64,000 nucleotides of DNA. It comes from Chloroflexota bacterium (lineage in GTDB: Bacteria > Chloroflexota > Dehalococcoidia > JACPQK01). A program made the translations under genes and the position numbers. Of this stretch, positions 1 through 64,000 are shown in pieces. The stretch spans positions 40,971 through 104,970 of the forward strand of contig JACPQM010000064.1 of the NCBI GenBank assembly GCA_016190505.1, in the 5' to 3' direction. The notes below the pieces were generated by a model. It saw nothing but the letters and a program-made list of their open reading frames with translations, was not told where the DNA came from and ran no database searches. Within the stretch, counting starts at the first letter, position 1; every line of letters starts with the position of its first letter.

Positions 1-657
1 CTTGGCATCGGCGGCCTCCTTGGGCAACACGGGGGAGCCGTAGAAGGACGCCATATACAGGTCCAGGATAGGGGCCGGACCGTCCGTGGTCACCTGCACC
101 GTGGTCGCATCCAGCGCCTTCGCCGACTTGACGTGCTCAGGCAAGCTGCCTAGCCCACGTCGCGGGGCCTCCATGGACCGCATCAGGCTGTAGGCCACGT
201 CCTCGGAGGTGAGCTCGCGGCCATTCACGGGGGGCTTGTTCTGGAACTTGATGCCCTGGCGCACCTTGATCTCGAAGGTAGTGTCGTTGATCCAGCGCCA
301 GCTCTCGGCCACCTCGGGGTTTATAGTGGCCTGGCAGGGCTCCTTCAAAGGGATACTAGTGGCCATGAGGCTGAATACGGCCTGGTAGGTCTCCCGGGTG
401 TCCCTGGCGCCGCCGGGCGTATAGTCGGGGTCCCAGCTCTGGGGATCGCCCCGCTTCATGACCACCAGCGACCCGCCGCGAACAGGCCCCTTGGCCGCTG
501 TTGGGGCAGCCGTAGGAGCCACGGTTGGGGCTGCGGTAGGCGTGGGTTTGCCCGGCGCCGCCGTGGGCACGGGCGTGGCCGTGGCTGCGGGACCACAGGC
601 TGCGACCACCAGCAGCAACACACCCATGATGGTGAGCAGACGCCTCTTCCCTAGCAA
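1..657 (-). CDS. ABC transporter substrate-binding lipoprotein (SBP family 5), partial, C-terminus outside window
   Basis: Only the N-terminal ~219 residues are present; the gene runs off the left edge. From a TTG start at 657 (GAGGTG lies 5 nt upstream) the protein begins with a lipoprotein signal peptide ending in VVAAC (Cys21), then a Thr/Ala/Pro-rich linker, then the family-5 start (GGSLVVMKRGDPQSWDP) and the motif GIKFQNKPPVNGRELTSEDV. An ATG at 627 is a possible alternative but would cut into the signal peptide. It is a paralogue of the binding proteins at 2764 and 4858 and would bind a peptide-like or other oligomeric solute outside the membrane. It lies downstream of the AMDase-like gene on the same strand, probably co-transcribed. 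No permease is visible. Confidence 0.85.
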   Translation of the reverse strand, partial: MLGKRRLLTIMGVLLLVVAACGPAATATPVPTAAPGKPTPTAAPTVAPTAAPTAAKGPVRGGSLVVMKRGDPQSWDPDYTPGGARDTRETYQAVFSLMATSIPLKEPCQATINPEVAESWRWINDTTFEIKVRQGIKFQNKPPVNGRELTSEDVAYSLMRSMEAPRRGLGSLPEHVKSAKALDATTVQVTTDGPAPILDLYMASFYGSPVLPKEAADAK

Positions 658-716
658 GTCAACACCTCGCGTTTCAAGAATCCTGGTTGCCAACAGAACG
701 CTGACCTCTCTCCCGG

Positions 717-739
717 CCTCTCCCCGACACGGGGAGAGG
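717..739. repeat. CTCTCCCC stem-loop repeat (family A)
   Basis: Perfect inverted repeat with 9-bp arms (CCTCTCCCC / GGGGAGAGG) separated by GACAC, between the AMDase-like gene and the partial binding protein. Related stem-loops occur at 4515, 34243, 40041, 42445 (inside carA), 61261, 61341 and near 63945. Confidence 0.75.
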
Positions 740-773
740 AGTTGGGATTCCCCTTTCCGCTTGGGGCTAGGGG

Positions 774-1613
774 TCAGGACGTGCCTCGGCTCAAGCTAGC
801 CAGTAGTGTGCCCCGGCCCGGGATGGCCTCGTGGACCTCGAGGCGGTAGAGGACCTCCCAGATCTGAGCGCAGAGGCTAGATATCACTGGCCTGTGCACA
901 TCCGCCTCTAGCGGTTGCAGTATGTCCATGGTAGTGACGCCCCCGCCGGAAATAACCACCGCCTCGGCCTTGGGCGCGTGCTTGGCCACCATCTTGGCGG
1001 CTTTGTAGACCAGGCCGATGGGGATTCGGCTATGGGGCGGGAACAGTGCGTGGTCCACCTCCTGGCGGTTAGCGAACAGGCCCTGCTGGATGAAGTGCTC
1101 CATGGCCACCACCTTGATTCCAGCATCCTCCAGGAACTTGGTGTACTTCTGGGCCAGGTCATCGGTATAGTAGGTGCAGGCCACCGCCACCGAGCCTAGC
1201 CCCAGCTTCTTGAGCGAGTCAATGACTGCCAGGCCCATCATGACGTAGGGGATGCCGGTCATCTTCTCAATCTTGGCGTGAAGCTCTCGCGTGAAGCGCA
1301 GGCCGTCAGCCACCACGAAAGAGAAGGGGGTGCCCGATTGGGCGATACAGTCCACCTGGGCTTCTTTGAGCGCGAGGCAGCAGTTCTCCAACTGCTGCGC
1401 TGCCTGGGCAATGTTCTCTGTGGTCAGCCCCTTGGCGAAGCCGGGGACATAGGTCATGGTCTGGCACACGGAAAAGCCCTGGGGGGCCACCCGCAGGAAC
1501 TCCATGGGGTCAGTGGATACGACGGGGGGTGAGATGAAGCCTACCCGGCCTCGCCAGCCGGGGTCCTGGAGCCATTGCACTGGGGTAGTGCCTGACGCCG
1601 CCTCTGGTGCCAT
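774..1613 (-). CDS. Arylmalonate decarboxylase-like protein of the Asp/Glu racemase superfamily, catalytic Cys apparently missing
   Basis: 279 residues; ATG preceded by AGGAGG. The fold signature follows arylmalonate decarboxylase: SGTPFSF in the first half (equivalent of GTSLSF), MTGIPYVMM, a CTYYTDDL segment, VVISGGGVTTMDI where AMDase has LSCGG, and a final VISSLCAQIWEVL. In AMDase the Cys of the LSCGG motif protonates the carbanion; here that position reads Gly. Decarboxylases and racemases of this family act on malonate- or amino-acid-type acids in the cytoplasm. The neighbour downstream is a solute-binding lipoprotein, so a role in using an imported acid is possible. The family call is firm; the reaction is not known, and loss of the Cys makes ordinary AMDase or racemase chemistry doubtful. 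Confidence 0.75.
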   Translation of the reverse strand: MAPEAASGTTPVQWLQDPGWRGRVGFISPPVVSTDPMEFLRVAPQGFSVCQTMTYVPGFAKGLTTENIAQAAQQLENCCLALKEAQVDCIAQSGTPFSFVVADGLRFTRELHAKIEKMTGIPYVMMGLAVIDSLKKLGLGSVAVACTYYTDDLAQKYTKFLEDAGIKVVAMEHFIQQGLFANRQEVDHALFPPHSRIPIGLVYKAAKMVAKHAPKAEAVVISGGGVTTMDILQPLEADVHRPVISSLCAQIWEVLYRLEVHEAIPGRGTLLASLSRGTS

Positions 1614-1775
1614 ACGTCCTCCTTCACACGAATCACCGGGTCAAGAGACAGGAAGTACCAAGGATAGTTTAGGGCGGCACAAGCGGAGCGTCAAGACGAG
1701 ACGACAGCCCAGAAGCACCATCTGCGCATTTGCCCAAGAACGCCATGGTTCACCAATATCCTCAACGCCGGCATA

Positions 1776-1805
1776 CGTAGCGGCAATTCATGAATTGCCG
1801 CTACG
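1776..1805. repeat. 30-bp perfect palindrome
   Basis: A self-complementary 30-mer with arms CGTAGCGGCAATTCA, in the 528-bp space between the AMDase-like gene and archease. It could fold as a hairpin in RNA. The GTAG/CTAC ends are shared with the palindromes at 1930, 6666 and 17929, while the centre differs. Confidence 0.85.
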
Positions 1806-1929
1806 CTTGTACCCAGCCACGCCGGTATAGGCGGCTTGGAGATCTGTCGGTGGATTTTGGACAGCCAAAATCCGCTACCTCTTATGTCTACCGGTAGGGC
1901 AGTTTTCTCACCCAGGTGGTGCACCAACG

Positions 1930-1959
1930 CGTAGGGGCGACCGGCCGGTCGCCCCTACG
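1930..1959. repeat. 30-bp perfect palindrome, GTAGGGGCG family (family B)
   Basis: Perfectly self-complementary, arms CGTAGGGGCGACCGG. The same GTAGGGGCG...CGCCCCTAC termini recur at 6666-6694 and 17929-17956, with a degenerate copy near 16413-16435. This marks a dispersed REP-like family. Confidence 0.85.
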
Positions 1960-2032
1960 GTTTGACCGGATCTCGGGGTGTCCCCAAGGCGCTGGGTTTT
2001 CCTGGTCTTCGTTTTTGATGGCGGATCAAGGA

Positions 2033-2100
2033 CAGGCTACAGGCTACGGGCTTTTGATATTGGGCACGCTCCCGAAGTCTGAAGCCCGAAGCCTGTAGCC
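2033..2100. repeat. Stem-loop repeat with CAGGCTACGGGCTT arms (family C)
   Basis: Arms CAGGCTACGGGCTT (2040-2053) and AAGCCCGAAGCCTG (2082-2095) pair at 13 of 14 positions. Word-level relatives occur at 9042-9265 and 51565-51700 (ctacagg, gaagcctg, cccgaagtctg). The rest of 1614-2141 holds only this element and the two palindromes above; no gene is seen there. Confidence 0.65.
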
Positions 2101-2141
2101 AGAATCGCCGGAGGCGTGTTGCCCTATACTGGAATCAGGCA

Positions 2142-2555
2142 ATGAAGAAGTACCGTCCCATCGAGCACACCGCCGACATCGGCCTGGTGGCCTATGGGCG
2201 TGACCTCGGAGAGTGCTTCTCCAACGCGGCCTGGGGCCTGTTCAGTTGCATCACCGATCTGCGCCGGGTGCGCCCCGAAGAAGTGCGAGAGGTGCGTGTC
2301 GAGGCGGGCGACACCGAGGCGCTGCTGGTGGACTGGCTTAACGAGCTACTTTTCCTCTTCGACTCAGAGGGGTTCTTGGGCCGGCGCTTCGATGTCGTAG
2401 AGATTGGAGATGGCCGCCTCCGAGCGCGGGTGTGGGGCGAGCGCCTGGACCCGGAGCGGCACCGGACGCGCATCGCGGTCAAGGCTACCACTTATCACCA
2501 GCTCCAGGTGGTGCAGCGGGACGGCTGGCGCGCCCGGGTCATATTCGACGTGTGA
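2142..2555 (+). CDS. Archease, RtcB cofactor protein
   Basis: 137 residues, usual archease length. Archease accelerates guanylation and multiple turnover of the RNA 3'-phosphate ligase RtcB in tRNA splicing or RNA repair. Seen in the sequence: the N-terminal HTADIG metal-site motif, VDWLNELLFLFD in the middle, VKATTYHQLQV and the C-terminal VIFDV, all family hallmarks. A TATACT -10-like box at 2125-2130 would place transcription start about 5-6 nt before the ATG, so the message may be nearly leaderless; no clear Shine-Dalgarno is present. rtcB itself lies 4.3 kb downstream on the same strand with two binding-protein genes between, so the pair is linked but not in an operon. Confidence 0.92.
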   Translation: MKKYRPIEHTADIGLVAYGRDLGECFSNAAWGLFSCITDLRRVRPEEVREVRVEAGDTEALLVDWLNELLFLFDSEGFLGRRFDVVEIGDGRLRARVWGERLDPERHRTRIAVKATTYHQLQVVQRDGWRARVIFDV

Positions 2556-2586
2556 GAGTTCTGGGTCTGGGGCTTCAGGGTTCCGC

Positions 2587-2615
2587 TTGACAGGTTCCGG
2601 CGAACCGGGTATAAG
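2587..2615 (+). promoter_or_regulatory. Predicted sigma70-type promoter for the binding protein at 2764
   Basis: TTGACA (2587-2592), 17-nt spacer, TATAAG (2610-2615). Predicted start near 2622 gives a leader of about 140 nt before the ATG at 2764. Confidence 0.65.
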
Positions 2616-2763
2616 TTACACATCGCCTCCACCCGGCGACACCCAGGCCTTGATGGACCAGCAGACGAGATTGGTCGCAGCCGAGGAGACCGCCTCGGGA
2701 TATGGTAGGTCCAGGGCACGGCAACTGACCTGCGCGCCGTGCGTTCCACATGGGAGGCCCAAT

Positions 2764-4497
2764 ATGAGGTGGCGTGAGAGACCCTATTCTGGCCACAGGC
2801 ATCTGTTCTCCTGGCTGGGCCTGGCAGCTTTGCTGCTGGCCTCCTGTGGCACGGCGGCCACGGCCACGCCCACCAGGCCCCCCGCCACAGCCACGCCGGT
2901 CAGTGCGGTGGCCACGGCGACACCGGCGGTAGCGGCTACACCGATACCCGCCGGGGACAAACCCCGCTATGGCGGCACACTTCGCATGGCCGTCCGGGAA
3001 GACCCACCGACCTGGGACCCCGCCGGGAGCCACGTTGACCCCGTGATCACTACCAAGACCCTCAACTTCAACAAGCTGTTCAATCTCGGGGACTACCCTC
3101 CGGTCAAGCAGTGTGCGGAGGGGCTCTCCCCGGTGCTGGTGGACACCTGGCGCTGGGTGGATGACACCACGGTGGAGATGACCCTGAAGAAAGGGATCAA
3201 GTTCCATGACAAGGCGCCGGTGAACGGCCGGGAAATGGTCGCCGACGACATTGTCTTCAGCATGGAACGCTACAAGCTCCTACCTTTCATGGCGGGCGTG
3301 TCCGGCAGGGTGAAATCCACCGAGGCCGTGGACAAATACACCTTCCGGATGAAGAGCGAGACGCCCTGGGGCGGCCTCGTCCTGGAGCTCATGGGCCACG
3401 ACTACGGGTTCTTCGTCATGGCCAAGGAGGCCGGTGGCGCCAAACAGGAGCTCTGGACAACGCCCGAGAAGTCGTGGATTGGCACTGGCCCCTTCTCCTT
3501 CGAGCGGTGGGTGCCTGGGGTGAAGTGGACTCTCAAGCGAAACCAGAGCTACTGGATGGAAGGTCTCCCCTACCTGGACGGGGTGGACATTGTGGTGATG
3601 CCTGACGTGACTACCCGGATGGCGGCCCTGCGCTCTGGCCAGCTCGACCTGCACGACCGGACACGTCCCCTCCAACTTCGGGAGCTGCAGACCACGGCCC
3701 CTCAGATCCAGATTCTCCCTTGTGCTGCCACCAGCAGCTTCCCGGGCATGTTCTATGCCAACACCAGCGGGCCTCCCTTCAACGATGTCCGGGTGCGGCG
3801 GGCGGTGTCCATGGCCATAGACCGCAAGACCATCGTGGATGTGGCCTATCTGGGGCAGGCGGTGGTCGCGGGTTTCATACGCCCGGGTCTCTCTTACGCC
3901 CTTAAAGTCGAGGAGTTCCCGCCCGAGGTCAGAAGGTACCTGGAGTACAATCCCGAAGAGGCCAAGAAACTCCTGGCCGAGGCCGGCTACGCCAAGGGCT
4001 TCAAGGCCGTGTTCAATGTCACTCCCCGCTACGAGGCACCTTACATGATGGTGGCGGAGATGCTGGCGCAGATGCTGGGTAAGGTGGGGATTACCGTGGA
4101 CATCAAGCCTACTGACTATGGCCTGTTCACCCGCACGGTGCTGGCTGCCGACTACCCGGTGGGGGAACTGGCCATGGCCCCCAGCCTGGCCATGACCCCA
4201 GAGGACGGGCATGCCCTGCGCGGACCGAGCAAGTACGGCGGCTCCACCAATCGAAGCATGGTCAAAGACCCGGAGTACGACAAGCTCTTTGACGAGTTTT
4301 CCGCCTCCAAGGACGAGGCCCGGCGGTCCGACCTGGCCCGCCAGCTCCAGGTCCGGGGTGCGGATATGGCCTGGCGCTGGACGTTGCCCTACCCCACCGA
4401 GGCCCTGGTGGCCCACCCCAAGCTGCGCAATGTCGTCAACCGGGCGGGCTTCCGAGACTTTGGGCCCATCATTCAGCAAGTGTGGTTCGCCCCATAG
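2764..4497 (+). CDS. ABC transporter substrate-binding lipoprotein, SBP family 5
   Basis: 577 residues from the ATG at 2764, which has GGGAGG just upstream and is followed directly by a lipoprotein signal peptide ending LLAS-Cys28; the frame is open further upstream but those codons lie above the signal peptide. A Thr/Ala/Pro linker follows, then the family-5 domain: YGGTLRMAVREDPPTWDP, GIKFHDKAPVNGREMVADDI, WIGTGPFSFERWVPG, and DVRVRRAVSMAIDRKTI. Such proteins capture peptides, nickel chelates, opines or sugars for Dpp/Opp-type importers. No permease or ATPase subunits lie nearby, so the ligand and partner transporter are unknown. The gene stop codon TAG abuts a repeat. Confidence 0.9.
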   Translation: MRWRERPYSGHRHLFSWLGLAALLLASCGTAATATPTRPPATATPVSAVATATPAVAATPIPAGDKPRYGGTLRMAVREDPPTWDPAGSHVDPVITTKTLNFNKLFNLGDYPPVKQCAEGLSPVLVDTWRWVDDTTVEMTLKKGIKFHDKAPVNGREMVADDIVFSMERYKLLPFMAGVSGRVKSTEAVDKYTFRMKSETPWGGLVLELMGHDYGFFVMAKEAGGAKQELWTTPEKSWIGTGPFSFERWVPGVKWTLKRNQSYWMEGLPYLDGVDIVVMPDVTTRMAALRSGQLDLHDRTRPLQLRELQTTAPQIQILPCAATSSFPGMFYANTSGPPFNDVRVRRAVSMAIDRKTIVDVAYLGQAVVAGFIRPGLSYALKVEEFPPEVRRYLEYNPEEAKKLLAEAGYAKGFKAVFNVTPRYEAPYMMVAEMLAQMLGKVGITVDIKPTDYGLFTRTVLAADYPVGELAMAPSLAMTPEDGHALRGPSKYGGSTNRSMVKDPEYDKLFDEFSASKDEARRSDLARQLQVRGADMAWRWTLPYPTEALVAHPKLRNVVNRAGFRDFGPIIQQVWFAP

Positions 4498-4546
4498 TCC
4501 CGAAGTGTCGGGATCTCCCCGTGTCGGGGAGAGGCAGGGAGAGAGG
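4498..4546. repeat. Two adjacent palindromes directly after the stop codon (families D and A)
   Basis: TCCCGAAGTGTCGGGA (4498-4513) starts at the first base after the TAG stop of the preceding gene. It is followed by TCTCCCCGTGTCGGGGAGA (4515-4533). They could serve as a transcript end, though no T-run follows. The rest of the 360-bp gap to 4858 shows only the putative promoter at 4777. Confidence 0.7.
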
Positions 4547-4776
4547 GCCCGAGCGCTGTTTTCATCCTCGGTGGTGACACTGGCAAGAGCCATGAAGGAT
4601 TACTTGGACATAGCGTACCTGGGTCCGACCTCCGGTTGGCTAGCCTTGTGCCCTGGTTTTCAAGACCAGGTCCCCGGGTGACGATGGGCACAAGCGGCTG
4701 GGCTATGCGTTTGATTCGAGCACGTGAACGCGGGAAAATAGGGCGGATTCGACCCTTGGCTTGTGGCGCCCGGTAC

Positions 4777-4805
4777 TTGACAGGACCGGACAGGGATTAT
4801 ACCCT
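4777..4805 (+). promoter_or_regulatory. Possible promoter for the binding protein at 4858
   Basis: Perfect TTGACA at 4777-4782. The -10 is ambiguous: TACCCT with a 17-nt spacer or TATACC with 15. The leader would be about 45-50 nt. Confidence 0.45.
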
Positions 4806-4857
4806 TAGCGCAACTGTGCGGGCACCGTACGGCGTACTCTGAACAGGGAGGTATACC

Positions 4858-6669
4858 ATGCCCTTGCACGTCCTGAGTTCTGGCCATCGCCGCCGGGTAC
4901 TGATAGCGGCGCTTGGCATATTGGCGTTGCTGGCTGCCGCTTGTGGCCCCGCCGCCACCGCCACACCCACCAGCGCTCCGCCCACCATCGCTCGGCCCAC
5001 GTTGGCGCCCACCTCGCCGCCGGTGACCGGGACTACACCTACTCCCACCAGGGCGGCCGGGGTAACGCCATCTCCGACTACTCCTACCCCCGCCCCCACG
5101 GCTGCCCCTCCTACTGGAGCGGCCGCTCCCAAGGCCGGGGGCGTATTGAAGACTTACCTCAGGTCTGAAATTGCGGCCTGGGACCCAGTGAAAGAGATCA
5201 CAGGTTCTTTCCACCTGCGTAGCGTGGAGAAGTCGGTGTTTAGCAGCCTCTTGGCCCGCTACGCCGAGGAAACGCCCTGCGCCGACGACTACAACCCGGT
5301 ACTGGTCAAGTCGTGGAAGTGGGTGGACAACACTACTCTGGAGGTAGTCCTTCAGCAGGGTATCAAGTTCCACAACAAGCCCCCGGTAAATGGGCGGGAG
5401 CTCACCGCCGAGGACGTCATCTGGTCCTGGCAGCGCATCCTGGCCGTCAACCCCCGTCTCCAAGCTGTCAAAGATGGTGTGAAGGAAATCGTGGCGGTGG
5501 ACCGCTACACGGTGCGCTTCATTACCAGCACACCATTGCCGGCTTTGCCTCCCGCGCTGGGCGAGAGCACTACCCCCAACATACTGGCCAAAGAAGCCGG
5601 AGATTTCGCCAAGGACGCCCAGTGGGGGGACTGGACGCTGCCAGAGAAGTCGTACATCGGCAGCGGCCCCTTCATGTTCAAGCAGAATGTGCCCGGGGTG
5701 AAGGTGGTGTTGGAGAAGCACCCCGACTACTTCAAGAAGGGACAGCCCTATTTGAACGGGGTGGAGTTCCACGTTCTGCCTGACATGAGCACGCGCACCG
5801 CCGCTCTTATCAGCGGCAAGATTGACGTCTGGTACGCTGAGGCACCTATTGCCCCTGTGCAGACGCTGCGCAAGACTGCCCCCCAGATGTGGGTCCAACA
5901 GTGTCCCTTGCTGCAAGTCCCTGTGATGGCCGTGGGCAGGACCGACCAGGCCCCGTTCAATGATGTGCGGGTCCGCCGGGCAGTCCTTCTGGCGATGGAC
6001 CAGGCGGGCATGATCAAGACTGCCTTCCTTGGGGAAGGCGCCCCATCAGGGGTATTGCCGGCCTTTGGCAGTGCTGTGTACCTGACCCCAAAGGAGTTCC
6101 CCCCGGAGCTGCGCAAGTATCTCGAGCCCAACCCTTCGGAGTCCAAGAAGCTGCTGGCGGAGGCTGGTTTCCCCAACGGCTTTGAGACAACTGTGACCTA
6201 TTACCCTGGCTATGGCTCCCCCTTCAACGAAATCACTGAGGCCTTTGTCTCGGCCCTTGCTGATGTGGGCATCAAGGCGAGGCAACGGGGCCTGGAGCGT
6301 GGTGCCTACAACACCACGAAGTCCACGGGCAACTTCGAGGGCATTCTGCTGACCAAGCAGCAGGTCTACGAGCCGACCTCGGCGTTCGATATGTTCTACA
6401 GCAAGACACCCCCAGCCTTGAATGTTGGGCGGACCAACGACCCAGAGCTTGACCCTCTCATCGAGGAGTACTGGCGGACCGTGGACAAGGACAAGTCCCT
6501 GGACCTGGCCAAGCGTATCCAGTACCGTATCCTGGACCAGGCCTGGAACTTCCAGCTCCCCGCCCAGTTCGACTACTCTATTGGCCATCCCTACGTGAAG
6601 GGCTACATCAAGGGTGGCTACGAGTCCACTACCGGTCCCAAGTTCGAGCGGGTCTGGCTGGACAAGTAG
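4858..6669 (+). CDS. ABC transporter substrate-binding lipoprotein, SBP family 5
   Basis: 603 residues; ATG preceded by GGGAGG. Signal peptide with lipobox LAAA-Cys29, then an unusually long (about 65-residue) Thr/Pro/Ala linker, then the family-5 domain with GIKFHNKPPVNGRELTAEDV, YIGSGPFMFKQNVPGVK and DVRVRRAVLLAMDQAGM. It is clearly a paralogue of the proteins at 1-657 and 2764-4497: the same block order and same linker style suggest local expansion. It acts outside the membrane, tethered by lipid; the ligand is unknown. The TAG stop forms the start of a family-B palindrome (6666-6694). Confidence 0.9.
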   Translation: MPLHVLSSGHRRRVLIAALGILALLAAACGPAATATPTSAPPTIARPTLAPTSPPVTGTTPTPTRAAGVTPSPTTPTPAPTAAPPTGAAAPKAGGVLKTYLRSEIAAWDPVKEITGSFHLRSVEKSVFSSLLARYAEETPCADDYNPVLVKSWKWVDNTTLEVVLQQGIKFHNKPPVNGRELTAEDVIWSWQRILAVNPRLQAVKDGVKEIVAVDRYTVRFITSTPLPALPPALGESTTPNILAKEAGDFAKDAQWGDWTLPEKSYIGSGPFMFKQNVPGVKVVLEKHPDYFKKGQPYLNGVEFHVLPDMSTRTAALISGKIDVWYAEAPIAPVQTLRKTAPQMWVQQCPLLQVPVMAVGRTDQAPFNDVRVRRAVLLAMDQAGMIKTAFLGEGAPSGVLPAFGSAVYLTPKEFPPELRKYLEPNPSESKKLLAEAGFPNGFETTVTYYPGYGSPFNEITEAFVSALADVGIKARQRGLERGAYNTTKSTGNFEGILLTKQQVYEPTSAFDMFYSKTPPALNVGRTNDPELDPLIEEYWRTVDKDKSLDLAKRIQYRILDQAWNFQLPAQFDYSIGHPYVKGYIKGGYESTTGPKFERVWLDK

Positions 6670-6694
6670 GGGCGAACCGGCGGCTCGCCCCTAC
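6666..6694. repeat. Family-B palindrome overlapping the stop codon
   Basis: GTAGGGGCGA...TCGCCCCTAC, imperfect centre; its first bases supply the TAG stop of the upstream gene. The same arrangement is seen at 17929-17956. Confidence 0.75.
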
Positions 6695-6737
6695 ACGTAG
6701 CCGGGGCGCTCCGATTGTCGGGGCGCCCCGGTTCACG

Positions 6738-6766
6738 TTTACGGGGCATGGGTGCTGTGGTACACT
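6738..6766 (+). promoter_or_regulatory. Predicted promoter for rtcB
   Basis: TTTACG (6738-6743), 17-nt spacer, TACACT (6761-6766). Transcription from here would start near 6773, which favours the ATG at 6849 over the in-frame ATG at 6768. Confidence 0.55.
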
Positions 6767-6848
6767 CATGGGGACTGAGGAACAGTCCACGCTGGTCACT
6801 CAGTCATGTCTGTATCGTCCAGTGGCGGTGTTGAAAGGGGTGGTGGTC

Positions 6849-8342
6849 ATGCTAAAGGAAGCGGTGGAGGAATGGATGGGCGCCGTCCGCAAGATTGACG
6901 ACTACCGCTGGGAGCTTCCCCAGAACTACAAGGAGGGCATGAACGTGCCCGGCCTGGTCTTTGCCGACGAGGAGATGATGCGAGTAATCGGCCGGGACCA
7001 GTCGCTGGAGCAGGTGGCCAATGTGGCCACGCTGCCAGGCATCGTGGGCCGGTCCATGGCCATGCCGGACATACACTGGGGTTACGGCTTCCCCATCGGG
7101 GGGGTTGCCGCCACCCGCGTGAATGATGGCGTGGTCTCGCCCGGCGGTGTGGGCTTCGACATCAACTGTGGTGTTCGCTTGCTGCGCACCGAGCTCACCG
7201 AGGTGGAGGTCCGCCCCAAGCTCCAGGAGCTCGTGGCCGCCCTGTACACCGCAGTGCCCTCAGGTGTCGGTGTGGGTGGGAAATTGCGCCTGGACGCCAA
7301 GGAGATAGACAAGGTCTTGCTCAACGGCGCCCTGTGGGCGGTGGAGCGCGGCTACGGCCTGCATGAGGACCTGGAGCTTTTGGAGAGCCAGGGCCGCCTG
7401 CCCGGCGCCGACCCCACCAAGGTTGGCTCCAAGCCCAGGCAACGGGGGGCGCCGCAGCTCGGGACGCTGGGCGCGGGCAATCACTTCCTCGAGGTCCAGG
7501 TGGTGGAGGACGTCTATCAGCCGGAAACTGCCCAGGCCATGGGCATACACGGCTATGGCCAGGTCCTGGTGATGATTCACACCGGTTCCCGTGGCTTGGG
7601 CCACCAGGTGTGTGAGGACTATCTCAAGGTCATGGATGGGGCGATCAAGCGCTACGGCATCCATCTCCCCGACCGGCAGTTGGCCTGCGCCCCCGTGAGC
7701 TCCCCCGAGGGGCAGGACTACCTGGCGGCGATGGCCTGTGGCGCGAACTTCGCCTGGGCCAACCGGCAGTGCATCACGCACTGGGTGCGAGAGGCCTTCA
7801 CCCAGGTCTTCCAGAAGTCGCCCCATGAGCTAGGCATCCGGACGGTCTACGACGTGGCCCACAATATTGCCAAGATCGAGGAACATGTGGTTCCTTCGCC
7901 AAGCTCAGGACAGGTTAGCAAGCGCGTGAAGCTGTGCGTCCACCGCAAGGGTGCCACTCGCGCGTACCCGGCGGGCCATCCCGAGATACCCGCCGCCTAC
8001 CAGGGCATCGGACAGCCCGTCCTCATCCCGGGGGACATGGGGCGCTACTCGTTCATCGCCGTGGGCACGGAGCAGGCCATGGCTGAGACCTTTGGCTCCA
8101 CCTGCCACGGGGCCGGCCGAATGCAGAGCCGGGCGGCGGCCATGCGCTCCCTCAAGGGGACGGACATACGGGGGCGCCTCGAGGCCAGGGGCATCGCAGT
8201 CCAGGCTGGCAGCTATCGGGGCTTGCTGGAAGAGGCTTCGGAAGCCTATAAAGACGTGGCCCACGTGGTGGACATCACGGAGAAGGCTGGCATCTCCCTC
8301 AAGGTGGTCAAGGTCAGGCCCCTGGGCGTTATCAAGGGTTGA
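6849..8342 (+). CDS. rtcB: RNA-splicing ligase RtcB with a repeat-derived insertion
   Basis: 497 residues from the ATG at 6849 (GAAAGGGG upstream). RtcB joins RNA 2',3'-cyclic phosphate or 3'-phosphate ends to 5'-OH using GTP and Mn2+. Visible motifs: DINCGVR (Mn ligand Cys107), GAGNHFLE, MIHTGSRGLGHQ, HNIAKIEEH, CVHRKGATRAYPAG, and GSTCHGAGR, which carries the His that is guanylylated. All metal and GMP residues are intact. Between HNIAKIEEHVV and KLCVHRKG, where homologues have a short loop, there are about 12 extra residues (PSPSSGQVSKRV). They are encoded by a copy of a dispersed repeat at 7893-7914, which keeps frame. Archease lies at 2142. Confidence 0.95.
   Translation: MLKEAVEEWMGAVRKIDDYRWELPQNYKEGMNVPGLVFADEEMMRVIGRDQSLEQVANVATLPGIVGRSMAMPDIHWGYGFPIGGVAATRVNDGVVSPGGVGFDINCGVRLLRTELTEVEVRPKLQELVAALYTAVPSGVGVGGKLRLDAKEIDKVLLNGALWAVERGYGLHEDLELLESQGRLPGADPTKVGSKPRQRGAPQLGTLGAGNHFLEVQVVEDVYQPETAQAMGIHGYGQVLVMIHTGSRGLGHQVCEDYLKVMDGAIKRYGIHLPDRQLACAPVSSPEGQDYLAAMACGANFAWANRQCITHWVREAFTQVFQKSPHELGIRTVYDVAHNIAKIEEHVVPSPSSGQVSKRVKLCVHRKGATRAYPAGHPEIPAAYQGIGQPVLIPGDMGRYSFIAVGTEQAMAETFGSTCHGAGRMQSRAAAMRSLKGTDIRGRLEARGIAVQAGSYRGLLEEASEAYKDVAHVVDITEKAGISLKVVKVRPLGVIKG
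7893..7914. repeat. CTTCGCCAAGCTCAGG repeat inside rtcB (family E)
   Basis: CCTTCGCCAAGCTCAGGACA... also occurs as CCCTTCGCCAAGCTCAGGGCA at 32043, and related forms lie at 44447-44515 and 45521-45538. Here it is in frame within a conserved gene. Confidence 0.8.
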
Positions 8343-8347
8343 TCCCC

Positions 8348-9037
8348 CTACTTGCCCAGGCCCAGGCGGGCGGCGTAGGCCGCAGCCTGGCTGCGGTTCT
8401 TGAACTGGAGCTTCTCCAGGATGTTCTTCAAGTGGGTCTTGACGGTGTTCTCGGAGAGCACCAGGGTTGACGCGATCTCCCGGTTGGAGGCACCGGCGGC
8501 GAGCAGCCCCAGTACCTCCATCTCACGGGGGCTTAGCTCCACGGTCTCTGGTCCGCTGGGCAATGGCTCCCGGCGCTTGAACTCGTCCAACATCTTGACG
8601 GCCATGGCCGGGGAGAAGACCGCCTCGCCCGCGGCCACCCGCTCCACGGCCTGAAGGACTTCCTGCGGTCCGGAACCCTTGAGCAGGTAGCCCCGGGCAC
8701 CGAACTTGATGGCGGCGAACAGGTCCTCGTCCTTCTCCGAGACGCTGAGGATGAGGACTCTGGCGGTGGGCACCTCACGGCTAAGGCGCAGGGTGGCCTC
8801 CAGACCGCCGCACCGGGGCATATTTACGTCCATGAGCACGACGTCAGGGGACAGTTCCTTGGCCCTTTGCACGCCCTCGATCCCGTCGGAGGCCTGGCCT
8901 ACCACGTTGTAGCCCGGAAGGCCACGGAGCACGCTGGCGATGCCCTGGCGGAACAGGGCATGGTCGTCCACCAGGAGGACTCGTATCGTCCCTGGACCCG
9001 GCGCGGAAGGTGAGGAAGGCACCATGCCGAGCCACAT
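8348..9037 (-). CDS. NarL/FixJ-type response regulator
   Basis: 229 residues. The receiver domain (about residues 18-135) has the acidic pair in VLLVDDH, the phospho-acceptor Asp in VVLMDVNMP, and K in YLLKGS. The C-terminal LuxR-type HTH has LSPREMEVLGLLAAGASNREIA and ENTVKTHLKNILEKL. It should bind DNA after phosphorylation by the HisKA_3 kinase encoded just upstream (9268-10428), and is the last gene of the pilus operon strand. The start is uncertain: M1 at 9037 or M5 at 9025; no clear ribosome site, and the 230-bp gap to the kinase is filled by repeats. Confidence 0.9.
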   Translation of the reverse strand: MWLGMVPSSPSAPGPGTIRVLLVDDHALFRQGIASVLRGLPGYNVVGQASDGIEGVQRAKELSPDVVLMDVNMPRCGGLEATLRLSREVPTARVLILSVSEKDEDLFAAIKFGARGYLLKGSGPQEVLQAVERVAAGEAVFSPAMAVKMLDEFKRREPLPSGPETVELSPREMEVLGLLAAGASNREIASTLVLSENTVKTHLKNILEKLQFKNRSQAAAYAARLGLGK

Positions 9038-9041
9038 AATA

Positions 9042-9090
9042 CTACAGGCTACAGGCTACAGGCTACAGGCTACAGGCTACAGGCTACAGG
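9042..9090. repeat. Seven tandem copies of a 7-bp unit (CTACAGG)
   Basis: Seven exact copies, in the 230-bp space between the kinase and regulator genes. The same word begins the family-C elements at 2033 and 51570, so this is probably slippage amplification of one arm. A GGTGAGCCTGTCGAACCA word follows at 9099. Confidence 0.95.
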
Positions 9091-9267
9091 GACCGCTCAT
9101 GGTGAGCCTGTCGAACCACTGGCATCGGGCTACAGGTTACAGGCTGCGGGAGTTGGACGCATGCTCCAGCGCCACTATCAGTCTCTGCAAGCGGAACACC
9201 CGGAGTTTGCGGTGGTCCCTACTCATGACCTGGTCCCGAAGTCTGACGCCTGGAGCCTGAAGCCCGT

Positions 9268-10428
9268 TTACCGGGGCAAGCGCACCCGCACCTGGGTGCC
9301 CTGGCCAGGGGCAGAGGACACAGTGCAGGAGGCACCGATCTCTTGGGCCCGCTCCTTCATGCCGGCCAGTCCGTAGTGGCTGGGGGCTGCGTTGGCCTCG
9401 GGATCAAAGCCCCCGCCGTCGTCCTCCACGGTCATCTCCACGGCGTTGGACAGGGCGATCAGGGACAACTGGGCGCGGCGGGCGCCAGAGTGCTTCTGTA
9501 CATTGCTCAGCGCCTCGCGGGCAATGCCCAGGAACTGTGCCCCTTCCACCGGCGACACATGGGGCGCCCGCGGCGGCAAACGCAGTTCCACATGTATCTT
9601 GGTGCGTGTGGTGAATTCCTTCCCCAGGTCTGCCAGGGCCGCTGTTAGCGTGAAATCTGTCCCCAGGGTGAGGGCATCCAGGTACTTGCGCACGTCCGCA
9701 TAGGTGTGCTGTAGCGTCTCCTGGAGCTCGGCGACCTGCCCCGACAAGGCGGGGGCGGAAGGGACGCCATCCACCGAGTCCCGCAACTGCTTGGCCTTGA
9801 GGTTCAGGAAGCCAAGCTCCTGCGCCAGGCTATCGTGGATCTCGCGGCGCAGCCGCAGTCGTTCCGAAGTACCTGCCTCGCTCACCAGGCGGTGGCGCAG
9901 GTTCAGATTGGTCCGGTAGGGTACGACGGCCACCATGCTCACGGCGATGGCGTATACCAGGAACAGCGCCAGGTAGTTGCCGTCCAGGATCCACGAGTAA
10001 TGCCGCACGGTGGAGTGCAAAAGCAACAGGGGTACCGTGGTGATGCCGGCTACGGAATAGGCTACGTACTCTTCAAGCAGCAGAGATGCGGTAAGCGTCG
10101 GGGCCAGCGAGTACAGCAGCAGACCGCTGTTCAGCCCACCGGTGGCTATCAAGGAACCCAGGGCTATCCCCAGGTCTAACGCTAGCGAGGCATATCCTGC
10201 CAGGCTGCCTGGCCGGGGGAAGTAGGGTACCACCACCCGTAAGATCACGTAGGCGCCCACAATGCCCAGGGCGATGTAGTCGCCGACAGGTGGGTCTTGT
10301 CCTTTTAGCGGAGCAGCCACCAGCATCAGCCCCACAGCCACCATATAGGCCATGTACCGGTAAAGGGACAGGAGCTGGTAGACCGGCCTTTCCGGGGGGC
10401 GCTTGCGGGGAGAGGGGCGTTTTTCCAT
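9268..10428 (-). CDS. NarX/DegS-type sensor histidine kinase
   Basis: 386 residues from the ATG at 10428, 12 nt after the prepilin peptidase stop; an upstream in-frame ATG at 10485 would overlap that gene. The N-terminal half has about six hydrophobic segments (YMAYMVAVGLMLVAAPLKG onward). The HisKA_3 box is LRREIHDSLAQELG with the phospho-His, and the HATPase domain ends with VEDDGGGFDP and HYGLAGMKERAQEIG. No periplasmic sensor domain is seen, so the signal may be membrane-borne. It is the partner of the regulator at 8348. Position after the pilus genes suggests it responds to or controls surface attachment or motility. Confidence 0.88.
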   Translation of the reverse strand: MEKRPSPRKRPPERPVYQLLSLYRYMAYMVAVGLMLVAAPLKGQDPPVGDYIALGIVGAYVILRVVVPYFPRPGSLAGYASLALDLGIALGSLIATGGLNSGLLLYSLAPTLTASLLLEEYVAYSVAGITTVPLLLLHSTVRHYSWILDGNYLALFLVYAIAVSMVAVVPYRTNLNLRHRLVSEAGTSERLRLRREIHDSLAQELGFLNLKAKQLRDSVDGVPSAPALSGQVAELQETLQHTYADVRKYLDALTLGTDFTLTAALADLGKEFTTRTKIHVELRLPPRAPHVSPVEGAQFLGIAREALSNVQKHSGARRAQLSLIALSNAVEMTVEDDGGGFDPEANAAPSHYGLAGMKERAQEIGASCTVSSAPGQGTQVRVRLPR

Positions 10429-10439
10429 GCTGAGCGCGC

Positions 10440-11249
10440 TTACCGGAGCAGGCCCACGTACCACTCCCAGAGCGGGCCGCCCCACAGCAGGGCCAGTAGC
10501 GCCCCCAGGGCCAGGAAGGGACCGAAAGGCATGGTCTGCCCGACTCTACGGTGCCCCATTACCAGGAGAACGGCGCCCGCCACACCTCCGCTGAACAGGG
10601 ACGCCAGCAGCGCCACCACGGTGCCCGGGACGCCGCTCACCAGGCCAATGAGTCCGGCCATCTTTACATCACCCCAGCCCATGCTTCCCGGACGGAGCAG
10701 TATCACTACGGCAAAAGCTCCAGCACCGAGAACGGCGCCAGCCAGCGAGCCCAGCATCACGCTTAGCCGCCCGGTGCTGTTCAAGAATTCCCGCTCCAGA
10801 CCCAATTCCCGCCACCAGGGGGTCAGCAGGAGGCCGAGGGCTAGCCCTGGATAGACGAGCATGTCCGGTATTATGCCATACTCCAGGTCTATGGCTGCCA
10901 GCAACAAGAAAAGGCTTGCGTAGCTGAAGACCAATAGGGACTCGGCCGAGACCGCCGAGGTCAGCCAGACGTAGATGGCCAACAGGCCCATGATGAGCTC
11001 CACGGCCAGCACCCGCAACGGGATTGTGCTGTGACACTGGTGGCACCGGCCCCGAAGTGCCATGTAGCTGAACACCGGCACCAGCTCCAGCACTGTCAGG
11101 CGCCGGCCACAGGCCGGGCAATGGGATGGGGGCTGGACTAGCGACTCTCCACGGGGCAACCGGTCCGCGACCACATTGATGAAACTGCCGATGCTGGCCC
11201 CCAAGAAGAACGCCAGTACGGACATCACGACTGGATTCGGCAAGCTCAC
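10440..11249 (-). CDS. pilD: Prepilin peptidase / type IV leader peptidase
   Basis: 269 residues, GTG start 8 nt after the pilM stop. Membrane aspartyl protease that cleaves, and in many species methylates, type IV pilin signal peptides. Seen: N-terminal GASIGSFINVV, the zinc-type CPAC...CHQC pairs of the full-length form, and the two catalytic Asp motifs AAIDLEYGIIPD and GWGDVKM, with about eight hydrophobic segments. No pilin substrate gene lies within the window, so pilins must be elsewhere. Confidence 0.93.
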   Translation of the reverse strand: MSLPNPVVMSVLAFFLGASIGSFINVVADRLPRGESLVQPPSHCPACGRRLTVLELVPVFSYMALRGRCHQCHSTIPLRVLAVELIMGLLAIYVWLTSAVSAESLLVFSYASLFLLLAAIDLEYGIIPDMLVYPGLALGLLLTPWWRELGLEREFLNSTGRLSVMLGSLAGAVLGAGAFAVVILLRPGSMGWGDVKMAGLIGLVSGVPGTVVALLASLFSGGVAGAVLLVMGHRRVGQTMPFGPFLALGALLALLWGGPLWEWYVGLLR

Positions 11250-11257
11250 TACAGGGC

Positions 11258-12196
11258 CTAGTGCATGCCCAGCCCCACGTTGACGGCCATGGCTGGCCCG
11301 GGGAAGTCACGGGCCACGGCCAGCGCCGGCAGGACGGCCACCGCGGGGTGGCCGGTCTCTTGAGTGACCACAGGCGCCAGCTCTTCAATGGGGAACCCCC
11401 CGGCCAGGTGGATGGGCTGGGGAGGCGACAGCCGGGCGTCTGGGTTGGTATCGTTGTGGTAGCTGATGGTCCGCGTCAGCTCCTCTGCCACACGCCGGGG
11501 CGCCGAGTCCACATCCAGCGGCTCATCCCCCAGCCACAGGCTGCGCACCACCGTGGGCACCCAGTTTATGCTGATCACGATGTCAATGCTGTCGCTCTCC
11601 ACGTTGGCCACAATGGACTGGCCCTGGGCCACGGCCTTCGCCAGCGCCAGCGGGGCCAGCTCCACGCGACGCAGGGGGAGGCCAGCCAGCTTCATGGTCT
11701 CCACCAGGGACACCAGGGGCGCTCGGGGCGTCACCACTACCAGGTAGGTGCCTGACTTGGCCGAGACCTGCTGCCAGAACAGGTAGTGGTCCCGTTCCGA
11801 GTAAGCCATGAGCCTGCGGGCTTCCCTGGGCACGACCTCGGCGGGCGCGACATCCTTGGCCCGAGGCAGGGTGATGGCCCGGCAGATGCTCTGGAATCCT
11901 GGCAGACTGGCGATCGCCGGGGCAGGCCGCATGCCCTTGCTGGTCAGGGTGTTCTTCACTACCTGGCTCATCCCCTGGCTGTTGGCAATGAAGCCGTTCC
12001 TGAGCAGCGATGGGTTGAAGGGAACGTGTGCCCAGCTCACCGCCTTCTGCCTGTCCAGCAGCGCGATCCGGAGGCTGTTCCCCTGGATAGACACGGTCAG
12101 GGTCTGCTTCTGAAGGCCTGGCACCCGCTGGGCCAGCTTGGCCGGCCCGCCATTGAGACTGGCGCGCAGCGCCTTGAGCCTACTTGCCAAGGGCAT
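11258..12196 (-). CDS. pilM: Type IV pilus assembly protein PilM-like
   Basis: 312 residues. PilM is an actin-like cytoplasmic protein that docks on the PilN N-terminus. The call rests on the start pattern (LTVSIQGNSLRIALLDRQKAVSWAHV resembles the ASKHA phosphate-1 strand), the C-terminal IHLAGGFPIEEL and NVGLGMH, and the position beside PilN and PilO. It overlaps the PilO-like gene by 17 nt. Here pilM follows N and O, the reverse of the common pilMNOPQ order. Confidence 0.75.
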   Translation of the reverse strand: MPLASRLKALRASLNGGPAKLAQRVPGLQKQTLTVSIQGNSLRIALLDRQKAVSWAHVPFNPSLLRNGFIANSQGMSQVVKNTLTSKGMRPAPAIASLPGFQSICRAITLPRAKDVAPAEVVPREARRLMAYSERDHYLFWQQVSAKSGTYLVVVTPRAPLVSLVETMKLAGLPLRRVELAPLALAKAVAQGQSIVANVESDSIDIVISINWVPTVVRSLWLGDEPLDVDSAPRRVAEELTRTISYHNDTNPDARLSPPQPIHLAGGFPIEELAPVVTQETGHPAVAVLPALAVARDFPGPAMAVNVGLGMH

Positions 12197-12731
12197 ACAC
12201 CACCAGGTCCAGGTTGAAGTCCGTGTCCGCCTTGCCCACCTGGTGCTTCACCTCCAGCTTGGTAACGGTGGGAAGGTACGGGGCGGCCACGGCTGCGGCT
12301 ACGAACCTCTGTATGGAGTCCGGGGAGCCACGCCCTGCCACAGCGTACGTGTGGGCGACGACATCCATGTCAGCGATCTTGGACTTGGTAGATTCCACGG
12401 TGAGGCCTCTCATATCCAGGTTGGTACGGTCCGCCCACTTCCACAAGTCCAGCGTCACCTGGGTGGCATCCTTGAGCGCTACCCCGCTCTGGGCCAGGGC
12501 GGCCTCTAACTCCACTTTCTTTGTCGCCAATGCTGTGGTGTCCGCATCCTCTACCGCCCTGTCCAGCGCGATCCTGGCTTGCCTCACCCGTGCGGTCAAC
12601 GTCTCCTCGGTATCCGCCTGCCGGGCCTGGGCCACGCGCAAGCCCACGTTCAACAAGACCGCTGTCACAAGCAGCACAAGGGCAATAGTTCCCGCCCTGG
12701 ACAGCTTGCCCTGCAATTTGCGAATCATCAC
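12180..12731 (-). CDS. pilO: PilO-like inner-membrane alignment protein
   Basis: 183 residues: a single N-terminal membrane helix (AGTIALVLLVTAVLLNVGL), a coiled coil (about residues 35-80) and a small alpha/beta C-terminal domain, the PilO layout. The GTG-ATG start overlaps the stop of the PilN gene (GAGTGATG), implying coupled translation. Sequence similarity to PilO is weak; the assignment is from topology and context. Confidence 0.65.
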   Translation of the reverse strand: MMIRKLQGKLSRAGTIALVLLVTAVLLNVGLRVAQARQADTEETLTARVRQARIALDRAVEDADTTALATKKVELEAALAQSGVALKDATQVTLDLWKWADRTNLDMRGLTVESTKSKIADMDVVAHTYAVAGRGSPDSIQRFVAAAVAAPYLPTVTKLEVKHQVGKADTDFNLDLVVYALGK

Positions 12732-13312
12732 TCGTTCACTAGCTCGATGGACACGTTGAAGGTGAGCAGGTTGCCCAGGTCCTTGGACTCGGTGATGTTC
12801 GTCTTGGTAATGGTCACTCCGGCCACGCCTGGAGCCGCGTTGAGCTGGCTGTAGTACAGGGCGACGTCGGGGAACCCCGCGCGAGACACGCCCTCCACGG
12901 TGACCAGTTTGGGGGCCCTGACCACCGAGGTCAGCTCGATCCCCGAGGGCAGCGACACGATAAGTGGGACCAGCAACGGGCCCCAGTCTGTGCGCTGCAC
13001 CCGCAGCGCTTCGCGGAGCTTCTTGCTCCTGTCCAGATTGGCTTGAAGAGCGCTCACCTCTTGCCGCAGCTTGTCAGCTTGCTGCGTCTGGGGCACTAGC
13101 CTGGCGGCGGCTGTCGTTATGCGCTGCTGCTCAGCCCGTAGCTCAGAGATATGGCTTCTGGCATCGAGATATGACCTGAGGGACAGGGGAAGCACCACGG
13201 CGGCTATCAACAGGACCGCTATTATCGCCAATTCCACACGGCTGAGGCCGCGCGGGCGGTACTCCTGGGGCAGGATATTGACGTCGGGGAACCGGGGATA
13301 GGTAGCGCTCAC
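12728..13312 (-). CDS. pilN: PilN-like pilus assembly protein
   Basis: 194 residues. N-terminal FPDVNILPQEYRPR matches the INLLP-type PilM-binding peptide of PilN; then one membrane helix (ELAIIAVLLIAAVVLPLSL), a coiled coil, and a periplasmic domain with LPSGIELTSV. It overlaps pilC by 4 nt and the PilO-like gene by 4 nt, so the block is translationally coupled. Confidence 0.82.
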   Translation of the reverse strand: MSATYPRFPDVNILPQEYRPRGLSRVELAIIAVLLIAAVVLPLSLRSYLDARSHISELRAEQQRITTAAARLVPQTQQADKLRQEVSALQANLDRSKKLREALRVQRTDWGPLLVPLIVSLPSGIELTSVVRAPKLVTVEGVSRAGFPDVALYYSQLNAAPGVAGVTITKTNITESKDLGNLLTFNVSIELVNE

Positions 13313-14532
13313 TTGATCTGACCTATGATCCCGTATAGCGACGACATCACCGCCACCGCAATAAAGCCCACCGTCCCTCCAATGACCAGGATCATGGCGG
13401 GCTCGATCATGCCAGTGAGGGCGGTCACCGCCCGGTCAGTTTCCTGGTTGAAGAATTTGGCCAAGCTATCCAGGTTCTGGCTCAAAGTGCCCGACTGTTC
13501 GCCTACTGCAATCATCTGGGAGAAAAACCTCGGGAAGAGAGGCTGGCGGCCCACCGCCTGGGACAGCGAACGGCCGGACATAATATCTTCTCGCGTCTTG
13601 ACCAGGGCACCTTGGACCTGACTATTGCCGCTCGTCCTCTCCGCCAGTTGCAGCGCCTCCACCAGGGGAAGGCCAGCGTTAAGCATGGTGTGCAAGCCGC
13701 TGGTGAAACGATATAGCACGGCCAGGCGGGCGACCCGGCCAAACACGGGCAGCTTGAGCACCAGGGCGTCCCTGGTTGGGGCGCCCCTGGCGGTCCGGAA
13801 GTAGGCCCACAGACCAATGGTCAGAAGTATGACGGAGGCGAACATGAGCTTGCCGTAAGCACTCGCGATGTCCGTAATCGCGATGAGTATCTTCGTAGTG
13901 ATGGGGAGATTGGCGCCATACTCCTTGAACAACAGCGTCAGGGCGGGTAGTGAGAAGGTTACCAGTATGAAGCCGGCGCCGACAGCGACTACGGCCACGA
14001 AGGCAGGATACCGGATGGCGCTGACCACCTTCCGGGTCAGAATGGCCTGGCCCTCCATGTAGTTGGCGATCTCCAGCAGGATCAGCTCTAGCCTGCCCGT
14101 TTCCTCGCCCACCGTCGCCAGCCGGGCATATAGTGGGGGGAAGATGGTGGGATGTCGGGCCACGGCGTCCGAGAAGCTACCCCCACCCTGGATGCGTTGG
14201 ACAATGTCGTGTATGGCCTCCCTAAGCAAGGGGTTCCCGCTGCGCTCCTGCACGATGCCCAGGGCCGAATAGAGCGGTATGCCCGCGTGCAGCAGGGTTG
14301 CCAGCTCCCGGGTGAAGGAGACCAGCTCCAGGGCTTTGGGCTTGAACAGCGTGGGCACCTGGTGGTAGAGCTGGTGTCGGAACTGTTGAAGGGCGGGGCG
14401 GTCCTCTTTCAGAGAGACAACGGTCAACTCAGAACGCCAGAGCATCTCCTCGGCCTGCGCCGGGGTGTCCACGGGCAGGCTGCCCTCTACCCTGCGCCCG
14501 TCCTGACTGTAGGCTACATATCGAATCGCCAA
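13309..14532 (-). CDS. pilC: Type IV pilus inner-membrane platform protein PilC/GspF
   Basis: 407 residues, TTG start. Two T2SSF domains: ELATLLHAGIPLYSAL... with GGGSFSDAVARHP, then the repeat FTSGLHTMLNAGLPLVEAL with GRSLSQAVGRQPLFP and MIAVGEQSGTL. It has the three expected long hydrophobic helices, the last at the C-terminus. It couples the ATPase PilB to pilin insertion and lies 38 nt after pilB. Confidence 0.93.
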   Translation of the reverse strand: MAIRYVAYSQDGRRVEGSLPVDTPAQAEEMLWRSELTVVSLKEDRPALQQFRHQLYHQVPTLFKPKALELVSFTRELATLLHAGIPLYSALGIVQERSGNPLLREAIHDIVQRIQGGGSFSDAVARHPTIFPPLYARLATVGEETGRLELILLEIANYMEGQAILTRKVVSAIRYPAFVAVVAVGAGFILVTFSLPALTLLFKEYGANLPITTKILIAITDIASAYGKLMFASVILLTIGLWAYFRTARGAPTRDALVLKLPVFGRVARLAVLYRFTSGLHTMLNAGLPLVEALQLAERTSGNSQVQGALVKTREDIMSGRSLSQAVGRQPLFPRFFSQMIAVGEQSGTLSQNLDSLAKFFNQETDRAVTALTGMIEPAMILVIGGTVGFIAVAVMSSLYGIIGQIK

Positions 14533-14570
14533 CGGGGGCGTTGCCTCACACTCTCGAATCCATGGGCGCG

Positions 14571-16301
14571 CTATTCAATGGTGAAGACGCTTCTGATAAC
14601 CTCGCCCGGCGTGGTCACACCGTCCTTGCTCTTGAGCATGCCATCGCGGCGCATGGTCATCATGCCGTCCTTGACCGCCTGTTCCTTGATCTCCCTGGCC
14701 GAGCCTTGTTTAGACACCAGCAGACGCACCCGCTCGGCGATGGGCATCACCTCGAAGACGCCTACCCTGCTCCGGAACCCGGTGTACGAGCAGAAGTTGC
14801 AGCCCCTGCCCCCGTAGAAGTCGTTGCGCACTTCCCCCATCTCCTGCTGGTAGCCCAGTGCCTCGTCCGGGGACACCGATACCATGGTGCGGCAGTACGG
14901 GCACAGGCGGCGCACCAGCCGCTGGGCGACGCTGCCGATTACCGCCGAGGTGACCAGGAATGGCTCCATGCCCATGTCAATCAAGCGTACGATAGCGGCG
15001 CCGGAGTCGTTGGCGTGGATGGTGGTCAGTACCAGGTGGCCGGTGAGGGCGGCCTGGACGGCTATCTCCGCCGTCTCTTTGTCGCGGATCTCGCCTACCA
15101 GGATGATGTCCGGGTCCAGGCGCATGATGGCCCGCAGGCCTACGGCGAAGGTGACGCCCGCCTGCCGGTTCACCTGAATCTGGTTTACCCCCTCGAACTG
15201 GTACTCGATGGGGTCCTCGATGGTCATGATGTTGCGGCCCTTGCCGGTCAACTGGTTCAGGGCGGAATAGAGCGTGGTGGTCTTGCCGGAACCAGTGGGG
15301 CCGCTCACCATGATCATGCCGAAGGGTGCCCGCAACAGGGCCTCGAAGGAGGTCAGGGCCGGGGGCTGGAAGCCCAGCTCGGCCAGGGGGACCAGAGAGA
15401 CTCCCTTGTCCAGGACCCGCATTACCATCATCTCGCCGTGGTAGGTCTCGACGGTGGCCACCCGGAAGTTGATCTCCCGCTCCTCTATGGTGGCGGTGAA
15501 CTGGCCGTCCTGGGGGCGGCGGCGCTCGGCGATATCCATGCCCGCCATGACCTTGACGCGAGAGGTCAGCGCCTGGTGGACTCCCGAAGGCAAGCTCACC
15601 GCCTCGTGCAGGGTGCCATCAATGCGGTAGTAGACCTTGAGGGCGTCATCGGTGGGTACCACATGGATGTCCGAGGCCCGGTCCTTGACCGCCTGGGCGA
15701 TTATCGTGTCCACCGCCTTCACTGCGGGAGCCTGGGCCACTGCCTCGGACTCCAGCCGGCGCGGCGCCGGTGTGCCCGGTGCCGCCGGCGCCGGCGCCGG
15801 GGCGCCGGTGGTCACAATACGGGTAAGTTCCTCAGCCATCCGGGAGGTGGACTTGTAGTTGGCGTCAACGGCCTCTTTGAGGCCACCCCTGAGGGGCAGC
15901 ACCGGCTTTATGCGCTTGCGGGTCAGCGCGGCCAGCGTATCCAGGAGCTGAACGTCATGGGGGTCCTCCATGGCCACCCGCAGGACGTCGCCGTCCACGG
16001 ACAGGGGCAGGACATTGCGCTCCCGGGCCACGGCCTCGGGCACCATGCTCACGGCCTCGGGCTGGATCCGGTACTGGCGCAATTCGACTACGGGGACGCC
16101 CAGTTGGAAGCTGAGCACGGTGGCCAGGGTTTCTGGGGTCACGATCTGGTCAGCGAGCAGGACCTCGCTGAGCTTCTTGTTGCTGGCTTTCGCCTTGGCC
16201 TGGGCTGCACCAAGCTGCTCGCGGGTGAGGAAAGCGCCCTCCACCAGGGCGTTGCCCACCCGTTCGTCAATTCCCGCGATTGAGCGGCGTTCTGTTACCA
16301 T
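14571..16301 (-). CDS. pilB: Type IV pilus extension ATPase PilB/GspE
   Basis: 576 residues. The N-terminal MshEN-type domain (about 1-150, with LGVPVVEL) is followed by an Ala/Pro linker near 165-185 and the secretion ATPase core: ASDIHVVPTDD, Walker A GPTGSGKTTTLYSAL, Asp box IEDPIEY, Walker B DPDIILVGEIRD, His box LTGHLVLTTIHANDSG, and a zinc-type CPYC...CNFCSYTG. Hydrolysis of ATP drives pilin assembly. It is the first gene of the pilus operon and has a well-formed promoter upstream. No PilT retraction ATPase is in the window. Confidence 0.95.
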   Translation of the reverse strand: MVTERRSIAGIDERVGNALVEGAFLTREQLGAAQAKAKASNKKLSEVLLADQIVTPETLATVLSFQLGVPVVELRQYRIQPEAVSMVPEAVARERNVLPLSVDGDVLRVAMEDPHDVQLLDTLAALTRKRIKPVLPLRGGLKEAVDANYKSTSRMAEELTRIVTTGAPAPAPAAPGTPAPRRLESEAVAQAPAVKAVDTIIAQAVKDRASDIHVVPTDDALKVYYRIDGTLHEAVSLPSGVHQALTSRVKVMAGMDIAERRRPQDGQFTATIEEREINFRVATVETYHGEMMVMRVLDKGVSLVPLAELGFQPPALTSFEALLRAPFGMIMVSGPTGSGKTTTLYSALNQLTGKGRNIMTIEDPIEYQFEGVNQIQVNRQAGVTFAVGLRAIMRLDPDIILVGEIRDKETAEIAVQAALTGHLVLTTIHANDSGAAIVRLIDMGMEPFLVTSAVIGSVAQRLVRRLCPYCRTMVSVSPDEALGYQQEMGEVRNDFYGGRGCNFCSYTGFRSRVGVFEVMPIAERVRLLVSKQGSAREIKEQAVKDGMMTMRRDGMLKSKDGVTTPGEVIRSVFTIE

Positions 16302-16343
16302 ACCTATCGCCTTGGCGCTGTTTTCAGGCCAAACGTTGCATGT

Positions 16344-16372
16344 ATGATAATTTCAACAGGGCGAACAGTCAA
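16344..16372 (-). promoter_or_regulatory. Predicted promoter of the pilus operon
   Basis: On the minus strand TTGACT (16372-16367), 17-nt spacer, TATCAT (16349-16344), about 43 nt before the pilB ATG. Confidence 0.65.
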
Positions 16373-16593
16373 CAGCATATCCAAACACGCTACGGCGCCA
16401 GACCGCACAGCATAGGGGCGGACGACTGTCCGCCCCCACCCGTCAGGTCCACGTAGGCGCATTGCCGTATCTATATTACCACACCGGGCGGGTGCCGGTT
16501 CCGTGTCAACATGTGACGGCCTGACCGCAACCCCTTTCCGGAACCTGTCTTCGATCCCAAGCGGTGCGCTCTGACAATCTCTGCCTGTCCTGC

Positions 16594-16623
16594 TTGACCA
16601 CGTTTGCTGCGCCATATTACCAT
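16594..16623 (+). promoter_or_regulatory. Possible promoter of the corrinoid methyltransferase genes
   Basis: TTGACC (16594-16599), 18-nt spacer, TACCAT (16618-16623), giving a leader of about 60 nt. The 386-bp divergent gap 16302-16687 otherwise holds the pil promoter and a degenerate family-B palindrome near 16413-16435; no cobalamin riboswitch was recognised. Confidence 0.45.
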
Positions 16624-16687
16624 AGTGCCGCCTGCCCTGATGTGCAGCAACAACAGGCAAGGCCAATAGCCCAGGAGTGCGTGACGA

Positions 16688-17932
16688 ATGGAAAAGAGGC
16701 CCGAGGAACAGATCAAGGAGCGAGTGCAAAGGGTCGAGGCTGCAGTGGCATTGAAGGTGCCCGACCGGGTGCCCCTGGTGCTTAGCTTTGGACTGTTCCC
16801 TGCCAAGTATGGCGGCATAAGCTGCGAGGACGCCTTCTACGACCCGGTCCGATGGGGAGCGGCCCTGAAGAAGGCTGTGTCTGATTTCGCCCCCGACATG
16901 TACGAGGGCGTGAGGATGGTCCCCGGGCCGGTGCTCGAAGCCCTGGACTGCAAGCAGGTTAAGTGGCCTGGCCATGGCGCGCCCTCTGACCACAGCCATC
17001 AGTTCGTGGAAGGGGAGTACATGAAGGCGGACGAGTACTCCGCCTTATTGGACGATCCCACCGACTATGCGTTGCGCGTTTATATGCCTCGCGTCTATGG
17101 GAGCCTGGAGGGCCTGCGGACGCTGCGCTCCCTCCGGTCCTGGCTGTTCGGCTACATGGTTGCGCCGCAGGCGGCGCTGTTCACCAGGCCGGAGGTCACT
17201 GGGGCGCTGGAGGCCCTGATTGAGGCTGGCCACCGGGCGTCCCGCTGGCGGGCCGGCATACGCACCCTGGAAAAGGACATGGCCGAGGCGGGCTTCCCTC
17301 AATTCACTGTGTCCAGCACCTACGCCCCCTTCGACATCATTTCGGATACCCTACGGGGGATGCGCGGCACCATGCTGGACATGTACCGGCAACCGGACAA
17401 ACTGATCGAGGCTTGTGAGAGGCTATTGCCCGTGCTCATCGAGACTGGCGTGGGTATCGCCAAGCATGTCGGCAATCCCCGGGTATTCATCCCGCTCCAC
17501 CGGGGGGCCGACGGCTTCATGTCCGTGAAGCAGTACGAGACCTTCTACTGGCCCACGTTCAAGCGCCTCCTCCTCGCCCTGTGCGACCAGGGCCTCACTC
17601 CTTGCCCCTTCTTCGAAGGGGACTACACCTCCCGCCTGGAGTACCTGCGCGAGCTGCCCAAAGGCAAGGTCCTGTGTCACTTCGACCGCACCGACCTGGT
17701 CAAGGCGAAGGAGGTCCTGGGGGACCACCTCTGTGTCATGGGCAATGTCCCCGCCTCCCTGTTACAGTTGGGCAGCCCCCAGGAGGTCCGGGAGTATTGC
17801 CAGAAGCTGGTAGACCGGGTGGGCAAAGGCGGCGGTTTCATCATGGCGCCTGGCTGCGTCATTGACGAGGCGCGGCCCGAGAACGTCAAGGCCATGTGCG
17901 ACTTCACCAGGGAATACGGCGTGTACGCGTAG
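16688..17932 (+). CDS. Uroporphyrinogen decarboxylase-family (MtaA/CmuA-like) methyltransferase
   Basis: 414 residues. The URO-D fold is shared by heme-pathway decarboxylases and by corrinoid methyltransferases such as MtaA and CmuA. Here the neighbours (a corrinoid protein and a MetH-activation-like protein downstream) argue for methyl transfer. Seen: RVPLVLSFGLFPAKYGGIS near the start, LCHFDRTDLVKAKEVLGDHLCVMGNVPASLL and GGFIMAPGCVIDEARPENVKAM near the end, the latter typical of the methyltransferase branch with a potential metal-ligating His/Cys set. The methyl donor is unknown; methoxylated or methylated amines are possibilities only. The TAG stop is part of a palindrome. Confidence 0.82.
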   Translation: MEKRPEEQIKERVQRVEAAVALKVPDRVPLVLSFGLFPAKYGGISCEDAFYDPVRWGAALKKAVSDFAPDMYEGVRMVPGPVLEALDCKQVKWPGHGAPSDHSHQFVEGEYMKADEYSALLDDPTDYALRVYMPRVYGSLEGLRTLRSLRSWLFGYMVAPQAALFTRPEVTGALEALIEAGHRASRWRAGIRTLEKDMAEAGFPQFTVSSTYAPFDIISDTLRGMRGTMLDMYRQPDKLIEACERLLPVLIETGVGIAKHVGNPRVFIPLHRGADGFMSVKQYETFYWPTFKRLLLALCDQGLTPCPFFEGDYTSRLEYLRELPKGKVLCHFDRTDLVKAKEVLGDHLCVMGNVPASLLQLGSPQEVREYCQKLVDRVGKGGGFIMAPGCVIDEARPENVKAMCDFTREYGVYA

Positions 17933-18000
17933 GGGCGGACGGCCGTTCGCCCCTACAATATGACCCATCTGACCGATCGGACTGATCCGTCCGATCGGTC
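17929..18000. repeat. Family-B palindrome at the stop codon plus a GACCGATCGG palindrome (family F)
   Basis: 17929-17956 is a GTAGGGGCG...CGCCCCTAC palindrome containing the TAG stop of the upstream gene. 17971-18000 has arms GACCGATCGGA / TCCGATCGGTC; relatives of the latter occur at 32941-32975 and 51608-51637. Confidence 0.85.
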
Positions 18001-18033
18001 AGACGAACAATTGCCAGGAAAGGGGCGCTGATC

Positions 18034-18666
18034 ATGAGGGAAGACCTGGCCACGGCGCTGGCCGACCTCCAGGAGGAGGCGGCGGTGCGCATCGTGAGAG
18101 AAAGGCTGGATGGCGGCGAGAACCCTTTGAGCATCCTGGCCGATGCCCGCCGGGGGATGGAGACCGTGGGCCGGCGTTTCGCCAGTTGCGAGTACTTCCT
18201 CCCGGACCTGGTCTACTCCGGTGAGATCCTGAAGCAAGTAAGCGAGATGGTCAGGCCCCGCATCAGCCAGGGCCTGAAGACCGAGCGGCTGGGCAAGGTC
18301 GTGATGGGCACCGTGGAGGGGGACATCCACGACATCGGCAAGGATATCGTGACCTTCATGCTGGACGTCAACGGCTTTGAGGTCTTCGACATAGGCGTGG
18401 ACGCGCCGCCCGACAAGTTCGTAGACAAGATCAGGGAGACCGGCGCGACCGTGGTCGGGATGAGCGGGCTGTTGACCCTGGCCTTCGACTCCATGAAGGC
18501 CACGGTAGACGCGATCGCCGAGGCTGGCCTGCGGGACCAGGTGAGGATCATGATTGGCGGCCCCCAGGTGGACGAGCAGGTCCGCAAGTACGCTGGCGCC
18601 GATGCCTACGGGCAGGACGCCATGGCGGGTGTGGCCCTGGCCAGGCAGTGGACCGGAGTCCAGTGA
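18034..18666 (+). CDS. Corrinoid (B12-binding) protein of a methyltransferase system
   Basis: 210 residues, the usual size of MtbC/MttC/MtaC-type corrinoid proteins. The helical cap domain occupies about residues 1-85; the Rossmann B12-binding domain carries the lower-axial His motif D97-x-H99-x-x-G102 in GTVEGDIHDIGKD, followed by GFEVFDIGVDAPPDKFV, VVGMSGLLTLAFDSM and IMIGGPQVDEQ. It accepts a methyl group from the MT-I enzyme upstream and delivers it to a second methyltransferase, plausibly the one at 29086. The ATG has GGAAAGGGG upstream. Confidence 0.93.
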   Translation: MREDLATALADLQEEAAVRIVRERLDGGENPLSILADARRGMETVGRRFASCEYFLPDLVYSGEILKQVSEMVRPRISQGLKTERLGKVVMGTVEGDIHDIGKDIVTFMLDVNGFEVFDIGVDAPPDKFVDKIRETGATVVGMSGLLTLAFDSMKATVDAIAEAGLRDQVRIMIGGPQVDEQVRKYAGADAYGQDAMAGVALARQWTGVQ

Positions 18667-18676
18667 CTGGGACGCC

Positions 18677-19387
18677 ATGACCGTCGTTCGCGGCATTGCC
18701 TTAGACCTCGATACGCAGGAGGTCCTGCGCCGCGCGGGAGTGAGGCAGCCCTCGGGACCCAGCGCACCGGTCGTGGACGCGGTTGCTCACCTGATGGCCC
18801 AGGTCGAGGCCGAACGTCTTCTCAAACCCGCCGTGGCCTGCGAGACCTGCGCAGTTGCCGAGGTGGAGCCTGATCACGTGCGGCTACAGGGCGGAACTAT
18901 GCTTCTAGGGCCGCTCTTGGCTTCGACGTTGTCTAGCGCCACGGAGCTGGCCGTGGCTGTGGCCACCGTCGGTGGCGACTTGGAGGAAGAGGCCTCCCGG
19001 TGTTTCCGCAAGAACGAGGCATTGCGGGGGCTGCTACTGGACGCCATCGGCAGCGCCGCCGTGGACTCCCTGACACAGAAGGTCGCCTCCCTGGTCTCTG
19101 AGGCTGGGGCCACGAAAGGTTATCAGGCAAGTTGCCCTGCTAGCCCAGGCATGACGGGCTTTCCCCTCTCGGAGCAGCGGGAAGTCCTCCGGCTGGCGCA
19201 CGCGGACGAGATCGGTGTGCAGGTTACAGGCTTTGGGGTGATGGTGCCTCGGAAGTCGGTGTCCCTGGTCTTCGGCCTGGGGCCACACGTGGCTGGCCGG
19301 GGCACGACGCGCGGCTGCGCCTACTGCACTTTGAACCGCACCTGCGCGCAGCGGCGGCTGAAGCGCACCGATGCACTAATCGAGTGA
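18677..19387 (+). CDS. MetH activation-domain-like protein of the corrinoid system
   Basis: 236 residues from the ATG at 18677, 11 bp after the corrinoid-protein stop; the frame is open upstream only as an overlap. It resembles stand-alone vitamin-B12-dependent methionine synthase activation domains: AERLLKPAVACETCAV, TELAVAVATVGGDLEEE, DAIGSAAVDSLTQ, and a SCPASPGMTGFPLSEQREVLRL segment like the SAM-site region, followed by MVPRKSVSLVFGLG. Unusual for the family is the Cys-rich tail GCAYCTLNRTCAQRR, which could bind metal. Probable role: interaction with or reactivation of the cobalamin protein. The tail sequence is duplicated at 20110. Confidence 0.72.
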   Translation: MTVVRGIALDLDTQEVLRRAGVRQPSGPSAPVVDAVAHLMAQVEAERLLKPAVACETCAVAEVEPDHVRLQGGTMLLGPLLASTLSSATELAVAVATVGGDLEEEASRCFRKNEALRGLLLDAIGSAAVDSLTQKVASLVSEAGATKGYQASCPASPGMTGFPLSEQREVLRLAHADEIGVQVTGFGVMVPRKSVSLVFGLGPHVAGRGTTRGCAYCTLNRTCAQRRLKRTDALIE

Positions 19388-19518
19388 TGTGCGATGTGCC
19401 GGTTGCTCAGTAGACGGCCCAGGGAGGCATTGCAACGGGCAGACCCTTGTAGGTGAGTGTACCGTCGGCGGCGTGGGAATGCTTGTGCACCATCCACGAA
19501 TAGCGTACTCTGCTTGCG

Positions 19519-19848
19519 ATGGAAGACGCGAAGAATGTCGTGGCCCAGGTGCGGGAGTCGGCCGAGCGGAGGGTGCTGTTCCTCCCCCACGCGCTGCGGC
19601 AGATGCTCCGCGCCGAGCCGATGATCACCGGGGCAGAGGTCCGACAGGTTATCGCCAAGGGGAGCGTCATCGAGGAATACCCGGAAGATCCGCGTGGCCA
19701 TAGCTGCCTTCTTCTGGGTCTCGGGGAGGGGAAACGCCCCATTCATGTCGTTTGTGCGCCGAAGCCAGACTACCTGGCGATCATTACAGCATACTTGCCG
19801 GACCCGACCGACTGGTCCGACGATTTCAGGAGGAGGGTCAAACGATGA
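19519..19848 (+). CDS. DUF4258-type small protein, likely toxin of a toxin-antitoxin pair
   Basis: 109 residues. LFLPHALRQMLRAEPMITGAEVRQVIAKGSVIEEYPEDPRG and LLLGLGEGKRPIHVVCAPK are the DUF4258 pattern, a RelE-fold-related family commonly paired with a YgiT-type zinc-finger protein. Exactly such a gene follows with a 4-nt ATGA overlap. A ribonuclease or mRNA-interferase role is inferred from pairing only. Confidence 0.8.
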   Translation: MEDAKNVVAQVRESAERRVLFLPHALRQMLRAEPMITGAEVRQVIAKGSVIEEYPEDPRGHSCLLLGLGEGKRPIHVVCAPKPDYLAIITAYLPDPTDWSDDFRRRVKR

Positions 19849-20057
19849 AGTGCGTCCACTGTCAAGGGGATATGAAGAAGGGCACAACGCCATTTCATGT
19901 CGATCGCCGGGGTTGCCACCTCGTGTTGGATGCTGTGCCTGCTTGGGTCTGCCGGCAGTGCGGCGAGGCCCTTTTTGAAGAGCGGGAGGTAGACGCCATC
20001 CAGGATCTCGTGCGCTCCGTCGAGGAAAAGGCAAAAGGGCTAGCCCTGGCGCAGTAG
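19845..20057 (+). CDS. YgiT-type zinc-finger antitoxin-like protein
   Basis: 70 residues from the ATG at 19845, overlapping the DUF4258 stop (ATGA) with AGGAGG upstream. Two CxxC pairs (CVHC and CRQC) match the MqsA N-terminal zinc finger, and FEEREVDAIQDLV matches the YgiT C-terminal helix. It lacks the HTH of full MqsA. Likely partner and neutraliser of the DUF4258 protein. Confidence 0.82.
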   Translation: MKCVHCQGDMKKGTTPFHVDRRGCHLVLDAVPAWVCRQCGEALFEEREVDAIQDLVRSVEEKAKGLALAQ

Positions 20058-20089
20058 GCATCGCCGAGCATCGGGAGGAGCGTGTGGTG

Positions 20090-20144
20090 GCAGAGGCCGG
20101 GGCGAGGTTGCGCCCACTGCAACTTGAACCGCACCTGCGCCCAG
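20090..20144 (+). pseudogene. Tail fragment duplicated from the MetH activation-like gene
   Basis: 35 nt at 20110-20144 match 19317-19351 at 31 of 35 positions and read in the same frame as GCAHCNLNRTCAQ against GCAYCTLNRTCAQ. A GRG triplet before it also matches. It sits just after the toxin-antitoxin pair, as if that pair had landed at the end of this gene or between two copies. The rest of 20058-20331 shows no gene. Confidence 0.65.
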
Positions 20145-20331
20145 TCTCGACATCCGAATAAGTGGGTCGCTCCATGGTGATGCCTACGCCGCCACAACAC
20201 ATCAAGAATGCTACGCGGGGGAGCAAAACGCTCGAAGAAGCACGATGTATCGTCCTTGACGCGCCCTGTCGCAAGTGTATAGCATGAGGCCTACACACGA
20301 TAGGCACAAGAGAGCCTGTTAGCCTTCGCTT

Positions 20332-21294
20332 ATGGCGATCTCGGACAAGACGAGGAAGATTCTCTGGGGACGGTCGGGCAACCGCTGCGCCATCTGTCGG
20401 CACGAGCTCGTCGTAGATGCCACACCCGCTGACGATGAATCGCTGGTGGGGGAGGAGTGTCACATCGTATCACCGACGGATCGCGGACCAAGGTTCGATG
20501 AATCGCTCCCGGATGACCAACTCGATGACCAAGCAAACCTGATCCTACTCTGTCGAATTCACCACAAGATGGTGGACGATCAGCAGGAGACCTACACCGC
20601 CGAGCTACTGCGCACGCTGAAGGAAAACCACGAGAAGTGGGTGTCGTCGTTGCTGGCGGAAAAAGAGCCAATACCCCCCATACGCATTAGACGGATCAAG
20701 GGGGATATCCCCACACACCTTGTGCGCCTGAGATCTGGGCGGGCTGTCTTGGCAATAGTTGACGGCGCGTGTGGCTTTGCGTTTGAGCACGACGAGTTGG
20801 AGTCACAAGCTGAGGTAGAACTCGTCAGCGGGTTTCTTCAGGAGGCGCAAGATTACGGAGATCTGTCTGGCGATCTTGAGGCTGGTGACCGCGTCAAAGG
20901 GGCCTTCGAAATGAGCGCGCGGCTTGACGAGCTAGAGCAGGCCGGGTTCTGGGTTTTCGGGGGACGCGAGATCCGTCGGCTCGAAGGCGGTGTCGGTTCA
21001 CCATCGCCTTTCCCAGTTGCGATACTCGCGGTATTACGCCCGACTAGTCCCGAAATCATCTGGTGCCATTCTCAAAGACAAGGGGGGGACGACACGATGG
21101 CACGAATCTTGAAAAAGGATGAAGCCCACAAGATTGTGGACCGGTTGCCGCCAAATGCTACATGGGATGACCTGATGCGCGAGATTTACGTCTGTCAGAC
21201 TATCGAACGAGGGTTGGCGGACAGCGAGGAAGGGCGGACCCGAGATGTGAAAGAGGTCGTGCAGAATACGACTTGCCTGAATGAAGGTCCATAG
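20332..21294 (+). CDS. HNH endonuclease-domain protein with antitoxin-like C-terminus
   Basis: 320 residues. N-terminal HNH/zinc motif: C19-x-x-C22, ECHIV (His44), NLILLCRIHHKMVDD with C74 and H77-H78. The middle (about 110-250) is unrecognised. The last 65 residues (MARILKKDEAHKIVDRLPPNATWDDLMREIYVCQTIERGLADSEEGR...) resemble small stand-alone antitoxin-like proteins with the DDLMxEIYVxQxIExGLADSExGR pattern. An internal ATG at 21097 after a G-rich run could also produce that part alone. Defence, DNA-repair or TA roles are all possible. Base composition is less GC-rich than in the flanking genes, suggesting acquisition. Confidence 0.72.
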   Translation: MAISDKTRKILWGRSGNRCAICRHELVVDATPADDESLVGEECHIVSPTDRGPRFDESLPDDQLDDQANLILLCRIHHKMVDDQQETYTAELLRTLKENHEKWVSSLLAEKEPIPPIRIRRIKGDIPTHLVRLRSGRAVLAIVDGACGFAFEHDELESQAEVELVSGFLQEAQDYGDLSGDLEAGDRVKGAFEMSARLDELEQAGFWVFGGREIRRLEGGVGSPSPFPVAILAVLRPTSPEIIWCHSQRQGGDDTMARILKKDEAHKIVDRLPPNATWDDLMREIYVCQTIERGLADSEEGRTRDVKEVVQNTTCLNEGP

Positions 21295-21346
21295 CTCCCG
21301 CACTTTCCGGACAGGCATCGTGTAGAATGGGCATGGGACTGATAGC

Positions 21347-21565
21347 ATGATCAAGACCATCGAAGCAGTGATTGACGAACAGGGAAACGTTCGCTTGCTG
21401 GAGCCTATTGAGTTGGGGACAGAGAAACGGGCGTTGGTAGTAATCCTAGACGAACCGACTGCGCGCATTCAGGAAACGGCACTGCTGAGTGAAAGGGCGC
21501 TCGCAGAAGACTGGAACAGGCCTGAAGAGGATGCGGCGTGGTCACACCTGCAGCCGGCGCGGTAG
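21347..21565 (+). CDS. Small antitoxin-like protein (AF2212/DUF104-like)
   Basis: 72 residues: MIKTIEAVIDEQGNVRLLEPI is the DUF104/AF2212-like beta-strand start found in many small antitoxin-like proteins, followed by an acidic C-terminal helix with ERALAEDWNRPEEDAAW. It overlaps by 28 nt the PemK-type gene downstream and is its probable partner. Confidence 0.72.
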   Translation: MIKTIEAVIDEQGNVRLLEPIELGTEKRALVVILDEPTARIQETALLSERALAEDWNRPEEDAAWSHLQPAR

Positions 21566-21888
21566 TCCTGGTCCCCTTTCCGTTTTCCGACTTGTCCCAG
21601 GCCAAGCTGCGTCCGGCTGTCGTGCTTGCGGATGCTGGTCGTGGTGATTGGATTCTGTGTCAGGTTACGAGCAACCCATACGGAGATGCGCGGTCCGTAA
21701 GCCTCCTGGCTGCCAGCTTCGCTGTGGGTTCACTGAACATCACAAGCTACGCGCGACCGGGCAAGCTGTTTACTGCCAACCGTGACCTGATGGTGGCCGA
21801 GGTCGGCCGCCTGCACAGAGGGCCGCTTCAACAGATTCTCCAGGTGACGGTGGACATTTTGCTGAGCAGCATCAAACGGCAATCGTAA
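21538..21888 (+). CDS. PemK/MazF-type toxin
   Basis: 116 residues, GTG start. GAVVLVPFPFSDLSQAKLRPAVVLADAGRGDWILCQVTSNPYGD is the MazF/PemK signature (substrate-binding loop, RP-VVL strand, T/S-x-N), and LMVAEVGRLHRG follows. Such proteins are usually sequence-specific mRNA endoribonucleases. The antitoxin partner is the overlapping upstream gene. Confidence 0.88.
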   Translation: MVTPAAGAVVLVPFPFSDLSQAKLRPAVVLADAGRGDWILCQVTSNPYGDARSVSLLAASFAVGSLNITSYARPGKLFTANRDLMVAEVGRLHRGPLQQILQVTVDILLSSIKRQS

Positions 21889-21945
21889 GTGCCGCTTGGG
21901 GCTAGCGTAACCACGGCATGCAACTGACGCGCCAGCTCGTTCTTC

Positions 21946-22046
21946 CTAGTGTAGTGTCTCGCAAATAACTTGACAATAAACAGGTTCCGCTACCAGCGGA
22001 CCATGAAGGCGGGCGTTGTAAAGCCGTATACGAGACACTCCACTAG
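21946..22046 (+). mobile_element. 101-bp miniature inverted-repeat element, copy 1
   Basis: Ends CTAGTGTAGTGTCTCG and CGAGACACTCCACTAG form terminal inverted repeats of about 16 bp with one mismatch. A nearly identical copy lies in the opposite orientation at 27022-27122. Too short to code for a transposase, so it is MITE-like. The remainder of the 459-bp gap 21889-22347 shows no gene. Confidence 0.88.
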
Positions 22047-22347
22047 GGGAGGAGCCGCCGCTTGCCGAGAACAGGCATCAGAACGGCGGCTCATACCATG
22101 TTCATACCATACTCACACTACAGACACACCTAGGTGTGCTAGGTTTATACCATTTTCACCCTTTTCTCACACTGGTATTTCGGTGGGTCTTGGCGATAAT
22201 GGGGAACAGCCGACCTGGGGAACCAGTCTTGATCAGATTCGTCGCCTATCTCCCTCAGTTGCACCCCAGGCGTCAGGAGTCGGTCATGTAGCAAGGGCAG
22301 ACCACCGGCGCGTGTAGGCCCCTTCTTGTTTCATAAGGAGGCAACCA

Positions 22348-22812
22348 ATGCATAGGCTATCCGTCATAGCAGTAGTTCTCTTGATAATAGGGCTGTTGGC
22401 CAGCACTCCAGCCATCGCAGGGTGGTTCTGGAACTCGGCCTGGGAAGTCGGTGGGCAGGAAGTCCACCTGTGCTGGTCGGGGCCCGAGGACTCCGGCCCT
22501 GACGGCTACCGGGCCAGCGTGGAGTTGGCCTACCCCAAGGGGGTTGACGTGGACCTGGAGAGCCAGATGACCAAGAAAGAACAGGTCCACAAGGTCTCTT
22601 CCAAGGAGTTGTCAGTGGTTGGCGGCAATGCTCAAATTCGGGCCACTTTCCGCGTTGTTCCGGTAGAGGGCACCGGTAGCCAGGGAACAGTTACTGCCTG
22701 GGTCACCCAGGGCTCTTCCTGTGACGCAACCACCATTGGCCCGGCTGTCTCAGGCTCCGTGGGAGAAAAGCTCGTTGTCAATGCGGTGGTGACTGGCGTG
22801 GTTGACAACTAG
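22348..22812 (+). CDS. Small secreted protein of unknown function
   Basis: 154 residues; ATG preceded by AAGGAGG. A clear signal peptide (VIAVVLLIIGLLASTPAIA, cleavage near AIA-G) leads to a beta-rich, roughly 130-residue exported domain with two Cys (LCWSG and SSCDA) that might form a disulfide. No family was recognised. It lies 132 bp upstream of a sensor kinase, so it could be an extracellular partner or signal binder for it; that is a guess from position. Confidence 0.7.
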   Translation: MHRLSVIAVVLLIIGLLASTPAIAGWFWNSAWEVGGQEVHLCWSGPEDSGPDGYRASVELAYPKGVDVDLESQMTKKEQVHKVSSKELSVVGGNAQIRATFRVVPVEGTGSQGTVTAWVTQGSSCDATTIGPAVSGSVGEKLVVNAVVTGVVDN

Positions 22813-22944
22813 CCCCCGGTGTTGTGAAGTATGGGCACGGGTGTGCGGCTGGCAGCAGCGGGTGTAGTCCGCGTGGCCGCCGCATTACCTGGTAGGGCGT
22901 TCCGGGTGACGGCAGCAGGGTCCTCCGCTCGAAAGGAGGCAACT

Positions 22945-24777
22945 GTGAGTGGGCTAGTGGGTTCTCTAGCCACTGCCAAACAGCTCAGAGGGCTAAACTG
23001 GAGGCTATGCCTCCTGATCCCAGCGGTCTTTGTGGCCGGTATGGTCTGGTTGGACTATCTGGTCCGGCGCACGAACTGGACGGGGTCCCTGGATCTCAAC
23101 ACTCTCCTCTTCACCCTGCTGATCATCGCGGCGGGCCTGTTCCCACTGCCGGTAGGGCCGCGCATCAAGGCAGGCGTGACCACGGCGCCCCTGTTCCTGG
23201 CGGCGCTGATTCTACCGCCTGGGGCAGCGGCCCTGGCAGCCATGGTTGGCGGGCTGGTGTACCTGGTTGGGTTGCGGTTCAAGCCCCCAGTCATGCTCAT
23301 GCGCTGGTACAAGTACCCTTTCAACACCGGCGAGACCGCTCTTTCCACAGGCATGGCCTCCTGGGCATTCCACCTGCTGGCCGGGGACAACCTGACCACC
23401 CTGGCGGTGCTGGTGCCCCTGGTGCTCATGTATGTGGTGAACACCGGGCTGGTGTCCCTGGTGGCGGGCACGCAGATAGGGGTCAATCCTGCCAAGCTCT
23501 GGTGGGGGGGAACCAAGGAGAATGGCCTGGCCGAGGTGAGCCTGTTCTCCTTCGGCTATCTGGGAGCCGTGAGCTACCACGAGAACCCGCCCATACTCAT
23601 CGCTCTGCTTGTACCAGTGGTCATCATCTACTTCGTCTTCTCCCGACTGGCCAGCACCAATGCCGCCGTGGAAAAGGAACGGAATGCCCTGAGCAGCATC
23701 ATGGCCAGCATGAGCGAGGGGCTGGTAGTAATAGATAAGGGGGACACGCTGGCCTACTGTAACCCGTCCGCCGAGAGGGTCCTCGATATAGCGGCTAGCG
23801 ACTTTGTCGGCAAGCCGGTAAGCGTTTTTGAACAGGCGTGGCAAGCCAGAGTGGTTGACCATGACGGGCTTGTTCGTGCATGGAAAGATGGTGTGCTCCG
23901 GGCGCCGGAAAGGCCAGCGGTGGACTTCGATCTGCTGTCCGGTGGCCAGAGGCTCACCATCCAGGCAAGGTTATTTTCGGTTGGTGCCTTAGGCACAGGC
24001 GTCGTGCTCCGCGACATCACCCGAGAGAGCGAAGTGGACCGGATGAAGGCCGATTTTGTCTCCATCGTGTCCCACGAGCTGCGCACGCCAATGACTGTTG
24101 TATACGGATTCGCCGAGCTCCTGCTCGTGTCTCAGGGGCTCACCGAACAGCAGAAGGAGTGGGCCGGGCGAATACACAGTGAGGGCCAGCGGCTGACCAA
24201 CATAGTAGAGGACCTGCTCGACGTGTCCCGCATCGAAGCAGGGCGCCTCTCCCTCAAGCTGGCACCTCTGGTGCTGAGGCCACTCGTGGCCCGCGTCGGA
24301 GATGCCCTGAGCACCCGCTACCCTGCTCACGTCTTCCAGATAGACTTGGCAGAGGATTTCCCTCTAGTCCGGGGTGACGAGGAGAAGCTCCTCCAGGTTT
24401 TTCATAACTTGATGGACAACGCCGCCAAGTATTCGCCCCGGGGCGGACCAATAACGGTCGCCGCCCAGGCCGGTACAGAGAGAAAGGAGGTGGTTATCAG
24501 CATTACCGACCATGGCCTGGGCATTCCGCAGGCGGAGATGCCTCGGCTCTTTACCCGGTTCCATCGCATCCAGCGTCCAGAGACCGAAGGAGTACGGGGC
24601 ACAGGCCTGGGGCTATACATTGTCAAGTCTCTGGTGGAGTTGATGGGTGGGCGAGTGTGGTTGGAGAGCGTGTTAAGCGAGGGAAGCACGTTCCATTTGG
24701 CCCTGCCACTGCCGAGGTCGAACGGGCATGGGCTGAGAGCCTGTGAGTTTTTGGCGCCTTTGAAAGTAATAGCATGA
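22945..24777 (+). CDS. Membrane sensor histidine kinase with PAS domain
   Basis: 610 residues from the GTG at 22945, which has a strong AAAGGAGG 5 nt upstream; the frame extends to 22831 without such a site. The N-terminal ~240 residues hold seven or eight membrane helices of the MASE1-like or 7TM type, followed by a PAS domain (NALSSIMASMSEGLVVIDKGD, YCNPSAERVLDI), a HisKA box DFVSIVSHELRTP with the phospho-His, and HATPase motifs NLMDNAAKYSPRGG, DHGLGIP and GTGLGLYIVK. The receiver protein at 26536 is its likely partner, now separated from it by a transposase gene. Confidence 0.92.
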   Translation: MSGLVGSLATAKQLRGLNWRLCLLIPAVFVAGMVWLDYLVRRTNWTGSLDLNTLLFTLLIIAAGLFPLPVGPRIKAGVTTAPLFLAALILPPGAAALAAMVGGLVYLVGLRFKPPVMLMRWYKYPFNTGETALSTGMASWAFHLLAGDNLTTLAVLVPLVLMYVVNTGLVSLVAGTQIGVNPAKLWWGGTKENGLAEVSLFSFGYLGAVSYHENPPILIALLVPVVIIYFVFSRLASTNAAVEKERNALSSIMASMSEGLVVIDKGDTLAYCNPSAERVLDIAASDFVGKPVSVFEQAWQARVVDHDGLVRAWKDGVLRAPERPAVDFDLLSGGQRLTIQARLFSVGALGTGVVLRDITRESEVDRMKADFVSIVSHELRTPMTVVYGFAELLLVSQGLTEQQKEWAGRIHSEGQRLTNIVEDLLDVSRIEAGRLSLKLAPLVLRPLVARVGDALSTRYPAHVFQIDLAEDFPLVRGDEEKLLQVFHNLMDNAAKYSPRGGPITVAAQAGTERKEVVISITDHGLGIPQAEMPRLFTRFHRIQRPETEGVRGTGLGLYIVKSLVELMGGRVWLESVLSEGSTFHLALPLPRSNGHGLRACEFLAPLKVIA

Positions 24778-24923
24778 TGCAGGTTGCCTGGTCCGGTGAG
24801 GTTTGCCTCACCAGTGCGCTGTTGTGGCTGGCAGTCCTCCCTGCGGCGACCCGCCCAGCACCCGGGGGGCTGTCTGTCGTACCCCGCCCTTGGGCTGAAG
24901 GGCACTGCCTGCGGTGGCGTTGG

Positions 24924-26237
24924 CTACGTCGCCCAAGCCAGCCACCGCAGCAGGTTATGAGTCACCGCAATCAACAGCATTACTGCGGTGACCTTGGCGC
25001 CCCCCCGTACCGTAAACTGGGACACCCCCAGGTGACGTACCTGGGCGTTCGCCCACTCCGCCAGGGCGCCCCGGGTCCTGTAGACCGCCTTGGCCTCCGC
25101 TGTGGCCATGCGCTCTCGCCACGCCGCCACCTCCGGGCTATCGCCCTCACGCGGCAGGTAGCGCTCCGCCTCTGGCTTGTTACGGGGCAGCCGCACTGGG
25201 GCATAGACCGTAGTGCCCTGCCGCTCCAGGGTGGTGATGTCATGGCGAGAGGCAAACCCACCGTCCACCAAGTAGTCCTGGGGATGAATGCCCGTCCGCT
25301 GGTGGACCTGCGCCTCCATGGGTACAGCCTGGCCCGCGTCTGTGCCTTCTGTAATCACGGAAACCCCTACGATAATGCCATGGGCTTGGCCTGCGCCCTT
25401 CACCGTAGCCAGTTCCACGTTGTATGCGGGCCGGAACCCGCCATCGGGCATCTTCATTACCCGCGCCTCCGGGTCTGTAGTGGACACCCGCGGCGCGGTG
25501 ACCTTCTCTCGCTTGCCCGTCGCCAGGGTGCGCTCTTGTCGCTCCTTGGCAGCCTGCACCTGGGGCAGGTAGGCCAGCGCCTGGATCACCCGCTGTTCTC
25601 GCTCCCGGGCTGCGCGTTCCCGAGCCGCCTGCTGGCGCTTCGACACTCCCGGGTCCGCATGTTCCCGCTCCTGGGCCAGCCTCTCTACCTGCGCCTTAGC
25701 CTCGGCGAGACAGCGCTCCAGCGTCTCCTCCCGCCGAAAGGAGGCAGCCCCGGCGCTAGCCCGCACCCGCATCCCATCCTGCGCCACCTGGTTGGGCCTA
25801 ATTATCCCGCTCGCCAGCAAACACCCCACAATCTGCGTCAGATGGTAGTTGACGGGCACACCACCACGCAGCCAGCGGTAGGCATCATGCTGGTGGCAGA
25901 GGCGGTCCAACTCCCGGGCCTTGCCTACCCCCTCCACGGTGGCGTAGACCCACAACGCCAAGAGCACTGGAGGGGCGCTGGTGGGACTGCCCGGCCGGTC
26001 CAGCACTGCCTTGATGTCAGCGTAGAAGGCGTCCAAGTCCATTCCCTCAACCATGGCCCAGATAGCCCGAGCCGGGTGGTCTGGAGCAAGTCCCGACGAG
26101 TCGGGATCCAGGTCACGTTCTATCCATTCGACCTGGTTGCGCACGGGACGGCAGACGCGGGCCACCGCTGGCAGTGTGGCCGGTGGAACAGGAGGCTCCA
26201 CAGGCGGAGGCAAGTTAGGCAGCGACGATTGAGTCAC
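24924..26237 (-). CDS. IS1182-type transposase, probably internally deleted
   Basis: 437 residues. Motifs of the family: DHPARAIWAMVEGMDLDAFYADIKAV, VAQDGMRVRASAGAASFRR with the first catalytic Asp, DPEARVMKMPDGGFRPAYNVELA, YLVDGGFASRHDI with the second Asp, and a C-terminal KVTAVMLLIAVTHNLLRWL. Between GGVPVNYH and LTQIVG a stretch of about 15 residues normal for the family (the TLSDFR region) appears missing, and a palindrome at 26091-26106 adds PDSSG near residue 45. No convincing terminal inverted repeats were found by eye. It faces the kinase and regulator genes between which it lies and is probably inactive. Confidence 0.85.
   Translation of the reverse strand: MTQSSLPNLPPPVEPPVPPATLPAVARVCRPVRNQVEWIERDLDPDSSGLAPDHPARAIWAMVEGMDLDAFYADIKAVLDRPGSPTSAPPVLLALWVYATVEGVGKARELDRLCHQHDAYRWLRGGVPVNYHLTQIVGCLLASGIIRPNQVAQDGMRVRASAGAASFRREETLERCLAEAKAQVERLAQEREHADPGVSKRQQAARERAAREREQRVIQALAYLPQVQAAKERQERTLATGKREKVTAPRVSTTDPEARVMKMPDGGFRPAYNVELATVKGAGQAHGIIVGVSVITEGTDAGQAVPMEAQVHQRTGIHPQDYLVDGGFASRHDITTLERQGTTVYAPVRLPRNKPEAERYLPREGDSPEVAAWRERMATAEAKAVYRTRGALAEWANAQVRHLGVSQFTVRGGAKVTAVMLLIAVTHNLLRWLAWAT
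26091..26106. repeat. TCCCGACGAGTCGGGA palindrome inside the transposase (family D)
   Basis: Seven-bp arms around two bases. Other copies of the TCCCGA...TCGGGA family lie at 4498, 30245, 38480, 43647 (inside pyrC) and 63818. Confidence 0.85.
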
Positions 26238-26535
26238 AATACACCTCGTCTAGATGCATGTTAGCTCACTTTATACCACAGTTAGACCGAAACTGCAACT
26301 ACTACATGGGTCCATATACCCGAATGCTCCATCCGCGTGCGGCGGATGCCGCCCCAATAAAATCACAAGCTCTGAGCCCATTGGGGGACAGTCGTCAGGC
26401 GGACCTTGTACACGTGTCTCGATAGTTGCCGAGGGCCACATCGTGGGGCTGTATGGGTACGTGAGCCTCAACCTGTATGTTCGAGCCGTTTGGGGCCTGA
26501 TTGCGTGGTCAGGCACTGGGTCAAAGGAGATTCCT

Positions 26536-26907
26536 ATGCCGAAAACAATCCTGATCGCCGACGATGAGGAGATGATAAGAGGGCTGGTGGCAGCTACCCT
26601 CGCCAATGAAGGTCGCTACCGGCTACTGCAGGCTAAGAATGGTGGGCAAGCCCTGGAGATTGCCCGGCAGGAGAAGCCCGAGCTCGTCCTCTTAGACGTC
26701 AAGATGCCAGTCATGGACGGGTTCGAGGTGTGTAGCCACCTCAAGGCGGACCCTCAGACCAGGGAAATACGGATCTACATCCTGAGCGCGCTGACTCAGG
26801 AGTCGGACAGAGAGAAGGGACTGGCAGTTGGTGCCGACGGTTATTTCACCAAACCCTTTAGCCCCCTGGCCCTACTTGAGAAGGTTACCGAGATACTGGG
26901 TGTTTGA
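26536..26907 (+). CDS. Single-domain response regulator (CheY-like)
   Basis: 123 residues from the ATG at 26536 (AAAGGAGA upstream); the frame is open upstream to 26254 but without a start signal. Receiver motifs: ILIADDEEM, phospho-acceptor Asp in LVLLDVKMPVMDGFEV, Ser/Thr in ILSAL, and Lys in GYFTKPFSP. No output domain. Likely receives phosphate from the kinase at 22945. The 298-bp gap before it shows nothing recognisable beyond a possible IS end. Confidence 0.9.
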   Translation: MPKTILIADDEEMIRGLVAATLANEGRYRLLQAKNGGQALEIARQEKPELVLLDVKMPVMDGFEVCSHLKADPQTREIRIYILSALTQESDREKGLAVGADGYFTKPFSPLALLEKVTEILGV

Positions 26908-27021
26908 GGCTGGGACGTGGCCGGTCACGATATTCGGCGACGCGCCATTGCGTGCGGGGGCGCAGGACGCCATGCAGGGACGCCAGTTTGCGCTTTATGC
27001 CCAGAAGAGCTTAATGACCTG

Positions 27022-27122
27022 CTAGTGTAGTGTCTCGTATACGGCTTTACAACGCCCGCCTTCATGGTCCGCTGGTAGCGGAACCTGTTTATTGTCAAGT
27101 TATTTGCGAGACACCACACTAG
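27022..27122 (-). mobile_element. 101-bp miniature inverted-repeat element, copy 2 (inverted)
   Basis: Reverse complement of copy 1 (21946-22046) with about three mismatches; terminal inverted repeats CTAGTGTAGTGTCTCG / CGAGACACCACACTAG. The two copies bracket 4.98 kb containing the secreted protein, kinase, transposase and receiver gene. The flanks 26908-27021 and 27123-27232 show no gene. Confidence 0.88.
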
Positions 27123-27232
27123 CGACATACTTCAGGAGCGTGGCTCGTGCCTACTCCAGGTCGAACCATACTTCTAGTCAGTCCCAAAGGATCGGGGGCG
27201 GCAACGCTGCACAGGGATTGAAGCTCGGAACC

Positions 27233-29089
27233 ATGGCCACCCACAACATTGACTTCGAGCCCGTAGGCCGCAGGGGCCAGTGCCAGGACGATGAGTCCCT
27301 CCTGGCCTGCGCCCGGCGCCTGGGCGTGAGCATAAGCAGCGTGTGTGGGGGACGAGGCACCTGCCGCACTTGCCGGGTGCAAGTGGTGAGCGGCGGCACC
27401 GCCGCGGCTACCGCCCACGAGCGGGCGGCCTTTACCCCGCAAGAGTTGGAAGCGGGCTGGCGCTTGGCCTGCCAGGCCCGTCCCGTCCGGGACTGCAAAC
27501 TGAGCATACCACCGGAGTCCATGCCCGCTCCCCAGAGGATGCTGGTGGAGTCCCGACTGGTGGGGATGACAGTGCCTCTGGAGCCGCCGGTGAGGGCCTA
27601 CGCGGTCGAGTTGTCCGCTCCTGCGCTGTCCGACCCCCGAGCCGACGCTGACCGCCTGCTGGACGCCATCGAGCGGCAGCATGGCCTGCGCTGTCACAAT
27701 GTTGACGTGGGGGTGTTGCGCATGATGCCCGATGCCCTGCGCTCCGGGGGCTGGAGGTGCCAGGCGGCCGTGCGGGGGACGGAGGTGGTTGCCCTGTCCC
27801 CCTCGTCCAGCGCCCATCTGGGTCTGGCCGTGGACCTGGGCACCACCAAGATCGCCGGCTACCTGGTTGATCTGGGGACTGGTATGACGCTGGCCTCGGC
27901 GGGGGCCATGAACCCCCAGATTGCCCATGGGGAGGACGCGATCACTCGTCTGGCCGCAGCCATTGGATCCGCCGGCGAGGCCGAGCGGCTGCACAAGCTC
28001 GCGTTGGAAGCGGTGAACGAGATGGCCGTCGCTCTCTGCGCCCAGGCCGGCTGCCAGCCGGCCCAGATCGCGGAAACTGTGGTGGTGGGCAACACCGCCA
28101 TGCACCACCTGTTCCTGGGCTTGCCCGTCGCGCACCTCGCACGTTCGCCGTTTATACCGGCGGTGACTGGGCCCGTGGACGTCAAGGCCCGCGAGCTTGG
28201 CCTGGACATAGCGCCCGGAGCCTACGTGCACCTGTTGCCCAATATTGCAGGTTTCGTGGGCGGCGACCATGTGGCGGCCCTGCTGGCCACCGAGCCGTGG
28301 CGCCCGGAACGGCCCGTGCTCCTCCTGGACATTGGGACCAATACGGAGGTCTCGCTGACCAAGGATGGGGCGACCACAGCCGTCTCGTGCGCCTCCGGGC
28401 CAGCCTTCGAGGGAGGCCACATCAAAGATGGCATGCGGGCCGCCCCGGGCGCTATTGAGCGGCTGCGCATTGCCGACGGTGACGTCCAGTACCAGACTAT
28501 TGACAACGCCCTGCCGGTGGGCATCTGCGGCTCGGGCATCCTGGACTCGGTGGCCCAGTTCTACTTGGCCGGAGTGGTTGACCAGGGTGGTCGCTTGCGG
28601 GATGGCCACCCACGCATGCGCTCTCGCGGCGAGCAGCGGGAGTTCGTCCTGGTGAGCGAGAGGGAGCGAAGTGGGCATCCTGCCGTTTCTGTCACCCAAA
28701 GGGACATCAGGGAGGTACAACTGGCCAAGGCGGCCATCCGTGCCGGCATCCAGGTGCTGCTCGAAGCCGCCGGCTGCACCGAAGAGGACCTGGGCCAGGT
28801 GATCATCGCGGGGGCCTTGGGCACCTACATTGACGTGTCCAGCGCCATCGCCGTCGGCATGTTGCCGCCGCTGCCGTTGGACCGTTTCCGGCAGGTGGGC
28901 AATGCGGCGGGCGCCGGTGCCCGGTTGGCCCTGGTGTCCATCCGAAAACGCGCCGAGGCCCAGGCCCTGGCCTCCAGGGTGAGCTACGTTGAGCTGGGGA
29001 ACGCCCCGGCCTTCGGTCAGACATTCCTTCAGGCCAGCGCCCTGGGGCGCTACCGCTTGGCCCATGGCAAAAGAGAGGCTATCGAGTGA
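27233..29089 (+). CDS. RACo-like reductive activator of corrinoid proteins (2Fe-2S ferredoxin + ASKHA)
   Basis: 618 residues from the ATG at 27233. The N-terminal ferredoxin domain ligates a [2Fe-2S] cluster through C38, C44, C47 and C80 (SSVCGGRGTCRTC ... WRLAC). A linker domain follows, then the ASKHA ATPase core: LAVDLGTTKIAGYLVDL, NPQIAHGEDAITRL, ETVVVGNTAMHHLFLGL, LLLDIGTNTEVSL, CGSGILDSVAQ and VIIAGALGTYIDV. RACo proteins use ATP to push an electron onto Co(II) corrinoid, restoring Co(I). The target is probably the corrinoid protein at 18034. The gene overlaps the methyltransferase downstream by 4 nt. Confidence 0.92.
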   Translation: MATHNIDFEPVGRRGQCQDDESLLACARRLGVSISSVCGGRGTCRTCRVQVVSGGTAAATAHERAAFTPQELEAGWRLACQARPVRDCKLSIPPESMPAPQRMLVESRLVGMTVPLEPPVRAYAVELSAPALSDPRADADRLLDAIERQHGLRCHNVDVGVLRMMPDALRSGGWRCQAAVRGTEVVALSPSSSAHLGLAVDLGTTKIAGYLVDLGTGMTLASAGAMNPQIAHGEDAITRLAAAIGSAGEAERLHKLALEAVNEMAVALCAQAGCQPAQIAETVVVGNTAMHHLFLGLPVAHLARSPFIPAVTGPVDVKARELGLDIAPGAYVHLLPNIAGFVGGDHVAALLATEPWRPERPVLLLDIGTNTEVSLTKDGATTAVSCASGPAFEGGHIKDGMRAAPGAIERLRIADGDVQYQTIDNALPVGICGSGILDSVAQFYLAGVVDQGGRLRDGHPRMRSRGEQREFVLVSERERSGHPAVSVTQRDIREVQLAKAAIRAGIQVLLEAAGCTEEDLGQVIIAGALGTYIDVSSAIAVGMLPPLPLDRFRQVGNAAGAGARLALVSIRKRAEAQALASRVSYVELGNAPAFGQTFLQASALGRYRLAHGKREAIE

Positions 29090-29949
29090 TGGATACCAGG
29101 GTGTCCAGCGCGGCCACAGAAGTGGTTGTCGGGGACGGCCGGCCCACGGTCCTTATTGGCGAGCGGATCAACCCCACGGGCAGAAGAGCGCTGGCTGAAG
29201 CGCTGAAGGCCGGCGATCTGGAGATGGTGCGGCGCGAGGCGCTGGCCCAAGCGCAGGCCGGGGCGGACATGCTGGACGTGAACGTTAGCGCCTTTGGGGT
29301 GGATGAGGTCCGCCTGCTGCCCGACGCGGTCAGTTTGCTAACGAATGTGGTGGACCTGCCCCTGTGCCTGGATACGGCCAACCCGGTGGCCCTGGCCCAG
29401 GCCCTGAATGCCTACCGGGGCAAGCCGCTCGTAAACTCCGTCACCGGCGAGGAGAAGTCCCTGGCTACGGTCCTCCCCCTGGTGAAGAACTATGGGGCTG
29501 CCGTCATCGGCCTGGTGCAGGATGAGGCGGGGATGCCAGCCAATGCCGAGCAAAGGCTTGCCATCGCCCACAGGATCGTGGAACGGGCCGAAGCCATGGG
29601 CATCCCGCGAGAGGACATCTTGATTGACTGCATGGCGCTGGCCGTGGGCGCGGACCCAGGCTCGGGGCTGGCTGTGCTCGAAGCTGTCCGCAGGGTCAGG
29701 GCAGAGCTGGGAGTGAACGTGCTGGTGGCCGCCAGCAACGTGTCCTTTGGCATGCCCGACCGCCAGTTGCTCAACAGCGCCTTCTTATCTGCCGCCATTT
29801 GCGCCGGTGCGACCTGCCTCATTGCCGACGTGGCTCGGGTGCGCCCCGCGGTGCTGGCCGCCGATCTGATCTCGGGCCGGGACCGGCGTGCCCGCCGCTA
29901 CATCGAGGCCTACCGCCAGCGGCAAACGTCCCCCACCAGGGCGACCTGA
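29086..29949 (+). CDS. Methyltetrahydrofolate:corrinoid methyltransferase (DHPS-like)
   Basis: 287 residues. Pterin-binding TIM barrel: LIGERINPTGRRALAEAL, QAGADMLDVNVSAFGVDE, LPLCLDTANPVALAQAL, PLVNSVTGEEKSLATVLP, ILIDCMALAVGADPGSG and VLVAASNVSFGMPDR. These are the blocks of AcsE/MeTr and the MetH folate domain. It would move methyl groups between the corrinoid protein and tetrahydrofolate, as the second methyltransferase of a demethylation system or of the Wood-Ljungdahl pathway. It is coupled (ATGA overlap) to the RACo-like gene. Confidence 0.92.
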   Translation: MMDTRVSSAATEVVVGDGRPTVLIGERINPTGRRALAEALKAGDLEMVRREALAQAQAGADMLDVNVSAFGVDEVRLLPDAVSLLTNVVDLPLCLDTANPVALAQALNAYRGKPLVNSVTGEEKSLATVLPLVKNYGAAVIGLVQDEAGMPANAEQRLAIAHRIVERAEAMGIPREDILIDCMALAVGADPGSGLAVLEAVRRVRAELGVNVLVAASNVSFGMPDRQLLNSAFLSAAICAGATCLIADVARVRPAVLAADLISGRDRRARRYIEAYRQRQTSPTRAT

Positions 29950-30392
29950 ACCAGACGCCATCAGTAGGTCTTTGTAGTTTCCGTTGGAAGGCGAGTTTGC
30001 GACGGGCTTTTGGCAACTAACCATAGTTACACCGCGGAGGGATGGGTGATAAAGTACTCAAGAGCGGGTCAAGTGAGGAGGTCGCTAAACAGGCGCAACT
30101 TGACCGCCCCGTCCAGGCGAGGGACCGACTTGCCTACAACCGCGTATTCTGGCATAGGAGGCTCCTTATGGTGGGTTCCGCTTCGCTTCACCCACCCTAC
30201 ACGTGCTGGCTCCTTACTTCCCCGCTGGCCATAGGCAGGCATCCCGGCACGTCGGGACCCCTACGGGTGGCCCGTTCCGCTAGACATAACAGGTGGTGGA
30301 TTGTGCTCATTTGGGTTGCTTCCCCTTGCCCGCACTATAGGGTATAGTATGGACACTTGGGTTATCAGCTACCGGCGCCTTAGGAGAACCCC
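29950..30392. other. 443-bp intergenic region with repeats
   Basis: No gene recognised. It contains GTGGGTTCCGCT...CACCCACCCTAC (30171-30200), which recurs at 46683-46712, and a TCCCGGCACGTCGGGA family-D palindrome near 30243. An AT-rich box GGGTATAGTAT at about 30339-30349 may be a promoter element for the LUD gene. Confidence 0.6.
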
Positions 30393-31061
30393 GTGCAGAC
30401 AGAGAAGCTATCGCTCTACGAGAAGCTGGCCCGCACCGCGGTCACCAACCTGGAGAAGAACAACTTCCAGGCGTGGTACTTCGCCCGGCGAGAAGATGCT
30501 GTAGCGCACGTGACTGGCCTGGTCCCGGAAGGCTCTACCGTTGGTCTGGGAGACTCGCTCACCCTGGTCGAGCTTGGCATTATGGACTGGCTGCGGCAGC
30601 GACACCACGAGGGCTACATCAGACTGCTGGACCGCTACCGCCACGGCCTCGAGCCAGAGGACACCCCTGACGATGGCAAGAACCGGTTCCGCGCTCTCAC
30701 CTCGGACGTGTTCATCACCGGCACCAACGCCGTGACTCTGGACGGCAAGCTGGTGAACATTGACGGGGAGGGCACCCGGGTAGCACCACTGATATTCGGG
30801 CCGCCGAAGGTAATCGTGGTGGTGGGAGCTAACAAGATTGTGAAGGATGCGGACGATGGCGTACGACGCACGAAGGAAGTGGCGGCGCCGCTGAACGCTA
30901 TCCGCCATGGTTACCGCCTTCCCTGTACGGTTACCGGCCAGTGCGGCGATTGCCGCAGCCCGGACCGCATATGCACCTTCACTGTGATCGTGGAGAGCCT
31001 GCGGCCACGGCACAAGGGCAGGGTAAGTGTGGTGATTGTGGGGGAGGAGCTGGGCTTCTAA
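30393..31061 (+). CDS. LUD-domain protein (LutC/DUF162-like)
   Basis: 222 residues, GTG start with TAGGAGA upstream. LUD signatures: NNFQAWYFARREDAVAHV, GSTVGLGDSLTLVELGIMDWL, DVFITGTNAVTLDGKLVNIDGEGTRVAPLIFGPPKVIVVVGANKIV. The C-terminal CGDCRSPDRICTFTVIVE gives a Cys cluster seen in the stand-alone LUD branch. LutC takes part in lactate oxidation with LutA/LutB, but neither is here. Stand-alone members often sit beside corrinoid methyltransferase genes; its reaction is unknown. Confidence 0.85.
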   Translation: MQTEKLSLYEKLARTAVTNLEKNNFQAWYFARREDAVAHVTGLVPEGSTVGLGDSLTLVELGIMDWLRQRHHEGYIRLLDRYRHGLEPEDTPDDGKNRFRALTSDVFITGTNAVTLDGKLVNIDGEGTRVAPLIFGPPKVIVVVGANKIVKDADDGVRRTKEVAAPLNAIRHGYRLPCTVTGQCGDCRSPDRICTFTVIVESLRPRHKGRVSVVIVGEELGF

Positions 31062-31115
31062 CCCTGGCCCTTTGTCCGCGCCCGGAAGGACTCAGGGGCA
31101 TGGCGCGCCATGCCC

Positions 31116-31994
31116 CTATGGTCTATCGCCCTGGCGGCGTCCCCGAAGGAACTCGTCCAGGTCGCGCATCAGCTCCTCTGGGGTAGGCATGGGGCGTGAG
31201 GGCTGGCCCCCCTGGTCGTAGGCTTGCTCCAACTGCGCCACGTATTGCTCCAGCCTCGGCTCCTGGGCGATGGCCTTGGTCAACTCGTCCCGGAAGACTC
31301 TGGACGCCCGGCGTAGCTCCGCCAGGTCCAGGGGCAAGGGCAATAGCTTCAGCAACATCTCGAGAAGCGCCAGGGAAACCATGGGGTTGGCCATGGCCTG
31401 GAGATAGTGGGGGCAGTGGCCCCACAACGACACGTAGGGCAGGGCCTGCTGGCGGCAGGTGTCGAGGAGCACCCCGGCGATACCAGTAGGACCTTCGTAC
31501 CGGGTGATAGGAGCGCCCAGGCCCTCTAACCGCTGGCGCAGCTCTGGCCGGTTGGCCGCCCCGGAGATGCGGGGCTCCCGGGTATGGGGCACGCTGTCCA
31601 GCAGAGCGCCCAGGACTACCATCTGGGACACGCCATGTTGCTGCGCCAGGTCGAGGACCGTGCCGGCATACGCGCGCCACCGCAGGTTGGGCTCCACGCC
31701 GGTGAAGAAGAGCAAGTCCCTTGACTCTGCCGTGCCTTTCCAATAGAAGAACTGATTTTCTGGCCAGGTCACGTAGCGTTCACCCTGTTCCGTGAGGCGG
31801 GTAATAGGACGGACCTGGCTGAAGTCGTAGTACCGCTCGGGGTCAAGCTCGGCCAGTTTGGTGGCGCCCAGGTGCTCGGCCAGGTACTTGAGGGCACCGG
31901 TGGCCGCCCCCGCGGCATCGCCCCAGCCCGCAAAGGCTGCCAGCAGGGCTGGCGAGTCCAGTTCGGGTGTCTCGTATATGGTCAGGTCTGGCAT
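31116..31994 (-). CDS. PAC2-family protein
   Basis: 292 residues from the ATG at 31994 (GGGGG upstream); an alternative start lies at 32015. Family features: LLAAFAGWGDAAGAATGALKYLAEHL, FFTGVEPNLRWRAYAGTVLDLA, VVLGALLDSVPHTR, ITRYEGPTGIAGVL and SLWGHCPHYLQA. The PAC2 fold is that of proteasome assembly chaperones, but bacterial members are common where no proteasome is known and their role is undefined. Expression is separate from the flanking plus-strand LUD gene (convergent ends 54 bp apart). Confidence 0.85.
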   Translation of the reverse strand: MPDLTIYETPELDSPALLAAFAGWGDAAGAATGALKYLAEHLGATKLAELDPERYYDFSQVRPITRLTEQGERYVTWPENQFFYWKGTAESRDLLFFTGVEPNLRWRAYAGTVLDLAQQHGVSQMVVLGALLDSVPHTREPRISGAANRPELRQRLEGLGAPITRYEGPTGIAGVLLDTCRQQALPYVSLWGHCPHYLQAMANPMVSLALLEMLLKLLPLPLDLAELRRASRVFRDELTKAIAQEPRLEQYVAQLEQAYDQGGQPSRPMPTPEELMRDLDEFLRGRRQGDRP

Positions 31995-32067
31995 GGGCCC
32001 CCAGCGCAATCTCAAACAGCCGACAGGTGGGGAAGGGACAGGCCCTTCGCCAAGCTCAGGGCAGGCC

Positions 32068-32298
32068 CTAGGCTGTAGCTCGAGCCTCGGGCCAGCGGGC
32101 GGCGCGGTAGTCCTGGCACCAGTAGCACCAGCGCATCGGTGCCGACGCCTCGGCTGGGCGCCACTTGTCGCAGCCGAACTTGTCGGGCATCGCCATCCGT
32201 TCTCCTCCAGGGCAGTACACGGCCCCTACAGCCTGCTGGTAGCAGTCCCAGCATAAGGATTCCCCGCCCAAGGCGATTCCTCCACCGTGTTCACACAT
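32068..32298 (-). CDS. Small Cys-rich hypothetical protein
   Basis: 76 residues from the ATG at 32298 (GGAGGGCCGAGG upstream); a start at 32319 overlapping the flavin reductase stop (TAATG) is also possible. Cysteine pairs CEHGG...CWDC, YCPGG, GCDKW and CYWCQDY suggest a zinc ribbon or iron-binding fold. No family recognised. Its position immediately after a flavin reductase gene and the Cys content suggest a redox or metal-binding partner. The stop lies at the edge of a family-E repeat (32043-32067). Confidence 0.5.
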   Translation of the reverse strand: MCEHGGGIALGGESLCWDCYQQAVGAVYCPGGERMAMPDKFGCDKWRPAEASAPMRWCYWCQDYRAARWPEARATA

Positions 32299-32318
32299 TC
32301 CTCGGCCCTCCGCCGCCA

Positions 32319-32918
32319 TTATAGCACTAGCCCCCCCAGCGCCTGCGCCACCACGACCGGACGCTCCATGCGCACTGGCTCCAATGGAGACACCCTGGTG
32401 TAGCTGTCGTCGCCCAGATAGAGCAGGGGATGTGCATCCTGCCAGTGCGCCAATTGGTCCGGTCCGTTCGACCTTGGCCGGTGATGGACCGCCACGATCT
32501 CTCCGAAGAAACATTCGTGGTCGCCGCTGGGATAGCGGGCTGCCACCCGGCACTCGTAGGCGGCGTAGGCGACCTCCAGCACTGGCGCGTTGACCTTTAG
32601 AGTCGGTGCCTTGACCAGGCCGAACGCCTGGAACTTGTCCACGTCCCGGCCGCTACAGCCACCTACCAGGGCGACCATCCTGGCCGCCTCAAAGGGGACA
32701 AAGTTGACGGTGAACTCCCCAGATTGGGTAATCAGTCCGAAGCTGAACCTCTTGGGGGAGATGGCGACCATGTACATCGGCGGACGCCGGGACAGCGCGC
32801 CGTGCCAGGCCACGGCCATGGCATTGTCCCGGCCCGCCGAGTGGCTGGTCACCACGGTGGCCACCGCGGGATAGTGGTGGTAGAAGGAATCAAGCTGCTC
32901 ACTGGCCACCTTTCTCAT
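32319..32918 (-). CDS. Flavin reductase-like FMN-binding protein
   Basis: 199 residues from the ATG at 32918, preceded by AAAAGGAG; an ATG at 32936 lies above it. FMN-split-barrel features: YPAVATVVTSHSAGRDNAMAVAWHGALSRRPPMYMVAISPKRFSFGLI, then EFTVNFV, GGCSGRDVDKFQAFGL, and LEVAYAAYECRVAARYPSGDHECFFGEIV. Such proteins reduce flavin with NAD(P)H or carry FMN. The specific role is unknown. Confidence 0.88.
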   Translation of the reverse strand: MRKVASEQLDSFYHHYPAVATVVTSHSAGRDNAMAVAWHGALSRRPPMYMVAISPKRFSFGLITQSGEFTVNFVPFEAARMVALVGGCSGRDVDKFQAFGLVKAPTLKVNAPVLEVAYAAYECRVAARYPSGDHECFFGEIVAVHHRPRSNGPDQLAHWQDAHPLLYLGDDSYTRVSPLEPVRMERPVVVAQALGGLVL

Positions 32919-32940
32919 GCTTTGCTCCTTTTGCATTATT

Positions 32941-32975
32941 GGTCCGATCGGACCGGTCCGTCCTATCGGTCGGAT
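32941..32975. repeat. GGTCCGATCGG...TCGGTCGGATC palindrome (family F)
   Basis: Imperfect inverted repeat of the same family as 17971-18000 and 51608-51637, directly upstream of the flavin reductase gene. Confidence 0.7.
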
Positions 32976-33034
32976 CTTGAATCCTGGATGCCGTTGTGCC
33001 CGTGCCCTCCGCCAGTCCGCCCTATAGCTGTAAT

Positions 33035-33451
33035 CTATTCGCCTATGATCTGCACTATCACCTCGCGCTGGCGAGGGCGGATGTCGAAGTCCACCAGGAC
33101 AATGCGCTGCCAGGTGCCCAGAGCCAGCTTGCCCTCAACCAGGGGCACTACCAGAGAAGGGCCCAGGAGCGACGCTCGCACGTGGGAGTAGCCGTTGCCA
33201 TCGCCCCAGGCGCGGTCGTGCTGGTAGGGTATGCCCTGGGGCGCCAGGCGCTGCCAGGCCTCTCGGAAATCGCTCACCAGGCCCGGCTCGAACTCGATAG
33301 TGGTCACTCCCGCCGTCGAGCCAGCCACGAACACGGTAACCATGCCGGACGCCAGGCGCGCAGCCGCCACTTCGCGGGCCACCTGAAGCGTGATGTCCAC
33401 GATTTCCGTGTTGCCCTGGGTGGATACGCTGAGCGTCCGTGTCACGATCAT
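33035..33451 (-). CDS. YjbQ/UPF0047 family protein
   Basis: 138 residues, complete. Signatures: VAGSTAGVTTIEFEPGLVSDF, YQHDRAWGDGNGYSHVRASLLGPSLVVPLVEGKLALGTWQRIVLVDFD. Conserved His and Asp of the family are present (HDRAWGDGNGYSHVRA). E. coli YjbQ has weak thiamine-phosphate synthase activity but the physiological role is unsettled. It is 16 nt downstream of pyrK on the same strand. Confidence 0.9.
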   Translation of the reverse strand: MIVTRTLSVSTQGNTEIVDITLQVAREVAAARLASGMVTVFVAGSTAGVTTIEFEPGLVSDFREAWQRLAPQGIPYQHDRAWGDGNGYSHVRASLLGPSLVVPLVEGKLALGTWQRIVLVDFDIRPRQREVIVQIIGE

Positions 33452-33466
33452 GTTGCCCCCTTGCCC

Positions 33467-34222
33467 TTACCACATCAGCTCGTCCAGCCGGAAGCAAGGG
33501 CCGTCCTTGCACGCCAGCCGGATGCCGTGCACGGTGCGCACGGCGCAGCCGTAGCAGCCGCCGAAGCCACAGGCCATGGGCGTCTCCACCAGCACCTGGA
33601 CCGGCACCTGTAGCCCCAGGCTGGCCATAGCGCGGTACATGCCCATAGGCCCGCAGGCATAGACCAGGTCTTTTCCGGGGAGAAGCCTGGGAAGCACCTG
33701 CGTAGCCAGACCATTCTCCCCTCGGGAACCATCCTCAGTGGCTTCCACAACGCGGACCCCGTCAGGCAAGGTTGCGTGGTCGGAGAGGCAGGAAGCACTC
33801 GCCGCGCCGTGGAGCAGGGTAACCGGGCAACCCTGGGCCAGCGCTTCCTCCGCCAGGAAGGCCAGCGGCGCGATGCCCCGGCCTCCAGCCACCAGCAGCA
33901 AGCTCTTACGCTCTGCCGGCAACTCGAACCCATGGCCCAGGGGGCCGAGCACGTCCACCGTTTCGCCCGGGCGGCGGCTGCTGAGCCAGCGCGTGCCCTG
34001 TCCGGCCAGGGCGTAGAGCAGGGCGACTTCGCCGGTCTCCCTGTTGACGCGGTGCAGGCTCAGCGGCCGCCGCCACAACGGCTGGTGGCCCGACCCGCAC
34101 TTGATCATGACGAACTGGCCTGGCTGGGCTGCCGACGCGATCTCCGGAGCGTTGAATGACACCACATACGTGTCCTGCATAGCAGGCCCGTTGGACAGGA
34201 GCGGAGCCAGGCACCTATGCAT
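33467..34222 (-). CDS. pyrK: Dihydroorotate dehydrogenase electron-transfer subunit PyrK
   Basis: 251 residues from the ATG at 34222 (GGGGAG upstream); the frame continues above it into a family-A repeat, which is unlikely to be coding. Ferredoxin-reductase-type FAD domain (GQFVMIKC, WRRPLSLHRV, GTRWLSSRRPGETVDVLGPLGHGF), NAD domain (LLVAGGRGIAPLAFLAEE, VYACGPMGMYRAM) and the [2Fe-2S] cluster CGFGGCYGCAV...C. It passes electrons from the class 1B dihydroorotate dehydrogenase to NAD+. The catalytic subunit PyrD is not in the window. Confidence 0.92.
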   Translation of the reverse strand: MHRCLAPLLSNGPAMQDTYVVSFNAPEIASAAQPGQFVMIKCGSGHQPLWRRPLSLHRVNRETGEVALLYALAGQGTRWLSSRRPGETVDVLGPLGHGFELPAERKSLLLVAGGRGIAPLAFLAEEALAQGCPVTLLHGAASASCLSDHATLPDGVRVVEATEDGSRGENGLATQVLPRLLPGKDLVYACGPMGMYRAMASLGLQVPVQVLVETPMACGFGGCYGCAVRTVHGIRLACKDGPCFRLDELMW

Positions 34223-34242
34223 CTCGGCTCCCCACGGCAACG

Positions 34243-34284
34243 TTATCCCCTCTCCCTTTGGGAGAGGGAAAGGGTGAGGGCACA
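34243..34284. repeat. CCCTCTCCC stem-loop (family A) between carB and pyrK
   Basis: CCCTCTCCCTTTGGGAGAGGG is a near-perfect inverted repeat followed by AAAGGGTGAGGG, filling the 62-bp space between the two genes. Confidence 0.8.
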
Positions 34285-37200
34285 TCAGCCCGCCTGATGA
34301 TAATGGGCAGGGGCGCCGGCCAGGTACTCGCGCAGCGGACGGACAGAGTAGTCCCTGGCTTCTCGCAGCAGCGATTGCACGGCGGCCCGGAAGGTGTCCA
34401 GGCAGCTATAGCAGGGGATACGGCGTTCGGCGGCGGCCCGGCGGATCTCGAAGCCGTCCTGCAAGGGCACACGCCCGCCGGTGACGGTGTTGACCACGGC
34501 GCCCACCGTGCCATCCATGATGATGTCTATCACGTTGGGGCGGCCTTCGCTCAGCTTCTTGGTCACCATGCGCACCGACAGACCAGCCGCGCTCAGCGCG
34601 GCCGCGGTGCCCTCGGTGGCCAGGAGCGGATAGCCCGTCCGCGCCAGGCGCTTGATTATGGGAAGGGCCTCTGGCTTGTCCCGGTCGGCGATGGAAAGCA
34701 GGACGGGACCTTTGGGCGGAAGGCTCAGGTCAGCCGCTCTCAGCGCCTTGGCCAGGGCGGCGTCCAGGGCGTAGTCAATGCCCATGACCTCGCCGGTGGA
34801 CTTCATCTCTGGCCCCAGGTACGTGTCCACGCCCCGCAGCTTGGACATGGAGAACACCGGCACCTTGACCGCCACCAGCTTCTGGCGGTGGGCCAGTCCC
34901 ACGGCGTATCCCAGGTCACGTAGCCGCTTGCCCGCCATCACCTCTATGGATAGCCTTACCAGGGGGATACCCGTGGCCTTGGAGATGAAGGGCACCGTGC
35001 GGCTGGACCGGGGGTTTACCTCCAGCACATAGATTGTGGACTTCTCCTGCTCGCGCATGATGATGAACTGCACGTTCATCAACCCACGGATACCTAACCC
35101 GCAGCCCAACTGCTTGGTATGCGTTACCAGCGTATCCACCTCGGCCTCGGTGAGGCCCAGTCCGGGGTAGACGGCCACCGAATCACCGCTGTGTACGCCC
35201 GCCCGCTCGATGTGCTCCATGATGCCGGGGATAAGTACCTCCTCCCCGTCGCAGACAGCGTCCACTTCCACCTCTTTGCCTTCAAGATACTTGTCCACCA
35301 GGATCGGTTTGCCCGGCGCGGCCTCGGCGGCCAGGGCTACGAACCGCCGCAGCTCATCGGGGTCATGGACTATCTCCATGGCCCGGCCTCCCAGCACGTA
35401 GCTGGGGCGGACCAGCACGGGATAGCCCAGGCGCTCCGCCACCTGGAGCGCCTGCTCCACGTTGGTCACCGCCGCACCAGGGGGCTGAGGAACACCCAAG
35501 CGGGCCACGAAGTCGTCGAACCGGCGGCGGTCAGAGGCCTGGTCAATGACGTCGGCGCTGGATCCCATGATGGGCAGTCCGGCCTGCGCTATGGGGACGG
35601 CCAGGTTGATGGCGGTCTGCCCGCCGAACTGGACAATGGACGGCGGAGGGCAGTCGCCGTTCCCCACACCATGGTTGGCCTCGTTGTCCAGGATGTCTCG
35701 CACGCTCTCCTCGTCCAGGGGCTCGAAGTACAGGCGGTCGCTGGTGTCGAAGTCGGTGCTCACCGTCTCCGGGTTGGAGTTGACCATGATACTCTTCATC
35801 CCGGCCTTCTGGAGCGCCCACGCCGAGTGCACGTTGCAGTAGTCGAACTCGATGCCCTGTCCGATGCGGATGGGGCCGCTGCCAATGACCAGGGCCGACG
35901 GCCCGTCCAGGGCCGCGGCCTCGTTCTCCTGCTCGTAGGTGGAGTAGAAGTAGGGCGTGGCCGCATCGAACTCGGCCGCGCAGGTGTCCACCATCTTGTA
36001 CACTGGTAGCACGCCCCAGGAGCGCCGGAGCTGGCGGACCTGCTCGGGAAGGCGGTCGGCCAGCGTGCCCACCTGCTCGTCGGAGAAGCCCAGGCGCTTG
36101 GCCTGGCGAAGCAGGGCGGGAGTCAATGTCTCCCCCAGCAGCCGGCGCTCCATGCCCACGATGCTGCCGAACTTCATGAGGAACCAGGGGTCTATGCCCG
36201 TGCGCCCGGCCAGGGCCTCGATGGAAGCGCCCCGGCGTACGGCGGCCACCACCGCCCACAGCCGCTGGTCGTGGGGATGCAAGGGCAGGTCTTCCCACGG
36301 CTTGCCTGTCCAGGCGGCATCTTCCCAGAGCAAGGAGCGTTTGCCTATTTCCAGGGAGCGCACTGCCTTCTGAAGGGCGGCCTCGAAGCTCCGGTCTATG
36401 GCCATCACCTCGCCCGTCGCCTTCATTTGCGTCCCGATTTGCCGGTCCCCGTAAGGGAACTTGTCGAAAGGCCAGCGCGGGATCTTGACCACGCAGTAGT
36501 CCAGGGCCGGCTCGAAGGCGGCCAGGGTCTTCCTGGTTACGGCGTTGGGGATTTCGGCCAGGGTCTTGCCCGCGGCGATCTTGGCCGCCACCCGGGCGAT
36601 GGGATAGCCTGTGGCCTTGCTGGCCAGCGCCGAGGACCGGCTGACCCGGGGGTTGACCTCGATGACGTAGTATGGCGAGCTGAGGCCATCCCGGGTGACC
36701 GGCCGGCCTGGCAGGTCCCCGTTGGCCACCACCGGGTGGGGCGCCAGGCCGAACTGGATATTGCACCCGCCTTCGATGCCCAGCGCCCGGATGATCTTGA
36801 GGCTGGCCGAGCGTAGCATCTGGTACTCTTTGTCCGAAAGGGTCTGGCTGGGAGCCACCACAATGCTGTCGCCGGTGTGCACCCCCATGGGGTCAATGTT
36901 CTCCATGTTGCACACCGTGATGCAGTTGCCCGCACCGTCCCGCATGACCTCGTACTCGACCTCTTTCCAACCCACCAGGGAGGTCTCCACCAGCACCTGG
37001 TGTATGGGGCTGGCGGCCAGGCCACCTGCCACCACCTCTTCGAACTCCTCCCAGGTCGTGGCCAGACCGCCACCGGTGCCGCCCAGCGTGTAGGCCGGCC
37101 GCACCACCAGGGGCAACCCAATCCGCCTGGCCGCTTCGCGGGCCTCTTCCTGGGTGGTGACCGTGGCGCTGTCCGGCACTGGCTCGCCGATGTCCAGCAA

Positions 37201-37614
37201 AAGCTGCTTGAATAGCTCTCTGTCCTCGGCCTTGCGGATGGTATCCAGGGGCGTGCCCAGGAGACGCACGTTGTACTTGTCCAGCACCCCGGCCTCGGCC
37301 AGGGCCACGGCCAGGTTCAGGCCGGTCTGCCCTCCCAGGGTGGGCAGCAGTCCCTCGGGGCGCTCCCGCTCTATGATGCGCGAGATCACCTCCACGGTGA
37401 GAGGCTCGATGTAGACGACGTCGGCGATGCCTTCGTCGGTCATGATGGTGGCCGGGTTGGAGTTGACCAGCACGGTGGTGATGCCCTCCTCCCGGAGGGA
37501 CTTGCAGGCCTGGGTGCCCGCGTAGTCGAACTCCGCCGCCTGGCCGATGATTATGGGTCCCGAGCCAATGACCAGTACCTTGGAGGGCTTATTCGCTGCA
37601 CACAACGTTGACAC
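34285..37614 (-). CDS. carB: Carbamoyl-phosphate synthase large subunit
   Basis: 1109 residues, about 30-40 longer than usual. Two homologous ATP-grasp halves: [29 protein letters not shown], then [29 protein letters not shown], each with its grasp loop ([34 protein letters not shown]), and a C-terminal MGS-like allosteric domain. Extra residues lie in the first half ([17 protein letters not shown] before [16 protein letters not shown]) and in the second ([12 protein letters not shown] before [13 protein letters not shown]). It makes carbamoyl phosphate from bicarbonate, ammonia from CarA, and 2 ATP. carA lies 4.2 kb upstream, separated by accessory genes. Confidence 0.96.
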
Positions 37615-37645
37615 CTGAATCAGTCAAAGATACGCTGTTGATGCC

Positions 37646-38395
37646 ATGAGAGAGGCAAAACCCTGGTTCGACCAGGCTGACTACGACATGAAGACCGCCG
37701 ATGCCATGCTCCGCACCCGGCGATACCAATATGTGGTCTTCATGGCCCACCTGTCCCTTGAGAAGTTGCTGAAGGGACTGGTGACCGAAGCAATCAAAAG
37801 AGCACCCCCGAAGACACATGACCTCCTGGACCTGGCTGAGATCGCCAGTTTGGAGTTGCCCGCCGAGTTCGGAGAGTTCTTCCGAAGGCTCAATGTCCAA
37901 ACGCTGGAGGCCAGGTACCCCACTGGCATAGTCCAGTTCAACAGCGAACTGGCGCAGGAAGTCCTTCGCCAGGCAAGGGAGGCTTTCGTCTGGCTCCAAG
38001 GGCAACGTGGCCAGGGAGGGGGGAGCACCGGTGGCCCTCTCGGTCGGTCCAAGCTGCTTATGACCGTTAGCGAAGAGAAGCTTCCCAACATGATTGGCGA
38101 GTTCGTTGTCGCACTCGCGGCTCTTGGAATCGAAGTGCAAAAGGCTGTCCTGTTTGGCTCCTATGTCAACGGTTGGCCTAGACCCGCCAGCGACATTGAC
38201 CTTGCCGTGGTCTCTGACAGCTTCAAAGGAGTGCCCCGCGAGAGGCGCTGGGAGTTGCTCGCCACGGCGAAAGCCACATGCGACCACCGAATCGAGCCTC
38301 TGGCCTACACGCCCGGAGAGTACCACCGCGCCGGCCCCGCCACCTTCCTGGGCGAGATCAAGCGCACCGGCAAGGTTATCTACGAGGCAACTTAG
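37646..38395 (+). CDS. HEPN-MNT fusion protein (toxin and antitoxin domains in one chain)
   Basis: 249 residues. The N-terminal HEPN domain (about 1-118) has the opening AKPWFDQADYDMKTAD, the SLEKLLKGL helix and R52-x5-H58 (RAPPKTHDLLDL), the RX4-6H type motif linked to RNase activity. A Gly-rich linker (QRGQGGGSTGG) joins it to a minimal nucleotidyltransferase domain with the catalytic GSYVNGWPRPASDIDLAVV (G171-S172, D183, D185). HEPN and MNT are usually two adjacent genes in which MNT AMPylates and silences the HEPN RNase; one chain is uncommon. It is on the opposite strand to the pyr genes, 31 bp from carB. Confidence 0.88.
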   Translation: MREAKPWFDQADYDMKTADAMLRTRRYQYVVFMAHLSLEKLLKGLVTEAIKRAPPKTHDLLDLAEIASLELPAEFGEFFRRLNVQTLEARYPTGIVQFNSELAQEVLRQAREAFVWLQGQRGQGGGSTGGPLGRSKLLMTVSEEKLPNMIGEFVVALAALGIEVQKAVLFGSYVNGWPRPASDIDLAVVSDSFKGVPRERRWELLATAKATCDHRIEPLAYTPGEYHRAGPATFLGEIKRTGKVIYEAT

Positions 38396-38465
38396 CTTCA
38401 TTCTCCCCTCTCGCCCGCAAAACGCCTGTCGTCCGTAGGCTCAGATGTATTTGCGCATTCGCTGC

Positions 38466-38590
38466 TGTCATTCTGAACGAGTCCCGACGGATCGGGACGA
38501 GTGAAGAACCCGTACCCCGGACGGATTGCGCGAGCACCACGCTCGGGGCAACGGATTCTTCGTCCTTCTGCGGAAGGACTTAGAATGACA
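38466..38590. repeat. Dispersed element with TGTCATTCT/AGAATGACA termini (family G)
   Basis: 125 bp bounded by 9-bp terminal inverted repeats, with GTCCCGACGGATCGGGAC (family D) inside and GAAGAAC...GATTCTTCGTCCTTCTG arms. A second copy is at 46426-46570. No coding content. It fills most of the 221-bp gap between the HEPN-MNT gene and the alcohol dehydrogenase gene. Confidence 0.8.
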
Positions 38591-38616
38591 CATTGGACAC
38601 TTCGGGGCCGAGGTCA

Positions 38617-39651
38617 TCAAGGCACCAGGACCACTTTGCCAAAGTTCTGCCGCTCCTCCAGTATGCGGTGCGCCTCGGGCGCTTCTCGCAGGGGCAATGT
38701 CTTGTGGACCACGGGCTTGAGCTTGCCCGCCTGGAACAGTCCCAACAGGTGCATCAGCTCGGATCGGCTCCCCATGTTGGAGCCAATGATGCTGACGCTA
38801 CGGTAGTACAGCGGGGCCAGGTCCAGCGGCACCTGTCGGCCTGCTGTGCCACCGCAGGCGACTACCCGGCCCCCACCCACCACCAATGGCAGGCTCTTCT
38901 CCAGAACGCCCAGGCCCACGGTGTCCACCACCATGTCCACCCCCCGCTTGTCGGTGATGCGGCGCACCTCCTGGACAAAGTCAGCCGTCTTGTAGTTGAC
39001 GGTGTGGTCGGCTCCCAGGGCCCTGGCCTTGGCCAGCTTTTCGTCGCTGCCTGCGGTGACGATGGCGGTGGCCCCTACCAGCTTGGCTATCTGGAGCGAG
39101 GCGATGCCTACGCCCGCCCCCACGGCGTGGATGAGGACGGTCTCGCCCGGCTTGAGGGCGCCCCGGGCCATGACCATGTGCCAGGCGGTGAGGAAGGTCA
39201 CCGGCAGGGAGCCAGCCTCCTCATAGCTCAGCCTGGCGGGCTTGGGGAGAAGGCTAGCCGCCGGCACCTTCACCAGCTCGGCGTAGCCGCCATCTATCCC
39301 TGGGAACGCCCCCACGATGCGGTAACCCATGCACAGGTTCTCGTTGCCGGCCAGGCAGTCAGCGCACCTGCCGCAGCCCATGCCCGGGGCCACCACCACC
39401 GGGTCACCCACCTTGACTCCGGAAACGCCCTCGCCCAGCGCAACCACCTCGCCAGCGATGTCGCTGCCCAGGATGTGGGGCTGCTTGAAAGCCCCCGAGA
39501 AGCCGGTGGCCCGCCGGTTGAGGTCCAGGTGGTTGAGAGCGCAGGCCCTTACCCGGACCAGCGCCTCGCCCGGCCCGGGCACCGGGTCCGGCGCGTCCTC
39601 GTACTTCAGTTCCTCAAGCCCACCGGGCTTATGGATACGTACCGCCTTCAT
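38617..39651 (-). CDS. Zinc-binding alcohol dehydrogenase / quinone-oxidoreductase family (MDR)
   Basis: 344 residues. GroES-like N-terminus with GSDIAGEVVALGEGVSGVKVGDPVVV, structural zinc ligands CGRCADCLAGNENLC, and Rossmann domain LIHAVGAGVGIASLQIAKLVGA, where the nucleotide motif reads GAGVGIAS. The catalytic-site Cys near residue 38-40 of classic alcohol dehydrogenases is replaced by Asn (CALNHLDL), as in many quinone-reductase-like members. Substrate unknown. It sits in the accessory block that separates carA from carB. Confidence 0.9.
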   Translation of the reverse strand: MKAVRIHKPGGLEELKYEDAPDPVPGPGEALVRVRACALNHLDLNRRATGFSGAFKQPHILGSDIAGEVVALGEGVSGVKVGDPVVVAPGMGCGRCADCLAGNENLCMGYRIVGAFPGIDGGYAELVKVPAASLLPKPARLSYEEAGSLPVTFLTAWHMVMARGALKPGETVLIHAVGAGVGIASLQIAKLVGATAIVTAGSDEKLAKARALGADHTVNYKTADFVQEVRRITDKRGVDMVVDTVGLGVLEKSLPLVVGGGRVVACGGTAGRQVPLDLAPLYYRSVSIIGSNMGSRSELMHLLGLFQAGKLKPVVHKTLPLREAPEAHRILEERQNFGKVVLVP

Positions 39652-39671
39652 ATAGAGCTCCTTCCTGGGGT

Positions 39672-40010
39672 CTACAGGCGCTGGCCTGTCCTCAACACCT
39701 CTGCGATAAACGGATTGCCTCGGGCCACCATGTCCTCGAACTCCTCGCGGGTGTACACCAGAGGCTCGATGGGCAGCTCGGTAAGGTCAAGTATGGCCCG
39801 AGCCCTGTAGGGGAACCGCTGGCGGAAGTCGCCCACGATGACCAGGTCTATGTCACTCCCTTCGTGGACTTCGCCCGTGGCAAACGACCCGAAGAGGTAC
39901 ACCGCCTCCACGGGTAGGCTGGCCTTGAGTAGCGCCACGAACTCACTCAGGCGCCCGTAATACTCGTCAAGCCTATCCATATGGACCCGCACTATCTTGT
40001 TTTCAGCCAT
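39672..40010 (-). CDS. Solitary minimal nucleotidyltransferase (MNT) domain protein
   Basis: 112 residues. The MNT motif LFGSFATGEVHEGSDIDLVIV is intact, followed by the PIEPLVYTREEFEDM tail common in such proteins. No HEPN gene adjoins it on this strand, though a fused HEPN-MNT protein lies 1.3 kb away. Either an orphan antitoxin or a partner acting in trans. Confidence 0.88.
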   Translation of the reverse strand: MAENKIVRVHMDRLDEYYGRLSEFVALLKASLPVEAVYLFGSFATGEVHEGSDIDLVIVGDFRQRFPYRARAILDLTELPIEPLVYTREEFEDMVARGNPFIAEVLRTGQRL

Positions 40011-40040
40011 GTCGGCCGTGCAGCGACCTTACCCCCTGTT

Positions 40041-40072
40041 TTCCCCCTCTCCTAGGCCAAGGAGAGGGGGAA
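40041..40072. repeat. Perfect 12-bp-arm stem-loop (family A)
   Basis: Arms TTCCCCCTCTCC and GGAGAGGGGGAA around TAGGCCAA, between the MNT gene and the membrane protein gene. Confidence 0.85.
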
Positions 40073-40136
40073 AGAACTGGGAAACACCCCAGACCCCCGG
40101 CAAAGGTGCCAAGCCCTTCTGCAGCAACTGGGCCTC

Positions 40137-40790
40137 CTACTGATCGCGTTCACGCCACTTATGCCGGCGACCCCAAATCAAGAGCGCGTCGGTGACTTCT
40201 TGCCTCGCAAGCTTCGCCTCGCGCCACGTCACATAGCAAACAATCGCTGTTACAATCCAAAAAGGCAAGTGTGTCCAAGTGAATCCAAGGGATCCCACCA
40301 ACGTTACAATCAGCCACAGGAGCAATGATGCCACCCCGGCGACTACCGTATTGTAACCGAGGAACATTGCTGTGAAGCGCCTCCTGACCCAATCGGTGAA
40401 GTTCTCGGTGTGCGCGGAGAACAAAAAAAAGTCATGGAAGGCAACTGGCAGGGGCCTAAGGAGAGTCCCGCGCTGATAGCTGAAACAGTTGGCGAATTGT
40501 TTGACATATGGGAGATTGCCGTAACCGCGGTCATCCTCGCCTCTCCACGGCTGATCCATGAAACAAAAAAACGTGAACTGGTTGATCAGGTACCCCAGAG
40601 GTAGACCTCCAATGAGACTAGCGGCGCCGATAAGGAAAGCTGTTGCGGTTGTGTCTGCCGTTGTGTCTGCCGTTGTGACGAGCGAGATTACGAACCTCCA
40701 GCCCTTCTCCGTCAACGCCACAGGGACGCTGGAAAACACCAAGAACAGCCATCCTGGCAAATAGAAGCGCAAGTACTGCTGTGTTTCCAC
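40137..40790 (-). CDS. Membrane protein of unknown function
   Basis: 217 residues with four or five hydrophobic helices (YLPGWLFLVFSSVPVAL, FLIGAASLIGGLPLGYLI, VAGVASLLLWLIVTLVGSL, LPFWIVTAIVCYV) and a charged C-terminus. TTADTTADTTAT near residue 40 is coded by a 12-bp tandem repeat. Codon use is less GC-biased than the neighbours, consistent with transfer. No family recognised. Confidence 0.65.
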   Translation of the reverse strand: METQQYLRFYLPGWLFLVFSSVPVALTEKGWRFVISLVTTADTTADTTATAFLIGAASLIGGLPLGYLINQFTFFCFMDQPWRGEDDRGYGNLPYVKQFANCFSYQRGTLLRPLPVAFHDFFLFSAHTENFTDWVRRRFTAMFLGYNTVVAGVASLLLWLIVTLVGSLGFTWTHLPFWIVTAIVCYVTWREAKLARQEVTDALLIWGRRHKWRERDQ

Positions 40791-40875
40791 CGTCTGTGCT
40801 ACTTCCGCTTACACGTGTTGTGACTTAAGAAGCCCACGAGGGCATTCGCTCTTATCAACCCTGTAGAAGCGCTGT

Positions 40876-40929
40876 TCACGCACTCCCCGCCTCATACAGC
40901 TTCAGCCCCGGTATGCGCTGGAAGTGCTC
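40876..40929 (-). pseudogene. VapC C-terminal remnant
   Basis: The last 17 codons before the stop read EHFQRIPGLKLYEAGSA, against QHFQRIPGLRLHEVGGA at the end of the intact VapC at 41224. Everything before it in the same frame is unrelated. It follows a second vapB-like gene, so a duplicated VapBC pair has lost nearly all of its toxin. Confidence 0.8.
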
Positions 40930-40975
40930 GTTCGGGACCCGCCACATTTCTCTCATTGCTCGCCCGCGGGAAGAA

Positions 40976-41227
40976 CTACTGTGTTCCACCGCTGCCAGGA
41001 CTTCCTGGCTCATCAAACGGCCCGTGACGAGCCCGATACCAGTCCGGGTCCAGGTCCGTCTTCCCAAACATGCTTCTGAGTTCCCCAATCCTGGCCTTGC
41101 GCTCACGCTCGATCAACTCTTGAGCCGCGCGGCGCAACGCATTTGCAGCGTTTTTCTCTCCCGTGAACATGAGAAGGTCGTTTACGAGAGTATCGTCCAA
41201 GTGCAAAGAGATTCGCCTACCCATCAT
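40976..41227 (-). CDS. VapB-like antitoxin, second copy without an intact toxin
   Basis: 83 residues. MGRRISLHLDDTLVNDLLMFTGEKNAANALRRAAQELIERERKARIGELRSMFGKTDLDPDW aligns in plan with the VapB at 41610 (TGEK-x-A-x-ALRRAAEE, IGELRSMFGKTDL against IDELRAMLGKIDL). The tail after DPDW (ARHGPFDEPGSPGSGG) is not VapB-like and may be read-out after a deletion. Starts 4 nt inside the end of vapC. Confidence 0.8.
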   Translation of the reverse strand: MMGRRISLHLDDTLVNDLLMFTGEKNAANALRRAAQELIERERKARIGELRSMFGKTDLDPDWYRARHGPFDEPGSPGSGGTQ

Positions 41228-41613
41228 GCACCTCCCACCTCGTGCAGCCTTAGCCCGGGTATGCGCTGGAAGTGCTGGTCCAGAGCAAACAATGCGCAGT
41301 CATTCTCAATACACACAGCAGCCACCGCCAAGTCCGTAAGCGGGACCCCTTGCCCCTGATGCCGTAGTTTGTATGACAACTCACCGGCTAAGGTCCAAGT
41401 AGACCAATCGTCTTGCAGGAGAGGAAGACCTCCCAGCAGGCTCTTCAGGCGCTCCAACTCACTTTCCGAGCGAGCACCCTGCAAGACTTCGGCCAGCACA
41501 ACCCCTGTGATCGCCACGTCTCCTTCCGCAAGAAGCAAGTCCATCTCCCGAACCACTGGTGAACCTGGTCGGCGAAAAGACTCTATCCAGACCGAGGTGT
41601 CCGCAACGATCAT
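41224..41613 (-). CDS. vapC: VapC PIN-domain toxin
   Basis: 129 residues, complete. PIN acidic residues are in place: D5 (MIVADTSVWI), E42 (LAEVLQGAR), D94 (PLTDLAVAAV) and D112 (ALDQHF). VapC toxins are Mg2+-dependent RNases often cutting tRNA or rRNA. Overlaps vapB by 4 nt upstream and the second vapB by 4 nt downstream. Confidence 0.93.
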   Translation of the reverse strand: MIVADTSVWIESFRRPGSPVVREMDLLLAEGDVAITGVVLAEVLQGARSESELERLKSLLGGLPLLQDDWSTWTLAGELSYKLRHQGQGVPLTDLAVAAVCIENDCALFALDQHFQRIPGLRLHEVGGA

Positions 41614-41831
41614 TCGTTGTCTCTCATTTCCTCCAGTTCCAACTCCTCCAACTCACGCCAGTTGTCCACCAGGTCTATCTTGCCTAACATGGCCCGCAAC
41701 TCGTCTATGCGCTTGCGGCGGATGTATTCTTCGGCGGCCTTGTTCAGAGCCCTGCTCTTGCTCTTCTCGCCTGTCAGCTCGACAAGCTCCTCCAGCAGCT
41801 TGGGGTCAATGTCCACAGTTGTGCGCATCAT
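41610..41831 (-). CDS. vapB: VapB antitoxin
   Basis: 73 residues. MMRTTVDIDPKLLEELVELTGEKSKSRALNKAAEEYIRRKRIDELRAMLGKIDL is the type II VapB pattern (ribbon-helix-helix start, then toxin-binding helix), with GGAGGGAG before the start. It pairs with the overlapping vapC. Confidence 0.9.
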   Translation of the reverse strand: MMRTTVDIDPKLLEELVELTGEKSKSRALNKAAEEYIRRKRIDELRAMLGKIDLVDNWRELEELELEEMRDNE

Positions 41832-41859
41832 CTCCCTCCATCACATGAATGCATCATTA

Positions 41860-43026
41860 TCATACATCATTTCCGCGCACCATTTCCACGAACCGCTCGA
41901 ACAGGTACATGTTGTCCCAGGGGCCCGGCGAGGCCTCGGAGTGGTACTGGATGGAGATTATGGGCAGCTCCTGGTGGCGCAGGCCCTCCACGGTGCCATC
42001 GTTCAGGTTGAGGTGGCTCACCTCCACACCCGGCGGTAAGCTGTCGGCGTCTACAGCGTAGCCGTGGTTCTGAGCGGTGATATAGACCAGCCCAGTCGCC
42101 AGGTCCTTTACCGGATGGTTGGCCCCCCTGTGGCCGAACTTGAGCTTGTAGGTGCGCCCGCCGAAGGCCCAGGCCAGCATCTGGTGGCCCAGGCAGATGC
42201 CCATGACGGGCAGCTTGCCCACCAGCGCCCGCGTGGTCTCGGTGACATAGCCCAGTAGGGCGGGGTCTCCAGGGCCTGGGGATAGCACCACGCCGTCCGG
42301 CTTAAGCGCGAAGATGTCCTCGGCGGAGGTGGCAGCCGGGACTGCGGTCACCGAACAGCCCAGACGGCGCAGCGAGCGCAGGATGTTGAACTTGAGGCCG
42401 CAGTCCAGGGCCACGATGTGAGGGGCGGGGCCCTCTCCTCGTAACCCCCTCTCCGAGACGGAGAGGGGGGGCATGGTTTTCTGGGACACGGCCCCGCTTG
42501 GGCGTGTCGGGCCGTTGTCTGACCAGGTGTACGGCATCTCGGTGCTCACCTGGCGCACGAAGTCAAAGGAGTCGTAGCGAGGCAGCTCGCGGAGACGGGC
42601 CAGCGCTTGCTCGGCCGTCTCGTCGCAGGTGATGGTGCCCATCATGACGCCCGCCAGGCGCAGGCGGCGGGTAATGGCCCGGGTGTCCACACCGGCGATG
42701 CCGGGGATGCCCTGAGAGGCCAGGAACTCGGCCACCGTGCCCGTGGACTGCCAGTGGCTGGGGGCAGCGCATTCCTCGCGCACCACGAATCCCGACACCT
42801 GGATGCGGCGCGACTCGAAGTCCTCCCGGTTGACCCCGTAGTTGCCGATGAGGGGGTAGGTGGGCACCACGATCTGCCCCGCGTAGGAGGGATCGGTGAG
42901 CATCTCCTGATAGCCGGTCATGGCGGTGTTGAACACCACCTCGCCCCAGGCCCGGCCCTCGGCGCCAAAGCCGTAGCCCTGGTAGACCGAGCCGTCCTCC
43001 AGCACCAGGATGGCGTCCCTAGGCAC
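41860..43026 (-). CDS. carA: Carbamoyl-phosphate synthase small subunit with a repeat-derived insertion
   Basis: 388 residues, GTG start overlapping pyrC by 8 nt. N-terminal domain LVLEDGSVYQGYGFGAEG..., then the class I glutaminase: LSPGPGDP, MGICLGHQMLAWAFGG with the catalytic Cys, and IISIQYHSEASPGP (His and Glu of the triad; Ser replaces the usual Pro after His). It supplies ammonia to CarB. Between the two domains the chain gains about 20 residues (QKTMPPLSVSERGLRGEGP) encoded by a family-A stem-loop at 42445-42469 and flanks. Confidence 0.95.
   Translation of the reverse strand: MPRDAILVLEDGSVYQGYGFGAEGRAWGEVVFNTAMTGYQEMLTDPSYAGQIVVPTYPLIGNYGVNREDFESRRIQVSGFVVREECAAPSHWQSTGTVAEFLASQGIPGIAGVDTRAITRRLRLAGVMMGTITCDETAEQALARLRELPRYDSFDFVRQVSTEMPYTWSDNGPTRPSGAVSQKTMPPLSVSERGLRGEGPAPHIVALDCGLKFNILRSLRRLGCSVTAVPAATSAEDIFALKPDGVVLSPGPGDPALLGYVTETTRALVGKLPVMGICLGHQMLAWAFGGRTYKLKFGHRGANHPVKDLATGLVYITAQNHGYAVDADSLPPGVEVSHLNLNDGTVEGLRHQELPIISIQYHSEASPGPWDNMYLFERFVEMVRGNDV
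42445..42469. repeat. Family-A stem-loop inside carA
   Basis: Perfect 10-bp arms CCCCCTCTCC / GGAGAGGGGG around GAGAC, in frame at the interdomain junction of CarA. Same family as 717, 4515, 34243 and 40041. Confidence 0.9.
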
Positions 43027-44431
43027 CGGCCACCTCCACAGCCTTTTGTACCGCGAGCCCGGGGGCAGCGTACGCGATTCCCCCTCCCACTATGGTGGCC
43101 ATGACCCTGCCCTTGAGCCGCCAGCCGGCCAGGGGTGTGTTCTTTCCCTTTGAGGCGAACTGACCGGGGTCTACCGTCCACTCAGCGTTGGGGTCGAAGA
43201 CGGTGACATCGGCAGGGGCACCCACCCGGAGGCTGCCCAGACCCGAAAGCCCCTGGTCCGCCAGTCCCCTTTCGATAATGCGGGCCGGTCCCGAGGTCAG
43301 CCGGGCCACCAGGGTAGGCAGGTCCAGAACGCTGGCATGGACCAGGCCCATCACCAGGCCAAAGGCCGTCTCCAGGCCACTGATGCCCGAGGCCGCCTGG
43401 TCGAACTCGCATAGCTTGTCGGCCAGAGTGTGCGGGGCGTGGTCGGTGGCAATGGCCTGTATCACGCCCTCGGCCAGGGCCTGGCGGAGCGCCTCAACAT
43501 CGGCCTGCGCCCGCAAGGGAGGATTGACCTTGGCGTTGGCGTCATAGGCGCCCGGCCCCAGGGCAGCCGTAATGTCGCCTCCTTTGGGCCCCAGCACCAG
43601 GGCCTCGGTGAGCATGAGGTGGTGCGGCGTGGCCTCGGCGGTGACCGTCCCGACACGTCGGGACTGCTGTTCCCGGCGGACAAGCTCGACAGCGCCCGCC
43701 GTGCTCACGTGCTGGATATGCACATGCGCCCCGGTGAGCTCGGCCAGGGCGATGTCCCGGGCCACGGCCGCCTCCTCGGCGGCGGCAGGCATACCCTTCA
43801 GGCCCAGCCGGTGGGCGAGCGCGCTTTCATTCATGACGCCGCCCGCAGCCAGCGCCGGGTCCTCGCAGTGCTCCAGGACGGGCCGGCCCAGGGCGCGGGC
43901 ATACTCCAGGGCATGGCGCAGCAGGCGGGCATCGGCTACCGGCCGGCCGTCGTCACTGTAGGCGACAGCGCCGGCCTCGGCTAGCTCCCCGAACTCGGCG
44001 AGCTGCTTGCCCTGCTGGCCCTGGGTGACACAGGCCACGGGCAACACCCGCACCGAGCCTTCCGTGCGGGCCTTGTGGAGAACAAGCTCCACGGTGGCCC
44101 GGCTGTCCACGGTGGGCCTGGTGTTGGCCATGGAGCATACGGTGGTGAAGCCACCCCGAGCCGCGGCCCGAGTGCCCGTGGCGATGGTCTCCTTGTCCTC
44201 GAAGCCTGGCTCTCGCAGGTGGCAGTGCAGGTCAATGAACCCAGGACATACCACCAGGCCAGGCACGGAGATAACCGCATTGGGTTTCACGGGCGGCTCG
44301 CCCTGCCCCCACCACTCGATCCGACCGTCCTTGAAGAGCAGACTGCCCACGGCATCCAGCCCTTGGGAGGGATCCAGGAGACGGCCCTCGTGGATGAGCA
44401 GGGTCTTGCCCTCTGCCTGCGTCGGTGCCAT
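43019..44431 (-). CDS. pyrC: Dihydroorotase
   Basis: 470 residues from the ATG at 44431, longer than the ~430 of typical type I enzymes. Metal and active-site motifs: GFIDLHCHLREPGFEDKE, EHCEDPAL, IQHVSTAGAVELV, TAEATPHHLML, and AIATDHAPHT with the catalytic Asp. Cyclises carbamoyl aspartate to dihydroorotate. The segment REQQSRRVGT just before VTAEATPHH is encoded across an 18-bp palindrome (43647-43664), and another stretch (GPKGGDITAALGPGAY) also looks inserted. Confidence 0.95.
   Translation of the reverse strand: MAPTQAEGKTLLIHEGRLLDPSQGLDAVGSLLFKDGRIEWWGQGEPPVKPNAVISVPGLVVCPGFIDLHCHLREPGFEDKETIATGTRAAARGGFTTVCSMANTRPTVDSRATVELVLHKARTEGSVRVLPVACVTQGQQGKQLAEFGELAEAGAVAYSDDGRPVADARLLRHALEYARALGRPVLEHCEDPALAAGGVMNESALAHRLGLKGMPAAAEEAAVARDIALAELTGAHVHIQHVSTAGAVELVRREQQSRRVGTVTAEATPHHLMLTEALVLGPKGGDITAALGPGAYDANAKVNPPLRAQADVEALRQALAEGVIQAIATDHAPHTLADKLCEFDQAASGISGLETAFGLVMGLVHASVLDLPTLVARLTSGPARIIERGLADQGLSGLGSLRVGAPADVTVFDPNAEWTVDPGQFASKGKNTPLAGWRLKGRVMATIVGGGIAYAAPGLAVQKAVEVAGA
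43647..43664. repeat. GTCCCGACACGTCGGGAC palindrome inside pyrC (family D)
   Basis: Eight-bp perfect arms. It sits in frame next to the HH metal motif of dihydroorotase and encodes SRRVGT. Confidence 0.85.
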
Positions 44432-44446
44432 CACTTCGCCCTCATC

Positions 44447-44530
44447 CTTCGCCCTGCTCAGGACAGGCTCTCAATCCTCTTCCTTCGGCTGCGCTCAGGG
44501 CAGGCCCAAAGGGAGAGGAGGTCGCCCAAC
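44447..44530. repeat. Family-E repeats between pyrB and pyrC
   Basis: CTTCGCCCTGCTCAGGACAGG and CTTCGGCTGCGCTCAGGGCAGG are two diverged copies in tandem, followed by a CCCAAAGGGAGAGGAGG word. They fill most of the 133-bp gap. Confidence 0.7.
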
Positions 44531-44564
44531 CCTTCTCTGGCAGAACCGACAATCAGGGTAGCCA

Positions 44565-45569
44565 TTACTGGCCCCTGCCCAGCAGCAAGTAGAGCAGGGC
44601 CATGCGGATGGCCACGCCATTGGTCACCTGCTCCTCGATGACGGACTGGACCCCGTGGGCCACGTCCGGCGTAAGCTCCACACCTTCGTTCACCGGGCCC
44701 GGGTGCATAAGCAGCGCGCCGGGCCGGGCACGGGCCAACCGCTCGCGGGTGATCTGATAGCTGCGCACATACTCGCGGATGCTGGGCAGAAGCCCCTGCT
44801 CCTGGCGCTCCAGTTGGAGGCGGAGGCCCATGACCACATCTGCCCCTTCTAGCGCCCGGTCCAGGTCCGTCTCCACAGGGCACGCCGGCCAGCCGGCATC
44901 CCCGTTGGAGCCGGGTAGCAGGCTGGGCGGGCCGCACAAGGTCACCTCCAGGCCGAGGGTCGTCATGGCGCTCAGGTTGGAGCGGGCCACCCGGCTGTGC
45001 AGGATGTCCCCCACCAGCACGGCCTTGAGGCCGGCCAAACGGCCCAGGTGACGGCGGATGGTATAAAGGTCGAGAAGGGCCTGGGTGGGATGGGCGTGGC
45101 AGCCGTCTCCGGCGTTGACGATGGCCATGTCCAGGTGCCTGGCGGCCAGGTATGGCGCGCCCGAGGCGCTATGGCGCATGACTACCAGGTCGGCCCCCAG
45201 CGATTGGATGGTCCGCAGCGTGTCCAGCAGCGACTCTCCCTTGGCCACGCTGCTGGTGGCGGCGGCAATGCTGGTGCAATCAGCGCTCAGGGCCTTGGCC
45301 GCCATCTCGAAGGAGACGCGAGTACGGGTGCTGGGCTCGAAGAAGACGGTGACCACCGACTTGCCGCGCAGCGTGGGCACCTTCTTTATCTCGCGCCCCA
45401 ACACCTCGCGCATGGCATCGGCCGTCTCGAACACCAGGTCATAGTCGGCGACCGAGAAGTCGTCCACGTCCAAGACGTGACGCCGGCTCCACGTCCTGTG
45501 CGCCGCCGCTGTTGCTGCGTCCTGAGCCTGACGAAGGGCGGTGAGTGCGCTGGCCTCGTTTGTAGTCAT
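44565..45569 (-). CDS. pyrB: Aspartate carbamoyltransferase catalytic subunit
   Basis: 334 residues. Carbamoyl-phosphate site [45 protein letters not shown], and [12 protein letters not shown] near the end. Transfers the carbamoyl group to aspartate. The N-terminal ~25 residues ([21 protein letters not shown]) exceed the family and are partly encoded by a CCTGAGCCTGACGAAGGG repeat at 45521-45538. No pyrI regulatory subunit is present. Confidence 0.95.
45521..45538. repeat. Family-E-related repeat inside the 5' end of pyrB
   Basis: CCTGAGCCTGACGAAGGG is the reverse-complement form of the CCCTTCG...CTCAGG words at 7893, 32043 and 44447. Confidence 0.7.
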
Positions 45570-45575
45570 GCTCTC

Positions 45576-46309
<734 letters not shown>

Positions 46310-46425
46310 TGCCATTGCGGCTCCCCTAGTCAGTGGATTGAAGACTCTCTCCCGTCATTGCGAGCTAGGTGAGGCAGGGGTCGCCGCCGCCCTGTGTTCA
46401 AAATGACGTGGGAGCGTTTTTATGA

Positions 46426-46570
46426 TGTCATTCTGAGTCCTTCCGCAGAAGGACGAAGAATCCGCAGTCCCCTGGTTCTACTGTTGGTCCGCGACTGTAC
46501 GCGGGGGTAGCGGATTCTTCGCTGACGATGTTGCCGGCTGAGTGCAGTGGAGGGCTCGCTCAGAATGACA
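46426..46570. repeat. Family-G element, second copy
   Basis: 145 bp bounded by TGTCATTCTGA and TCAGAATGACA, with GTCCTTCCGCAGAAGGAC and GAAGAATCCGC...GCGGATTCTTC arms. Together with a GTCATTGCGAG word near 46355 and the GTGGGTTCCGCT repeat (46683-46712) it fills the 430-bp space between the pyr promoter and the gene at 46739; no gene seen. Confidence 0.8.
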
Positions 46571-46738
46571 GATCCGGAACCGCGTCCTTCAAAGTTCAAT
46601 AGGCCGGGGCGCCGACCCAATGTAGGGCAACGAATATTGCGGACACCCCATTCGCAGACCGTTGGTCGCCACGCGCGCGGAGGTGGGTTCCGCTGCGCTA
46701 CACCCACCCTACTCGGCCTCTGGGGCCGTGGACAAGCC

Positions 46739-48109
46739 CTACCCCACCCAGTACGGGTGCTCGCGGGTCTCCTTCATGGTCCAGGTAACTGGGTCGAGGG
46801 CGAAGTCCTTCATGTAGTCGCCCGGGGCGTTGATGCCCGGGATGGCCGGCCACCAGGCCTCTTGCAGCAGGTCCTTGGGGTCGCCGTAGCGCGCGGCCAT
46901 GGCCAGTATCTCCGGGTCATCCAGCGCCGTGAGATGGCCTTTGTCTATAATCAGCACCGGCTCGCCCCGTTGGGTCACCCCGTCCAGCGTGGCGAACAGG
47001 CAGTGGATGTGGACGTGGACCCAGGGCAGGCCCGGCCGCGTCTGGCCCATGGGCGGCCCCAGGCCGTTGTGGATGAAGCCGGTGCGCCGCCGCTCGTGGA
47101 GGCAGTTGGCGTAGCACTTGAACAGCCCCTCCTGCTCCAGGCGGAAGACCTTAGGCTCCCCACCGATGGCGCATTCGAAGAACCAGAACAGGCCGGTGTC
47201 GGCGATCTCGTACTCCCCCTTGGGCCCGTACAGGAACTTGACGGGAGGCAGCCTGGTCTCCCGGTACATGTCCAGCTTGTCCCGCCAGGCGTCGCCGTAC
47301 ACGCCACCGCCCTCCACCCTGACCACCTGTCCCCGCTCGATGTTGGCCTTGGTGTAGGGGAATGCTCCCATGTGGTTGGTAGTGCCGGCAATCACGCCCT
47401 CGCAGTCATCCCTGCCTCCATACCCGTGGCCGATGTTCATGGGCCGGGCGAAGAGGTGCCCGGGGTAGATCACCCGCTCGTCGTTGTAGTTGGTCCAGTG
47501 TACGTCGGTGCCCTCGGGGTCGGTGAGGTGCAACCTCTCACAGGACTGGACCTGCGCCCATGTCTTCGAGGCAATCGCCTCGAACAGCTCGGGCGGGAAG
47601 TCCACCACGCCGCCATCGGTGTAGTCCTCCAGGTTGAAGAACCCGAAACGGCGCCAGGGGATGGGCACCGGCGGGACCGGGCCGGCCGCCCCGCTGATTA
47701 TCTTGGTGTAGCCCTCGCGCTCGATCATGGCCCGGGCGGTGGCCGGGCGGATGAGGTCGCACATCACGCTGTAATAGTACGAGAAGTCGTCCTCTTCCTT
47801 GCCCATGCTGATGGCCTCGTGGCTGGCCACCTCTTGGGGCGGCGCCACCGGAGTGGAGTCTATGGTCACCAGGTCAACGCGGGCGCCCTTCTCCTGGAGC
47901 AACCGGCGGAAGGTGTCAATGACCATGGGGTGATGCTCGGTCAGCGATACCAGCAGTATCTTGTCGTCCGGCACGATCCCGTAGTCCGGCCACAGGCGCA
48001 GGTTCGAGCCAGGACGCGGGCTGAGCAGGCGTTCGAGCTTGAGACGCACGTCGTTGTCGGTGGGTTTGCGCAGCTTGAGATAGCGCGGCGCTGGATAGCC
48101 GGTCAACAT
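46739..48109 (-). CDS. Conserved protein, possibly M29 aminopeptidase / dihydroxypyridine dioxygenase-like
   Basis: 456 residues; ATG with AAAGGGGGAAG upstream. The opening DKILLVSLTEHHPMVIDTFRRLLQEKGARVDLVTID and the middle ERLHLTDPEGTDVHWTN resemble the aminopeptidase T/AmpS-like fold, in which HITDPxGTDL is a substrate-side motif. His and Asp/Glu residues that could bind metal occur in GHLFARPMNIGHGYGGRDDCEGVIAGT and WVHVHIHCLFATLDG. Function and family are uncertain; it stands alone between the pyr promoter and rnhA. Confidence 0.6.
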   Translation of the reverse strand: MLTGYPAPRYLKLRKPTDNDVRLKLERLLSPRPGSNLRLWPDYGIVPDDKILLVSLTEHHPMVIDTFRRLLQEKGARVDLVTIDSTPVAPPQEVASHEAISMGKEEDDFSYYYSVMCDLIRPATARAMIEREGYTKIISGAAGPVPPVPIPWRRFGFFNLEDYTDGGVVDFPPELFEAIASKTWAQVQSCERLHLTDPEGTDVHWTNYNDERVIYPGHLFARPMNIGHGYGGRDDCEGVIAGTTNHMGAFPYTKANIERGQVVRVEGGGVYGDAWRDKLDMYRETRLPPVKFLYGPKGEYEIADTGLFWFFECAIGGEPKVFRLEQEGLFKCYANCLHERRRTGFIHNGLGPPMGQTRPGLPWVHVHIHCLFATLDGVTQRGEPVLIIDKGHLTALDDPEILAMAARYGDPKDLLQEAWWPAIPGINAPGDYMKDFALDPVTWTMKETREHPYWVG

Positions 48110-48201
48110 GGCTTCCCCCTTTCGATTTGCCCGCCCTCAGAGCGGTGTCCGGGCGGCTGGCCCGCGGACCCGTCTCTCCAACTGCTGCCTGCTCCGGCTG
48201 G

Positions 48202-48717
48202 TCAGGGAGCTCGCCCCAACGGGCCTGCTTCATAGCCTTCGTCAACCAGAAGCCGGGACTCCCTGGCAGCGCGCACCGCCAATTCGTCGCACCGTCCGTT
48301 CTCGGCATTGCCCGCGTGCCCTCTGACCCACTTGAACTCGACCTTGTGGCGCTCGCAAAGCCGCAGAAGTCTCTCCCACAGGTCAGGGTTCAGAGCCCTG
48401 TCTCTTTCGTTCCGCTTCCAGCCGTGGGCACGCCATCTCTTGGCCCACCCCAGGCCCATTGCCTTGACCAGGTACTCGGAGTCGCTGAACAGAGTGACCT
48501 GACACCGCTCCGTCAGAGCCTCCAGGCCAGCGATGGCTGCCAGGATCTCCATGCGGTTGTTCGTGGTCCTTCGGTAGCCCTGTGACAGCTCTGCCCTGTG
48601 TTGCCCGTTTACGAGGATGACGCCGTAGCCGCCCGGCCCTGGGTTGCCGGTGCAGGCGCCGTCGGTGTAGATGGATACGTCTTTCAGCCCGCTGCTAGAC
48701 TTCCCGTGCGTATTCAT
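48202..48717 (-). CDS. rnhA: Ribonuclease HI
   Basis: 171 residues from the ATG at 48717; the frame opens further upstream over the HicA stop but without family similarity. Catalytic acids: [49 protein letters not shown], and the C-terminal [17 protein letters not shown]. Degrades RNA in RNA-DNA hybrids. Slightly longer than E. coli RnhA (155) at the C-terminus. Confidence 0.95.
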
Positions 48718-48820
48718 GGCCGGAGGCCCAACCCCTTCCGCAGGCCAGGGGCCAAGCAGTACTTCAGCTTGCCCGAAACAAAGGTATTCTAGCACAAGAG
48801 TGTAGTGCAAAGAGTACCCC

Positions 48821-49060
48821 CTATTTGCGGCCCACTCTGTCGAGGATCTCAAAGTAATCCTCACGGCTCATTCCGACTGCCCGCATGTTGTTCCTTATTA
48901 TGAAGACGGGGACCTCTTCATAGCGGGGGATTATCACCGGCCGTCTAGCTCTGGGATGGTCGTAGACGAGGTGAGAGGATGTCGGGTGGACGAACGTGCA
49001 ACCGTAGGCTTCAAAGACGCGCACCTGCGTCTGCCAGTTTGTTGGAGCAAGTCTAGGCAC
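48821..49060 (-). CDS. hicA: HicA-type toxin
   Basis: 79 residues, GTG start. Double-stranded-RNA-binding-like fold of HicA/Ycf[60 protein letters not shown]. The catalytic His lies in SSHLVY, where HicA proteins usually have G-S-H. Probable mRNA-cleaving toxin, 31 bp downstream of hicB. Confidence 0.88.
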
Positions 49061-49091
49061 TTGCCTGGTGGACCGAAGGATTTCGTGTCGG

Positions 49092-49382
49092 CTAACCGAT
49101 AGGGATGGGCACCCGGATGTCTTCTATGGACCTGAAATGTGAACGGGAAACTAGAGGCATTGAAGTCTGGCCAGGGCCCAACTCGAACCCGCCCTCCTCC
49201 AACAGTTCCCTCAACGTACCCTTACGCGATGTTTCCTCGAAGAAGATGTCCAGCGCCTCGCGGATATTCGTCTTGGCCTCTTCGGGCGTGTTGCCCGCTG
49301 AAGATACGTCCAACTCGTGGCAGTAGGCAATGTACATGTTGCCCTCCTGCCATATCTCCACGGTCAGTTGTATGGTCTTCAT
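49092..49382 (-). CDS. hicB: HicB-type antitoxin
   Basis: 96 residues. MKTIQLTVEIWQEGNMYIAYCHELDVSSAGNTPEEAKTNIREALDIFFEE is the HicB partial RNase-H fold. No C-terminal HTH or RHH DNA-binding domain is visible, so autoregulation may be weak. Precedes hicA on the same strand. Confidence 0.88.
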   Translation of the reverse strand: MKTIQLTVEIWQEGNMYIAYCHELDVSSAGNTPEEAKTNIREALDIFFEETSRKGTLRELLEEGGFELGPGQTSMPLVSRSHFRSIEDIRVPIPIG

Positions 49383-49426
49383 TTCGCCCTCAACAAGTCA
49401 GATTCTGCATGCTGCTGGCACCCTGC

Positions 49427-49519
49427 TGGCGGAGACGGTGGGATTCGAACCCACGGTCCCGGGTTAAGCGGGACACGCGCTCTCCAGGCGCGCCTGTTAG
49501 ACCACTCCAGCACGTCTCC
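49427..49519 (-). tRNA. tRNA-Ser (anticodon GGA)
   Basis: 93 nt including an encoded CCA. Acceptor arms GGAGACG / CGTCTCC pair fully, discriminator G73 as expected for serine; anticodon stem GGCGCG/CGCGT region with loop CTGGAGA; long class II variable arm GTCCCGCTTAACCCGGGAC; T-loop GTTCGAATCC. It lies between hicB and the ABC exporter genes. Confidence 0.97.
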
Positions 49520-49541
49520 ACGCTACCAATTCTATCATGGC

Positions 49542-50510
49542 CTAGCCGCCAGTGGTTGAGGTCAGGTCCCTGCGACGAAAAAGCCAGAAGGCCATCAGTC
49601 CCGAGACCACCGTGTAGGCTGCCAGCACCAGTAAGGCGCGGATCTCCGACCCACCGTTGCCATCCAGGCCTGGCCCTTGGAGCGCGAAGCCACCACCCCA
49701 CTCGGTAATGTTACGTATCAGGAAGTAGTCAGCCACCTTGGGGAACCAGTCGAACAGGGCGGAGAAGATGGCCACGATGATCTGCTCGGCGAAGAAGTAG
49801 CCCAGGCCCATGGCCATGCCCGCGGCGGCGGAGCGCGTGAGCACCGTCACGAAGGATGTAACGATGGTGTAGACCACCAGGACAGACCAGGTCTTGCCCA
49901 GGGCATTCGCCGCGTGGCCCCATCCGCTGGATTCGATCCCGACACCGGCCAGTGCCCCGGCGACCAGGCTGCTAACCGAGGTGACGCCTGCCAGGACCAC
50001 CAGGCCGGCGGCACCCACCAGGGCTAGCAAGGCTAGCTTGCCGGCCAGGTAAGGCGCTCTACCCGTGCCGCGGGCCAACACTGTGCGCACTGTGCCCCAA
50101 CCGTATTCTGTGCCCACGGTGGAGGCGGCCAGTATGGCCAGCAGTATCAGGCCGAACATCTGCCCAAAGCCCAGGATCGTGGACAGGCTGCCAGGCAGGA
50201 CGAAGCTGTCCACGTGGTTTTCAAGCTGTTCCTCCCGGCGGGGCACTGCCTGCTCGCATTGCTGGAGCAGCCCCTCGACTATGCGCGGGTCTGTGTCTGG
50301 AGGCAGCCCCGAGGTGTTGCCCGCTTTCAGGTCGTTGCAGTTCACTACGACCGGGCCCTCTCCGCGCTCCCCGGGGCCGCCGGTCCCAAAGACCACCTGC
50401 CCGCCGCTGGCAAGTTGGGTCCGATAGGCGAAGTAACTTCCCCATAGGGCAAGCTGGGAGAAGAGCAAAAGGACCGCCAGCAGCACCCACGGCATCCAGC
50501 GCCGGCACAT
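49542..50510 (-). CDS. ABC-2 type transporter permease
   Basis: 322 residues from the ATG at 50510. About six membrane helices: one at the N-terminus (WVLLAVLLLFSQLALWG), a roughly 100-residue outer loop, then GFGQMFGLILLAILAASTVGTEYGWGTVRTVLARGTGR, the EYxxGT-type coupling motif of ABC-2 exporters. Homologues usually start some 14 residues earlier with a xxALxRxEWFK motif; here VAILVRWEWFK precedes the ATG in frame, and a strong AAGGAGG lies 7 nt before an ATA at 50552. Paired with the ATPase gene upstream; substrate unknown. Confidence 0.88.
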   Translation of the reverse strand: MCRRWMPWVLLAVLLLFSQLALWGSYFAYRTQLASGGQVVFGTGGPGERGEGPVVVNCNDLKAGNTSGLPPDTDPRIVEGLLQQCEQAVPRREEQLENHVDSFVLPGSLSTILGFGQMFGLILLAILAASTVGTEYGWGTVRTVLARGTGRAPYLAGKLALLALVGAAGLVVLAGVTSVSSLVAGALAGVGIESSGWGHAANALGKTWSVLVVYTIVTSFVTVLTRSAAAGMAMGLGYFFAEQIIVAIFSALFDWFPKVADYFLIRNITEWGGGFALQGPGLDGNGGSEIRALLVLAAYTVVSGLMAFWLFRRRDLTSTTGG

Positions 50511-50548
50511 CTTGAACCACTCCCAGCGGACCAGGATCGCAACGTGGG

Positions 50549-51490
50549 CTATGGCGTCGCCTCCTTCCCACTGGCGGGGGCGTCATCGCCGGTCACCGCC
50601 AGGAAGTAGCTTTCCAGGGTTGCCTGGACCGGAGCCATTTCCGCCACGAAGATGCCGCGCTGGGCCAGGGCTGCGGTGATCTCCCAGGACCGTTCTGGTG
50701 GTGCCCCGGCCAGCAGATACCCGTTCTCTGTCTTCACGTTCTTGACCCAGGAAAGCGAAGCGAGAGCTGCCGCTGTCCCGACATCGTCTGTGGTCTTGAG
50801 GCGGACCCCGACATGGCGGGACTCACGGAGCAGCTCCTGGACGTGCCCCTGGGCGATGAGTCGCCCTTTGGACAGGATGGCCACCTGGTCGCAGACCTGC
50901 TCTACCTCGTGGAGCAGGTGGCTGGACAGGAGCACAGTGCGGCCGCCACCGCCCAGGCCACGAATGAGCTCCCGTATCTCCGCCATGCCCGCGGGGTCCA
51001 GGCCGTTGGTAGGCTCATCAAGGAACAAGAGCTCGGGGTCCCCCAGCAGGGCGTAGGCGATACCCAGCCGCTGCTTCATGCCCAGCGAGTACGTGGCAAA
51101 CTTGCTGTTGGCTCGGACAGCGAGGCCGACCATCTCCAACAGGCGGTCTACCTCCTGCGGCTTGCCTTGGCCGTTGATACCTTGGAAATAGAGAAGGTTG
51201 GCCCGGCCCGAGAGGTAAGGGTAGAAGGCAGGGGCTTCCACGATGGCGCCGACCCGGCGCAGGGCCTGGTCGTGGCCACCGTCCGTGTCCTGGCCTAGAA
51301 GGCTCATTGTTCCCGAGGTGGGTCTCACCAGACCGAGGAGCATGGCCATGGTGGTGGTCTTGCCCGAGCCGTTGGGTCCCAACAAGCCGAACACACCACC
51401 CCGTGGCACCTGTAATGAGAGGCCATCCACAGCCAGGACCCGTCCGTACCATTTGGTCAGGCCCCTGGTCTCGATCACCAGATCGTTCAT
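50549..51490 (-). CDS. ABC transporter ATP-binding protein
   Basis: 313 residues from the ATG at 51490. Walker A GPNGSGKTT, Q-loop replaced by the VEAPAFYPYL type seen in ABC-2 exporters, signature YSLGMKQRLGIA, Walker B LLFLDEPTNGLD, and H-loop SSHLLHEVEQ. The C-terminal ~90 residues form the DUF4162-like regulatory extension. Drives the permease downstream, probably for drug, lantibiotic or lipid export. Confidence 0.93.
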   Translation of the reverse strand: MNDLVIETRGLTKWYGRVLAVDGLSLQVPRGGVFGLLGPNGSGKTTTMAMLLGLVRPTSGTMSLLGQDTDGGHDQALRRVGAIVEAPAFYPYLSGRANLLYFQGINGQGKPQEVDRLLEMVGLAVRANSKFATYSLGMKQRLGIAYALLGDPELLFLDEPTNGLDPAGMAEIRELIRGLGGGGRTVLLSSHLLHEVEQVCDQVAILSKGRLIAQGHVQELLRESRHVGVRLKTTDDVGTAAALASLSWVKNVKTENGYLLAGAPPERSWEITAALAQRGIFVAEMAPVQATLESYFLAVTGDDAPASGKEATP

Positions 51491-51540
51491 CGGGAAACTT
51501 CCGCAGGCACAGCAACTCACATTATTGCTCTTGCCCCCGC

Positions 51541-51700
51541 CCAGAGCAAGGACAGGCTGGCTTAGGACTACAGGCTACAGCAACTGGCATCACAGAAGCA
51601 GGTCGGCTCGGTCAGATCTGTCCAATCGGTCAGAGTTGCCCATCGCCCGTACCCCAAAGCCTGAAGCCAGTAGCCTGAAGCCTGTGGCCCGAAGCCCGGC
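51541..51700. repeat. Cluster of family-C and family-F repeats upstream of rplU
   Basis: CTACAGGCTACAG at 51568, GGTCAGATCTGTCCAATCGGTCAG near 51610 (family F), then GCCTGAAGCCAGTAGCCTGAAG from 51659 (family C). No gene in the 247-bp divergent gap other than the rplU promoter. Confidence 0.75.
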
Positions 51701-51710
51701 GCCGTTGCCG

Positions 51711-51739
51711 TTGACGGAAGGGCAAAGGCCGGATACAAT
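51711..51739 (+). promoter_or_regulatory. Predicted promoter of the rplU-rpmA-rpmE operon
   Basis: TTGACG (51711-51716), 17-nt spacer, TACAAT (51734-51739). Start near 51746 leaves a leader of about 22 nt to the rplU ATT codon and lies below any upstream canonical start. Confidence 0.65.
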
Positions 51740-51767
51740 AACCTCGATAACCAACGGAGGTTCTACT

Positions 51768-52184
51768 ATTTACGCCATTATCCAGACCGGTGGTAAGCAG
51801 TATAGGGTGTCGCCCGGGGACCACATCAAGGTAGAGAAGCTGGAGGCCGAGCCGGGCAGCACGGTTGACCTGGACCAGGTGCTCCTCGTCTCTTTGGGGG
51901 AGCAGTTGACCCTGGGCCGCCCCGCAGTCGCCGATGCCCGGGTCAAGGCAGAGGTAGTGTCACACGGCGTGGGCGACAAGATCGTGGTGTTCAAGTACCA
52001 CGCCAAGACCCGCTATCGCCGCAAGACGGGACATCGCCAGCCATATACCGAGCTGGCTATCCAGGAGATCGTAGTGAGCGGGCGCCCGATGGGGCAGGTA
52101 GCTGAAGTGGTGGCGGAGCCAGCAGAGGCGGCGCCTGAGGCTGTGCCAACCGTGTCGGAGGAGGGACCGGAGTATGGCTCATAA
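51768..52184 (+). CDS. rplU: Ribosomal protein bL21, apparent ATT start
   Basis: 138 residues. [53 protein letters not shown] are diagnostic of L21. The family starts M-Y-A-I-I-x-T-G-G-K; here the codon at the Met place is ATT (51768-51770), with GGAGG exactly 7 nt upstream. No ATG, GTG or TTG lies in frame between the predicted promoter and this codon. The C-terminus carries an Ala/Glu/Pro-rich extension of about 30 residues. Overlaps rpmA by 11 nt. Confidence 0.93.
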
Positions 52185-52431
52185 GAAGGGCGGGGGCAGT
52201 TCCCGAAACGGTAGAGACAGCAATGCCCAGCGCCGGGGCGTGAAGGTGTTCGCGGGGCAGTCCGTAACGGCGGGCAGCATTCTGGTACGGCAGTGCGGCA
52301 CCCATATTCATCCCGGCCGCAACGTGGGCTTGGGCCGGGACTTTACTCTGTTCGCCTTGATTGATGGCCAGGTGAAGTACGAGCCCAAAAACAAGGACCG
52401 CCGCAAGGTGAGCGTCTACGCCGTGGCATGA
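52174..52431 (+). CDS. rpmA: Ribosomal protein bL27
   Basis: 85 residues, complete: [51 protein letters not shown]. The N-terminus reaches the peptidyl-transferase centre. No N-terminal extension needing Prp-type cleavage is seen, unlike in Firmicutes. Translationally linked to rplU. Confidence 0.97.
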
Positions 52432-52438
52432 CGAGAAC

Positions 52439-52693
52439 ATGAAAGAAAAGATACATCCGAGCTACTATCCCGAGGCTCAGGTTCGCTGCGCTTGTGGGAA
52501 CACGTTCACTGTGGGCGCCACCAAGCCGATGCTCAAGGTGGAGGTATGCAGCTCCTGCCATCCGTTCTTTACCGGCCAGCAGCGGATTGTGGACACAGCG
52601 GGGCGGGTGGAGCGGTTCCGCCGCAAGTACGAGAAGGCCCAGGCTCTGGCGGCGGCAAAAGCCACCGGGGCCGCTAAGACCCCGTCGGCCTAA
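52439..52693 (+). CDS. rpmE: Ribosomal protein bL31, zinc-binding type
   Basis: 84 residues. [60 protein letters not shown] with Cys in CACG and CSSCHPF, the zinc ligands of the C+ form. Its end overlaps convergently with tilS by 20 nt. Confidence 0.97.
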
Positions 52694-54074
52694 ACTCCAC
52701 TTCCAGCGCCTGTTCAGCAGCCGGTCCCACGCGGGCCGCCTCGCTTAGCCGCCAGCCGGCCACCCACAGGATGCCCTCGGGCGAACATACCAGAGGGACT
52801 CTGTCTCTCCATTCCCTGGGGATGTGGGCGTCCACCATGAAGTCCTGGAGCTTCTTGGCCTGGGCCATTCCCGCAGGCTGGAACCTGTCCCCTGGGCGCC
52901 GGGCCCGTACCCACAGGGGCGTGCCTGACTGATAGGCGATGTACGTTCGCCACTTCTGGGGCGTGGCCGCTGCCTGGGGAGCGGGTACGAGACGGGCAGT
53001 GACCACCCAACCATCCAGGCGTGTCTCGCCGGGCACAGCCAGGGGACACTCGCCCCCGAGGGCAGGTAACGGCGCCGCCGGCAGCCGTGCCAGGTAGAGG
53101 GCGTGGTGCCGGGTGGTGGCCCGCAAACCGTGGGGCAAGGGTATCAGCTTGCCGGCGCCGGCTTCCAGGGCTGCCACCAGCCGCTCCAGGTGGTGGGCCT
53201 CGAAGTCGGTGAAGCTGCCGGCAGTACGCTCTACTGCGCGGCGTAACAGGTGCTGCCGTACCGCCTGCGGCTGCTGAAGCAGATGGTCGGAGGCGATGCG
53301 CAACCCCTCGGCATCTTCGCTCACCGCGTCCCGCCAGATGGCATCTACCAGGCCGTCCAAGAGTGCGACTTGCTCCCGGGCCGCTGCGGAGACCCGCAGA
53401 AGGGCCTCGCGGAACCGGGGGTTGTACGCCTCTAAGGCCGGCAGCAACTGGTGGCGCACGCGGTTGCGCGTTGGGGACAGCTCCACGTTGGTGGGGTCCT
53501 GGCGGGGGCGCAAGCCGGCCGCCCGGCAGTAGGACCCGGTCTCGGCCTTGCTTGCCCTCAGCAGCGGACGGAGCAGGCCAATGCCCTGTCCGGCGGCGTA
53601 AGGGTACGGCCCGGCCTGGGCCATGCCCTGGACCCCCACCCAACCGGTGCCCCGCAGCAGATGCATGAGCACTGTCTCCACCTGGTCATCCGCCGTGTGC
53701 CCGGTGAGCACCCAGCCCGCACCCACCTGCCCGGCAACTTCTGCCAGGAAGGTGTAGCGCACCCGGCGGGCCGCCTCTTCCAGCGAGAGGTGGTACTCTC
53801 GGCGGTAGGTCGCCACGTCTTGGGCTTCGACTATGGCCGGCACACCCAAGCGCTGGCACAGGCGGGCCACGTACCGGGCATGGGGCTCAGCCTGGGCGTG
53901 CAGGCGGTGGTTGAGGTGGGCGGCGTTGAGCTGGAGCCCCATTTCGTGCCGCAGTTGCCATAGCGCGTGGAGCAAGCACACCGAGTCGGGGCCGCCGGAG
54001 ACGGCCACCACCAGAGCCCCGGAGACCTGGTGGGCCGCCAGGCAGCGGCGCACCAGGGCCACGATGTCGTTCAT
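52674..54074 (-). CDS. tilS: tRNA(Ile)-lysidine synthase
   Basis: 466 residues. PP-loop [16 protein letters not shown] near residue 25, then [52 protein letters not shown]-type middle, and a C-terminal domain ([40 protein letters not shown]). Converts C34 of the CAU anticodon to lysidine so that tRNA-Ile reads AUA. Starts 4 nt inside the phosphatase gene end. Confidence 0.95.
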
Positions 54075-54685
54075 CCCGAGGCTCGGGACAGGTGGCAGGT
54101 GTCGTTGAGTACGACCAGGGTGGCCTCAGGCCCGGAGAAGTCCAGGATGGAGTAGCCAGCCACAGATGAGCGCAGGCGGCGGAAGTTCTGCAAGGGGATT
54201 CCCAGTGCCCGGCAGGTCAGAGTCACCAGCACGAAGTGGTGACTCACCAGAACGATGGTGTCTGACCGGTGACATTCCATCAGGCTATCCAGGACGGCCC
54301 AGGCCCGCTCCTGGACCTGCCCCAGGGACTCGCCGCCGGGCGCGGCCAGGTTGGGGTCTCCCTGGGACCACTGCTCCAGGAATGGCCGGTGTCCGATCCT
54401 CGCCTCGGCGGGGGTCAACCCATCCAGCTCGCCCGCGTCGAGCTCCATAAGCCCGTCCAGAGGCGTCACCGTCAGGGCGTGGGGTCGGGCAACAGCCTGA
54501 GCCGTCTCCATGGCCCGGCGCAGCGGGCTGGCGTATACGGCGCGTATGGTTACCCCGCCCAGCGCCCGGCCCAGGGCCTGCGCCTGCTCCTGTCCGTGCG
54601 TGGTCAATGGTAGGTCCGTGCGCCCCATCATGCGGCGCTCCCGGTTCCAGTTGGTCTCACCGTGGCGGGCCAGTATCAAACGCAT
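54071..54685 (-). CDS. Histidine phosphatase family protein (phosphoglycerate mutase-like)
   Basis: 204 residues from the ATG at 54685, sharing one base with the stop of the upstream protease gene (TGATG). RHG motif LILARHGETNWNRERRMMGRTDLPLT, ELDAGELDGLT, GGESLGQVQERAWAVLD and the second His in IVLVSHHFVLVTLTCRAL. Phosphatase of the PGM/CobC branch; substrate not determinable. A CobC role (alpha-ribazole phosphatase) would suit the corrinoid genes but is not proven. Confidence 0.9.
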   Translation of the reverse strand: MRLILARHGETNWNRERRMMGRTDLPLTTHGQEQAQALGRALGGVTIRAVYASPLRRAMETAQAVARPHALTVTPLDGLMELDAGELDGLTPAEARIGHRPFLEQWSQGDPNLAAPGGESLGQVQERAWAVLDSLMECHRSDTIVLVSHHFVLVTLTCRALGIPLQNFRRLRSSVAGYSILDFSGPEATLVVLNDTCHLSRASG

Positions 54686-55791
54686 CAGTTGCCTCTCTGC
54701 TGGGCCAGGGCCACCCGCCGGTAATAGGGGGGATGGTCGTAGTAGAGCAGCTCCACCCACAGTGGGGGGTGCTCTTCCCCCAGGTTCTGGTCAGTCAGCT
54801 TGGCCATCATGGACACGAAGGGCCCGGGCGCCCTGGTCAAGGCCAGGGCGAAGAGGTCCGCAGAAGCCTCGTGACGGCGCGAGAACGCCAGGGTCAGCGG
54901 GCGAGTCAAGAACATGGCGCCACCCAGGGCCAGCGCCAGCAACGGGAAGGCGGCCACATCGGCCATGCCCGTGTATCCCCAGTGTCCGGCGGCCCAGCGC
55001 AGCGCCAGATTGGCTGCGTAGAATTCCCCGATAACGAGCACGAAGTGAAACCCCAGAGTTTTCCACAGGTGTTTGCCCACGTGGTGGCCCAGCTCATGGG
55101 CCATGACTGCCTCGATCTCTTCTGGCGAGTAGCTCTTGAGAAGCGTGTCAGAGAGCAGGATACGCTGAGTCGAGCCCAGACCAGCCAGCGCCGCGTTGGC
55201 TGTGGTCCCCTTGCTGCCGAGGTCTATGGTGAAGACGCCGCGGATACGCGTCCCCGCGCTTGTGGCCAGCCCGGTGAGACGCTCGACCAGCGCGGCGTCG
55301 TCCAGGGGCTTTTGCTTGAAGAACAGGGGTATGAGCAGGACGGGCGCCAGATGGGTGAGCACCACCGAGAGCACGAGCAGGCCCAGGGCTGCCGCTATCC
55401 ACCAGGTGTCGGGGAAGCTGTCCAGCAGCAGATAGAGGGCGACCAGGAGGGCCGTGCCCAGGGCCAGCCCAACGAGATCAGACTTGAGCGAGTCCAGCAG
55501 CCAGCCCCGCCAGGTCTGGGTGGACAGGCCGAAGCGCCGGGGCAGGATGTAGCCCGAATATAGCCCCAGGGGCGCTGTGACCAGGCCAAAGGCCGCCATT
55601 ATCACAATGGAGTAGAGGGCCACCTTGAGCGGGAGGAAACCAGGCAGCATACCGGCCAGCGCTGCTGAAGCGCCGGTGGCTGCCAGCGCCGCTAGCAGGA
55701 CGCCGGCGACGGCGGTCTCCACGAGCGAAATCAGCCGCTGTCTGCGGGCATACCGCCGGGCGAGGCGCTGTCGTTCTGGGTCGAGGGCCAT
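54685..55791 (-). CDS. M48-family membrane metalloprotease (Ste24-like)
   Basis: 368 residues with six or seven membrane helices. Zinc motif HELGHH in IEAVMAHELGHHVGKHL, second-ligand Glu in RRHEASADLFALAL, and the Ste24-type GLSTQTWRGWLLDSLKSDLVGL and DLGSKGTTANAALAGLGSTQRILLSDTLL blocks. Probably cleaves membrane or misfolded proteins. Coupled by 1-bp overlaps on both sides. Confidence 0.92.
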   Translation of the reverse strand: MALDPERQRLARRYARRQRLISLVETAVAGVLLAALAATGASAALAGMLPGFLPLKVALYSIVIMAAFGLVTAPLGLYSGYILPRRFGLSTQTWRGWLLDSLKSDLVGLALGTALLVALYLLLDSFPDTWWIAAALGLLVLSVVLTHLAPVLLIPLFFKQKPLDDAALVERLTGLATSAGTRIRGVFTIDLGSKGTTANAALAGLGSTQRILLSDTLLKSYSPEEIEAVMAHELGHHVGKHLWKTLGFHFVLVIGEFYAANLALRWAAGHWGYTGMADVAAFPLLALALGGAMFLTRPLTLAFSRRHEASADLFALALTRAPGPFVSMMAKLTDQNLGEEHPPLWVELLYYDHPPYYRRVALAQQRGN

Positions 55792-56441
55792 TACCGTGCA
55801 CTTTGGGCTACGTCCACCCGGGTGCGGTGGATCCGGGTGGGGGCAGGCAGGCCCAGGGCAGCCGCCACTTGCTCCGGCCGGCCCGCGCCCTGGCTATCCC
55901 ATCGCAAGCGCATGCCCAGCCGGTGCCCTGAGGGCGTGGAGTCGAGCACCTCGAGGCCCAGGATGAGGGGCCGCAGGTCGTAGTGGCGGGCGGCGTTATC
56001 CCGCTGGTGTTTCCAGGGGAAGGTTGTAGCCGCCAACAGTCCCTGTATGGCTTCCACTAGCTCCTGGCGGCTGAGCTCCGTGGGCACCTCGACCTCGTAG
56101 GCTGTCCAACGCACCAGAGAGGACAGTGCGGGAGTGGACGCCGGCAGCTCTTCGACGTGTCGCAGCACCAGCCCCTTGGGCAGGCAGGGCTGGACCGCTC
56201 GTACCACTGCCTCCGGCGTTTGCGGCTGGCGAAGGTGGAATTCCAACAGCTCGGCCTGACCCGTGACGCCCACGGGCAAGGGGCAGGCCAGGGACAGCTT
56301 GGGAGCAGGGCTATAGCCCTGCGAGTATAGCAGGGGGAGGCCCGCCCGCCTCAGGGTGCGTTGCCATAGCCGGAGCAGGTCCAGGTGGGCCAAGTACTGG
56401 AGCTCGGGGCCGCGGGAAAAGGTGAGGCACAACCGTTGCAT
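55791..56441 (-). CDS. DUF2344/TIGR03936 protein
   Basis: 216 residues. RGPELQYLAHLDLLRLWQRTLRRAGLPLLYSQGYSPAPKLSLACPLPVGVTGQAELLEF is the DUF2344 signature. In many bacteria this domain adjoins or is fused to a radical-SAM protein; none is present here. Function unknown, possibly tRNA or RNA related. Confidence 0.88.
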   Translation of the reverse strand: MQRLCLTFSRGPELQYLAHLDLLRLWQRTLRRAGLPLLYSQGYSPAPKLSLACPLPVGVTGQAELLEFHLRQPQTPEAVVRAVQPCLPKGLVLRHVEELPASTPALSSLVRWTAYEVEVPTELSRQELVEAIQGLLAATTFPWKHQRDNAARHYDLRPLILGLEVLDSTPSGHRLGMRLRWDSQGAGRPEQVAAALGLPAPTRIHRTRVDVAQSAR

Positions 56442-56442
56442 G

Positions 56443-57696
56443 CTACACTCGGGTCAGGCGTAGCTTCTCTATGCGGTTGCCCTGGCGGGAGCAGACCACC
56501 ATGTGCCAGCCATCGTGGCGATAGTGCTCGCCCACCTCCGGGATATGCCCCAGGCGAGACAGCACGAATCCGGCCACAGTCTCGTAGTCCCCCTCGGGGA
56601 GGTCGATACCCAGCATCTCGTTGGCCTCCTCGATGCGCAAAGCGCCGTCAATTTCGACTGTCCTTTCGTCTATGGAATGGAAATCATCCTCTTCGTGGAC
56701 CATCTCGTCCCCCAGCGCGCCGGTGAGGGCTTCCAGCAGTTGTTTGAGGGTGACCACGCCGGACACGCCGCCGAACTCGTCAATGACGATACCCATACGG
56801 TTGAGCTGGGTCCGCATCTCCGAGAGCAGCGTGGCGACGGTCTTGGTCTCGGGCACAAAGCAAGGAGCACGGGCCAACTGGGTTATCGGGCTGTCTTCGT
56901 CCACCGACCCCTGGGCCATAGCCAGCAGCACATCCTTGATGCTGACTACACCCACCACGTGGTCGAGGTCATCATGGTATACCGGGAAGCGGGTGTGAGA
57001 GTGTTGCCGGTAGACGGCCAGCAGGTCCCGAAGGCGAGCGCCCTCTTCCAGACCTACTATCTCCGGGCGGGGGGTCATTACCTCGCGGACCCGCCGCTCC
57101 CGAAGCTGGAACGCCCGCTCCAGGAGCTGGGCCTGGTCGCCGGCCACTGTCCCCTTCTCTTTGCCCAGGTATATAAGGCTACGCAGCTCCTCTACCTCGA
57201 CAATGGTGTGCCCTGCACTCCAGGGCTTGCCTTGGGTGACCCACATGGTGAGGCCGCTAAGCACACGGACCACGGGGGAGAGCACCCAGAGCAGCGCCTC
57301 AACGGGCCGGGCCATGAACGCCGTGAATCGCTCCCAATGGCCGGCGCCCAGCAACTTGGGAATGATCTCGCCAAAGACGAGGAGCAACAGGGTCATGCCC
57401 AGGGTGGACACCAGCAGAGCTTTCTGGCCTGCGATGTAGTGGACGGCCAGGACGGTGGCAACAGCCGCCGCGGCCACGTTCACGATGTTGTTGCCGGTGA
57501 GCAGCCCGATAAGCAGGCGCTCGGGGCGGTCGAGCAGCCGCGAAACACGGTCTGCCCCAGGCGCTCCAGTGCGCCGCAAGTGGCTAAGCCGTGAGCGTTG
57601 GTGGCTGAGGAAGGCGGCCTCAGTGGCGGAGAACAGTGCAGACAGGGCCAGGAACAGGAGCAGAAGGGGAATAGCTAAACCAATATTACCGTCCAT
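56443..57696 (-). CDS. CorC/HlyC-family membrane protein with CBS domains
   Basis: 417 residues. DUF21/CNNM membrane domain (about 1-190, FSATEAAFLSHQRSRL and TGNNIVNVAAAAVATV), two CBS domains (VMTPRPEIVGLEEGA..., HTRFPVYHDDLDHVVGVVSIKDV, APCFVPETKTVATLLSEM) and the C-terminal CorC_HlyC domain (IDGALRIEEANEMLGIDLP). Likely a Mg2+/Co2+ efflux or regulatory protein. Divergent from the CBS gene at 57867. Confidence 0.93.
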   Translation of the reverse strand: MDGNIGLAIPLLLLFLALSALFSATEAAFLSHQRSRLSHLRRTGAPGADRVSRLLDRPERLLIGLLTGNNIVNVAAAAVATVLAVHYIAGQKALLVSTLGMTLLLLVFGEIIPKLLGAGHWERFTAFMARPVEALLWVLSPVVRVLSGLTMWVTQGKPWSAGHTIVEVEELRSLIYLGKEKGTVAGDQAQLLERAFQLRERRVREVMTPRPEIVGLEEGARLRDLLAVYRQHSHTRFPVYHDDLDHVVGVVSIKDVLLAMAQGSVDEDSPITQLARAPCFVPETKTVATLLSEMRTQLNRMGIVIDEFGGVSGVVTLKQLLEALTGALGDEMVHEEDDFHSIDERTVEIDGALRIEEANEMLGIDLPEGDYETVAGFVLSRLGHIPEVGEHYRHDGWHMVVCSRQGNRIEKLRLTRV

Positions 57697-57809
57697 AGGG
57701 TCTCAGGGATCCCTGCTACTATCACCTCCGCGGCCGCCAGGTTAGACCATAATATCATCGGTATGTGGTGGTGTCAAACGAGAGCGGCCCGCCGGCCCGC
57801 CCGTAACAG

Positions 57810-57839
57810 TTGACGACACGGCAGTGGCTGGAGTTATAT
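57810..57839 (+). promoter_or_regulatory. Predicted promoter of the CBS protein gene
   Basis: TTGACG (57810-57815), 18-nt spacer, TTATAT (57834-57839); start about 20 nt before the ATG. Confidence 0.5.
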
Positions 57840-57866
57840 TAAGTCACAAGAAGGAGGAGGTTGGCG

Positions 57867-58505
57867 ATGTACGTCCGCGAGTACATGAACCCCAGCGTCA
57901 TCACGGTCACCAGCGATACCCTCGTCCACGAAGCCCAGAAGCTGATGAAGGACCACGGTATCCGGCGTCTGCCTGTGGTGGACCAGGGCAAGCTGGTGGG
58001 CCTGGTGACCCAGGACCGTCTGCGGGAGGTGGCCCCCTCCCCGGCTACTTCACTCAGCGTGTGGGAGCTCAACTACCTCCTGGCCAAGATGAAGGTGAAA
58101 GAGGTGATGGTGAAGAACGTCATCACCATCGGACCCGATGCCACCCTGGAGGAGGCGGCCCGGCTGGGCCAGGAGCGCCAGATAGGCACCCTGCCCGTGG
58201 TGCAGGACGGGGTCCTGGTGGGCATCATCACCACCACGGACCTGTTCAAGGTGCTCACTCAGGTGATGCGCTTCGGTCAGCCCGGCGCCCGCATCCACAT
58301 CCACCACTGCGGCAAGGGGGAGCCGGTGGGCCGGGCGCTGGAGGTGCTCATGAAGCACAAGGTTGGCATCACGGCGCTCTTCGGCGTCACCCCACCGGGG
58401 CACGGGGAAGAGGACACCATTATCCATCTCGACACCACCAACGTCTACGCCATATTGGAGGAGTTGCGCGGCCTGGGCTGCGAGGTGGAGGTGCGGCAAC
58501 GCTAG
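57867..58505 (+). CDS. CBS-pair protein with C-terminal ACT-like domain
   Basis: 212 residues from the ATG at 57867 (AGGAGGAGG upstream). Two CBS motifs: YMNPSVITVTSDTLVHEAQKLMKDHGIRRLPVV and VMVKNVITIGPDATLEEAARLGQERQIGTLPVVQDG. The last ~70 residues (HIHHCGKGEPVGRALEVLMKHKVGITALFGV... YAILEELRGLGCEVEV) look like an ACT-type regulatory fold. AcuB-like architecture; likely senses an adenylate and modulates an unknown target. Confidence 0.88.
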   Translation: MYVREYMNPSVITVTSDTLVHEAQKLMKDHGIRRLPVVDQGKLVGLVTQDRLREVAPSPATSLSVWELNYLLAKMKVKEVMVKNVITIGPDATLEEAARLGQERQIGTLPVVQDGVLVGIITTTDLFKVLTQVMRFGQPGARIHIHHCGKGEPVGRALEVLMKHKVGITALFGVTPPGHGEEDTIIHLDTTNVYAILEELRGLGCEVEVRQR

Positions 58506-58553
58506 GGGCATTGAGTCGGTGACCCCGTTCAGACTTGCGGCTTGTGGTCAAGA

Positions 58554-58901
58554 TCACCTGCCGAGGACTATGTCTATGCCCCGAATGACCTGTGCGAAGA
58601 GCCCGGGGGGCAGTTCCCCGACGCGCTCGTTCAAGAATTCGCGGTCAATTGTAAGGATTTGCGATGCGTTGGCGACGGAGTCCTTGGGAAGGCCAGTTGC
58701 CGTGGCGCGGAGCAGGGTGTTCCCAGGCGCCTCGGCCCAGTTCAAATTGCTTGTCAGGGGCACACATACCACCGTGGCGATCCGACTCCGGTTGAGGTGG
58801 TCTCCCTGCACGACGATAACTGGCCGCCGGAAGCCCGGTGCGGAACCAGCGGGCGAAGGAAGTTCTGCCCACCAGATGTCGCCTTGGGCGACGCTCACCA
58901 C
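58554..58901 (-). CDS. PemK/MazF-type toxin
   Basis: 115 residues, GTG start inside the antitoxin end (7-nt overlap). VAQGDIWWAELPSPAGSAPGFRRPVIVVQGDHLNRSRIATVVCVPLTSNLNWAEAPGN is classic MazF, with the RPVIVVQ strand and the T-S-N loop, followed by VANASQILTIDREFL. Probable mRNA interferase. Confidence 0.93.
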   Translation of the reverse strand: MVSVAQGDIWWAELPSPAGSAPGFRRPVIVVQGDHLNRSRIATVVCVPLTSNLNWAEAPGNTLLRATATGLPKDSVANASQILTIDREFLNERVGELPPGLFAQVIRGIDIVLGR

Positions 58902-59131
58902 TCGGTATGTTCCAGAGTGCGGTGGGTGGCGGCTGAGACGAATGGGTCCCTGTGCTCCGGGATTTGTTCAAGAGCCCGGTTCATCGCCTCGGTGACCTCA
59001 TCTGGAGCATGGCGGGACAGGTACTCGGAGAGCGCGTCACAGTAGAGTTGGCTGCGGGACTTGCGCGTACGCTTCGCCTGGAGTTCGGCGGCCTGAAAAA
59101 GGTCGTCGGGAAGAGAGATGGCAGTTTTCAT
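58895..59131 (-). CDS. Ribbon-helix-helix antitoxin of the PemK module
   Basis: 78 residues from the ATG at 59131. RHH N-terminus MKTAISLPDDLFQAAELQAKRTRKSRSQLYCDALSEYLSRH, then an acidic toxin-binding tail. The promoter -10 box ends 6 nt before this ATG, so the message is likely leaderless; the longer frame starting at 59161 would lie above the transcription start. Confidence 0.9.
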   Translation of the reverse strand: MKTAISLPDDLFQAAELQAKRTRKSRSQLYCDALSEYLSRHAPDEVTEAMNRALEQIPEHRDPFVSAATHRTLEHTEW

Positions 59132-59137
59132 ACCATT

Positions 59138-59166
59138 AGTATAACCAGGAATGCACGCCATAGCAA
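59138..59166 (-). promoter_or_regulatory. Promoter of the PemK module, leaderless start
   Basis: On the minus strand TTGCTA (59166-59161), 17-nt spacer, TATACT (59143-59138), then six bases and the antitoxin ATG at 59131. Confidence 0.65.
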
Positions 59167-59196
59167 GCGCTGCATGAAATACGCAGGAGGCGGAAG

Positions 59197-59715
59197 TTGG
59201 AGATGGTGATCGGGGAATGGAAGCTCAGGCCTTGGCTGGCCAGCGATGCGGAGCCGGTGGCCAGGTACGCCAACAACCGCAAGGTCTGGCGCAACCTGCT
59301 GGACGCCTTCCCCCACCCCTACACCGAGGCTGATGCGCTCAGGTGGATCGGTGACCATCAACATGATGACCCGCCCACGGAGTTTGCCATCGCCTCCGAC
59401 ACGGAAGCCATCGGCGCCATAGGTTTCCGTCCAGGGAAAGATGTGGGGCGCCGGTCGGCCATGGTGGGCTACTGGCTGGGAGAGCCCTACTGGGGTAGGG
59501 GAATCGCCACCGGTGCGGCGCGTGCCCTGGTGGACTATGCCTTCAAGAACTTCGACCTGGTCCGCCTGTAGGCGGTGGTCTACGAGTGGAACCCGGCGTC
59601 AATGAGGGTGTTGGAGAAGGCGGGCTTCACCCTGGAGTGCCGCATGCGGAAAAGCGTCACCAAGGACGGCCAGACCATTGATGCCTTCAGGTATGTCCTG
59701 ATCAGGGACGGGTAG
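59197..59715 (+). pseudogene. GNAT N-acetyltransferase interrupted by an in-frame TAG
   Basis: TTG start at 59197 with AGGAGG 6 nt upstream. 173 codons in a single frame read as a full RimJ-type GNAT: KLRPWLASDAEPVARYANNRKVWRNL, GAIGFRPG, VGYWLGEPYWGRGIATGAARALVDYAF (acetyl-CoA loop), then after the stop AVVYEWNPASMRVLEKAGFTLE. The TAG at 59569-59571 stands where the family has Tyr (R-L-Y-A), one base from TAC or TAT. No frameshift is seen. Either a recent nonsense mutation or a sequencing error; the truncated 124-residue product lacks the last conserved motif. Confidence 0.88.
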
Positions 59716-59786
59716 CGGGCGCGGTCATTTCGCGCGGAGTTGCTGGTGGTATGGGCTGTGTGATGCAGGAGAGTCGGGCAAGGTGT

Positions 59787-60107
59787 CTAATCACGTTCGT
59801 AGATGACTTCTTTGGTAGGAAGGTGGAGCTGTGGCGACGCTCCATACTCTGCCAGGTTGACCAGTCGGAAGTCAGCGCAGGTCCCTGGGAACCCGGCCAG
59901 CAGCGCTGCTTCGATGTCGTAAATGGAGTACCTCAGTTCCAAGCTGCTAGGCTCTTGGTCCAGGATGGTCCATATGGTTAGGCCCCTGTCGGTGGTCGCT
60001 AGCAGAACTTTCTTGACCGCGCGAAACCTGGAAACCTCGCGAACGCATCGTTCAGAAAGGGCCAGTTCATCCCTCTTGCTTTCGCCTACTCCAACCCTAC
60101 TTAGCAT
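59787..60107 (-). CDS. Hypothetical protein
   Basis: 106 residues. Contains VKKVLLATTDRGLTIWTILDQEPSSLELRYSIYDIEAALLAGFPGTCADFRLVNL. No motif recognised with confidence; the IYDIEAALL...DFRLVNL pattern is of a type seen in small proteins near toxin-antitoxin loci. Low-confidence as to role but codon pattern and length favour a real gene. Confidence 0.6.
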   Translation of the reverse strand: MLSRVGVGESKRDELALSERCVREVSRFRAVKKVLLATTDRGLTIWTILDQEPSSLELRYSIYDIEAALLAGFPGTCADFRLVNLAEYGASPQLHLPTKEVIYERD

Positions 60108-60198
60108 GCCCGCATCCTCTCACGACGCCTATCATGGCGTGTATTGTAGCATGTCCTGGCCCCCGGAGTGAGACGCTCGGACACCATGAGTGGCCCCT

Positions 60199-61170
60199 CT
60201 ACTTTGCGGCAGCGGAGGTGCGCTCCCACATGTCGCAGCGGCCCCCCCAGCGGGCCACCACCTTGCTGCCCACGAAGATCTGGGCGATCTCGCACACGTT
60301 GGCGCAGGACTTGCACTCGAACGACGAGGTCTTGTAGTTAACGTCGGCCACCTCGAAGCCTTTGAACTGGCTGGAGGCCGAGCGCCGCTGGGTATCCTCT
60401 TTGGCCAGCAGGGCGGCCCCGATGGCGCCCATAACCTCGTGGTGCGGCGGCACCTCGACCTTGGTCTTGAGGGACTCCTCGAAGGCGCGCACGATGCCCT
60501 TGTTGAAGGCCACGCCCCCCTGGAAGACTACGGGGGGCAGTATCTCCTTGCCCAGGGCGATGTTGTTCAGGTAGTTGCGCACCAGGGCCTCACACAGGCC
60601 GTAGAGGATGTCCTCCACCCGGTGGCCCATCTGCTGCTTGTGGATCATGTCCGACTCGGCGAACACGGTGCACCGTCCCGCGATGCGCACTGGCGTCTGG
60701 CTCTCCAGCGCCCGCGGCCCGAAGTCCTCGATGGCCAGGGCCAGCCGTGAGGCCTGCTGGTCCAGGAAGCTGCCGGTGCCCGCGGCGCACACGGTGTTCA
60801 TGCCGAAGTCCACCACCACCCCATCCCTGATGATGATGATCTTACTGTCCTGTCCGCCGATCTCCATGATGGTCTGCACCCCAGGGACGTAGTGCAGGGC
60901 GGCCACCGCGTGCGCGGTTATCTCGTTCTTGACCACGTCGGCCCCGGCGATGACGCCGGCCAGATAGCGGGCGGAGCCCGTGGTGCCCACTCCGGCTACC
61001 CTGGCCCCCGGGGGCAGGTGCTCCGTCACCTGCTTCAGCCCGTGCTGGACCATGGTGATGGGCTGGCCCCGGGTGCGGGTATACAGGCTGAACAGCAGGT
61101 TGTCTTTGTCGTCGAGAACGGCGCACTTGGTGGTCACCGAACCAACGTCAATACCCAGGAATACGTCCAA
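60199..61170 (-). CDS. Acyl-CoA dehydratase activase (HgdC/BadG-type ASKHA protein)
   Basis: 323 residues, TTG start with GGAGG upstream. ATPase phosphate loop FLGIDVGSVTTKCAVLD, GVGTTGSARYLAG, and the [4Fe-4S] ligands C128 (NTVCAAGTGSFLDQQA) and C167 (IAGRCTVFAESDMI), one from each subunit of the homodimer. Archerases of this type inject a low-potential electron into 2-hydroxyacyl-CoA dehydratases or benzoyl-CoA reductase. The C-terminal tail CKSCANVCEI...GRCDMW adds a further Cys group. Last gene of a three-gene strand with two dehydratase-like proteins. Confidence 0.93.
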   Translation of the reverse strand: MDVFLGIDVGSVTTKCAVLDDKDNLLFSLYTRTRGQPITMVQHGLKQVTEHLPPGARVAGVGTTGSARYLAGVIAGADVVKNEITAHAVAALHYVPGVQTIMEIGGQDSKIIIIRDGVVVDFGMNTVCAAGTGSFLDQQASRLALAIEDFGPRALESQTPVRIAGRCTVFAESDMIHKQQMGHRVEDILYGLCEALVRNYLNNIALGKEILPPVVFQGGVAFNKGIVRAFEESLKTKVEVPPHHEVMGAIGAALLAKEDTQRRSASSQFKGFEVADVNYKTSSFECKSCANVCEIAQIFVGSKVVARWGGRCDMWERTSAAAK

Positions 61171-61435
61171 AAATTACCTCCAGAGCTATCGTTCGCGTAT
61201 GTCCAGGCAGAATTGTCCATGCGCTGATGGCATCGCGGTGGTGGGGGGTAGAAGTATCTCCTCTCTCCCCTGGCGGGAGAGAGCGAGAGTGAGGGGGAGG
61301 CTGGACGTGGTCACGGTCGTACCTCACCCTCACCTTAATCCTCTCCCATCGAGGGAGAGGGGGAGACTCCCACGCCACCCCGCTTGAGAGCAGCGACAGG
61401 GAAGCCGCCGCAGGAGGCATAATCCGTGGCCATAT
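61171..61435. repeat. Two family-A stem-loops between activase genes
   Basis: CTCTCTCCCCTGGCGGGAGAGAG (around 61261) and CCTCTCCCATCGAGGGAGAGG (around 61340) fill the 265-bp gap. No gene seen. They may weaken read-through from the upstream gene to the activase. Confidence 0.75.
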
Positions 61436-62545
61436 TCATCTGGCCGCGGCATGGGCCAGCGCGCCGGCCTTGCGTTGCGCATCCCGGCGGCGGCGCAGCA
61501 GGTCCACAAAGGCCTCCAGCCGGGTGAGCATACCCGCCCGTCCCATCTGCTCGTCGCAGATTATGGTGAGTAGCGGGATCTGCTCCTTCATGGAAGGGAT
61601 TATGTTCTTGGCCACGATCTCGGGCATGCAGGTGAAGGGTGCCAGATGCACCAGGCCATCGTAGTGGCCGGCATGGTAGGCTACCTCGCCCACCGTCTCC
61701 CAGCCGTCCCCGCCTACATCCCGCTTGAGGTAGGGCATGGCCGCCTTGTGGAGCTTGCCTTTCTCGGTCATGCCCAACATGGAGAGGAACAGGCTGAACT
61801 TGGTCCACTCGGAAACAAAGGTAGTGCGGTGGACCTCCACACCCAGTTTCCCCAGCTCGATCTCCACATCCATGTTTGAAAAGGGCTCCAGCACCACGTA
61901 GAACTCGCCGATGACCCCTACCTTCAGCGGGTCTGCGCTGGGGTTGCGTTCGACCGCGTCGAGGCGCCGGAAGAAGTCCGCCTTGACCAAATCCACTGAC
62001 CTGGCGTTGGAGGCTTCGTCCAGGGCGTGCCTGGCTTCGTCGAAAATCTTGGTAGCAGTGCCCTGCACCGCCTCCAGCGGGCGCACCTTGTGCACTGCCC
62101 GCTCGATGTCGTCCAGAGCGCCGATCTTCTTCAGGCCCAGACGGACGGCGCTGTAGACCGTGGCCATGGAGGCGCCACCAGAGAGACGCTTTATGAAGCG
62201 AGAGACCCCAATGAATTTCCCCTCGAAAAGCTCCGTGGTCACCATGTCGAACTTGTAGCCCTGCTCTTGGAGGACGCGCTCCTGGATCTTGGCGTAGTAG
62301 CCGAAGCGGCACAGGCCCGGGCCCGCCGCCATGATGATGACGTCTGCCCCCAGGTCCAGGGCCTCGATCATGCTGCCCAGGGTAAGCTTGAAGGGGATGC
62401 ACACCCCTTCCGGCGAGTAACGCACGCCCAGGGAGAGGGTCTTCTTAGAGTAGGGTGGGGGGACTACGGGCTCCACCCCCACCCCGCGAAGGATGGCGAC
62501 CATGGGCAGCCAGACGTCCCCCATGTGGGGGAAGCCCGCCTTCAT
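61436..62545 (-). CDS. 2-hydroxyglutaryl-CoA dehydratase-like protein (COG3581-type)
   Basis: 369 residues. Begins KAGFPHMGDVWLPMVAILRGVGVEPVVPPPYSKKTLSLGVRYSPEGVCIPFKLTLG, then IIMAAGPGLCRFGYY, VGVIGEFYVVLEPFSNMDVEIEL, LAPFTCMPEIVAKNIIPSM and ICDEQMGRAGMLTRLEAFVDLL. These blocks belong to the dehydratase/BcrC-BadD superfamily branch that accompanies HgdC-like activases; conserved Cys (GVCIPFK, GLCRFGYY, FTCMPE) may ligate an iron-sulfur cluster. The substrate is unknown. Overlaps the next gene upstream by 4 nt. Confidence 0.85.
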   Translation of the reverse strand: MKAGFPHMGDVWLPMVAILRGVGVEPVVPPPYSKKTLSLGVRYSPEGVCIPFKLTLGSMIEALDLGADVIIMAAGPGLCRFGYYAKIQERVLQEQGYKFDMVTTELFEGKFIGVSRFIKRLSGGASMATVYSAVRLGLKKIGALDDIERAVHKVRPLEAVQGTATKIFDEARHALDEASNARSVDLVKADFFRRLDAVERNPSADPLKVGVIGEFYVVLEPFSNMDVEIELGKLGVEVHRTTFVSEWTKFSLFLSMLGMTEKGKLHKAAMPYLKRDVGGDGWETVGEVAYHAGHYDGLVHLAPFTCMPEIVAKNIIPSMKEQIPLLTIICDEQMGRAGMLTRLEAFVDLLRRRRDAQRKAGALAHAAAR

Positions 62546-63513
62546 GGCTGGCGCTCGCCCGGCCTGCGGCGCTGGAGCATGTCCAGGAAAGCCTCCAGCC
62601 GGGTGACCAGGCCCGCCTCGGCGGTGTGTTCGTCTATGACCAGTGACATGAAAGGCTTGCGGTAGGGCTCCCTGGCGTTGCGCCGGACGACGTCCTGCAT
62701 CAACGAGTCGGGCCCGCAGCCAAAGGGTGTGACGCTGATAATCCCGTCCACCCCGGTCTGCAAGTAGTAGGCGCCGGCGCCGGTGACCTCGTCCTCGTAG
62801 GTCCAGTAGGGGTGACCCAGGAGGCGGATCACCCCCTCGGCCAGTTGGGTGTGGGGCACCATCTCCGGGGTCTTGACCTCAACGTGCATCTCCCGGAGAC
62901 GCCCGATGAGGCGCAGGTTGATGAAATCGTCATAGATGACATAGGGGTGGCCGATGACCGCGATGGTGGCCCAGGGCCTGGCCTCAGGGTCCGGCAGGGT
63001 CTGCCCGTCCAGCATCTGCGGTGGCGCCAGGCCGCGCTCAGCCATGGTAGCTAGATAGGTCCGGTGGGCCTGCCAGGCGCTCTCGGCGGCCCGCTTGATC
63101 TTCACCGGGTTCCAGGTGAACCGCCGCCCCAGGGAGTAGATGGACTGGTATAGCTCCCGCTGGCCCTGCGGGGTGTTGATGTCCACGTCCAGGACCCTGG
63201 CCTCCGGGACTACGGCGCGGGCAATATCGGGCAGGCCCAGGAACTTGGAGCAGTTGTGGGTGCGCCGGTGCAGGCTGGCGATAGCTGGGATGAACACGTA
63301 GTCGCATTTGTCCGCCAGGTCCAGGACGTGGCCGCAGAAGACCTTGACCGGCAGGCAGGTGTCGGGGACCACCCGGGCGGCCCCCGAGGCCAGCAGGGCG
63401 CGATTGGTTTCCGGAGACAGCACTATCTCAGCGCCCAGGGCCTGGAAGAACGTCTTCCACATGGGCAAGTACTGGTAGTACAGGAGCGCGCGAGGTATGC
63501 CAACCTTGACCAT
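62542..63513 (-). CDS. DUF2229/COG3580-type dehydratase-related protein
   Basis: 323 residues. KVGIPRALLYYQYLPMWKTFFQALGAEIVLSPETNRALL, CLPVKVFCGHVLDL, YVFIPAIASLHRRTHNCSKFLGLPD, and GIISVTPFGCGPDSLMQDVVRR ... SLVIDEHTAEAGLVTRLEAFLDML. Same superfamily as its neighbour and usually encoded with, or fused to, HgdC-type activases. Conserved Cys suggest a cluster. First gene of the operon. Confidence 0.87.
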   Translation of the reverse strand: MVKVGIPRALLYYQYLPMWKTFFQALGAEIVLSPETNRALLASGAARVVPDTCLPVKVFCGHVLDLADKCDYVFIPAIASLHRRTHNCSKFLGLPDIARAVVPEARVLDVDINTPQGQRELYQSIYSLGRRFTWNPVKIKRAAESAWQAHRTYLATMAERGLAPPQMLDGQTLPDPEARPWATIAVIGHPYVIYDDFINLRLIGRLREMHVEVKTPEMVPHTQLAEGVIRLLGHPYWTYEDEVTGAGAYYLQTGVDGIISVTPFGCGPDSLMQDVVRRNAREPYRKPFMSLVIDEHTAEAGLVTRLEAFLDMLQRRRPGERQP

Positions 63514-64000
63514 GGCTAGTTCCGGCTCTCTGCATAGTGAGAAAGAAGACTAAGTGCTTGGGATAAAACCATTTGAGCTGCTTCCCGCTTGGCCCCGAGC
63601 ACCATTTCGGATGCTCGTGTCCGGACGACGCTCATTCATAACCTCCTAGTTTGTGCCCGGTCCGTCTGTTCTCTGTACCCTCTTTGCCCCCCCTTTCTCA
63701 CTGTTTTTCACATTTAACCAACAATGATAGATGAAGGCAACCTGCGTGTAAAGCCCGCCCTACCGTGCCGTAATCCGTAGATTCGCGGTCCGCCACTCGT
63801 CATTGCGAGTATCACAGGTCCCGAGCCGTCGGGACCCAATGTAGAGCCATGAACCGGCTGGCGCGTTTCGTTGATTGGTCAGCACACTACGTGGACAGGC
63901 TGTCGCCATACGCTGATGGCGCACAGTCCACCTCACCTCCGGCCCCTCTCCGCAGGCGGAGAGGGCCCCGATACATCGGGGTCCGTTTACGGAGAGGGCA
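63514..64000. other. 487-bp terminal intergenic region
   Basis: No gene recognised. Holds a GTCATTGCGAG word (about 63800), a TCCCGAGCCGTCGGGA family-D palindrome (63818-63835), and CTCTCCGC...GCGGAGAG near 63945-63965 (family A). The promoter of the dehydratase-like operon should be near 63520-63700 but no convincing pair of hexamers was found. Confidence 0.6.

Follow-up and report, generated by a model that had tools for sequence, protein, structure and literature searches.

Palindromic repeats of several families lie in frame in the interdomain linker of carbamoyl-phosphate synthase small subunit (CarA) in Chloroflexota-type genomes

The whole stretch of DNA analysed here (64 kb, referred to as the window) carries on its minus strand carA, the gene for the small subunit of carbamoyl-phosphate synthase, and a palindromic repeat is read through in frame between the two domains of the encoded protein. 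The features of the locus are:

41860..43026, minus strand: carA, carbamoyl-phosphate synthase small (glutaminase) subunit, an open frame of 388 codons with a GTG start.
42412..42534, minus strand: stretch coding for the interdomain linker (residues 165-205, from PYTW up to the residue before ALDCG; CDS bases 493-615), placed by alignment with homologues.
42445..42469, minus strand: copy of the palindromic repeat, with perfect arms of 11 bp and a 3-base loop; it codes for residues 186-194 and the hairpin starts at CDS base 558.
42430..42438, minus strand: a third arm of the repeat, set off from the palindrome by 6 bases and reading GGAGAGGGC on the coding strand; it corresponds to the GGTGAGG of other genomic copies.
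42485..42508, strand not given: possible second, imperfect palindrome in the carA linker, GACACGGCCCCGCTTGGGCGTGTC, seen by eye.

The protein has the CPSase N-terminal domain and a class I glutaminase domain with its conserved catalytic residues, and is thus a member of the CarA family. Pfam families PF00988 and PF00117 are precomputed for P0002, a protein identical to the window CarA, and E. coli CarA in the PDB (1bxr chain B) matches residues 3-384 (E 4e-101). Residues C278, H362 and E364, which we take to be the CarA catalytic triad, are invariant across all 89 of the aligned CarA proteins. Alignment with the E. coli protein, from whose structure we assume the domain limits, placed the insert before the glutaminase part. 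An AlphaFold model of the window CarA, generated from 89 aligned homologues, had a mean pLDDT of 89.9, and its sole run of three or more residues with pLDDT below 50 was residues 185-191, inside the part encoded by the repeat. This model replaced an earlier, poor one made from 36 close homologues (mean pLDDT 67.8).

An initial annotation of this locus had claimed a perfect palindrome with 10-bp arms, read in frame and adding about 20 residues to CarA. The palindrome is present, with arms one base pair longer than claimed, and the carA frame runs across it without a break or a stop to give 388 residues, as predicted by translation. The added length also agrees: the linker has 41-42 residues in the window protein and 19-20 in P0005, a CarA of 80% identity. 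Two further close homologues have longer linkers, of 52-53 residues in P0003 (83% identity) and 73-74 residues in P0004 (80% identity). Judged from the protein sequences, the former is a diverged form of the window insert and the latter consists of other, repeat-like letters. The four proteins form one clade with 99% SH-aLRT. Two grounds for doubt had been named in advance, a broken carA frame and the presence of the same linker in distant CarA proteins. The frame is intact, and among the CarA proteins examined P0003 alone shares the insert, the linkers of the others being shorter or different.

The repeat recurs in the genome from which the window comes (3.23 Mb in 100 contigs, 85% complete). 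Its core 9-mer, CCCCTCTCC, occurs eight times in the window against 1.75 expected, a count reached in none of 100 shuffles. The palindrome with exact 10-bp arms was found at two places in the window and at six in the genome, carA included, and a reversed-pattern control gave none. A relaxed pattern (3 mismatches, 6-base centre) matched 42 genomic places but its control matched 17, and therefore only the exact core was used from these rows; counted by eye among them, exact CCCTCTCCGNNNNCGGAGAGGG stands at 22 genomic places. Many of the genomic copies have the outer arms CCTCACC and GGTGAGG. When ten copies were aligned, the one most like the carA copy was that on contig C7, the shared form being CCCTCTCC followed, after five or six bases, by CCCCCTCTCCGA(A/G)ACGGAGAGGGGG. 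Several of the other genomic copies lie near the ends of ORFs (ORFs covering the repeat, in predicted frames, were listed for 18 loci). With up to 3 mismatches allowed, the possible second palindrome, GACACGGCCCCGCTTGGGCGTGTC, has a single match in the window. An Rfam scan of 41000-44000 returned a single match, below the gathering score and elsewhere in the region (43507-43560), which was taken as chance.

The same family had also been assigned to five intergenic sites in the window. This holds for three of them (34243, 40041 and 61341), which share the CCTCTCC hairpin core, but the sites at 717 and 4515 carry a related, different hairpin with a CTCCCCG core.

Other palindromes were noted in this genome. 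On another contig (G000:C94:7405-8014) at least eight CCTCTCC-type hairpins are packed into 610 bases, with two subtypes alternating in the manner of a tandem array. Two window sites about 150 bases apart, 1776-1805 and 1930-1959, hold perfect palindromes whose arms are 15 bp long and which share CGTAG ends; the core of the second, GGGCGACC/GGTCGCCC, was found again at locus L160, where a weak Y1 transposase match lies about 1.4 kb away. A further palindrome with 15-bp arms, TCTGACCGATCGGAC...GTCCGATCGGTCAGA, lies at 17968-18003, inside the 3' end of the minus-strand ORF 17953-18696.

CarA was then sought in 60 relatives (59 matched), in named genome contigs (80 loci kept of 164) and in 294 genomes of the class (206 matched, with 60 further stretches added). 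A CarA ORF was obtained from 198 of 220 loci, giving 173 distinct core sequences, from which 38 loci of Armatimonadetes and other outgroups were left out of the tree. The 132 related loci come from same-class genomes or from records titled Chloroflexi, Chloroflexota or Dehalococcoidia, together with a few like them. In these 132 the median linker was 18 residues; it had 24 residues or fewer at 106 loci, 25-30 at six and more than 30 at 20. A repeat was recognised in ten of the 26 linkers longer than 24 residues (L005, L035, L036, L047, L066, L130, L133, L134, L135 and L142). The other 16 of these 26 have no recognised repeat, and the linker therefore also lengthens by other routes. One such unrelated route is represented by L064, L065, L068 and L069, whose shared linker is 48 residues long, has a conserved GRARQGGMG-type core and contains no recognised palindrome.

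Compared at the DNA level, the 132 related loci hold six sequence-distinct families of palindromic repeat in frame in the CarA linker, in five family-level groups. The copies were counted in each carrier genome with up to 3, 3, 3, 2 (sister form 1), 2 and 3 mismatches for repeats (1) to (6), respectively:

Repeat (1), CCTCTCC hairpin followed by a further arm downstream: in the window (group f1) and in G096 (f43; nine copies, carA included), decayed in G133, perhaps also in G111, and partial in G085 (f57). The hairpin was found once in G133 and three times in G111, none of these in carA, and had no match in G085, whose carA copy is shortened.
Repeat (2), CATTGCGAGGAGC...GAAGCAATCTC: in G154 (four copies, carA included) and, in a longer form, in G245 (f43; one copy, outside its carA).
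Repeat (3), GTCATTCTGAGCGAAGCGAAGAATCTC, perhaps distantly related to repeat (2): in G279 (f43; 55 copies, carA included).
Repeat (4), GTGTCAGGCTTCAGCCTGACAC: in G206 (11 places, carA included), with a sister form in G173 (four, carA included) and G233 (f59; the carA copy only).
Repeat (5), CCCTGAGCGGAGCCGAAGGG: in G077 (f53; 13 copies, carA included).
Repeat (6), AACAAGGGGTTGCAACCCCTTGTT, part of a perfect palindrome of 34 bp: in G085 (f57; nine places, carA included).

Thus in seven genomes besides that of the window the repeat in carA belongs to a set of 4 to 55 copies. The reversed controls gave no match in the carrier genomes; the one control match, for repeat (5), was in the window's genome. 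The view that the linker of the window CarA is an in-frame repeat of a multi-copy genomic family is supported by these counts, but it was incomplete, as five other families use the same linker in other lineages. A unique single event was rejected for the same reason. Eight repeat strings were translated in all six reading frames, and in each of them three to five frames are without stops; the elements themselves would therefore help in-frame survival.

Two arrangements of repeats were seen beside or within one another. In the linker of L142 (G085) a shortened CCTCCC hairpin is followed directly by the 34-bp perfect palindrome, as though the palindrome had inserted into the hairpin. In G245 (C28:76164-76190) the GTCATTCTGAGCGAAGCGAAGAATCTC repeat has a copy directly adjoining the carA match at its 5' end, and the carA linker there holds another repeat.

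A quick tree made without the linker (147 rows: the 132 related loci, three outgroup loci and 12 proteins) was used to count changes in repeat presence. At least eight changes are needed for 21 carriers in 129 rows, from which 18 long or unclear linkers had been left out, and at least six for the eight carriers that are multi-copy by DNA in 116 rows, from which 13 further insert-bearing rows had been left out; these counts do not separate gain from loss, and the tree leaves 54 of its 144 inner branches open. The nearest thing to an empty site is that of L055, with a linker of 14 residues against 22 in L052 and L054, the carA DNA being 94% identical outside the linker. L055 differs from the other two around the insert as well and is not a clean empty site. 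No target duplication was seen in such comparisons, which offer no clean empty site; for the window copy there is no such site either. L052 (GTCGGGCTGAAGCCCGAC) and L054 (GTCAGGCTGAAGCCTGAC) differ by a change in one arm that is matched in the other, and the palindrome is thereby preserved; the paired change could come from copying of another repeat, template switching or selection.

Perfect palindromes are concentrated in the linker. In 173 carA genes, those with arms of at least 9 bp and a loop of at most 8 number six in 11,361 linker bases and nine in 175,584 other bases (p 1.6e-4), that is 0.53 per kb against 0.051 per kb, ten times denser; the question was posed after the inserts had been noticed, and the six include those of L007 (a linker of normal length) and L015 (an AT-rich linker), which are counted as palindromes only. 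With arms of at least 10 bp there are five in linkers and five elsewhere (p 1.6e-4), and with arms of at least 8 bp the excess is weaker, nine against 44 (p 0.004). When the window's gene is removed, the linker still holds five of 14 (arms of at least 9) and four of nine (arms of at least 10), with p about 0.001 in each case. In L007 the 20-residue linker is spanned by a perfect palindrome with 11-bp arms, CGAAAATCCGGAGCCGGATTTTCG.

The gene pyrC served as a control. Among the 120 closest listed homologues of CarA, insertions of eight or more residues relative to the majority columns occur in the linker only (core columns 177-193 of 379). For PyrC, again among the 120 closest listed homologues, they fall mainly in two loop regions (columns 278-281 and 376-389 of 450) and only singly in other places. 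Repeat-type loop insertion is therefore not special to CarA, and CarA itself is perhaps not special. Some of the 120 PyrC homologues (P0123-P0241) have dihydroorotase loop insertions of 8-24 residues, a few of them with LSKG or LSKD peptides. The initial annotation had also spoken of a second core enzyme, unnamed, hit in the same way. The one candidate compared was pyrC, and it gave no support for this: its palindrome at 43649-43662 adds only 1-2 residues relative to the nearest two of its homologues.

The repeats, their copy numbers, the frame kept open across them, their position and their recurrence can be read directly from these comparisons. Since unrelated repeats stand at the same spot in relatives, it is likely that the linker is a tolerated landing site for mobile DNA. 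Our preferred explanation, which we consider probable, is that short non-autonomous palindromic repeats insert at many sites and that the permissive CarA linker is one in which they survive. The repeat that recurs in the window's genome likely arrived in the carA linker as such an element, insertion being the direction of change that we infer, and its predicted translation would give CarA about 20 additional residues, which would be flexible and presumably neutral. Such repeats probably land in many places, and copies that fell in conserved domains or out of frame would have been removed by selection, while a disordered linker would tolerate them. Wide landing together with a tolerant linker would therefore give six families at one spot, decay with the frame kept open, and different repeats in close relatives. 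The carriers whose genomes are poor in copies of their carA repeat (G233, G133, G111, G245 and G085) count against this explanation. So do the 16 long linkers in which no repeat was recognised, the insertions in PyrC loops, the target duplication and linked mobilising enzyme that were looked for and not seen, and the inability of the tree counts to tell a gain from a loss.

An RNA role for the hairpin is possible but weaker than insertion into a tolerant linker, and we think it improbable. The stem, at the domain boundary, would be kept because it slows ribosomes or tunes the carA mRNA while the first domain folds. The stem of the carA hairpin is predicted at -23.1 kcal/mol, with the third arm included in the folded string. 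When the carA mRNA was folded in 185 sixty-base windows, the stretch that holds the hairpin came out as the most stable (-38.9 kcal/mol, against a mean of -20.6 and an sd of 4.8), and the region folds better than all of 200 shuffles (z -4.83). The paired change between L052 and L054, which preserves the palindrome, would also fit, but it could also be obtained by copying another repeat. Multi-copy palindromes would carry a stem to any place where they landed, two of the repeat families at this site fold weakly (-4.6 and -4.7 kcal/mol), and most relatives have short linkers.

More doubtful is the suggestion that the longer linker is adaptive at the protein level, for example by altering the CarA-CarB contact or ammonia transfer. 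Inserts do persist in related species, as in P0003 and the window, and as in the 35-residue linkers of G096, G133 and G111. The inserted sequences, however, are mutually unrelated and are swapped between close relatives, and the near relatives P0005 and L055 manage without an insert. Just as speculative would be a standing docking port in the Dehalococcoidia CarA linker, used by at least six repeat families that replaced one another and whose hairpins act as translation brakes timing the folding of the glutaminase domain. It is least likely of all that no mobile repeat is involved and that a GC-rich, variable linker is palindromic by chance or through an assembly artefact: the window does come from a fragmented assembly (100 contigs) and long linkers without palindromes exist, but the shuffles and the reversed control of the exact palindrome argue against it, as do the occurrence of P0003, with its diverged form of the same insert, on four other contigs from two sources and the excess of linker palindromes that remains without the window's gene (p 0.001).

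Outside Rickettsia and Wolbachia, separate lineages thus have sequence-distinct, multi-copy repeats in one and the same part of a core enzyme. If insertion is confirmed, the birth of a linker from mobile DNA could be tested directly, since one gene offers linkers that are near-empty, intact, decayed or filled by a different repeat. There is also a warning for annotators: a peptide that a repeat encodes within a conserved protein is not necessarily an annotation error.

Three known classes of bacterial repeat invite comparison. The REPs of the GTAG and CGTC superfamilies are palindromic, 20-40 bp long and mostly intergenic, though sometimes inside ORFs, and two Xanthomonas species have different REPs at roughly one position in recB (PMC3733652). 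The CarA-linker repeats match REPs in size and palindromic form. Unlike GTAG and CGTC REPs, the carA copy has no tag at its end: on both strands of 42419-42496 there is no GTAG, and CGTC occurs once, in the coding-strand loop. The genome (85% complete) gave three Y1_Tnp matches, none with the CCCTCTCC palindrome in flanks of about 1.5 kb, and a RAYT was rejected as the mobiliser on this ground.

Bacterial MITEs are non-autonomous repeats, some of them fused in frame to ORFs (PMC2229807). They carry terminal inverted repeats, frequently have target-site duplications, and are given as about 100-200 bp or as 70-300 bp long. The carA repeat resembles MITEs in being a presumably non-autonomous repeat in frame in an ORF, but at 25 bp (about 40 with the third arm) it is smaller than they are, and no duplication was seen in the comparisons above, which offer no clean empty site.

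In behaviour the carA repeat is like the Rickettsia palindromic elements (RPE). RPE and Wolbachia palindromic elements form several families, both intergenic and in frame inside conserved genes, without stops, and RPE lengths are given as 105-146 bp or about 150 bp (PMC2229807, PMC10969869, PMC4224334). The carA repeat is alike in standing in frame in a conserved gene while further copies lie elsewhere in the genome, intergenic space included. It differs in length, being 25 bp, or about 40 with the third arm, against about 105-150 bp. The CarA-linker repeats as a group also differ from RPE in their size of about 20-40 bp, in belonging to Chloroflexota-type genomes and in the use of one linker of one enzyme by several families across lineages. 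The titles and abstract openings searched, a set with most subscription papers outside its scope, mention neither such repeats in carA nor in-frame palindromic repeats in Dehalococcoidia. What seems to be new is the number of repeat families and lineages that meet at one linker of one core enzyme, and the carA repeat is best read as working like a Rickettsia palindromic element without being one.
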